Below are positions 1 through 39,041 of a stretch of DNA of 39,041 bases, one piece after another. Under the pieces are notes generated by a model. It saw only the letters and a list, made by a program, of their open reading frames with translations, was not told the origin of the DNA and ran no database searches. The stretch covers positions 1 to 39,041 of the forward strand of contig QCQN01000008.1 of assembly GCA_003212175.1 (NCBI GenBank), read 5' to 3'. Position numbers and translations under genes: made by a program. The DNA comes from Prochlorococcus sp. AG-449-P16 (GTDB lineage Bacteria; Cyanobacteriota; Cyanobacteriia; PCC-6307; Cyanobiaceae). Position 1 is the stretch's first letter, and each line of letters opens with the position of its first letter.

Positions 1-974
1 TACATAGCCTGAAGATTAAGAATATCTGATACAACTGATGCGGCAGTGGGGCCACTACCTGCACCGGGTCCATATAACATAATCTCCCCAAGAGGTTCAG
101 CTTGTATGAGTATGGCATTATTTACTCCATCTACAGATGCTAAAGGATGATTTTTTGGTATTAAAGATGGACCCACCCAAATGTTTAAACCAAGAGAATC
201 TTGACTATCAATTTTCTGTCTTTCAGAAAAAGCCAAGAGTTTAATTTCAAACCCAAGTTTATTTGCGTACTCTATATCCTTAAGATTTATTTTATTGATA
301 CCTTTAGTATTAATAAGATGTCTATTGATTATCCCACCATAGGCTAGTTCAGATAAAATTGAAATTTTATCTGCTGCGTCATCTCCCTCAACATCTGCAG
401 TAGGATCAAATTCAGCGTAGCCAAGTTTCTGAGCTAATTTCAATGTCTGCTTATAATCAGCTTTTTCATTTGTCATTTTTGAGAGAATGAAATTTGTTGT
501 GCCATTTATTATGCCAATCATTTTTTTTATTTCATTACTTTTTAGCGATCTTTTTAAAGGTTCAATTATTGGAATACCTCCACAAACGGCAGCTTCAGTC
601 AAAATATAAACACCTTTTTTTGAAGCAATTGAGTATATTTGAGCTCCATATCTAGCTATTACAGCTTTGTTGGCTGTTACAACAGATTTTCCTGCCTCTA
701 AAGATTTTATAATTATGTCTTTTGCTAAATCTATACCTCCCATTACTTCAACGATAATGTCAATAGAAGGGTCTTTAATTAAATAATCAGGATCATTTAC
801 TAACAAATTCTTATCTAATTGAATATCCCTTTTTTTATCAATATTTTTAACCGCAATTTTTACAATTTCTATATCGTTTAAAATCGGATGTAAGTCATTA
901 TTAGATTTTAAAATTTCATAAATTCCTTTACCCACAGTACCGAAGCCGATAATTCCGATTTTACATTTTCTCAT
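1..974 (-). CDS. hom: Homoserine dehydrogenase (3' end cut by window edge)
   Basis: This enzyme reduces aspartate semialdehyde to homoserine with NAD(P)H, the branch point to threonine and methionine. The start is ATG at 974, and 324 residues are visible before the window edge. The family is usually about 430 residues, so the C-terminal part (probably an ACT regulatory domain) lies outside. The N-terminus reads MRKCKIGIIGFGTVGKG, a Rossmann GxGxxG nucleotide site. The segments VTANKAVIARYG (about 100-112) and GIINGTTNFILSKM (about 155-168) are typical of the catalytic domain, followed by AEFDPTADVEGDDAADK. It is the last visible gene of a minus-strand cluster, 35 bases after the sufE-type gene. 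No aspartokinase domain precedes it, so it is the monofunctional type. Confidence 0.95.
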   Translation of the reverse strand, partial: MRKCKIGIIGFGTVGKGIYEILKSNNDLHPILNDIEIVKIAVKNIDKKRDIQLDKNLLVNDPDYLIKDPSIDIIVEVMGGIDLAKDIIIKSLEAGKSVVTANKAVIARYGAQIYSIASKKGVYILTEAAVCGGIPIIEPLKRSLKSNEIKKMIGIINGTTNFILSKMTNEKADYKQTLKLAQKLGYAEFDPTADVEGDDAADKISILSELAYGGIINRHLINTKGINKINLKDIEYANKLGFEIKLLAFSERQKIDSQDSLGLNIWVGPSLIPKNHPLASVDGVNNAILIQAEPLGEIMLYGPGAGSGPTAASVVSDILNLQAM

Positions 975-1009
975 TTTTTAGGCATAGCTTTAAATCCAAT
1001 TTTATAATA

Positions 1010-1435
1010 TTAACCTGATAAAAAATCATTTGCCTGAGACTTCATTTTTAAAAGAATGTTCAAAAACCCATTAGCTCTTGAAGGAGTTAAACTAGTTCTT
1101 AGTCCAGTTTCCTCAATAAATTGATTATTAACATTTACAACCTCTTTAGGTGTTAACTCATTTAATCCATTTATTAGAAATGCTAATAAACCTTTTGTTA
1201 TCAGAGCATCAGAGTATCCTTCCCAATAAAGTTTACCTTCTTCAATACTTGCTTTAACAAAAACCTCAGAAACGCACCCTTCCACTTTATTTTCAGGAAT
1301 TAAAATACTTCTATTTGGAACTTTCAATTTCTTACCTAGCCACAATATGAATTCATATTTTCGCTTTGGATCGTCTGAATTTTTAAGCTTCTCAACTAAA
1401 TTTAATAGATTGGCATAAGTGCTTCTGTTCTCCAT
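1010..1435 (-). CDS. sufE: SufE family cysteine desulfurase sulfur acceptor
   Basis: SufE takes persulfide sulfur from the cysteine desulfurase SufS and passes it to the SufBCD scaffold for Fe-S cluster assembly in the cytoplasm. The 141-residue length is normal for the family. The acceptor cysteine is C54, in the VEGCVSEVFV loop. The C-terminal half shows the usual YSDALITKGLLAFLINGLNELTP region and the TSLTPSRANGFLNIL segment that closes the SufE fold. It lies in a minus-strand run, 30 bases after the 5-formyltetrahydrofolate cyclo-ligase gene and 35 before hom, so co-transcription is likely. The rest of the suf operon is not in this window. Confidence 0.9.
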   Translation of the reverse strand: MENRSTYANLLNLVEKLKNSDDPKRKYEFILWLGKKLKVPNRSILIPENKVEGCVSEVFVKASIEEGKLYWEGYSDALITKGLLAFLINGLNELTPKEVVNVNNQFIEETGLRTSLTPSRANGFLNILLKMKSQANDFLSG

Positions 1436-1465
1436 TATTTTGCAACAAAAAAACCTCTTTATACT

Positions 1466-2026
1466 CTAAACTAATATATCTTTTTCCGTAATAAAACCAG
1501 ATAAGGGAATATCCCAATCCGCTTTAGTTAAATAATTCTTACTTACACAATTGGAAGTTAACAACCCAATACATGGAATAGATCTCCAATTTTTATCTTC
1601 TCTTAATTTATCGAAATATCCTCCTCCATACCCTAATCTTATGAGGTTCTTATCAATGGAAAGGCATGGGACAAAAATCATACTAATTTGTTTAAAGTCT
1701 AATTTGTTGGATGATAACGGAGCTAATATTCCCTGAGAATCCTTAGTTAATTTTTTTTCATCCCAAGAACAATATGAGAGTTTTTTATTTTGGAGACACC
1801 TAGGCAATGCTAAGGAGTATTGAGGACTTAAACTTCTTAAATCAACTTCATTTTTAAGAGGCCAATATATTCCGATATATTTTTCTTGTATATCTTTTTT
1901 GAAAACGGACTGAATGTATTTTTTTACATTAATTTCAACATTTTTCATATCAATGATTGAACTTGTTTCCCTCAAATTTTTGAAGAAAATCCTTTCTAAA
2001 GATTTTTTTTCTGAAATAGTTTTCAT
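1466..2026 (-). CDS. 5-formyltetrahydrofolate cyclo-ligase
   Basis: This enzyme converts 5-formyl-THF to 5,10-methenyl-THF with ATP and so recycles a dead-end folate in one-carbon metabolism. At 186 residues it has the usual length. The diagnostic motif is RLGYGGGYFDKL (about residues 130-141), the substrate and ATP loop. The central IYWPLKNEVDLRSL matches the family's conserved segment where substrate binds. ATG at 2026 is preceded by the end of ruvC, with only 6 bases between the genes. The N-terminal 40 residues are lysine-rich and poorly conserved, as is common here. FolD, also in this window, acts on the product. Confidence 0.9.
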   Translation of the reverse strand: MKTISEKKSLERIFFKNLRETSSIIDMKNVEINVKKYIQSVFKKDIQEKYIGIYWPLKNEVDLRSLSPQYSLALPRCLQNKKLSYCSWDEKKLTKDSQGILAPLSSNKLDFKQISMIFVPCLSIDKNLIRLGYGGGYFDKLREDKNWRSIPCIGLLTSNCVSKNYLTKADWDIPLSGFITEKDILV

Positions 2027-2032
2027 AAATAT

Positions 2033-2506
2033 TTAATTTATTCCTTCTTCATTCAATTTTGTTAAAGCAATAGCAAGTGCATCTGCAGAATCATCAGGCC
2101 TTGGTGCATAATTCAAATTTAAAGAAAACATAACTGCTTCAAGAATTTCCTTTTTTGAGGCTTTTCCATTTCCTGCAATAGTAAGCTTTACCTGTGCAGG
2201 AGAATATTCACTAATTTGTATCTCCTTTGAGGCTAGTACCATCATAATTACACCCCTCGCCTGAACGACACTAATAGTTGTACTAGATCTATAAAAGAAA
2301 AACTTCTCAACTGCAGCAATATTGGGATTCCAATGATCTATTAAAGTATTAAGATCATTGTAAATTTCAAAAAGTCTATCTTCTTCTTTTTTATTTTTAC
2401 TAGTTTCAATTACCCCACAATCTAGAAAATATTTTTTGTCTTTTATTACTTCAATAACTCCATATCCAACTCTTCCTAATCCAGGATCAATTCCTATAAT
2501 CCTCAC
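2033..2506 (-). CDS. ruvC: RuvC Holliday junction resolvase
   Basis: RuvC cuts Holliday junctions symmetrically during recombination repair, working with RuvAB. The protein has 157 residues, normal for RuvC. The acidic catalytic set is visible: D7 in [14 protein letters not shown]67 in AAVEKFFF, and the aspartates of [13 protein letters not shown] near residues 139-142. The start is GTG at 2506. The conserved IGIDPG strand begins at residue 4, so no later start is possible. The gene follows chlI with 4 bases between stop and start, which suggests translational coupling of a DNA repair gene to a chlorophyll synthesis gene. Confidence 0.95.
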
Positions 2507-2510
2507 TTTG

Positions 2511-3599
2511 TTAATCTAGTGCAGACAACTGAAATTTTGAAAGGTTTTCTTTTTCATCTAAACCAAACACTTTACAAAATGCCTGAATTACTTTTTCTCC
2601 AGAATCAACTTGTTCTAGAGGATCTTTTCTAAGTCTATGCCTTAAAGAGCATGAAATTACTCTTGCTATATCATCCTCCTCTACTTCCATTCTCCCTTCA
2701 AATGCCGCAATTGCTCTTGCAGATCTATTGGTTACGATATCACCTCTAAGACCATCAACATCAAGTTCGCCGCAAATAGCAGAAATATTAAGTCTGAGAT
2801 CATCATCCATTTGTACTGAATTTAGAATTTCCTGAGCTTTAATAACTTTTTGTTGAAGTTCATCTTGTTGTTTTTCGACATTTGTTGAAAATTCTTCTGG
2901 ATCATTATCAAAAGAAGTTCTCTGATCAACAACCTGAACTCTTAAATCAGCATCCCTCACAGTTTTGACTTCAACACTCATGCCAAATCTATCTAATAGC
3001 TGAGGTCTTAATTCCCCCTCTTCTGGATTCCCAGAGCCTATAAGTACAAATCTAGCGGGATGTCTCACAGAAACGCCTTCTCTTTCAACTGTGTTCCATC
3101 CAGAGGCAGCAGAATCCAAAAGAACATCGACTAAATGATCATCAAGTAAATTTACCTCATCAACATATAATAATCCTCTATTAGCCTTTGCTAATAAACC
3201 TGGCTCAAAAGCCTTAACTCCCTCGCTCAAAGCCTTTTCTATATCAATAGTTCCGCATAATCTGTCTTCAGTGGCGCCTAATGGTAAATCAACCATTGGT
3301 ACTTGTTTTTTATCTTTCTCCAAAGTTTCTCCTTGTTCAATTTTTTCTAAAACTTCTTTACTTTGTAGATCTGGATCTTCAAGAGAACTATTATAAGGAT
3401 CGTCTTTAACCACCTCTATTGCAGGCAACAAGTCTGCTAATGCTCTTATTGTTGTTGACTTGCCAGTTCCCCTATCACCCATAATCATAACTCCACCAAT
3501 TCGCGGATCTATCACATTCAATAAAAGAGCTAATTTCATTTCTTCTTGACCAATTACTGCAGTAAAAGGAAATACTCTTCTTTTTTTTGTTGAATTCAC
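2511..3599 (-). CDS. chlI: Magnesium chelatase ATPase subunit ChlI
   Basis: ChlI is the AAA+ ATPase of magnesium chelatase. With ChlD and ChlH it inserts Mg into protoporphyrin IX, the first committed step of chlorophyll synthesis. The protein has 362 residues. Walker A is GDRGTGKST at 41-49. Walker B lies in [23 protein letters not shown] (about 141-163). The sensor and arginine-finger region is [19 protein letters not shown]. The C-terminal helical lid includes [20 protein letters not shown]. It heads the minus-strand run chlI-ruvC-cyclo-ligase-sufE-hom. The 223-base gap upstream, back to the methyltransferase gene, is AT-rich and presumably holds its promoter. Confidence 0.97.
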
Positions 3600-3822
3600 A
3601 ATTTTAGTTTTACTTTATATTCTAAGTATCCAGTAGATGTTACTTCAGAAAATGTTATTAGTAAATATTTCTAGCAAATAGGATATTTTGTTAATAAAAA
3701 AATTTCTATGAATAATTTATTACCCTTATTAAATTAACTTTTAACAAACTAGTTTGAAGTATTTTTAACCAAAAATGAACCCAGTAAAAATAAATAAAAG
3801 TAATCTTATGTTCCTAAAATTA
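3600..3822. other. Noncoding gap upstream of chlI
   Basis: About 220 AT-rich bases lie between the chlI start and the end of the TrmH-type gene, both read leftward. Only very short reading frames occur, and I see no tRNA or strong hairpin. The gap most likely carries the chlI operon promoter and the 3' end of the upstream transcript. Confidence 0.5.
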
Positions 3823-4566
3823 TTATTTTCCTTTTGAATTATTTATAAACCAATTAATTTGGTGGACAATTCCTCTAAGAACATTTATCTCATGGCTAGA
3901 GGTATTTGCTTTTAATATGTATTTTTTAAATTTAGCTATCTTTGCATAAGAAGTATGTTTCAAAAGGTAACCGATCCTTATAAGCATTTCTTCAAGTTCC
4001 ATAAAAGATTCATTAATTTCTTTTGAGGATGCTAGGTCAAAAACTTTTAAATTCTTCTCAGAATTTTTAGTCTTTGAATTGTTTAATTCATACAAAATTA
4101 TTGAAACTGCATGAGATAGATTCAATGAACGATAATTTTTAGAGGTATTAATACGAATTATTTTCTTACAAAGCAGCCTTTCACTATTACTTAATCCTCT
4201 ATCCTCTCTTCCAAATAAAATAGCTAAATTATTAATTTGACTAAAAGAAGAGATCCAAGTAGATATAGCCTCAGGAGATTCAGATGATGAATTATCACTT
4301 AAATCATTTCTTCCGCAGGTCGCGAGAACTAAATCGCAATCAAAAATTGCTTCAACTATTGTATTAAATATTTTGCAATTATCTAAATATTTTTGACCTT
4401 TTAAAGCCATTTTTTTAGAATCAGTAGAATTAATATCGCATCTAGGAGAAACAATTCTTAATTCCCCAACGTCAAAATTAGCGCATAACCTTGCAATACT
4501 TCCAACATTTAAAGGACCCTGTGGTTCAACCAGAATCAATATCAAGTTGTTAAAGCGTTTTGGCAA
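3823..4566 (-). CDS. TrmH/SpoU family RNA 2'-O-methyltransferase, TrmJ-like
   Basis: This is a knotted (SPOUT) methyltransferase that puts a 2'-O-methyl group on tRNA or rRNA using S-adenosylmethionine. The N-terminal LILVEPQGPLNVGSIARLCANF is the first SpoU motif, in the form seen in TrmJ (tRNA Cm32/Um32). The second and third motifs are LAILFGREDRGLSN and INTSKNYRSLNLSHAVSIILYE. A C-terminal helical extension brings it to 247 residues, as in TrmJ. The start is TTG at 4566: an in-frame TAA lies 4-6 bases upstream and motif 1 begins by residue 8, so no other start fits. The cytM frame, read through its frameshift, ends at 4570, so the two genes are nearly contiguous and probably coupled. The exact target nucleotide cannot be told from the sequence. 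Confidence 0.85.
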   Translation of the reverse strand: MPKRFNNLILILVEPQGPLNVGSIARLCANFDVGELRIVSPRCDINSTDSKKMALKGQKYLDNCKIFNTIVEAIFDCDLVLATCGRNDLSDNSSSESPEAISTWISSFSQINNLAILFGREDRGLSNSERLLCKKIIRINTSKNYRSLNLSHAVSIILYELNNSKTKNSEKNLKVFDLASSKEINESFMELEEMLIRIGYLLKHTSYAKIAKFKKYILKANTSSHEINVLRGIVHQINWFINNSKGK

Positions 4567-4569
4567 AAT

Positions 4570-4957
4570 TTATTTCAGGCTATGTAAATAAGTCAATAAA
4601 TTAGACATTTTTTGAGGATCAATTTCAAAGCTAGGCATGGGGGGGGGTTTTCCCCTCAATTACTTGTTTTATAATTTCTTTATCGTTCAAACGTTCCGTT
4701 ATGGAATGCAAATCCGGTCCCACCAATCCTCTTGCAGTGATCCCATGGCATCCAACACAATTCATTTTAAAAAGTAAATCCCCTTCATTAACTGATCCTC
4801 TTAGTTCGAGAGTTTTAAGAATATAAACATTATTCTCTCTATGACCTAAATAAAAAAATATAAAAAATAACAGGAGTATTAAAAAACCTACAAAAGTTTT
4901 TCTCAGAAGAGTTAAAAATGAATTCTTTTCTGCTGCAGATGATGAAGATGTTGACAC
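4570..4957 (-). CDS. cytM: Cytochrome cM, interrupted by a +1 frameshift in a C9 run
   Basis: CytM is a small membrane-anchored c-type cytochrome of cyanobacteria, implicated in balancing photosynthetic and respiratory electron flow. The start is GTG at 4957. A transmembrane helix spans about residues 21-37 and the heme site CVGCH lies at 67-71. As sequenced, translation runs through EGKTPP, enters a wrong frame and stops at 4631-4633 after 108 residues. The break is at nine consecutive C on the coding strand (4639-4647). With eight C the frame continues as [22 protein letters not shown] and stops at 4570, giving 128 residues and the usual PPMP segment. M107 there would be the axial heme ligand, which the truncated product lacks. 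It diverges from petG over a shared promoter region and precedes the TrmJ-like gene by 3 bases. Confidence 0.85.
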
Positions 4958-5006
4958 AAAAAATTGCTGCTGTGTAACAATTGTGAATTATAATACAAAA
5001 AATTGC
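4956..5006. repeat. 12-base direct repeat flanking the petG/cytM promoter
   Basis: ACAAAAAATTGC occurs exactly at 4956-4967 and again at 4995-5006, 39 bases apart. The first copy overlaps the cytM start codon and the second lies between the predicted petG -10 box and its ATG. It could be a regulator site or an RNA element near both starts, but chance is possible in AT-rich DNA. Confidence 0.5.
4987..4994. promoter_or_regulatory. Palindromic -10 box shared by petG and cytM
   Basis: ATTATAAT at 4987-4994 is its own reverse complement and so presents a perfect TATAAT to both strands. On the plus strand TATAAT is 4989-4994, with the petG start at 5013. On the minus strand it is 4992-4987, with the cytM GTG at 4957. 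Both imply short leaders, of roughly 10-25 bases. No clear -35 is paired with it: the TTGACA at 4951-4956 is too far away for petG. This is a prediction from sequence only. Confidence 0.5.
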
Positions 5007-5012
5007 CAGAAA

Positions 5013-5132
5013 ATGATTGAACCTCTTTTATGTGGAATAGTTTTGGGATTAATCCCAATAACACTTCTTGGATTATTTGTTAGTGCCTGGAATCAATACA
5101 GAAGAGGTTCGGGTATGTTGGATTTGGATTAA
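5013..5132 (+). CDS. petG: Cytochrome b6f complex subunit PetG
   Basis: PetG is a tiny single-helix subunit needed for assembly and stability of the cytochrome b6f complex in the thylakoid membrane. The 39-residue product begins [18 protein letters not shown] and continues through one transmembrane helix (about 5-24). It then reaches the basic YRRG segment and an acidic tail ending LDLD. Length and sequence match the PetG family from end to end. It is flanked on the left by cytM, which is divergent. Its last 60 bases overlap the 3' end of rsmD on the opposite strand. A TATAAT box ends 18 bases before the ATG. No Shine-Dalgarno site is evident. Confidence 0.95.
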
Positions 5133-5708
5133 AAAAGTCAATCTAGATTGACCATAAGTCCTAACGTCATGAATTTCCCATAAATCATTGTTTTTAAATT
5201 CCAAATCTAGAGAGTGCTCGCATATCACAATACTTTCCTTTCTCATAAAATCACAATTAAATATCTGCTTTAAAACTAATTCATAGTACCCAGCTCTATA
5301 TGGAGGATCCATATAAATAAAGTCAAATTTTATTTTATCAAAGTTATTAAAATTAGATAAATTTTTTCTCTCTTTATTAGACTTAACCCAACTTAAAACA
5401 TCTTTGCAAATTACTTGAAAATCATTTTTTCTACTTCCAGAATTTTGCAATGAGAGCAGATTTCTAAAACATATTTTTGAATTTTCTTTGTTTTTCTCAA
5501 CTGCAACTATTTTTTTTGCACCATGATTGTATGCCTCGCATGATATAGCACCTGTTCCACTAAATAGGTCTAGCCAATTTGAATTTTCTACTTTATTACC
5601 CAAAATATTAAAAATTGCTTCCCTAACCATCATTGTGGTTGGCCTAGTATGGATATTATTAGGACTCTCGATTTTCTGTCCCCCTATTAATCTCAAATTA
5701 GTTTTCAT
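5073..5708 (-). CDS. rsmD: RsmD family 16S rRNA (guanine-N2) methyltransferase
   Basis: RsmD methylates G966 of 16S rRNA in the small subunit, using S-adenosylmethionine. The N-terminal [12 protein letters not shown] and [15 protein letters not shown] match the family. The SAM site is [20 protein letters not shown] (about 44-63). The catalytic N/DPPY motif is [12 protein letters not shown] (about 131-142). The usual family end, YGQSRLTFL, is followed here by about 20 extra residues read antisense through the petG coding region, with the stop at 5073. It follows hisH by 12 bases in a trxA-hisH-rsmD run. The tail is probably unconstrained. Confidence 0.9.
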
Positions 5709-5720
5709 ATTTCACCATTA

Positions 5721-6338
5721 CTAGTGAATACTTTTGATCCATCTACTTAAAAGATTTTCTCCAGTTTTACCAGATTTTTCAGGATGAAATTGGCACGCTA
5801 ACAAATTATCTTTTTCTATTACTGCAGTTAACTTTTCAGAACCATAATTAACATTGGCAGTTACTAAATTCATATCGCGGGGCACTGCATGATAAGAATG
5901 AACAAAATAAACCCAATTGTTAAATTCTTTATAGTTTAATAAACTGTTTTTTCTTGTTGGAAGAAGTTGACACCATCCTATGTGAGGAATTCTTTGATTA
6001 TTAATTGTTGGGATTTTTTTAATTTGCCCCTCCAATATTCCAAGTCCTTTCAAAGAACCTTCATCGCTTGATTCAAAAAGTAGTTGTAATCCAAGACAAA
6101 TTCCTAAGAAAGATTTACCGCTGTTAATCCATTTTTTTATATCTATTATTAATTCTGTTTTTTTAAGATTATTCATTGCAGGATCAAATGCGCCAACCCC
6201 TGGAAGTAATAATGCTTTGCAGTTTGATATTTGGCTTTTATTTCTTATTAAAATTACTTCTTGTTCAAGATTCTCTAGCGCTTTTATAACCGAATGAATA
6301 TTGCCCATCCCATAATCAATAAGTCCAATCTTAGACAA
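5721..6338 (-). CDS. hisH: Imidazole glycerol phosphate synthase glutaminase HisH
   Basis: HisH releases ammonia from glutamine and passes it to HisF, which makes imidazole glycerol phosphate in histidine synthesis. The class I glutaminase nucleophile is C81, in FLGICLGLQLLFE. The histidine and glutamate of the triad lie in CQFHPEKSG near the C-terminus. I place the start at TTG 6338, giving 205 residues and MSKIGLIDYGMGN, the standard family N-terminus. The frame is open upstream to an ATG at 6401, but that would add 21 unrelated residues inside trxA. The chosen TTG lies 7 bases after the trxA stop, with AGGA close before it. Confidence 0.9.
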   Translation of the reverse strand: MSKIGLIDYGMGNIHSVIKALENLEQEVILIRNKSQISNCKALLLPGVGAFDPAMNNLKKTELIIDIKKWINSGKSFLGICLGLQLLFESSDEGSLKGLGILEGQIKKIPTINNQRIPHIGWCQLLPTRKNSLLNYKEFNNWVYFVHSYHAVPRDMNLVTANVNYGSEKLTAVIEKDNLLACQFHPEKSGKTGENLLSRWIKSIH

Positions 6339-6345
6339 TTTCCTA

Positions 6346-6669
6346 CTACAAATGTTTAGATAAAGTACTTGAAAGGGTTGCTTTGGGAACAGCACCAACA
6401 ACAGTATCGACTTTTTGTCCCCCTTTAAAAATCATTAAGGTAGGAATACTTCGAATTCCATATTGGCTAGCTACATTAGGATTTTCATCAGTATTTAACT
6501 TAAATACTTTAATCTTGCCTTCAAAATCTTTTGAAATTTCCTCTACAACAGGTGCGACCATTCTGCATGGACCACACCAAGGAGCCCAAAAATCAACTAG
6601 GACTGGCAGGTCACTTTGCAAAACTTCTTTGTCAAATGAAGAATCAGTTACGGCTGGAGCTGATGACAT
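6346..6669 (-). CDS. trxA: Thioredoxin
   Basis: This is a classical small thioredoxin of 107 residues that reduces disulfides in the cytoplasm and links photosynthetic reducing power to enzyme control. The active site is WCGPC at 31-35 (C32 and C35), after the VLVDFWAPW strand. The cis-proline segment is [14 protein letters not shown] (about 71-84). ATG at 6669 has AAAGGA 11 bases upstream, one of the clearer ribosome sites here. A possible TTGTTA/TGTAAT promoter with 16-base spacing lies further up. The gene sits downstream of Yfr1, a position conserved in marine cyanobacteria, and starts the trxA-hisH-rsmD run. Confidence 0.96.
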
Positions 6670-6761
6670 AATTTAGATAATCCTTTAAGAAAATTTAGCA
6701 AGGTATTCTTTTAAGTGATGATTTCATTACAGATAAAAACATATAAGTAACAAAACAACTT

Positions 6762-6783
6762 AAAAAAGCCCGATAAATCGGGC
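6762..6783 (-). terminator. Rho-independent terminator ending Yfr1
   Basis: A GC-rich stem GCCCGAT/ATCGGGC with a 2-base core loop (probably opening to 4) is directly followed by six T on the minus strand. It ends Yfr1 and would also stop guaB read-through before trxA. Confidence 0.9.
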
Positions 6784-6816
6784 GATTTTGTGTGTGAGGA
6801 GTATGGGGTTTCCCCC
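6762..6816 (-). ncRNA. yfr1: Yfr1 small regulatory RNA
   Basis: On the minus strand a 5' hairpin (GGGG-AAAC-CCCC type, 6803-6818) is followed by a single-stranded stretch. That stretch carries ACTCCTCACAC at 6802-6792. A GCCCGAT/ATCGGGC terminator hairpin at 6783-6768 then ends in six T. Two stem-loops around an unpaired CUCCUCACAC core are the hallmark of cyanobacterial Yfr1, and the place between guaB and trxA is its known location. The predicted transcript is about 55 bases. AT-rich TATTAT-like -10 sequence lies just upstream. Yfr1 is reported to pair with outer-membrane protein mRNAs, and its targets are not in this window. Confidence 0.93.
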
Positions 6817-6877
6817 ATTATTTAATAATAGCTCCTAAAGAGAATTTTGTTTAATTTTTGAAGACAAGAATTTATTA

Positions 6878-8041
6878 TTATTTACCCATACCTAACTGTT
6901 GAGCTTTTTGATAAACTTTGCCCTCGGTTAGAAGTGATGGTGCTATTACAATTTCAACGTTATGCATTTCCTTAATATTTTTTGCCCCTAAAGTACTCAT
7001 TGATGTTCTAATGGCTCCTAGTAAATTATGAGTACCATCATCAAGTAGTGCAGGACCTTTTATGATTCTTTCTAAAGAGCCAGAAGAACCCACTTCGATT
7101 CTAGTACCTCTCGGTAATATCGGGCTAGGGGTTGCCATACCCCAATGAAACCCCTTACCAGGAGCACTTGATGATTTAGCAATTGGGGAACCAATCATTA
7201 CAGCATCAGCACCACAGGCAAGACATTTACATATGTCTCCACCAGTAATTATTCCACCATCACCGATTATTGGAATATAACAGCCACTCTCTTCAAAGTA
7301 GTCATCCCTTGCAGAACTGCAATCAGATATTGCTGTTGCTTGTGGAATACCAATCCCCAAAACTCCTCTTGAAGTGCAAGCGGCGCCTGGACCAATTCCA
7401 ACCATTAGCCCTGCAACCCCTGCCTTCATAAGAAGTTTTGCTACGTCATAAGTAACACAATTACCTGCGACAACAGGAACATTTATAGATTGACAAAGTT
7501 TTTTAATATTTAAACTTTCTTTTCCCTCCAAACCCAAATGCTCAGTAGAAACTACTGTTCCTTGAAGAAAAAACATATCCAGATTTGATTTTGAGAGCGT
7601 ATCTTTGAACTTTATTGCCGCTTGGGGGGTTCCACTTAAAGCAGCTATTCCTCCTTTATCTTTTATTTCGTTAATTCTCTGTATTATTAGTTCTTCTTTT
7701 ATTGGTTCACTATATATTTTTTGCATTAAAGTGACAAATTCACTTTTTCCTACTGAAGCGATTTGATCAAGTATTGTATCAGGATTTTCATATCTTGTCT
7801 GTATCCCTTCCATATTCAAGACTCCTAATGCACCTAACTTAGATAGTTCTACAGCAGTGTTAACATCAACAACACTATCCATTGCACTTGCAATTATTGG
7901 AACTTCACGTTGAACATTCCCAATTGACCATGAGGGATTAGTTAAATCGAAATCAATAGTTCTAGAACCAGGAACTAAGGCAATTTCATCAATGCCATAT
8001 GCTCTTCTAACTTTTTTGTTTAAACCAATTTCAATATTCAC
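6878..8041 (-). CDS. guaB: IMP dehydrogenase, short GuaB3-like form without CBS domains
   Basis: The family oxidises IMP to XMP with NAD, the first step to GMP. The 387-residue protein is a TIM barrel: VPIIASAMDSVVDVNTA near 48-64, and the phosphate loop GLMVGIGPGAACTSRGVLG with the catalytic cysteine C222. A second phosphate site is IIGDGGIITGGDICKCLACGADAVMIGSP. Usual IMPDH is about 490 residues with a CBS pair inserted before the catalytic loop; here there is none. This matches the GuaB-related (GuaB3) group common in cyanobacteria and actinobacteria. The gene is divergent from gyrA, and its 3' end is followed by Yfr1. Function as IMPDH is likely but rests on family knowledge. Confidence 0.88.
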   Translation of the reverse strand: MNIEIGLNKKVRRAYGIDEIALVPGSRTIDFDLTNPSWSIGNVQREVPIIASAMDSVVDVNTAVELSKLGALGVLNMEGIQTRYENPDTILDQIASVGKSEFVTLMQKIYSEPIKEELIIQRINEIKDKGGIAALSGTPQAAIKFKDTLSKSNLDMFFLQGTVVSTEHLGLEGKESLNIKKLCQSINVPVVAGNCVTYDVAKLLMKAGVAGLMVGIGPGAACTSRGVLGIGIPQATAISDCSSARDDYFEESGCYIPIIGDGGIITGGDICKCLACGADAVMIGSPIAKSSSAPGKGFHWGMATPSPILPRGTRIEVGSSGSLERIIKGPALLDDGTHNLLGAIRTSMSTLGAKNIKEMHNVEIVIAPSLLTEGKVYQKAQQLGMGK

Positions 8042-8220
8042 GGAATTTTTTACTATTCAGAATAAATTAACAACTAAAGGTGTAATAAGCCAATATTTTT
8101 TCAAAAACAAAAGGGTTTTTTTATTATTTGTGTATAAATGTGAGTATTTGAGAATCAATTATTTACTTTTTTTTTTTCATTCTGTCGTTAAGCGATTATT
8201 ATTGAATAAAGTTTTTTAAT

Positions 8221-10818
8221 ATGTCCGATATCTTTGAATCTGATGATTCTGGTTTGAGTGAAAATAAAGATCGAATCATTCAGACAGATTTAAGAAATGA
8301 AATGTCTCGCTCTTATCTAGAGTATGCCATGAGCGTCATTGTAGGCCGAGCCCTTCCAGACGCCAGAGACGGGTTAAAACCAGTGCATAGAAGAATCCTT
8401 TATGCAATGTACGAACTTGGATTAACGAGTGGTAGGCCATATAGAAAGTGTGCCAGAGTGGTAGGCGAAGTTCTAGGCAAATATCATCCCCATGGAGATA
8501 CCGCTGTTTATGATGCTTTAGTCAGAATGGCGCAGGATTTTTCCATGAGAATGCCCTTAATAGATGGTCATGGAAACTTCGGCTCAATAGATAATGATCC
8601 TCCTGCTGCAATGAGATATACAGAATCTCGTCTCCAATCACTGACAGATCAAAGTTTATTAGAGGATATTGAATCTGAAACTGTTGATTTTGCCGATAAT
8701 TTTGATGGTTCCCAACAAGAACCAACAGTTTTACCCGCTAGAATCCCACAGTTACTTTTAAATGGTTCTTCTGGAATAGCAGTAGGTATGGCTACTAACA
8801 TTCCACCTCATAATTTAGGTGAATTAATAAATGGCTTAAGATCAATAATCCAAAATCCAGGAATTGAAGAGAAAGAACTTTTTGGGTTAATTAAAGGCCC
8901 TGATTTCCCAACAGGCGGCCAAATTCTGGGACGAGATGGCATTAGAGAAACTTTTAAAACCGGAAAAGGCTCAATAACTATGAGAGGTGTTGCAAATATA
9001 GAACAAATAAAATCTCCTGGCAGGGCGGAAAAAGATGCTGTAATAATTACAGAGCTTCCTTTTCAAACAAATAAAGCGGGATTAATAGAGAGAATTGCAG
9101 ACTTAGTAAATGAGAAAAAATTGGAGGGGATCTCTGATATTAGAGATGAAAGTGATAGAGAAGGGATGAGAATTGTTATAGAACTGAAGAGAGACGCCTA
9201 TCCACAGGTTGTCTTGAATAATTTATTCAAATTAACTCCATTGCAAAATAATTTCAGTGCTAATATTTTAGCCCTAGTAAATGGTGAGCCTACAACACTT
9301 TCACTAAGAAAAATGTTGGATGTATTTCTAGACTTTAGAGTGGAAACCATTCGAAGAAGAACAGGGTTCTTATTAAAGAAAGCAGAAGAAAGAGATCATA
9401 TTGTAAGAGGTCTTTTATTAGCATTAGATGCGATGGATGAAATTATCAATTTAATTAGGTCAGCTAAAGATACATCATCAGCTAGAGAAAAATTACAGAA
9501 TGATCATGAATTATCGACAACACAGGCAGATGCAATTTTACAAATGCAATTAAGACGATTAACAGCCTTGGAGGCAGATAAAATCAAAGCAGAGCATGAT
9601 GAATTGACACAAAAAATTGCTACATATAATGGAATACTTAATGAAAAACAAAGAATTTTTAACATTATTCTTGAAGAAATTAATAAAATCGATGAGAGAT
9701 TTACTTCTCCAAGAAAAACAGAAATTCTTGATCTGGGAGGAGGGCTTGATGATATTGATCTTATAGCAAATGAAAGATCAGTAGTTTTATTAACAGAAGC
9801 AGGATATCTAAAAAGAATGCCTGTTAATGAATTTGAATCAACTAGCAGAGGCTCAAGAGGGAAAGCAGGAACTAAGACTCAGGAGGATGATGAAGTAAAA
9901 CTTTTCATAAGTTGTAATGATCACGATACTCTTTTGCTTTTTAGCGAAAGAGGAGTAGCTTATGCTCTTCCTGCATATAAAGTTCCCATGAGTAGTAGAA
10001 CAGCAAAGGGAACACCATCGGTTCAACTCCTCCCAATTCCTAGAGAAGAAAAAATTACTTCACTTGTTTCTGTAGATTCATTTGACAACGAATGCTTTTT
10101 ACTAATGTTAACTAAAGCAGGATTTATAAAAAGAACTGCGCTTTCTTCTTTCTCAAAAATACGAGCAAATGGACTAATAGCAATAAATCTTGAAGATGGA
10201 GATGCTTTAACATGGGTTAGATTATCCAAAGAAGGAGATAGTGTCATGATTGGATCAAGAACAGGCATGACAATACATTTCAGATTAGATTTCAGTGAAC
10301 TGAGGCCCCTTGGAAGAACAGCAAGAGGTGTGAAGTCAATGAATTTAAGGGATGGCGATAGTCTCGTTTCTATGGATGTATTAACATCAGATCTTGTTGA
10401 TGAATTAGCAAAGCTCGAGGATAGTAATGATGAGCTTGATGAAAATCTTGAAAGTAATTCTTCTAGAGGACCTTGGGTCTTAGTAGCTAGTGCATTTGGT
10501 CTTGGCAAAAGAGTACCTGTTGAGCAGTTTAGATTACAAAAAAGAGCAGGAATGGGTTTAAGAGCAATAAAGTTCAGAATTAAAGACGATGTATTGGTTG
10601 GTTTAAAGGTTCTTGGAGAAGGCGAAGAATTGCTTTTAGTAACAGAAAAAGGAGTAATAGTTAGAACAAATGCAGATAAGATTTCGCAGCAATCTAGAGC
10701 TGCAACTGGTGTAAAATTACAGAGATTAGACGATGGTGACCATTTATCTGAAGTAGTCTTAGTTCCTCGTGAACAAATCGAGGAGGTAAATTCATTAAGT
10801 CCCGAAAATGACACTTAA
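8221..10818 (+). CDS. gyrA: DNA gyrase subunit A
   Basis: GyrA is the cleavage-religation subunit of gyrase, which adds negative supercoils with GyrB. In 865 residues the N-terminal breakage domain has [19 protein letters not shown] (45-63), the quinolone-resistance region [18 protein letters not shown] (81-98), and the active tyrosine Y133 in [10 protein letters not shown]. The C-terminal beta-pinwheel shows repeated RT/RG turns. The GyrA box is present in altered form, RGSRGKAGT near 541-549, rather than QRRGGKG. An acidic insert ([17 protein letters not shown]) lies in the last third. The start is ATG 8221, just after an AT-rich leader with a T11 run at 8167-8177. crtL follows after 24 bases. 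Confidence 0.98.
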
Positions 10819-10842
10819 AATAAATTTGATTTAAAAGATCCT

Positions 10843-12054
10843 ATGAAAATAATTGATATTTTAATTTTAGGTTCAGGTCCAGCAGCTTTGTGTTTGGCTT
10901 CAGAATTAGCAAAGCAGAATTTATATATAAAAGGAATATCAACAAAAGCTCCAAATGAGAAATGGGAAAATACTTATGGAATATGGGCATCCGAATTAGA
11001 AGAATTAGGACTGGAGTCTTTGCTATCTCATCGATGGTCAAAAACAGTTAGCTTTTTTGGAAATGGGGAAACTGAAAAAGGTAATATTCCCACAAACCAT
11101 AAATATGATTACGGATTAATAAATCAAGAAGCCTTTCAAAATGAACTCTTAAACAAATGTAATGGTATTGAATGGTTAAATGACACAGCAAAAGAAATAT
11201 CAGAAAAAAATAATTTGTCTGAAGTTGTTTGTTTATCTGGAATTAGACTAAAGGCAAGATTAGTTATTGATGCAAGTGGACACAAAAGCAATTTTGTTAA
11301 GAGACCCGCCAAAAATGCTATCGCGCAGCAAGCTGCATATGGAATTGTAGGTAAATTTTCTTCACCCCCTGTAAAAGAGGATCATTTTGTATTAATGGAT
11401 TTTCGTCCTGACCATTTAAACCATCAAGAGCAATTATCATCCCCTTCCTTCTTGTATGCTATGGATCTTGGAAATGAAACTTTCTTTGTTGAAGAAACAT
11501 CATTAGCAAGTTATCCTGCATTATCTCAAGATGATTTAAGAAAAAGACTTTTTATCAGACTAAAAAATAAAGGTATTAAGGTAAAGGAAGTTTTTCATGA
11601 AGAAAATTGCCTTTTCCCCATGAATTTACCGCTCCCATTTAAAAAGCAATTTGTACTTGGTTTTGGTGGTGCTGCAAGCATGGTTCATCCAGCTTCAGGA
11701 TATATGATAGGTTCTCTATTGAGAAGAGCGCCGCTTCTTGCTGAAAAATTAGCAATTTTTTTAAAAGAACCAAATCTGAGTTCTTTAGAATTAGCCACAA
11801 GGGGTTGGAGAGTTTTGTGGCCTTATGAATTAACTCAACGGCATAAACTTTATCAATATGGACTTAATAGATTAATGAGTTTTGACGAGAGCAGGTTAAG
11901 AAGCTTTTTCTCTAATTTCTTCAAATTATCAACAAAAGAGTGGGTTGGTTTTCTCACTAATACACTGCCACTCCCAAAGCTAATTTACGTAATGACCAAG
12001 ATGTTTATAAATTCACCTCTAAAAGTCAAACTCGGAATGTTGAATATAAAATAA
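10843..12054 (+). CDS. crtL: Lycopene beta-cyclase
   Basis: CrtL closes the beta-rings of lycopene to give beta-carotene, the precursor of zeaxanthin, in the membrane. The N-terminal ILILGSGPAALCLASELA (7-24) is the dinucleotide-binding fold. WENTYGIW near 41-48 is highly typical of cyanobacterial CrtL. The later signature is FGGAASMVHPASGYMIGSLLRRAP (about 275-298). Other matches are DASGHKS, FVLMDFRPDH, FLYAMDLGNETFFVEETSLA and GFLTNTLPLP. The full run of motifs fits the beta-cyclase paralogue of marine picocyanobacteria better than the epsilon-type one. It is 403 residues, starts 24 bases after gyrA and ends one base from the convergent GH57 gene. Confidence 0.93.
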   Translation: MKIIDILILGSGPAALCLASELAKQNLYIKGISTKAPNEKWENTYGIWASELEELGLESLLSHRWSKTVSFFGNGETEKGNIPTNHKYDYGLINQEAFQNELLNKCNGIEWLNDTAKEISEKNNLSEVVCLSGIRLKARLVIDASGHKSNFVKRPAKNAIAQQAAYGIVGKFSSPPVKEDHFVLMDFRPDHLNHQEQLSSPSFLYAMDLGNETFFVEETSLASYPALSQDDLRKRLFIRLKNKGIKVKEVFHEENCLFPMNLPLPFKKQFVLGFGGAASMVHPASGYMIGSLLRRAPLLAEKLAIFLKEPNLSSLELATRGWRVLWPYELTQRHKLYQYGLNRLMSFDESRLRSFFSNFFKLSTKEWVGFLTNTLPLPKLIYVMTKMFINSPLKVKLGMLNIK

Positions 12055-12055
12055 A

Positions 12056-13648
12056 CTAAGATTTTAATTTTTGCCAATCATTAATTTCTATATCTGGAAA
12101 AATTTTATCCTCATCCTCAATATTCTCAAGAAAATTTATATCAACATCCGAAGATTTATTTAACATCTTAACCAACTTCCAAAATCTAAATAGGTGTCTC
12201 TCAATTCTCTCTTTTGCTAATTCTGTAGTTGTCCCTGCCCTTAAAATAAAACTCCAGTCAGATGATTCGGAAAGTAGCAATTCTCTTGCTGCTTGCTTCA
12301 ATAATCTTTTTGAAAATTTATTATTAAAGTTTTTTGAAGATAAAGTAATAAATTTCGCACCTGCCTTAGTGATTTCTGGAACAATCCATGCATTCTTTTC
12401 ATTGAGCCAATAATTATGATAACCACCTTGACCCCAACTTGAAGGTGATGGATCGCAAATTTGAAGATTTGGCTTTTGAATTAGAACTTCTCTAAGATTA
12501 GTTAACTTAATTGAGTATTTTATAGATTTTCTTAAAATTTGTTCGATAAAAGCAGGTCCTTCATACCACCAATGACCAAATAACTCCGCATCAAATGGTG
12601 CTATTAACAAAGGTTCGAAAGAAGAGGAGAGTGATAAGTTTTTTAATTGTTTGGATCTCCCTAAAAGATAAATATCAGCATGTTCCTCAACCTTTTTTTT
12701 TGCTGCATCTTCGTTATAGAACTCTTTTTTACCTAATGGTATTTCTTCATTAGTAATCTTGTAATATTTTAGTCCTAGAGGCCTGACAGATGGTATGCCT
12801 TTTTTTTTAAGTTTTGATATTGGTAATTCCCATCCTAAATCTTTATGAAATTCTCTATATACACTATCACCGGGAAATCCTTCTTTTGCCGACCAGACAG
12901 GTAAGGTTGATTCGCTATCTCTTCCAAAAAAAGCAACACCTTTTTTTGAACATATTGGAGCATAAACTCCGTACCTCGGTCTAGGTGACGCATTCAATAT
13001 TCCATGTCCATCTAGTACTGCATACCTGATTCCTGAGTCAAATAATATTTGATCTAAATTTTCATAATAGGCACATTCAGGTAACCAAATCCCCAGAGGC
13101 TTTGTTCCGAAAATAATCTTGTGACTTTTAATAGCCGTCCTAATTTGACCTTTTACCGTTTCTGGATTTTCTCTTAAGATAGGCAAGTAACCATGGGTAG
13201 CGGCACAAGTAAGAATATCTAAATTTCCTGATTGATTGAGAATTTTGAATCTTTCAACTAAATCTCCAGAATATTCTTTCCAGTATGAATATTTATCTCT
13301 TAAATTTCTTAATAGAAATTGAGAAGCATCTTTCTCTTCCTTGGTTAAATCACTTAAAAAACTAATTCTAGTATTTATCCAAGTTGGGAAAGTTTCTTTT
13401 ATTTGTTTATTTTGTAGAAGGGTTAATAATGTAGGAGACAAACTTATGGTGAGTTTAGTATTCATTTGATTTTCTTTTTTAGAAGTCTCTATCACTTGAA
13501 GTAAGGGGATATAACATTCCAATATTGCTTGAAACAACCAATCCTCCTCTAAGGAATTTTTCTCATTTTTTCTTACGTATGGAAGATGAGCATGTAAAAC
13601 AATTGCCAATTTACCTAAATAATTTTTATTAGGGGAAGGCCCAATCAT
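12056..13648 (-). CDS. Glycoside hydrolase family 57 protein, likely glucan branching enzyme
   Basis: GH57 enzymes act on alpha-glucans with retention, and the roughly 530-residue form with a C-terminal DUF1957 region is usually a 1,4-alpha-glucan branching enzyme. The N-terminal LAIVLHAHLPYVRKNE is the first family motif. The predicted nucleophile is E191 in GIWLPECAYY, and the acid/base is D353 in APFDAELFGHWWYEG. The tail LLKQAARELLLSESSDWSFILRAG is the DUF1957 signature. Glycogen is the likely substrate in a picocyanobacterium, together with MalQ in this window. The alternatives, amylase or transferase activity, cannot be excluded by sequence. A hairpin at 13676-13698 lies in its leader. 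Confidence 0.87.
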   Translation of the reverse strand: MIGPSPNKNYLGKLAIVLHAHLPYVRKNEKNSLEEDWLFQAILECYIPLLQVIETSKKENQMNTKLTISLSPTLLTLLQNKQIKETFPTWINTRISFLSDLTKEEKDASQFLLRNLRDKYSYWKEYSGDLVERFKILNQSGNLDILTCAATHGYLPILRENPETVKGQIRTAIKSHKIIFGTKPLGIWLPECAYYENLDQILFDSGIRYAVLDGHGILNASPRPRYGVYAPICSKKGVAFFGRDSESTLPVWSAKEGFPGDSVYREFHKDLGWELPISKLKKKGIPSVRPLGLKYYKITNEEIPLGKKEFYNEDAAKKKVEEHADIYLLGRSKQLKNLSLSSSFEPLLIAPFDAELFGHWWYEGPAFIEQILRKSIKYSIKLTNLREVLIQKPNLQICDPSPSSWGQGGYHNYWLNEKNAWIVPEITKAGAKFITLSSKNFNNKFSKRLLKQAARELLLSESSDWSFILRAGTTTELAKERIERHLFRFWKLVKMLNKSSDVDINFLENIEDEDKIFPDIEINDWQKLKS

Positions 13649-13675
13649 ATTTCTATTAATCTATTTTTAGAGAGC

Positions 13676-13698
13676 TCAAAGTAAAAGGGAAACTTTGA
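13676..13698. other. Hairpin in the GH57/leuA divergent region
   Basis: TCAAAGT (13676-13682) pairs perfectly with ACTTTGA (13692-13698) around a 9-base purine loop. It is about 28 bases before the GH57 ATG and about 175 before leuA. No T-run follows on either strand, so it is not a terminator. It may be an operator or a leader structure. Confidence 0.4.
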
Positions 13699-13873
13699 TG
13701 CGGATCTTCAATTTTCTTTTCAAAACAATACTTTATTTAATGTATATAAATACTTTTTTTTACAAAAAATTTACTTACTTAATGAAGTTAATTAGTAAAA
13801 TAAGTTTTTAATAAAAATAAATCTAGTAATTTTTTTTTAATTGATTTATTATGAGAATAAATACGTAAAACAA

Positions 13874-15508
13874 ATGTCCAAAGATCCAGGAAGAATATTG
13901 ATCTTTGATACAACTCTAAGAGATGGAGAACAATCTCCAGGGGCGAGTTTAAATCTTGAAGAAAAACTAGCTATCGCTCATCAGCTTGCCAGATTAGGGG
14001 TTGATGTAATTGAAGCAGGTTTCCCCTTTGCTAGTTCTGGAGATTTTAAAGCAGTAAATAAAATTGCAGATGTTGTTGGAGGAGAAAATGGTCCAATTAT
14101 ATGTGGTTTAGCTAGAGCATCTCAAAATGATATAAAAGCATGCTTCGAGGCTGTTAATCCCGCTCCAAAAAAAAGAATACATACATTTATCGCCACAAGT
14201 GATATCCACCTTAAGCATAAACTTAGAAAATCAAGAAAGGATGTACTTTCAATTGTGCCCGATATGGTTAATTATGCTAAATCATTAGTTGAAGATGTTG
14301 AATTCTCCTGTGAAGATGCATCAAGGAGCGATCCTGAATTCCTTTACGAAGTAATAAAGCTTGCGATATCTGCCGGTGCTACAACCATAAACATTCCAGA
14401 TACTGTTGGATTCACAACTCCTAGCGAATTTGGAAATCTAATTTTCGATATTAACAAAAATGTTCCAAACATTGACGAGGCAGTATTATCTGTTCATGGT
14501 CATAATGATCTAGGTTTAGCCGTTGCTAATTTCCTTGAAGCAGTAAAAAATGGGGCGAGGCAATTAGAATGCACCATTAATGGGATAGGAGAAAGGGCAG
14601 GTAACGCATCACTAGAAGAATTAGTAATGGCATTACACGTACGAAAGAGTTTTTACAATTCATTCCTAAAAAGGAAGGTAGATTCTCCCACTCCTCTTAC
14701 AGCTATAAGAACTGAAGAAATCACAAAAACATCCAGACTTGTATCAAACCTAACTGGAATGAATGTTCAACCTAATAAAGCCATTGTAGGCGCTAATGCT
14801 TTTGCGCATGAGTCTGGTATTCATCAAGATGGAGTGCTAAAAAATAGGCTTACATATGAAATTATTGATGCAAAAACCGTAGGCTTAAATGAAAATAGAA
14901 TTTCATTAGGCAAACTTAGCGGACGTAGTGCAGTGAGAGCAAGACTAGAAGAAATGGGATACGATTTAAGTAGGGAGGATTTAAATGATGCATTTGCACG
15001 TTTCAAAGACTTAGCAGATAGAAAAAGAGAAATCACAGATAGAGATTTAGAGGCTATCGTAAGCGAACAAGTACAATTACCTGAATCAAAGTTTCAGTTA
15101 ACTCATGTACAAGTCAGTTGTGGAAATACATCTAAGCCTACTGCTACTGTTACACTTCTAAATACTGAAGATCATACCGAAAATACTGCAGTTTCAATAG
15201 GTACAGGCCCTGTAGATGCTGTTTGCGAAGCCTTAAATGATCTCGCGAAGGTTCCTAACGAATTAATAGAATTCTCAGTTAAATCAGTAACCGAAGGTAT
15301 AGACGCATTGGGTGAAGTTACAATAAGAATCAGAAACAATAATAAGATTTACTCAGGTCATTCCGCTGATACTGATGTAGTTGTTGCTGCAGCAAATGCT
15401 TTTGTTAATGCCTTAAATAGACTAGTCTTTTCAGAAAAGAAAAATTCAATTCATCCTCAGTTTGATAATCTTGAAAATCCTGAAAAAAAAAGTTTTTTAA
15501 AATCCTAA
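13874..15508 (+). CDS. leuA: 2-isopropylmalate synthase
   Basis: LeuA condenses acetyl-CoA with 2-oxoisovalerate, the first step of leucine synthesis, and is usually inhibited by leucine. The start is set at ATG 13874 ([20 protein letters not shown]). The frame is open to a TTG at 13841, but those 11 residues are unrelated to the family. The length is then 544 residues, normal for the long bacterial form. The [12 protein letters not shown] motif with metal ligand D12 and the [16 protein letters not shown] segment mark the HMGL-type TIM barrel. [14 protein letters not shown] and [15 protein letters not shown] follow. The last 150 or so residues form the allosteric LeuA domain. An in-frame A9 run sits near the 3' end (15483-15491), before ten or so residues. 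Confidence 0.96.
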
Positions 15509-15603
15509 TAAGCTAAGTTAATTTGAGAATATTAAGTACCTAGAAATTTAGCAGCTCAATAGGGTAGATTAAAACTCTAAGGTCAATATTAACCAAAAAA
15601 ATA

Positions 15604-15996
15604 ATGAGAGAAAGAGTATTTGGATATTGGACTCTTGCATGGATAGGCTTAATAGGTAATATAATGGCCCTGCCAATAATTGCATTGATTATTAGTTATG
15701 GCCCCCCATTGAAAGTGGCAAATATTACTTTAGCCGTGAGTCTTGGTTGGCCTTCAGCCGTTGTGGGGATAGTTTCCTCATCTGCTCTATTAGCTGAAAA
15801 AAAATGGGGTGTTACATTAACTCTGGTTTCACTTTCAATGATGATTTCTGGAGTGTCTCCATATTCTATTATTAGATTAGTCTTCCTTAAAGATTTTTTA
15901 GGAATAGGAGGGTTCACACTTCTTACAGGTTTCTTGGGAATTTTAGCATTAATATATTGGTGTAACCCCAAACATCGAAGAAGTATTAGGCCATAG
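15604..15996 (+). CDS. Conserved hypothetical four-helix membrane protein
   Basis: I do not recognise a named family. The 130-residue product is strongly hydrophobic, with about four transmembrane helices (roughly 9-32, 40-64, 68-86 and 98-118). It has short loops and a basic C-terminus (NPKHRRSIRP), which should face the cytoplasm. There is no signal peptide, cysteine pair or charged cluster that would point to a cofactor. It starts 95 bases after leuA, enough for its own promoter, and converges on the HD phosphohydrolase gene with 13 bases between. Codon use and AT content look like the neighbours, so it appears native. It is probably a small cyanobacterial membrane protein of unknown role. 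Confidence 0.75.
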   Translation: MRERVFGYWTLAWIGLIGNIMALPIIALIISYGPPLKVANITLAVSLGWPSAVVGIVSSSALLAEKKWGVTLTLVSLSMMISGVSPYSIIRLVFLKDFLGIGGFTLLTGFLGILALIYWCNPKHRRSIRP

Positions 15997-16009
15997 GATT
16001 CTGGAATAA

Positions 16010-17479
16010 TTAAGAAAAAGTATTATTTTTTGATGTTGGATATTGAATTCTCCTATGACGAATTCTTTTCCAAACATTCAAAAAAGATAACTTTATAAGA
16101 AAAATTTCCCCTTTAGAAAGATTACTATTATCTAACTGCCCATCTTTTTGTCTTGAATTAACAATTTTGGATATTACATCAAGCGCTTCATTATCAGAAG
16201 CATTAATGTTCATAGCTCTTAATGCAGCTTCACATCCATCTGCAAGCATTAAAATTGCAGTCTCTTTTGATTGCGGGATTGGACCTTTATATCTAAAGTC
16301 ATTTTCAGAAATATTAAGATTCTTCTCTTTTGCCTTATGAAAAAAATATCCCATTTTTAAAGTTCCTTGATGTTCTGGGATAAAGTTGATAATCGGAATA
16401 GGTAGTCTGTTTTTTCTGGCATATTTTAACCCCTCATCAACATGTGCCTGTAAAACTTCAGCACTTTTAAAAGGATCATCTATTTCATCATGAGGATTTT
16501 TTGATCCCTCTTGATTTTCAATAAACCACTTTGGAGCATGTAGTTTCCCTACATCGTGATATAAGGCGCCAGTTTTAATAAGATCTATATCACCTTCAAT
16601 CATTCTCGTTGCTTCTTCAGCTAGACCACATATCAATAAAGTATGTTCAAAAGTACCAGGAGCCTCTAGCGATAATCTTCTAATAAGAGGTTTCTCCTTA
16701 TCAGCTAATTCCAATAATCTTGCTTTGGTTAGTAATCCAAAAACTGATTCAAAAATAGGAATAAACAAAATAGTAAAAAGCATTATTATGGCTAATAGCA
16801 AAGAATCTGAGAATATTTTGCCGTTAAGAGCGAATGCTTCTTTATATATGGATGAAGAACTATCATTACCCAATAATATCGATTGACTTAAGAAAGCCCC
16901 AAAGGGTACGAGTATTGATAATTGAAGTAATTGAGCCCTACTCCTTATTCTTCCCCCTAGAACGGAAACGATACATGCACAGGTTAATGAAATGAATAAT
17001 AAATTATTATTTAAAATACTTATAGATTCTGGCCAGGTTATGCTAGCAATTGACACCCAAGCAAGGGCAGTTATGGTTCCCATGCCTTGAGAAATAATTA
17101 AAGCTGGTGGGACAATAATTGATAAAGGACTGATAGTTGAAGCAAAAATTATTTTTGTAACCTGAACTCCCAAAAGTAAAGAAACGATTAAAATGATCTG
17201 TCTTGAAGTTATTGTCGGATTCTCCTTCTTAGAAACTAATATTAAAATTCCACAACTAATCAATACTTCATTGAAAGTATAAAACCAAGATCTAATATCT
17301 GATCCGTCTAAAGGTGATAATAATAAAAATTTATAAGAAGAAATAATTGAAATAATAATGCAAATTAAAAAAATTATGAGGTTATCAATTCTGGAAATTT
17401 TAATTGGTTTTTTTACAGGAACTTGTCCCCTTTTCCATAAATAAAATATTCTCTTTAAAGTAGTTGTAATGTTTTGCAC
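16010..17479 (-). CDS. Membrane HD-domain phosphohydrolase, PgpH/YqfF-like
   Basis: Proteins of this type join a seven-helix membrane domain to a cytoplasmic HD phosphodiesterase. Characterised relatives (PgpH) hydrolyse cyclic di-AMP. About seven hydrophobic segments lie between residues 34 and 248. The HD domain follows: H279 in GTFEHTLLICGLAEEA, the HD pair H308-D309 in GALYHDVGKLHAPKWF, and later PEHQGTLKMGYFFHKA and MLADGCEAALRAM. The total of 489 residues is well short of the roughly 700 of PgpH. The usual large extracytoplasmic domain between helix one and the rest is missing, so the sensor part is reduced. Cyclic di-AMP as substrate is inference from the family. Confidence 0.8.
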   Translation of the reverse strand: MQNITTTLKRIFYLWKRGQVPVKKPIKISRIDNLIIFLICIIISIISSYKFLLLSPLDGSDIRSWFYTFNEVLISCGILILVSKKENPTITSRQIILIVSLLLGVQVTKIIFASTISPLSIIVPPALIISQGMGTITALAWVSIASITWPESISILNNNLLFISLTCACIVSVLGGRIRSRAQLLQLSILVPFGAFLSQSILLGNDSSSSIYKEAFALNGKIFSDSLLLAIIMLFTILFIPIFESVFGLLTKARLLELADKEKPLIRRLSLEAPGTFEHTLLICGLAEEATRMIEGDIDLIKTGALYHDVGKLHAPKWFIENQEGSKNPHDEIDDPFKSAEVLQAHVDEGLKYARKNRLPIPIINFIPEHQGTLKMGYFFHKAKEKNLNISENDFRYKGPIPQSKETAILMLADGCEAALRAMNINASDNEALDVISKIVNSRQKDGQLDNSNLSKGEIFLIKLSFLNVWKRIRHRRIQYPTSKNNTFS

Positions 17480-17553
17480 GTAATATATGTAAATCTATTT
17501 GAATAATTTAGAATTATAGGCATGCTAGGAGTAAAAAGGAGATGTTTTTCTAA

Positions 17554-18450
17554 ATGTCATTAAAATTAGACGGTAAAGCATTATCTCTTGAGATTGAAGA
17601 AAAGTTAAAAGATGATATTTCCTTAAACGAGAAAATTGCAAAAAGGAGTCCTGGTTTAGCAGTAATAAGAATTGGTGAAGACCCCGCAAGTGGTGTTTAC
17701 GTAAACAACAAAGAAAAAGCTTGTGCAAGAGTAGGCATTAAGAGCATTATTTATCATCTAAAAGACTCTGTAGGACAAAAAGATGTTGAACAACTCATAA
17801 ATAAGTTGAACTTTGATGATGATATTGATGGAATGTTATTACAACTCCCCATACCAGAAAAGTTTGATGATCAAAAATTAATAAGTAATATCAATCCAGA
17901 TAAAGATGTAGATGGGTTAAATGAGAAGAATATCGGCAAGTTAGTAAAAAATGAACCTGCCATGAGGTCCTGTACCCCAGCCGGAATAATTAATTTACTA
18001 AAATCCCAAAATATTGCAATTGAAGGAAAGAACATTGTTGTAATTGGGAGAAGTTTACTAGTTGGGAAACCCCTATCACTTATGTTGTTAAATCTAAATG
18101 CGACGATTACTGTGACTCATTCAAAAACTATCAATTTAAGAAAAATATGCAAGGAAGCAGATATCTTAATAGCAGCGGCAGGAAAACCTAATCTTATAGA
18201 CTCTAGTTTTGTTAAAGAGGGTGCTGTTATTGTTGATGTAGGAATACATAGATTAAAAAGTTCAGATAAAAGTAAAACAAGATTGTGCGGGGATGTATTA
18301 TTAGAAGATGTTATTCCAAAAGTACTTGCATACACCCCTGTCCCTGGTGGTGTTGGTCCAATGACAGTAACAATGTTACTAGTGAATACTATTTTTAGCT
18401 GGCAAAAAAAATTTGGTTTATCATCCACTCTCAATGACCTTCTGCCTTAA
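17554..18450 (+). CDS. folD: FolD bifunctional methylene-THF dehydrogenase / methenyl-THF cyclohydrolase
   Basis: FolD interconverts 5,10-methylene-, methenyl- and 10-formyl-THF for purine and formyl-Met-tRNA synthesis. The 298-residue protein shows the catalytic lysine segment [16 protein letters not shown] (about 49-64), [10 protein letters not shown] and PDKDVDGL. The NADP site is [18 protein letters not shown], and the family end is [17 protein letters not shown]. All key motifs are present. The start at 17554 is followed at once by the usual [17 protein letters not shown]. It runs into crtE after 36 bases and probably shares a transcript with it and the DUF212 gene. Confidence 0.96.
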
Positions 18451-18486
18451 ATCAAAAGATGAAAAAAATTCTACTAAAGGTATAAA

Positions 18487-19386
18487 ATGACTGAAGTTGA
18501 TCATATTTTTGATTTTGAAAAATATTTAGAAGACACAAGAAAAGTAGTCGAAAAAGCCCTTGATTTCTCATTAGGCCCAGAGAATCCAGAAATATTAAGA
18601 GAATCAATGAGATATTCTCTTTTGGCTGGTGGTAAAAGGATACGTCCTATTTTATGTTTAGCATCTTGTTCATTGGCGGGAGGAGAACCCTCTCTAGCTG
18701 TGCCAACCGCAGTTGCCATTGAGATGATACATACCATGTCACTAATTCATGATGACTTACCGGCAATGGATAATGATGATTTAAGGAGAGGTAGACCGAC
18801 CAATCATAAAGTTTATGGAGATGCTTTAGCCATACTCGCTGGAGATGCTTTATTAACAAGAGCTTTCGAAATGGTTTCATTGAGAAGCCCTGGGGTTGAC
18901 TCAAGAAGATTGTTAAATGTAGTTGGTGAACTCTCATTAGTAGCAGGAGCACCAGGATTAGTGGGAGGACAAGTTGTAGATTTAGAATGCGAAGGTAAGG
19001 AGGTTGACCTTGAAACCCTTGAATATATTCATCTTCACAAAACAGGTGCATTATTAAAGGCCTGCGTAAGAACTGGTGCGATGATTGCAGGTGCTAATGA
19101 AAAGTTATTAAAAGCTCTAACAACATATGCAGAGGGGATTGGTTTAGCTTTTCAAATTATAGATGATATTCTTGATTTAACTTCTAGCAGTGAAAAACTT
19201 GGGAAAACAGCAGGCAAGGATCTTTTAGCTGACAAAACTACATATCCTAAATTACTTGGAATGGAGGAATCAAAAAAAAGAGCCTTCGATTTGGTAAAAA
19301 AAGCAAAAAAATCAATCGCACCCTGGGGTTCTGATGCAAAATATTTGATCTCCCTCGCTGACTTTATTACTAATAGAGATCGATAA
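18487..19386 (+). CDS. crtE: Geranylgeranyl diphosphate synthase
   Basis: This trans-prenyltransferase adds isopentenyl diphosphate units to make C20 GGPP for carotenoids and the chlorophyll phytyl tail. The first aspartate-rich motif is [10 protein letters not shown] at 89-98 and the second is DDILD at 226-230, each followed by the usual basic residues. [14 protein letters not shown] (47-60) is the conserved diphosphate-binding region. The 299-residue length is typical. Small residues ahead of the first motif suit a long-chain product, but farnesyl diphosphate synthase cannot be fully excluded from sequence. In cyanobacteria one such enzyme usually makes GGPP. The downstream gene begins 8 bases after the stop. 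Confidence 0.92.
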
Positions 19387-19394
19387 AACTATTT

Positions 19395-19874
19395 ATGTCA
19401 GAGTTTTTAGCTATTTTTGATAATTCTGTTCTCTTCTGGAGCTTAATATCCTGTTTACTAGCTCAATTTTTAAAAATAATATTTAATTTTTTTTCAACAG
19501 GAAAGATTAGATTTGGAATTATATTTGAAACAGGAGGTATGCCTTCTAGTCATTCATCATTGATAACTGGTGCTGCATCAGGAACAGGTTTTGAATTAGG
19601 TTTTGATAGCCCAATATTTGCTTTGTCAGTAGCTATTGCACTGATAGTAATGTACGACGCCAGTGGTGTTAGAAAATCAGCCGGAGTTCAAGCTGCGCAA
19701 ATTAACACCCTATCAAAAAAAATAGATCCCAATGCTGAAATTAATTTAAAAGAATCTTTAGGTCACACAAAATTAGAAGTTATTGTAGGGAGTTTCTTAG
19801 GGCCATTAATTACTTTGCCTGGAATGTTTTTTATAGGTACTCCTCTAGAAATACTTGATTTTATAAAGAATTAA
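19395..19874 (+). CDS. DUF212 (YuiD-type) acid phosphatase/vanadium haloperoxidase-related membrane protein
   Basis: This family is a small membrane relative of PAP2-type phosphatases. The 159-residue protein carries the signature FETGGMPSSHSSLITGAA (about 44-61), whose serine and histidine match the PAP2 SGH-like motif. YDASGVRKSAGVQAAQIN and the closing SLGHTKLEVIVGSFLG complete the family pattern. About four hydrophobic stretches are visible. The gene lies 8 bases after crtE, so it may act on a prenyl diphosphate or other lipid phosphate. That is only a guess from position. It converges on cobB with 5 bases between. Confidence 0.85.
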   Translation: MSEFLAIFDNSVLFWSLISCLLAQFLKIIFNFFSTGKIRFGIIFETGGMPSSHSSLITGAASGTGFELGFDSPIFALSVAIALIVMYDASGVRKSAGVQAAQINTLSKKIDPNAEINLKESLGHTKLEVIVGSFLGPLITLPGMFFIGTPLEILDFIKN

Positions 19875-19879
19875 AAATT

Positions 19880-21262
19880 TTATAAATAATCAATTTGAGT
19901 TGCATTTATAAAGTTCTTTGCTGCTTCTGGAGAACTTGGCAAGTGCAAGTGAACCCAACTAGCATGCAATTTCTTATCTGACCAACCTTCATTTTTGTAT
20001 TTTGTTTCCCATGATTTTATTTTCCATGGGGAAGAGAATTCATTCTCATATTCTTTTTTTATTAAATGATCTTCTGAAAAAGAACTTTCAATTTCCCAAT
20101 AATGAAATTCATGTCCTCTAATCTTTTGGTTTTTTTTGATTATTGGAGCATCACTTAGACCCTTTAAATATCTATAACCTACTGATAATTTACTTTTTCT
20201 TGATTTAAAAGGTAAAATACCGCTCATTTTATGGTTGTTCCCATTTTCATCTTTTATAAAGTCTCCTAAAATCATCATCCCTCCACATTCTGCATATATA
20301 AATCCATTTTTTCGAAATTCCCTTAACGAATTTAAGCTTCTTTCTGAATCACTAATATGGTCAGCATATTTTTCAGGAAACCCTCCAGGAATTATCAAAG
20401 AAGAGGCCTCATAGGGAATTTCTTCATCATTGAAAATACTCCACGAAATTAGATTTATGCCTATTTCTCTCAAAAACTCCTTTGTTTCAGGATATTGAAA
20501 ATGGAATATTTTATCTTCTGCAATCGCTATAGGCTTACTATTCTCTATTTTAAAAGCTTTTTTACTCAATGAATTGCTTATTTCATTTTGAGGCGATTTG
20601 AGAAATTTACTGAGAGAGAGTACATCAAGATTTTGTTCGGCAAAACTTGCAAAATAACTAACATCAACTTTTCTGCAACTATCTAATGGAGAAATTAAAC
20701 CTAAATTAGCCTTATTCAAGGATATTTTTGGGTCAGAAGGTAAAAAACCAAGAATTTTAATGTCTTCATTTTTAAAAACTTCTTTTATTAATTGTTTATG
20801 TCTATCAGAATTTACGTTGTTAAATATAATTCCTTTAATTGATAATCCGTTATCAAAATCTTGAAATCCTCTAACAATAGGTAAAAGGGAAGCTACTTGA
20901 CCTTTTGCATTAACAATAAAAATTATTGGAATATCAAGAAGTTTAGCAACATTAGCAGTACTAGATTGAGTAGTAGATCCCAATCCGTCATAAAGACCCA
21001 TAGCTCCCTCAATTAAAGAAAATTCATATTTTGATGAATGCTTTAAAAAATTATCACGAACCCATTCATTCCCACTTAAAAAAATATCTAAATTCCTACA
21101 AATAGGTTGGCCAATAGAACTAAGTTGTTGTTGATCTAGATAATCTGGGCCAACCTTGAAAGTTTGTATTTGAATACCTTTTGAAAAAGCCCAACACGAA
21201 ATCAAAAGCGATAAGGTAGTTTTCCCACAATCAGTTGAAGGAGAAGATATTACACAAGGCAT
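19880..21262 (-). CDS. cobB: Cobyrinic acid a,c-diamide synthase CobB/CbiA
   Basis: CobB (CbiA) amidates the a and c carboxyls of cobyrinate with glutamine and ATP in cobalamin (here pseudocobalamin) synthesis. The N-terminal MPCVISSPSTDCGKTTLSL is the P-loop. IEGAMGLYDGLG is the Mg/substrate loop. The C-terminal half is a class I glutaminase with nucleophile C326 in IYAECGGMMILG and a closing HASWVHLHL histidine segment. The size, 460 residues, is normal. It starts 4 bases after opcA ends and belongs to the zwf-opcA-cobB run, so it is probably transcribed with them. The link to the pentose phosphate pathway has no obvious biochemical reason. Confidence 0.94.
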   Translation of the reverse strand: MPCVISSPSTDCGKTTLSLLISCWAFSKGIQIQTFKVGPDYLDQQQLSSIGQPICRNLDIFLSGNEWVRDNFLKHSSKYEFSLIEGAMGLYDGLGSTTQSSTANVAKLLDIPIIFIVNAKGQVASLLPIVRGFQDFDNGLSIKGIIFNNVNSDRHKQLIKEVFKNEDIKILGFLPSDPKISLNKANLGLISPLDSCRKVDVSYFASFAEQNLDVLSLSKFLKSPQNEISNSLSKKAFKIENSKPIAIAEDKIFHFQYPETKEFLREIGINLISWSIFNDEEIPYEASSLIIPGGFPEKYADHISDSERSLNSLREFRKNGFIYAECGGMMILGDFIKDENGNNHKMSGILPFKSRKSKLSVGYRYLKGLSDAPIIKKNQKIRGHEFHYWEIESSFSEDHLIKKEYENEFSSPWKIKSWETKYKNEGWSDKKLHASWVHLHLPSSPEAAKNFINATQIDYL

Positions 21263-21265
21263 TTA

Positions 21266-22567
21266 TTAGTAGTTAAAAGCACTAAAAATTTGAAGAGCAA
21301 TCTTAATAGTATTTTCAAAAAGAGGACTAGTATTTCCTCTACTACTACCTAATAATTTACTAACATCAGACTCTGAAGAATAAAAAGAATTTGGAACAAC
21401 TTGTTCAATTAATTGCATATCAGCCATACCTCCAGCTTCAAGTCTCATACACTCCACAGACTCACATCCGAGTATTATACAAGTATTATTTCTTTGCTCC
21501 TCACTAACTTTAGAAATCAACCTTAAACCTATAACTTGGCCCAAATGTATGCTTGGATTACCCAAGGGTAAAGGATTAATAGATGTATGAATTTTTTCTC
21601 CATTCCTTCTCTTAAATTCTATTTTAAATAACTCATTATCCTTATTAACGCTTACAAAACTCCAACCAAGTTTATCACTTATCCATGAAACAAAAAATAG
21701 ACCTTGAAGCACATGATCACCAGCGATATCAAGATCAATATCAGTTATATGATCTAGAATAGGTCGCCTTGAAGGCGGATCAAAAATCATTGCTAAGGAT
21801 TCTCGCCAATTTTTTAATCTAACCCAATTCAAGTCATTAATAGCTTTGTTTGATTTAATTAATTGATCTAGCACTTTTAAACATCTATTTGGGGACCCTA
21901 AGGCTGTATCAATAATTAACCTCAGACCATTATTAGAAAAGTATTCAAAAATTTCAGATGATTCATCCAAATTCCCATTCCACCATAACCAAGAGGGTAA
22001 TTCATCAATAGATAATTCATCAATTATTTTTAAACCTTGATTAACAATGGAATTTGAATCTCCCCTAAAAACCACTAAATCTCCACAAATAGGTTGCATG
22101 GCAGAACTATCACTTAATGGACAATAAGCCGATACGAAGGTTTTCATGCCCGAATTATTATTTAAAGTTGGTGCTAGTGTTATTAATCTTCTCGGATTTA
22201 GTGTACTAATTGAGGATTCAAAGAATTGTCCTCTAAAGTCTTCAGCATCTCTATCGGCTGAATTTACCTCTAATAATTTGAATAACTCATTACTACTTAG
22301 AGAAGTTGTAAGAGGAAGACCTTTGTCTAATATAAATTGTTTAGCTACCTCTACAATTTCTGTACTCAAATATCCTGTAATTGGACCATTTATTAATCCC
22401 GCTCGAACTAAATGTTGTTCAAGCCAAGCGGGCTGCCAAATTATCAAAGAGAACGTATTTGCTCCAGAATTATATGAATCTTCCGATATCCATAATTGAT
22501 TGAGATAATTAGAAATTTCATCATTTGGAAGCTCTAATGGAGTTTGAAGTGTTAATTGAGGTTTCAT
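21266..22567 (-). CDS. opcA: Glucose-6-phosphate dehydrogenase assembly protein OpcA
   Basis: OpcA is the cyanobacterial activator of glucose-6-phosphate dehydrogenase. It binds Zwf, drives its assembly into the active form and responds to redox through thioredoxin. The 433-residue protein matches the family from its N-terminal TLQTPLELPNDEISNYL through ANTFSLIIWQPAWLEQHLVRAG to the C-terminal CESVECMRLEAGGMADMQLIEQVVPN. Cysteines are few, and CESVEC near the C-terminus (about 384-389) is a candidate redox pair. It lies 5 bases after zwf, the usual arrangement. Start ATG 22567 gives the expected N-terminus. Confidence 0.94.
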   Translation of the reverse strand: MKPQLTLQTPLELPNDEISNYLNQLWISEDSYNSGANTFSLIIWQPAWLEQHLVRAGLINGPITGYLSTEIVEVAKQFILDKGLPLTTSLSSNELFKLLEVNSADRDAEDFRGQFFESSISTLNPRRLITLAPTLNNNSGMKTFVSAYCPLSDSSAMQPICGDLVVFRGDSNSIVNQGLKIIDELSIDELPSWLWWNGNLDESSEIFEYFSNNGLRLIIDTALGSPNRCLKVLDQLIKSNKAINDLNWVRLKNWRESLAMIFDPPSRRPILDHITDIDLDIAGDHVLQGLFFVSWISDKLGWSFVSVNKDNELFKIEFKRRNGEKIHTSINPLPLGNPSIHLGQVIGLRLISKVSEEQRNNTCIILGCESVECMRLEAGGMADMQLIEQVVPNSFYSSESDVSKLLGSSRGNTSPLFENTIKIALQIFSAFNY

Positions 22568-22572
22568 TAATT

Positions 22573-24096
22573 CTAAGGTCTGCGCCAGAAAATATTATCT
22601 TTTGAGAGTAATTGGTCAGATTCAGGTGGGCCCCAAGTCATAGATTCATAATTATGTATAGGTAACTTCCATGGGGAATTATCCATCAATTCAATTAACG
22701 GTGTATAAAGTTTCCAAGCCGCCTCAACTTCATCACTTCTTGTAAATAAAGTGGGATCTGAAAGCATCGCATCAGCTAGTAATCTTACATAACCTTCATC
22801 TGATGGTTCTCCAAATGATTCATCATAAGAAAATTCCATTTCAACAGGTCTTGATTTCATTCCAGAACCAGGAGATTTTACCTCAAACTTGAAAGTTGCT
22901 CCTTCGTTAGGCTGAATTCTAAGTATAAGTTGATTTGGTGCAGGATTAATTATAGTTGATTCAAATAAATGGACCGGTACGTCCTTGAATGTTAAGACTA
23001 TTTCTCCAAGCCTTTTAGGTAATCTTTTCCCAGTTCTTAAATAGAAAGGGACTCCTTGCCAACGCCAGTTATCCACAAAAACTTTAGTTGCAACATAAGT
23101 TTCTGTGGTGCTATTGGAATGTACACCATCTTCCTTTCTATATCCTTTAAGCCGATTAGAACTATTACCTCCATCTCCGTATTGACCCCTTATACAACAA
23201 TTCCATGGTTCGTTCTCATCAGCAAGCTTTGAAGCCTGAAGAACTTTGGCTTTTTCATTTCTTATAGCCTCTGGCTCAAATTTACCTGGAGGTTCCATTG
23301 CAGTAACTGCAAGCATTTGTGTTAGATGATTTTGAAGCATATCTCTTAAGGCACCAGAGCTCTCGTAGTACCCGGCCCTATCCTCAACACCTACTGTTTC
23401 AGATGAAGTAATTTGCACACTTGAAATATAATTTCTATTCCATATTGGCTCAAAAATAGTGTTAGCAAATCTCAAAACAAGTATGTTTTGAACTGTCTCT
23501 TTACCTAAATAATGATCAATTCTATAAATCTGACTTTCATCAGCACAACTTTGAACTATCTTGTTCAATTTTTTTGCGGTTGAGTAATCTCTTCCAAAAG
23601 GTTTTTCAATTACAACACGACTTTTCTTAGGATCATCCAATAGACCTGCATCTTTAAGAGCTTTACATCCACTAGCATAGAAATTTGGTGAAACTGATAA
23701 ATAAAATGTTCTATTTCCATGCGTAGCTTGTATTTTATCAATCTCATTTAACCTTTTTGAAAGCCTCACAACATGATCACTTTGTTGTAAATCTACTGAT
23801 TCATAAAAGAGATAATTAGAGAAAGTATCCCATTCCTTTTCATTCCCTGATATCTGTTTTGATAACTTAATTTTCATCTTTGCCCTGAACTCATTATCTG
23901 TCCAAGGTCTCCTTGCACAACCCACTATACCGAATTCACTTGGAATTCTTCTTTGTAAGTAAAGTTCAAATAAAGCCGGGATAAGTTTTCTATGAGTAAG
24001 ATCTCCACTAGCTCCAAAAATAACCAAGGATTGTGGAGGTATGACTCTTTCTTGACGTAAACCTAATCTAAGAGGATTACTTAAAACTGAAGACAT
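22573..24096 (-). CDS. zwf: Glucose-6-phosphate 1-dehydrogenase
   Basis: Zwf oxidises glucose-6-phosphate with NADP to start the oxidative pentose phosphate pathway, the main night-time source of NADPH in cyanobacteria. The 507-residue protein has the NADP fold FGASGDLTHRKLIPALFELY (27-46) and the substrate motif RIDHYLGKE (192-200), with base-proximal H195. Other conserved runs are VVIEKPFGRD and FYLRTGKRLPKR. The C-terminus WGPPESDQLL is the usual family end. It is first in a run with opcA and cobB. Upstream, 108 bases separate it from the end of petH, which reads the same way. Confidence 0.97.
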   Translation of the reverse strand: MSSVLSNPLRLGLRQERVIPPQSLVIFGASGDLTHRKLIPALFELYLQRRIPSEFGIVGCARRPWTDNEFRAKMKIKLSKQISGNEKEWDTFSNYLFYESVDLQQSDHVVRLSKRLNEIDKIQATHGNRTFYLSVSPNFYASGCKALKDAGLLDDPKKSRVVIEKPFGRDYSTAKKLNKIVQSCADESQIYRIDHYLGKETVQNILVLRFANTIFEPIWNRNYISSVQITSSETVGVEDRAGYYESSGALRDMLQNHLTQMLAVTAMEPPGKFEPEAIRNEKAKVLQASKLADENEPWNCCIRGQYGDGGNSSNRLKGYRKEDGVHSNSTTETYVATKVFVDNWRWQGVPFYLRTGKRLPKRLGEIVLTFKDVPVHLFESTIINPAPNQLILRIQPNEGATFKFEVKSPGSGMKSRPVEMEFSYDESFGEPSDEGYVRLLADAMLSDPTLFTRSDEVEAAWKLYTPLIELMDNSPWKLPIHNYESMTWGPPESDQLLSKDNIFWRRP

Positions 24097-24204
24097 ATTT
24101 ATAATTATCTTATTTTTAAAATCCTCTTTTTTTAGGAAATTAGCTACATATTGTGTCTAAACCAAAAAGTATCAGGAATTAGGTTGAATTTACATCTGAA
24201 CTAT

Positions 24205-25410
<1,206 letters not shown>

Positions 25411-25413
25411 TTA

Positions 25414-25419
25414 TTTATA
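25414..25419 (-). promoter_or_regulatory. Candidate -10 box of petH
   Basis: TATAAA on the minus strand lies 12 bases before the petH ATG at 25401. If used, the transcript would start only about 5-7 bases before the start codon, a nearly leaderless mRNA. No convincing -35 is seen. Other AT-rich hexamers nearby could serve instead. Confidence 0.3.
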
Positions 25420-25585
25420 TATGAGATTATCAATTTGTAGTTTAATTTGTAGAGATTTCACAAAAATGGTTACGTTTTGAGATCGGAATAAATCAAATAA
25501 AATATTTTTATTTTTCTACATTTGTTGTTTTTATCTGTATAGTTACACAGAAATAAATTTTTTATCTAAATTAAAAAATTCATTT

Positions 25586-26122
25586 ATGAACAACTCTCAA
25601 GAATCAATAAATTATTTACAAAATAATGATTACCGGACAATTGAGCAGACTATGGAAAAGCTCTCTGGAGGTGTTAGAAGACTTGCCGCGCAATTAACAA
25701 CTTCAGCTTCTTTAGATTCTTTATGGAGTGTTTTAACTGATTATGATCGATTAAATCTCTTTATTCCAAATTTATTATCAAGTAAAAAAATATCGCAAAC
25801 GGGCAATAATGTCCGACTTAGGCAAGTTGGTGCTCAAGATTTCTTAGGAATGAAATTTTCAGCGGAAGTAACCATTAATTTATTTGAAGAGAAAGATAAA
25901 GGGTTATTAAGATTTAGTCTGATAAAAGGTGATTTCAGAAAATTTGAAGGTAGTTGGAAAATAGAACAAATAAAAGGAACCTCAAAAAATTCTTTAATTT
26001 ACGATTTAACAGTGCAGGGTTGCCAGTGGATGCCCATAGCCATGATAGAAAGAAGGTTAAAAAATGATTTATCTGAAAATTTAATCGCTGTTGATAAACA
26101 AGCAAAATCAATAACTAATTAA
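25586..26122 (+). CDS. SRPBCC/START-like cyclase-dehydrase family protein
   Basis: The 178-residue protein belongs to the polyketide cyclase/dehydrase, or coenzyme-Q-binding, group of the SRPBCC fold, whose members bind a lipid or other hydrophobic ligand in a deep pocket. The run GVRRLAAQLTTSASLDSLWSVLTDYDRLNLFIPNLLSSK (about 30-68) is the fold's first helix-grip segment. EGSWKIEQI and the closing ERRLKNDLSENLIAVDKQ helix complete it. There is no membrane segment or catalytic motif. Such proteins are common and uncharacterised in cyanobacteria. It is divergent from petH over 184 bases and converges on tRNA-Glu. Its role is unknown. Confidence 0.8.
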   Translation: MNNSQESINYLQNNDYRTIEQTMEKLSGGVRRLAAQLTTSASLDSLWSVLTDYDRLNLFIPNLLSSKKISQTGNNVRLRQVGAQDFLGMKFSAEVTINLFEEKDKGLLRFSLIKGDFRKFEGSWKIEQIKGTSKNSLIYDLTVQGCQWMPIAMIERRLKNDLSENLIAVDKQAKSITN

Positions 26123-26147
26123 ATAATTAGCAAATAAATGTTTTTAA

Positions 26148-26220
26148 TAGCCCCAAGGGGATTCGAACCCCTGTCGCCTCCGTGAAAGGGAGGTGTCCTA
26201 GGCCTCTAGACGATGGGGCC
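26148..26220 (-). tRNA. trnE: tRNA-Glu (anticodon UUC)
   Basis: Read on the minus strand, 73 bases fold as a cloverleaf. The acceptor GGCCCCA pairs with TGGGGCT (with a G-U first pair), the D-arm begins GTCTAGAGGCC, and the anticodon stem CCTCC/GGAGG surrounds CTTTCAC with TTC as anticodon. The T-arm is AGGGG-TTCGAAT-CCCCT. CCA is not encoded. In cyanobacteria this tRNA also feeds glutamate into tetrapyrrole synthesis through GluTR, so it serves the ChlI pathway as well as translation. It lies 41 bases after sasA. A TATATT at 26230-26225 may be its own -10. Confidence 0.97.
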
Positions 26221-26261
26221 AAGGAATATAGCATTAAGCTTATAAAAAATTAGGAGTAAAA

Positions 26262-27380
26262 CTATCCTTTCGTCAAGTTTTGTTGATCTTTGTTTTGGCC
26301 TTGCCACACTGGAACAGTAAAATGGAAGCATGAACCTTCACCAACCTCTGATACAACCCATATTCTCCCACCATGAACTTCAACGATTCTTCTGCAAACA
26401 GATAATCCAATTCCGAAACCAGAGGTGCCTTCAGATGTCTGTGGTAGTCTGACTCTATCAAGAAAAATTCTTTTTTGTTCACTTAAGGGAATTCCTGCAC
26501 CTTTGTCACATATTGTTATTTCCACCCATTGATTTGTTTTATGGATCATAGTAATTTTTATTAAGCCAGAGTTTTCCGAAAACTTTAGAGCATTTTCAAT
26601 TAAATTTAAAAAGACTTGTCTCATTCTTCTTTGATCTGCGAAAACACTTGGGAGATCTGATGGGATATCTGTATCAATTTCTATGTTTCTCAACCTCCAG
26701 AATTTTTCTAACTCCAATATTGCTTCGGCGCTAATATTACCTAAATCAATTTTTTGAGGATTAAAAAGTGCTTCCCACTTTGTTGTTCCAACCTCAAGAA
26801 GATCTTGAGATAAAAGCTCAATTTCTTCTAAACGGCGCTTTATGACCTCCTGCAATTTTTTGATATTAATCTGGCCAAGTTTTTGACTTTGAATTGCAAG
26901 AGTTGCTGCAGTTAAGGGAGTTCTTAATTCATGCGCAACCATCCTTAAAAGCCTTTCTTGTGATTCAATTCTTTTTGTGAGAGTTTCATTTTCTTGTCTA
27001 AGGACAAGCAGTTCATCCTCTAGAAGGAATTCTTTTTGAGTTCTTATTGAATCTATTTTGGAGGGTTGAAGTTTTATGCCCAGATTCTTTACCAACCCTT
27101 CTTGTTTCCATCTTGGTAACCAAGTTTGTAACTGATCGAAAATATTACTACCTGCAAATATTTGCTTTGGAGCTGGGGAAACTTTAATTAGAGCAGGGAC
27201 TGCAACTAATCTGTGTAATTCAAGAAGTTCGGGTTGTTGAGTAGGCTCGGAAATCTGAAGAGAAATATCAAATTCACATTCATCAGACTCTAAATAAGCC
27301 AATAACGATTTTAAATCAACTCTAGAAAGATGATTTCTGGCAGCTACAAGTATTAGTTTTAGTTCTTTTTTTTCATCCAA
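26262..27380 (-). CDS. sasA: Clock-output sensor histidine kinase SasA
   Basis: SasA reads the KaiC oscillator through an N-terminal KaiB-like thioredoxin fold and phosphorylates the regulator RpaA to time transcription. Residues 1-105 match that fold ([44 protein letters not shown]). A coiled segment at about 117-145 leads to the HisKA box, H150 in [14 protein letters not shown]. The ATPase part has the N box [11 protein letters not shown]1 DKGAGIP and G2 [12 protein letters not shown]. The length of 372 residues is normal. The KaiB-like domain makes SasA far more likely than a generic kinase. No kai gene is in the window. It is divergent from the frameshifted gene at 27487. Confidence 0.93.
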
Positions 27381-27486
27381 ATTTTTACCTCTGAAGTGTT
27401 GAAAAGCTGTTATTGCTTATGAACACATTAAGATATTTATACTTATTCTACAGATAAGCTATGAAATAAGTAGGTGATATTTATAA

Positions 27487-28030
27487 ATGGTTGATATTAA
27501 TCAAAAAAGCAAATCTATTTACGGTGACTCTAATTCCCCAGAAATTAGTTTAAACAGTAATTTAAAAAGATGGTTTTCAAGAAATATTGGTCTATGGAAA
27601 TCCAATAGGACATATTTTCTTGATGAAAAAATGAAAACTTATAATTTATGCATGTTCATAAAAATAGAAAGTCAAGAGAATAAAAAAGAATGGGAATCAC
27701 ACTATAAATTTTCTTGGTACCCTGAAAAAAAAATATAGTTTTTTTGAAGAAAATCCTAAATATCAAGAAAGAGGGGAAATGAGAGCTTTCATAAAGGGAC
27801 ATCAACTTATTCGAGAGAAATTCTATTTAAGTGATATTGATGGGATATCAAATATAAGACAAGTAGATGAGCATGAGATGATTTTCGAATCCTCATATGA
27901 GGATTGGTATATTCTTGAGCATACGCGACTTGTCTATGATGATAACTATAGATTTAGAGTTATTTATTCATGGAACGGAGACAAACTTCAAATAGTAGAA
28001 AATCATCATGAAACGAAAATTATTACATAA
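27487..28030 (+). CDS. Conserved protein of unknown function, interrupted by a +1 frameshift in an A9 run
   Basis: Two open frames, 27487-27738 and one ending at 28030, are halves of one gene. At nine A (27725-27733) the first frame reads PEKKI and stops at TAG. With eight A it continues PEKKYSFFEENPKYQERGEMRAFIKG to 28030, giving 180 residues. The nine A and the following TATAG are mirrored by seven T, which could form an A/T hairpin at the slip site. The protein is soluble and aromatic-rich: LWKSNRTYFLDEK near 36-48, then SWYPEKK, then FESSYEDWYILEHTRLVYDDNYRFRVIYSW. Alternating strands suggest a small beta-barrel such as the CpcS/CpcT lipocalin-like lyase fold, but I see no firm family match and claim none. 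The second frame alone would need internal initiation at ATG 27779. Confidence 0.7.
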
Positions 28031-28096
28031 ACATTTAAAACCGAATTTAGTTTAAAATAAAAAATGTTATGTTAAATACACATAAAATTTCAAATA

Positions 28097-28525
28097 ATGA
28101 TGATTAATTCATATTCAAAAAAATTCAGTAGAATTTTAACTTTACCTTTGCTTTTATTTTTTGTTTTTTTTGACACAATAATACTAAATAAAGAGATTAA
28201 AGCAGAAAAAAATTTACAGGGAGCAACAGAAAAAGATTTATATTTATACAAAGGAATGGGGGCATCATACCTTTGTATAGCATCTAAAGCTGGTATTGAA
28301 TTTCCCAAAGCTGTAGGTGTCGCAACAGCTACGTATGTTCAGGTAATTGAAGGCAAGCATGGAGGAGTGATTAAAGAACTAGGTGATAAAAAATTAGAGA
28401 GAGAGAAACTATTTGCGGGGGCCGAATTTCAAATCGTTACTACAGCCATGCAATATTGTCCTGACAGTGTCCCAAAAGATGTCACAAAAAAAGTTAAAAA
28501 GATTTTAAAAGATAATAAAAAATAA
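28097..28525 (+). CDS. Conserved secreted protein of unknown function
   Basis: I do not recognise an enzyme family. The 142-residue product has a basic start and a long hydrophobic stretch (about 12-28). A likely signal-peptide cleavage near IKA/EKN around residue 36 would send it to the periplasm or lumen. The mature part of about 105 residues holds two cysteines, one in GASYLCIASKAG and one in AMQYCPDSVP, which could form a disulfide. GIEFPKAVGVATATYVQVIEGKHGGVIKEL lies between them. The C-terminus is lysine-rich. It follows the frameshifted gene by 66 bases and converges on prs. The pattern is typical of small exported proteins restricted to marine picocyanobacteria. Confidence 0.75.
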   Translation: MMINSYSKKFSRILTLPLLLFFVFFDTIILNKEIKAEKNLQGATEKDLYLYKGMGASYLCIASKAGIEFPKAVGVATATYVQVIEGKHGGVIKELGDKKLEREKLFAGAEFQIVTTAMQYCPDSVPKDVTKKVKKILKDNKK

Positions 28526-28534
28526 TTTCATTGA

Positions 28535-29530
28535 TCATCTAAACATCGAGCTAACGGAACTTTCTTCATGTATTCTCCAAATTGCCTCTCCCAACATATT
28601 GGCAACAGAAAGAACTTTAAGTTGAGGAAAATTATCTTTTTCAAATACCGGAATGCTGTTTGTTACTATGACTTGTTCAAACAAACCTTTTGCGCTTAGT
28701 CTCTCGTATGAAGGAGGAGAAAAAACAGCATGAGAAGCGCAAGCAAAAATTTTCTTAGCACCCTCTTTCTTTAAAAGATGGGCACCAGAACAAATAGTTC
28801 CACCAGTATCAATCATGTCATCTATAAGGATGGCTGTTTTACCTTTAACTTCTCCAATAACTGTTAAGCTTTCCGAAATGTTATGCGCAGATCTTCGCTT
28901 ATCAATAATTGCTAATGGAGCATCACTCATTAATTTAGCGAATGCTCTTGCTCTAGCCACTCCACCCACGTCTGGAGACACAACAACAACCTCCTCTAGA
29001 TTTAAGGTCTCTAGATAATCAATTAGTACTGGAGAACCATAAATGTGATCACATGGTATATCAAAATATCCTTGAATCTGAGCTGAATGTAAATCCATTG
29101 CAAGAACCCTATCAACACCTGATTTTTCAAGCAAATTTGCAGTTAGCTTTGCAGTAATTGACTCTCTTCCTGAAGTCTTCCTATCTGCCCTTGCATATCC
29201 AAAGTAAGGTATAACCGCTGTAATTTGCCTTGCTGAAGCTCTTTTGCAAGCATCAACCATAATCATCAACTCCATTAAGCTGTCGTTAACAGGAGCACAA
29301 GTAGGCTGGATGAGAAATACATCACAGCCTCTTATAGATTGCTGAATCTGCACATAAAGCTCACCATCAGCAAATCTTTTTGATATCAAAGGTACGGTTT
29401 CTATTCCTAAATATGATCCTATTTCCTTAGCTAATTGAGGATTAGAAGTTCCACTAACTAACCTCAGTCTACTATTGGTTAAATTAAATTTCGGCTCATC
29501 ATTCTGCACTGCCGTGATAAAACTAGTCAC
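28535..29530 (-). CDS. prs: Ribose-phosphate pyrophosphokinase
   Basis: Prs transfers pyrophosphate from ATP to ribose-5-phosphate to give PRPP, needed for nucleotides, histidine and NAD. The 331-residue protein shows the first domain RLVSGTSNPQLAKEIGSYLG, the flexible loop PYFGYARADRKTSGRESITAKLTANLLE, and the divalent-cation site DLHSAQIQGYFDIPCDH. VVSPDVGGVARARAFAKLM and the PRPP motif AILIDDMIDTGGTICSG follow. All are intact. It supplies the substrate upstream of HisH in histidine synthesis. It is divergent from malQ over about 200 AT-rich bases. Confidence 0.97.
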   Translation of the reverse strand: MTSFITAVQNDEPKFNLTNSRLRLVSGTSNPQLAKEIGSYLGIETVPLISKRFADGELYVQIQQSIRGCDVFLIQPTCAPVNDSLMELMIMVDACKRASARQITAVIPYFGYARADRKTSGRESITAKLTANLLEKSGVDRVLAMDLHSAQIQGYFDIPCDHIYGSPVLIDYLETLNLEEVVVVSPDVGGVARARAFAKLMSDAPLAIIDKRRSAHNISESLTVIGEVKGKTAILIDDMIDTGGTICSGAHLLKKEGAKKIFACASHAVFSPPSYERLSAKGLFEQVIVTNSIPVFEKDNFPQLKVLSVANMLGEAIWRIHEESSVSSMFR

Positions 29531-29728
29531 GAAATTAGCATTAGTAAAACTATATTAATATCGTAGTCGGTTATGTAGATTTAGCAAAATTAATTTAATT
29601 ATCTACGTGAAAATTCACAAGTCTTAGTTATAAGGTAGATAAAGTAATTTGTTTTGTTTTGCATTTTTATATATTCTTAAACTAATTAATAATTTGAAAA
29701 TTAAAAAATTTTAGCTATAAAATTTCGT

Positions 29729-31249
29729 ATGAATTCGAACCAAGTCTTTAAAAATAAGTCTTTAGGGATACTAATACATCCTTCAAGTCTTTCTGGAGGA
29801 AGTTATTGTGGGACTTTTGGAGAAGCGGCAAAAGATTGGATTCAAAGACTTTCAAAGTATAAAATTAAATACTGGCAATTCTTACCTCTCACGCCAACTG
29901 ATTCAACTGGATCTCCTTATAGTTCACCTTCAAGCTTTGCATTAAATCCCTGGTTTCTTGACAAAGATATTTTATGCAAAAGAAATTTTATTTTCATATC
30001 AAACAAGGAAGAATTTAAATCAATTAAAACGAATAAAGATTATTTTGATTTTGATACTGCGAATAATTTATCCAAATTCTTGGGAGAACATCTTGTGGAA
30101 GCTTGGGAATCTCAATCAAAAGAAAGAAAAAATAATTTTAATCGATGGGTTAAAAAAAATAAATGGGTAGATGATTATTCAATATTCATGGTAATTAGGG
30201 AAGAATTCAATATGTTACCTTGGTGGGAATGGCCATCAGAATTTAAACAAAAAAAAATTGAGTTAATAAAGCCTTGGATAGAAAATAAGAATAGAGAGAT
30301 ACTCAAAATAAAATTAATACAGTGGCACCTTGATCAACAATGGAGTGAGATTAAAGAATATGCTAAATCTAATGGGATATTACTTATAGGTGACCTACCT
30401 TTTTATGTATCAAGGGATAGTGCTGACGTTTGGAGCAATAAATCACTTTTTTCAATATCTCAAGAGGGGGATTTAATTTTTCAAAGTGGGGTACCTCCAG
30501 ATTATTTCTCAAATACCGGACAACTTTGGGGGACTCCAACTTATTATTGGTCAAAACACAAAAGAACAAAATTTAATTGGTGGAGAAAAAGATTTAAAAG
30601 ACAATTTGAATTAGTAGATATATTAAGGTTGGATCATTTCAGGGCATTAGCCGGATACTGGAGAGTTAATGGAAAGTCAAAAACGGCTATTAATGGCAAA
30701 TGGATTAACTCACCTGGAAAATATTTATTGAATAGTTTAAAAAAAGATTTGGGATCAAATTACTTACCCATAATTGCCGAGGATTTGGGGGTCATAACCA
30801 AAGATGTGGAATTATTGCGAAAACAATATAAATTACCTGGTATGAAAATATTACAATTTGCCTTTGATGGTAATAATAATAATCCTTATCTGCCTAAAAA
30901 TATCATAGGTAATAATTGGGTTGTCTACACCGGAACTCACGATAATATGACATCTACATCATGGTGGCATTATTTAGATGAAAGTATCAAAGAAAACCTT
31001 AAACAAAACTACAATTTTTCTGATAAACCTTCATGGAATTTGATAGAACTCGGCATGAATACTAGTGCGAGTCTATTTATCTCTCCAATTCAAGATATAT
31101 TATCTTTGGATGACTCTTGTAGGTTAAATACACCAGGCACAACTTCCAATAATTGGAAATGGAAATTAAACAAACCTCTAAGTGAAATAGATTCATATTT
31201 GGAAAGATACAGTAGGCTTGGCAATAATTACGGAAGGATGTTTGATTAA
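29729..31249 (+). CDS. malQ: 4-alpha-glucanotransferase (amylomaltase, GH77)
   Basis: MalQ transfers alpha-1,4-glucan segments between malto-oligosaccharides during glycogen breakdown. The 506-residue enzyme has the GH77 catalytic set: nucleophile D302 in ILRLDHFRALAGYW, acid/base E351 in IIAEDLGVIT, and D405 in YTGTHDNMTSTSWW. The N-terminal GILIHPSSLSGG and the WQFLPLTPTDSTGSPYSSPSSFALNPWFL segment are diagnostic. It pairs functionally with the GH57 enzyme at 12056-13648. It ends 10 bases from the convergent HTH gene. Start ATG 29729 puts the first motif near residue 14, as expected. Confidence 0.97.
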   Translation: MNSNQVFKNKSLGILIHPSSLSGGSYCGTFGEAAKDWIQRLSKYKIKYWQFLPLTPTDSTGSPYSSPSSFALNPWFLDKDILCKRNFIFISNKEEFKSIKTNKDYFDFDTANNLSKFLGEHLVEAWESQSKERKNNFNRWVKKNKWVDDYSIFMVIREEFNMLPWWEWPSEFKQKKIELIKPWIENKNREILKIKLIQWHLDQQWSEIKEYAKSNGILLIGDLPFYVSRDSADVWSNKSLFSISQEGDLIFQSGVPPDYFSNTGQLWGTPTYYWSKHKRTKFNWWRKRFKRQFELVDILRLDHFRALAGYWRVNGKSKTAINGKWINSPGKYLLNSLKKDLGSNYLPIIAEDLGVITKDVELLRKQYKLPGMKILQFAFDGNNNNPYLPKNIIGNNWVVYTGTHDNMTSTSWWHYLDESIKENLKQNYNFSDKPSWNLIELGMNTSASLFISPIQDILSLDDSCRLNTPGTTSNNWKWKLNKPLSEIDSYLERYSRLGNNYGRMFD

Positions 31250-31259
31250 ATACTTAAAG

Positions 31260-31802
31260 CTATTTATTATTTAAACTATTTTCAATAATTTGAATTTCGA
31301 TAATTTTTGTATTAGCAGTAAAGTATCTATTAATAAGAAATAGGGTAAATATTAGTAAAAGGAAATACATAACACTGCCTTGCCAAGAATTTATAAAATC
31401 AAATTTTCTTATAATAAAATTTTTATTTGTTTTTTTTAAAGTCTTAGATTCTCTTGAGATTAAATCCAACAAGCAATATTTTTGTAAATAAAGGCATTCC
31501 TCAAGCTTCAATAATATTGATCTTATAAAAGGATATTCAGGTCGATTTTCTTTAATATTTTGTTCAATTGCATTTATTGTTGATTCTTGAATTTTAGATA
31601 AATTTGATAATTCTTCAATTGAAAGATTACTTTTTATTCTTGCATCTCTAACTAATTTTCCTATTTCGCAATATTGATCAAATTCAAGATTTAAATTCTC
31701 ATTATTTTCTATTTTATTATCATTTTTTTTTTCTAAAAATAATTTAAACATCTTCATTATCTTATTGTACAATTCATTAATTTTTAAATAATTGCCAACC
31801 AC
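31260..31802 (-). CDS. RodZ-like HTH protein with one C-terminal membrane helix
   Basis: The protein has a helix-turn-helix of the XRE/RodZ type (about 48-80: IGKLVRDARIKSNLSIEELSNLSKIQESTINAIEQN). It is followed by EYPFIRSILLKLEECLYL, the usual next helix, and a single membrane helix at about 145-162 before a short outer tail. RodZ in other bacteria links MreB to the envelope and has a further periplasmic domain, which is absent here (180 residues in all). It could be a membrane-bound regulator instead. The open frame begins at GTG 31802, but ATG at 31757 (MKMFKLFLEKK) is an equally plausible start. It converges on malQ and is followed upstream by a 720-base gene-free stretch. Confidence 0.7.
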   Translation of the reverse strand: MVGNYLKINELYNKIMKMFKLFLEKKNDNKIENNENLNLEFDQYCEIGKLVRDARIKSNLSIEELSNLSKIQESTINAIEQNIKENRPEYPFIRSILLKLEECLYLQKYCLLDLISRESKTLKKTNKNFIIRKFDFINSWQGSVMYFLLLIFTLFLINRYFTANTKIIEIQIIENSLNNK

Positions 31803-32100
31803 CCTCTTTTAGAGTACTTTATTCAATCCTAGCAAAATTAATTCTTTGTAGATCAATTACATTAAAACCTAATAATCATTCATTCCACCTTATTCGTCTA
31901 ATACGCACCTCTCTAACAGTTATTTTGATATGAGTAAATTTTGAATTATTTTTAATGATGTGAATTCTCAAAGGGTATTTATCTTTGATATTTTAGTTTT
32001 TATGATTTCCTAATATCCGAAAATCACTACTGAAAATTTTATTTAATTTAACAAAATGTATTTCTTTTATAATTAAATATTAATTAAATAATTCCTTATA

Positions 32101-32178
32101 GATTGAATCACAATTGGTAATTAATGAACCTCCTTCCTAGATAAGTCTAATCTCCAAAAAGGGAAACCCTTTTTATAT
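32101..32178 (+). ncRNA. Candidate small RNA ending in a terminator hairpin
   Basis: A TATAGA box near 32098-32103 is followed by about 50 bases with an unpaired CU-rich stretch (CCTCCTTCC near 32129-32137) and a small TAGA/TCTA hairpin. A strong AAAAAGGG/CCCTTTTT terminator comes next. No plus-strand gene lies upstream that this terminator could serve, since the neighbour is read leftward. A CU-rich loop could pair with ribosome sites as in Yfr1. Boundaries and expression are inferred only. Confidence 0.35.
32156..32174 (+). terminator. Rho-independent terminator-like hairpin
   Basis: AAAAAGGG pairs with CCCTTTTT around a three-A loop, and the plus strand continues into an AT-rich, U-rich run. 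The stem is symmetric, so it could work on either strand, but the plus-strand tail is better. It would end the candidate small RNA or stop AarF-gene read-through. Confidence 0.55.
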
Positions 32179-32259
32179 TTTCAAGCTAACAAATGAGTTA
32201 TGGTGATTCAAATATACTTATGAAATCAATTTTTGAAAAAGTTTTATGCTAATTTGGGA

Positions 32260-32282
32260 GGATGAATTGGGAAAGTTCATCC
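32260..32282. other. Perfect 7-bp hairpin in noncoding DNA
   Basis: GGATGAA (32260-32266) pairs with TTCATCC (32276-32282) around a TTGGGAAAG loop. No T-run follows. It may be part of a second small RNA or a protein site. Its GC content stands out from its surroundings. Confidence 0.4.
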
Positions 32283-32523
32283 ATACTTCTGAGTTTTTAA
32301 TAATTTAAAAAAATTTTAAATTCTTGTATAACTTTTATTCCAATTTCTAAGGCTAATCATTGATTAAAACCTTTCAATAGTTGAAAAAATATCTACCTTC
32401 CTTTAAAAAAGCGCATATTTTGAAAGAACTTTTTTATCCTGTAATAATCAAATCATAAATCAAATAGTTTATTTTTACTAAATTGTAGTTTCTAATAAAA
32501 TGCTTTATTAAATTTATACAGGA

Positions 32524-34182
32524 TTAAGCAGGTGAAATAATATTTTGAACAGCACTTCTGGCCAATTTTAAAGGGCTAAAAGTTTTTCTAATTAAACTTA
32601 AAAGTTTTTCAGCATCTTTAAGTTCCAATTTATCATCTCTTATGAGACTTAAAAGAAAACTTTTCCTTACTTCAGATCCCTTTTCACCAACAACTAGTTT
32701 CAAGCCGGCATTCGCAACAGGTATAAGATCTGAATTAAAACTCTCGCTTTCTTTAAATAATATATCAAGTAAACTTTGAACTTTCTCAATTTGAATTCTA
32801 CCTTCACTATCAAATAAAACTTCTAAAAGTATTTCTAATATTTCATCAGAATTATCTGTTAGAAGTTTCTTTGCAATATATGGATATGCAATATTTAAAA
32901 TTTTAAATTCAGGATCAAGTCTTAAGGCCAAGCCTTCTTGACTAACAACTGCTCTAATTATTAATGCAAACCTACTTGGAACTCGAAATGGATAAGAATA
33001 CATGAGTTTTGAAAATTTATCAGTAACGTTTTTGAGATTAAAATTACCAACCTCTGCGCCAAAAGAGCCTCCGAGAACCTCCTTAAGAGGTTCTACAAGC
33101 TTTTCAAGATCTTGATCTTTGGTTAAAAATCCTAATTTCTGAAAATCTTTAGCAAGAAGCAAATATTCATCATTTATAATGTGTACTATAGCTTTAATTA
33201 GCGTAATCCTATCTGAGTTTGTAATGGTATCCATCATTCCGAAATCTACATAGGCAAGGTGACCTAAATCAGCACTCCCACTTTTGAGAGCAAACATATT
33301 TCCAGGATGGGGATCAGCATGAAAATAACCATGTTCAAATAATTGTTGTAAACCACTTATTACACAAGTTTTTATAAATGATGATGGCACTAAATTATTT
33401 CGCTCAAGTATTTCTCTATCTTTTAACTTTACTCCATCAATCCAGGATGTTGTAATAACCCTTTTTGAAGAGAAATCTTTTTCCAACTTAGGTATAAATA
33501 CATTAGGATTAGCTTTAAACAAATTAGCGAATCTTACAGCATTTTTGCCTTCTTTTTCATAATCAATTTCTTCAAAAAGGGATTTGCCAAATTCGTCTAT
33601 TATTTCACCAATACCAACACCTATATTGAGGGGTAAAAAAGGTGAGAAAGTAGTTGCGAGCATTCTGAGTATTACAACATCCCTTCTTATAAGAAAATAT
33701 AAATTTGGCCTCTGTACTTTCACTGCACAATAGGAATTATTTTTTGTTTTTGCTTTATAAACTTGTCCTAAGCTAGCAGAGGCGATAGGTTTTTCTGGAA
33801 ATTCCTCAAATAATTCATTAGCAGGAGATCCAAGTTCTTCTTCAATTATTTGCAAAGCAATTTTGTGCTTAAAAGGAGGCAAATTATCTTGCAAATTCGT
33901 CAACTCTGTTAACCAATCTTGCCTAACTAGATCTGGTCTTGTTGATAATGCTTGCCCCAATTTAATAAAACAAGGACCTAATTCTGTGATAACGTCAAAA
34001 AGATATTTTGAAAGATTTTTTTGTGCAGCTTTACTTTTACTGTTACCTTGAAAAAGTATTCTTATAGCAAGAAAAATTAAAGTTAAAAGAATGTATAAAA
34101 CTCTTGGTATAAATATCCATGGTCTTAAGATTAACCAAATCAAATCTTCTCGAGCCGAATAATTTGAATCAGAATTAGCCAT
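32524..34182 (-). CDS. ABC1/AarF/UbiB family atypical kinase
   Basis: These ancient kinase-like proteins support quinone synthesis and, in plastids and cyanobacteria, plastoquinone and prenyl-lipid homeostasis. The 552-residue protein has a hydrophobic N-terminal helix (about 16-43) and the family KxGQ motif in GPCFIKLGQALSTRPDL. The ATP-site segment is PIASASLGQVYKAKTKNNSYCAVKVQRP. The catalytic HADPHPGN is at 288-295, and VDFGMMD is the metal site. The A-rich loop ASLGQVY replaces the usual glycine-rich loop, as in UbiB, which limits protein kinase activity. Cyanobacteria have several copies and the substrate is unknown. It diverges from the decarboxylase gene over 62 bases. Confidence 0.9.
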   Translation of the reverse strand: MANSDSNYSAREDLIWLILRPWIFIPRVLYILLTLIFLAIRILFQGNSKSKAAQKNLSKYLFDVITELGPCFIKLGQALSTRPDLVRQDWLTELTNLQDNLPPFKHKIALQIIEEELGSPANELFEEFPEKPIASASLGQVYKAKTKNNSYCAVKVQRPNLYFLIRRDVVILRMLATTFSPFLPLNIGVGIGEIIDEFGKSLFEEIDYEKEGKNAVRFANLFKANPNVFIPKLEKDFSSKRVITTSWIDGVKLKDREILERNNLVPSSFIKTCVISGLQQLFEHGYFHADPHPGNMFALKSGSADLGHLAYVDFGMMDTITNSDRITLIKAIVHIINDEYLLLAKDFQKLGFLTKDQDLEKLVEPLKEVLGGSFGAEVGNFNLKNVTDKFSKLMYSYPFRVPSRFALIIRAVVSQEGLALRLDPEFKILNIAYPYIAKKLLTDNSDEILEILLEVLFDSEGRIQIEKVQSLLDILFKESESFNSDLIPVANAGLKLVVGEKGSEVRKSFLLSLIRDDKLELKDAEKLLSLIRKTFSPLKLARSAVQNIISPA

Positions 34183-34244
34183 TATAATTAAAAATATGTA
34201 AGAAGATTACCTTTGTTTTATTCTATCTATGTCAATAATACTTT

Positions 34245-35642
34245 ATGAGTATTTCATCTTTTCTAACTAAAAAGTTCTTAAAGTCACTTTTTTTTCCAGC
34301 CCATAACAGAGGGCAAGCTCTTCCAGAAGAAATAATTAAAATATTAAATATGCGACCAGGGATATGGGACATCCCTGAACTTCCAGAAATTGGTTCGCCA
34401 CTCTCTAAGGATGGTTTAATAGCTGATGCACAAAGATCCCTTTGCAGTAAATTTGATACCAGGAAGTGTTACTTTGGGGTTAATGGGGCATCAGGATTAA
34501 TTCAATCAGGAATACTTGCAATGGCAAATCCTGGCGAAAGTATTCTTATGCCAAGAAACGTGCACATTTGTGTTATTAAAGCCTGCGCTCTTCAAAATAT
34601 TAAACCGATATTCTTTGATATAGAGTTTTCCAAAGATACTGGTCACTATAAACCAATAACTAAAAAATGGTTCGAAAATATCATAAATACAGTAGATCCA
34701 CGAAAAAATAAAATCTCAGGGGTTATTCTTGTTAATCCATACTACCAAGGATATGCATCAGACCTAGAACCTTTAATTGAAATCTGTCATGATCATAATC
34801 TTCCTGTCCTGGTTGATGAAGCACACGGTTCCTACTTTCTTTTTTGTGAAAATATTAATTTACCTAAATCTGCATTAAAATCTAAAGCTGATTTAGTTGT
34901 GCACTCATTGCACAAGTCACTAAATGGACTTACTCAAACAGCTATTATTTGGTACAACGGAGATTTAATTGAGGAAGACAAATTAATCAAAAGCATAGAT
35001 CTACTGCAAACTACTAGTCCAAATTCCCTACTGCTTTCATCTTGTGAGGAATCTTTAAAAGACTGGTTAAATGATGATAGTTTATCAAGATTTCAAATGA
35101 GAATTTTTGAAGCAAAAACAATCTTCCAAAAATTAATTCAAAAGAAAATACCTCTTATTGAAACACAAGATCCTTTAAAGTTAGTAATTAATACATCAGC
35201 AGTTGGTATTGATGGTTTCTCAGCAGATCAATTTTTCTATAAAAATGGACTTATTGCTGAATTACCCGAAATAATGACACTGACCTTTAGCTTGGGTTTT
35301 GCAAGTCAAAATGACTTTATTTTTATATTTCAAAAATTGTGGGATAAATTACTTTTAAAGTCTAAGCAATCAAATAATTTGATCGTCATGAAACCGCCAT
35401 GTAAATTAATTGACTCTCCAGAAATTCCAATTGGAATTGCATGGAGAAGTAAAACTATTAGTATTCCGTTATGTGAATCATTAGGTAAAATTTCAGGAGA
35501 TATTATTTGTCCATATCCACCCGGTATACCATTAATTATTCCTGGTGAAAGAATAGATAAAGATAGGATTAAATGGATAGAAAATCTAAGTCTTTACAAC
35601 AAGAGTCTGTTAAATTCTTATATAAAAGTATTACATAACTAA
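34245..35642 (+). CDS. Orn/Lys/Arg decarboxylase family PLP enzyme
   Basis: This is a fold-type I PLP enzyme of the amino-acid decarboxylase group that makes polyamine precursors (cadaverine, putrescine or agmatine). The N-terminal FFPAHNRGQALPEEI matches the family's FxPGHxxG motif. NGASGLIQSGILAMANPGESILMPRNVH follows. The PLP aspartate is in LVDEAHGSYF, and the Schiff-base lysine is K224 in VHSLHKSLNGLTQTAI. The C-terminal domain is present, but the large N-terminal wing domain of E. coli enzymes is absent, giving 465 residues, as in the short Bacillus SpeA-type forms. Arginine or lysine is more likely than ornithine, but the sequence does not decide it. cdsA starts 6 bases on. Confidence 0.88.
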   Translation: MSISSFLTKKFLKSLFFPAHNRGQALPEEIIKILNMRPGIWDIPELPEIGSPLSKDGLIADAQRSLCSKFDTRKCYFGVNGASGLIQSGILAMANPGESILMPRNVHICVIKACALQNIKPIFFDIEFSKDTGHYKPITKKWFENIINTVDPRKNKISGVILVNPYYQGYASDLEPLIEICHDHNLPVLVDEAHGSYFLFCENINLPKSALKSKADLVVHSLHKSLNGLTQTAIIWYNGDLIEEDKLIKSIDLLQTTSPNSLLLSSCEESLKDWLNDDSLSRFQMRIFEAKTIFQKLIQKKIPLIETQDPLKLVINTSAVGIDGFSADQFFYKNGLIAELPEIMTLTFSLGFASQNDFIFIFQKLWDKLLLKSKQSNNLIVMKPPCKLIDSPEIPIGIAWRSKTISIPLCESLGKISGDIICPYPPGIPLIIPGERIDKDRIKWIENLSLYNKSLLNSYIKVLHN

Positions 35643-35648
35643 AAAAAT

Positions 35649-36506
35649 ATGAGATTGAGAAGTGGATTACTTATAGGAGTCTTTGGTTTAATTGTCGTTT
35701 TATTGGGAGGATGGTATTTCACTATTGCAATTGCATTACTTACTTACCTAGCATTACTTGAATTTTTTAGGATGGCGGAATTCACAGGAATAAAGCCAGC
35801 TACTAAAACCACCTTATTTTCATCATTTATAATCATAATTTTTTCTTATCTGGAGGTTATAGGCGTAGTTGATAGTGAGATTTCTAGTTCGATATTACCA
35901 ATTTGTTCAGTAGGTATCTGTACGTGGTTGTTATTGCAGCCAAAAACTGGTTCGATTTCTGATATTGCAGCATCTATATTCGGATTATTTTATTTAGGTT
36001 TTTTACCTAGTTATTGGATTAAATTAAGAGCCCTAGAATCGGCTTTTAATCCCTCATTAGATTTATTGACAAGAAATCAAACTTTTTCGGATTCCGCAGG
36101 ACTTTACCTAACATTAACTTCTTGTTTGTTAATTGTTGCAAGTGATATAGGTTCTTATTTTATAGGTAAATCTATTGGGAAGAGATCTCTGTCTCCTATT
36201 TCTCCCAGTAAAACTATTGAGGGTCTTCTTGGAGGAATTTTAAGCTCTATCACGCTAGCAACAATGTTTGCATATTTCTTTAATTGTAGGCATCCTATTT
36301 TAATTGGATTTTCATATGGAATAGTAGTTTCACTTATGGCATTAGTAGGAGATTTAATTGAATCGATGATGAAAAGAGATGCCAAAATAAAAGATTCAGG
36401 GACCTTTTTACCTGGTCATGGAGGAATTCTTGATAGGATTGATAGTTATATATTTACTCCTTCAGTAATCTATTACATGATTATTATTCTAAATTTTTTG
36501 AATTAA
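35649..36506 (+). CDS. cdsA: Phosphatidate cytidylyltransferase
   Basis: CdsA makes CDP-diacylglycerol from phosphatidate and CTP in the membrane, the precursor of phosphatidylglycerol needed by photosystems. The 285-residue protein has about seven to eight hydrophobic segments. The family signature is SMMKRDAKIKDSGTFLPGHGGILDRIDS near the C-terminus (about 240-267), with its conserved K-D, H-G-G and D-R-x-D. The SPSKTIEGLLGG loop (about 180-191) is the other hallmark. It follows the decarboxylase by 6 bases, so the two are probably co-transcribed. Confidence 0.95.
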   Translation: MRLRSGLLIGVFGLIVVLLGGWYFTIAIALLTYLALLEFFRMAEFTGIKPATKTTLFSSFIIIIFSYLEVIGVVDSEISSSILPICSVGICTWLLLQPKTGSISDIAASIFGLFYLGFLPSYWIKLRALESAFNPSLDLLTRNQTFSDSAGLYLTLTSCLLIVASDIGSYFIGKSIGKRSLSPISPSKTIEGLLGGILSSITLATMFAYFFNCRHPILIGFSYGIVVSLMALVGDLIESMMKRDAKIKDSGTFLPGHGGILDRIDSYIFTPSVIYYMIIILNFLN

Positions 36507-36507
36507 T

Positions 36508-36538
36508 TACAAAGCATGATTTGTATCAATCTTTTTTT
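36508..36538 (+). terminator. Weak terminator after cdsA
   Basis: TACAAA (36508-36513) pairs with TTTGTA (36520-36525) around a 6-base loop. Seven T follow after six bases (36532-36538). The stem is weak and the T-run is offset, so function is uncertain. It sits in the 30-base gap between convergent genes, where a terminator is expected. Confidence 0.35.
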
Positions 36539-37445
36539 ATTTTGAATTAGATTCAAAATAATCACTAATAATTTTACTTGATAATGATGGCAAATCCACA
36601 TGGGGAAGATGACCACAATTTTGTAAACCTATACAGTTTAATTTCTCTAGACTTTTTATTTTATTAATTTCTTTTCTACCAAGTATGCGATCATTCTCTC
36701 CACAAACAGTTTTAATTGGGATACTTTGAATATATTTATATGTACCTGAGAATCCCCCGCTTTTGGCGAAGGAAGCAAGTGAATTTCTCCAACCAGAACA
36801 ACCTAAATGAATTGAAGCAATTTGCTCTTCCATTAGACCCACGCTTTTATCAGGATTAGCAAATGCTTGTCTACAAAGAATCTTCCTAACTTTAGGCAAA
36901 CCCAAAAATGCCGCTCCTATTTGATTAAATGGAAAAGGAATATTTTTAGATTCTCCAAATAATCCCGCAGGTGATAAAAGTATAATTTTATCGATGAGTT
37001 CAGGTATTTCTTTAGAAAGTCTAATTGCAACTGATGCACCCATAGAAGCTCCTACAATTTTTATTTTTTTAGTTATTTTTAATGTATTAATAATATCTTT
37101 TAGATTTGATATTAATTTAGAGGGAGAATATTGGTTTGTCGCAAATCTAGGGGCAAATCCAAAGCCAAGCAAATCAGGAATTATCATTTGATAATTCTTT
37201 TTCAAATTTGGATATACCCTTCTAAACTCTAAGAAACTACTATCGAATCCATGTAAGAAAAGAATGGGTTCACCCACTCCGCTAACTACTACTGGAAACA
37301 TAGAATAATTCCAATTTTTATTAAGCTTTATCCATCGAACATCATTAGAAATGTTAGCACCTAAGGGATCTTTAATAGAAAGCTTTGCCTCCTCAAAATA
37401 ACTAATATTAAGCTCATTGTATTTATCGTATTTAATTAAAGTCAA
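36537..37445 (-). CDS. Alpha/beta hydrolase
   Basis: This is a cytoplasmic serine hydrolase of the alpha/beta fold. The oxyanion segment is ILFLHGFDSSFLEFRR (61-76), the nucleophile elbow GASMGA contains S134, and the histidine is in NCGHLPHVDLPS near the C-terminus. The acid is probably the aspartate in CGENDRILG. The N-terminal 50 residues precede the fold and look like a poorly conserved lead. At 302 residues it matches cyanobacterial alpha/beta hydrolases annotated as esterases or haloperoxidase-like. The substrate is unknown. It is 8 bases downstream of the dehydrogenase gene and probably shares its transcript. Confidence 0.85.
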   Translation of the reverse strand: MTLIKYDKYNELNISYFEEAKLSIKDPLGANISNDVRWIKLNKNWNYSMFPVVVSGVGEPILFLHGFDSSFLEFRRVYPNLKKNYQMIIPDLLGFGFAPRFATNQYSPSKLISNLKDIINTLKITKKIKIVGASMGASVAIRLSKEIPELIDKIILLSPAGLFGESKNIPFPFNQIGAAFLGLPKVRKILCRQAFANPDKSVGLMEEQIASIHLGCSGWRNSLASFAKSGGFSGTYKYIQSIPIKTVCGENDRILGRKEINKIKSLEKLNCIGLQNCGHLPHVDLPSLSSKIISDYFESNSK

Positions 37446-37453
37446 AAATCTTT

Positions 37454-38545
37454 CTAAATTTTAATTTCTTGCTTCTCAAAATTTGCAATAATCTCAATAA
37501 CATCTTTTTGAGTAATTTCGAAAGGTAAAGAATGAATTCCTGAATCTTCTTTAAATGTGAATTCAGCTATTTTTTCCAAATTATTATTCTCAAAAACATT
37601 AATTCCTAAATCTGCAATTGAAGTTGGCAAATCTAACTTTTTCATAAATGTTAAAAGCTGTTTTATAGATTGGCTTGCTAATTTGTTATTGTTCTTCTTT
37701 TCTTCAAGTTTCAATTGCAAAAGAATACCAACTCCGACGACTTCACCATGTAAAGGATTATTAGTTGGGACTATCTGGGTAATAGCGTTGTGTAAAGCAT
37801 GAGCCGCAGCTGTTCTACACTTTTCTCCCCCTAATCCACCAATTAAGCCAGCTGTAAGGGCACATCCTTCTATTACATTAGACCATGACAAATTATATTC
37901 AGCTTGACTTTTATATGCACTTTCCCCATCAATAAGTAATTGATCTCTTAATACTCTTGAAATTTGAATTGCTTGTTGAACAATTCCATCATTCACATTA
38001 GAACTTGTCAACGAGGATTCATACCATTTTGCTAAAGCATCAGCAATTCCACTGGCGAGTGTTCTTTTAGGTGCCGTCTTAATAAATGAATGATCAAATA
38101 CTAGTATTTTAGGACAAGTTTTTAAATCAATATCTTTTATAAATTGACCTTCGTTTGAGTAAATATTTGACAATGCAGTCCATCCTGCACATGTAGAAGC
38201 GCTGAGAGGCAAAGTAACTACTGGAATTGATAGAGAATCTGCTAAAAGTTTGCCTGCATCTAAGACTTTACCTCCACCTATGGCTATCACAGAGTCACAG
38301 TTTTCTTTAAGAATAATATTTTTAATTCTTGTAATATCCTCATAACAACAGTCAAATTTAAGGTTGGACTTGAATACCAAAAGATTATTATCCTCCAAAT
38401 CTTTAAATATCTGATTCCTATATTTACTTGTTGATGAACTTCTTCCAAGAATAAAAGGTCGTTTAGAAAATTTCTTTATCTCAGGTATCGCTCTTAACCA
38501 AGCACCATTTCCCCTAAAAACCTTTTCTGGTGATATTGATTGCAT
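37454..38545 (-). CDS. Iron-containing alcohol dehydrogenase family, glycerol dehydrogenase-like
   Basis: The fold is that of glycerol, glycerol-1-phosphate and related polyol dehydrogenases. The N-terminal half holds the NAD(P) site VIAIGGGKVLDAGK (86-99) and TLPLSASTCAGWTALS. The metal ligands expected for the family are visible: D169 in SGIADALAKWYE, H249 (or H252) in AAAHALHNAIT, and H266 in NPLHGEVVGVG. The length of 363 residues matches glycerol dehydrogenase. Which polyol it uses is unclear. It lies between clpC and the hydrolase gene, all read leftward, 8 bases before the latter and 13 after clpC. Confidence 0.85.
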   Translation of the reverse strand: MQSISPEKVFRGNGAWLRAIPEIKKFSKRPFILGRSSSTSKYRNQIFKDLEDNNLLVFKSNLKFDCCYEDITRIKNIILKENCDSVIAIGGGKVLDAGKLLADSLSIPVVTLPLSASTCAGWTALSNIYSNEGQFIKDIDLKTCPKILVFDHSFIKTAPKRTLASGIADALAKWYESSLTSSNVNDGIVQQAIQISRVLRDQLLIDGESAYKSQAEYNLSWSNVIEGCALTAGLIGGLGGEKCRTAAAHALHNAITQIVPTNNPLHGEVVGVGILLQLKLEEKKNNNKLASQSIKQLLTFMKKLDLPTSIADLGINVFENNNLEKIAEFTFKEDSGIHSLPFEITQKDVIEIIANFEKQEIKI

Positions 38546-38558
38546 CTAATTTCGATTA

Positions 38559-39041
38559 TTAGAAATTGGCACCGGCTAGTTCCTGTGGAGATTCTTCCGT
38601 TGAAATATTAACTTTAACTTTTTTATTTTCATCGATATCAACTATAGCTTTATCGCCATCTTTGATTCTTCCAGATAAAACTTCTTCTGCCAAACTATCT
38701 TCCAATAGTCTCATTACTGCTCTTCTTAAGGGTCTAGCTCCATAAGAAGGATTATAACCCTCTTCAACTAGTCTTTCTCTGAAAGCATCTGTAACACTTA
38801 GTTTAATTCCTTTATCATTTAATCTAGCGAAAACTTCTTTCAACATTATTTCTGCTATTTCTTTAACTTCATTTTTGGTTAATTGTCTGAATACAATTAT
38901 TTCATCAAGTCTGTTGAGGAATTCCGGTCTAAAATATTGTTTTAGTTCTTCATTTACTAAAGATTTGATTCTATTATATTGACTATCCTCTACTGAATCT
39001 CCAGAAAATTCAAATCCAAGACCTCCGCCCCCTTTTTCTAT
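38559..39041 (-). CDS. clpC: ClpC ATPase subunit, C-terminal part (5' end cut by window edge)
   Basis: ClpC is the AAA+ unfoldase of the stromal/cyanobacterial Clp protease. The visible 160 residues begin [12 protein letters not shown], the segment just before the sensor of the second AAA+ domain. They go on to [19 protein letters not shown], with the arginine finger and sensor 1 region, and end with the D2 small domain [30 protein letters not shown]. The frame is open to the right edge, so the real start lies beyond the window. A start at ATG 38846 would be internal. The C-terminus ends AGANF, with a variable acidic tail. ClpB is less likely because of the GGGGLGF lead and the tail. Confidence 0.95.

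Follow-up and report, generated by a model that had tools for sequence, protein, structure and literature searches.

The window, a whole contig of 39,041 nucleotides from Prochlorococcus sp. AG-449-P16, carries a cytM (cytochrome cM-like) gene whose reading frame is broken by a run of nine C, and we believe that this run is probably one base too long through a technical error in homopolymer length. The extra C would have arisen during whole-genome amplification or library PCR, or else at the sequencing or assembly stage of a draft genome of the single-cell type, and the living cell would most likely carry an intact cytM. A preliminary description had left open a sequencing or assembly error, a real null and a slippage-switched contingency site. 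The first of these is the best supported, since a second +1 break lies in the same contig, no break was found in the other DNA that we covered, and the published indel rate for such genomes is of sufficient size.

Cytochrome cM is a short, membrane-anchored class I cytochrome c with a CXXCH motif and a distal Met near the C terminus. As read, the gene in the window has a GTG start and encodes a product that ends in GKTPPHA; just as the preliminary description had it, this product has 108 residues and lacks the PPMP segment. The companion claim, that eight C would give the full protein, was borne out when one C was left out for comparison, which yielded 128 residues plus a stop and an ortholog-like terminus. 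All 92 distinct intact cytM orthologs have the sequence T-P-P-M-P at this site. The truncated product contains CVGCH and matches Pfam cytochrome c domains, while the Met segment is found solely in the other frame. For the truncated product, the match to PF13442 extends over positions 3-45 of 68, versus 3-68 for an intact ortholog. An NCBIfam search gave no match to a cytM-specific model, and the name is based on the preliminary description together with gene order and orthology shared with the other Prochlorococcus copies.

Table 1. Positions of the two interrupted genes and of the associated sequence elements in the window.
Feature	Position	Strand	Basis or remark
cytM (cytochrome cM-like), frame broken	4570-4957	-	Open reading frame as read, 4631-4957; conserved rest to 4570 in another frame
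C9 run, one base above the fit to conserved T-P-P-M-P	4639-4647	-	Run scans and ortholog site comparison
CVGCH heme-binding motif region, intact (coordinates approximate)	4751-4765	-	Sequence and translation
CpeS-like gene, second +1 homopolymer frameshift	27487-28030	+	Proteins of relatives split across frames
A9 run, one base above the fit to conserved WYPEKKY	27725-27733	+	Sequence and translations

The second break affects a CpeS-like gene, in which the proteins of three relatives are split over two frames at 27487-28027. Nine A stand where WYPEKKY fits eight, and a stop comes after the run. The Pfam CpeS match of an intact ortholog is weak (E 0.07, below the cut-off), and constraint on the gene is intact, with a dN/dS of 0.07-0.08. 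In both cytM and the CpeS-like gene a one-base homopolymer change is set in sequence that is otherwise intact and constrained, as a technical error would leave it, and the same assembly offers one further, unrelated gene hit alike. A reference-free search for frame breaks linked to runs flagged 15 places, of which, once the translations had been read, only the CpeS-like gene was judged real; this search is not exhaustive and misses cytM because too little sequence lies 3' of the run. Others among the flagged places were judged by eye to be neighbouring genes, for example tandem crcB-like genes, or a gene that precedes an rdgB-like gene.

To place these breaks in the context of the genome, proteins from ~1.2 Mb of a closed MED4-sized genome (1,657,990 bases) were aligned to ~430 kb of the window genome, covering ~268 kb of coding DNA, of which ~230 kb lies outside the window. 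Exactly two frameshifts were found, the C9 of cytM and the A9 of the CpeS-like gene; both are +1, both fall in a homopolymer read as nine, and both are on the window contig, with none in the ~230 kb of aligned coding DNA outside it. With two frameshifts only in ~268 kb, a generally bad assembly can be ruled out. The breaks amount to 0.75 indel-type events per 100 kb, below the 3.0 indels per 100 kb of the benchmark quoted for a Prochlorococcus single-cell workflow (PMC6122165), so the published rate of about 3 per 100 kb is ample for both. In addition, three short-read platforms that were tested handled homopolymers of eight less reliably (PMC11140927). Two observations nevertheless count against a technical error. 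Among the A/T runs in the covered coding DNA, 28 are nine bases long and 102 are eight, and most long runs of the genome keep their frame, including nearly all of these nines and 11 other coding C runs of seven to eight. Furthermore, finding both breaks on a single contig of 39 kb, and none elsewhere in the covered DNA, represents a mild excess: the window accounts for 13% of the covered coding DNA, so that the chance of a second break there, given one, is ~0.13.

The assembly comprises 46 contigs and is 64% complete. From its fragmentation and completeness we infer that it represents a single amplified genome; that the ninth C is technical is likewise inferred. The indel errors reported for single amplified genomes (PMC6122165) are alike in affecting long homopolymers by one base, in unrelated genes of a fragmented, partial genome; the difference is that in our case the single-cell origin is itself deduced from the state of the assembly.

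The C9 in cytM is the sole G/C run longer than six in the window and the sole C run of at least nine in the 1.06 Mb assembly, which contains 13 C runs of at least seven (eight C7, four C8 and one C9). Among the 12 remaining C runs of seven to eight, 11 lie within open frames that read straight through and the twelfth is part of a tRNA gene; none is out of frame. The earlier view of a C9 as remarkable therefore stands for this assembly but less so for the genus, where 186 of 266 Prochlorococcus genomes contain at least one C9, and, in genomes that are closed or nearly so, several of these runs sit inside long open frames. A C9 run is uncommon but not strange; the unusual part is that this one breaks its frame. 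As a separate observation, eleven other Prochlorococcus genomes (L132, L136, L138, L142, L145, L152, L153, L154, L156, L157 and L158) carry a poly-C tract of 9-16 bases, variable in length and usually followed by poly-A, at about position 1505, in the interval that separates an rpsK-like from an rpoA-like gene (both named by eye). This tract, which is absent from the window genome (L283), may be a genuine hypermutable or regulatory tract.

The extra base could also be real. Replication slippage from eight to nine C in this cell or its close kin would place cytM at the very start of decay, a reading that we consider possible but doubtful. Loss of cytM has precedents in other cyanobacteria: a Synechocystis strain with the gene knocked out is viable and, on glucose, shows faster growth, and a mutation is described in Leptolyngbya dg5 (reviewed in PMC10515406), so that loss of the same gene is tolerated there as it is in four Prochlorococcus genomes. 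Moreover, a one-base homopolymer deletion was selected in a Prochlorococcus MED4 culture (PMC2955971). We matched cytM DNA in 203 of 266 genus genomes and found the intact site pattern in 193. Nine genomes besides the window genome have a match without the intact pattern; in G175 and G131 the gene is cut by contig ends, three further genomes gave no protein match, and four carry real lesions, none of them a homopolymer slip. G023 (L190; closed, 1,704,176 bases) and G182 (L191) have many stops in several frames, G261 (L187) has an internal stop and CIGYH, and G065 (L186) has CVGCR, PPVP and an early stop. In a tree built from the TrmH-like and RsmD-like proteins that flank the gene, each decayed copy groups with intact ones, so that cytM appears to have been lost independently at least four times in Prochlorococcus.

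However, these decayed copies have lost heme ligands and accumulated many scattered lesions, by substitutions and indels, unlike the window copy with its single clean +1 slip and full constraint. The median dN/dS of the window cytM against intact orthologs is 0.18, compared with 0.22 among the intact orthologs and 0.78 for the decayed G065 copy against MED4, and comparison with orthologs revealed no further lesion, whereas an established pseudogene would show both relaxed constraint and more lesions. Even 3' of the C9, we counted 1-2 nonsynonymous and 5-8 synonymous changes relative to L005, L006, L010 and L009, and 5.5 and 7.5, respectively, relative to the more distant L028. The part of cytM that is cut off is therefore constrained and has not long been free to drift, so any real break must be very young. 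A null is thus possible if it is very recent, with four decayed genomes as precedent, but there is no relaxation around the run, and the CpeS-like gene, which is unrelated, is broken alike in the same contig. In the tree of flanking proteins the window genome forms a long branch beside a MED4-like clade, without a close relative; we found no second genome of its species, the nearest cytM copy being 79% DNA-identical, and a pattern scan of viral contigs found no viral copy.

The orthologs also bear on two readings in which a real ninth C would leave cytM at least partly functional. If a +1 ribosomal shift (CCC then C) or transcriptional slippage restored some full-length protein, the gene would be leaky, which we regard as very unlikely. 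This genome does encode a tRNA-Pro with anticodon GGG, and there are bacterial and phage precedents for a +1 shift at CCC codons (PMC5009743), but we found no shift-promoting sequence beyond the run, and no ortholog uses such a shift. Indeed, 109 other cytM loci, drawn from two collections that have some genomes in common, show a longest C run of 2-7 at the site, and of 2-5 in nearly all, with no frame break at this site in any of them. Seven C occur at just two loci, L027 and L056 (54,524 bases each), which are identical there and which we took as one contig of strain MIT 9302. The comparison of run length among Prochlorococcus orthologs that the preliminary description had called for therefore shows a tract that is not conserved. 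Less likely again is a contingency site, at which slippage of the C tract would reversibly toggle cytM within the population. A long C tract within a coding frame, one base away from being in frame, is what such a site would present, and in the poly-G/C phase-variable genes of Neisseria and Campylobacter the length of a long C tract likewise sets the coding frame. Those tracts, however, recur across strains and are seen in both states, whereas here there is one genome, one length and no conservation; among the 109 other loci the tract neither recurs nor forms an on/off pair, and no further C tract of the window genome disrupts a frame. In addition, the A9 break in the CpeS-like gene suggests that both breaks share a technical or mutational cause. 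For these reasons the proposed slippage switch finds no support and we set it aside. Its broader form, in which a deep-branching Prochlorococcus lineage would use slippage at eight- or nine-base homopolymers to toggle both cytM and the CpeS-like gene reversibly, is the most improbable reading that we considered, although, if true, it would mean that a free-living ocean cyanobacterium has a contingency system.

We therefore return to a technical one-base error as the probable origin of the ninth C. The case cautions against taking a single homopolymer in a single draft genome as evidence of gene loss or phase variation. At the same time, the decayed copies suggest that cytM is dispensable in some Prochlorococcus lineages, though it is kept by most.
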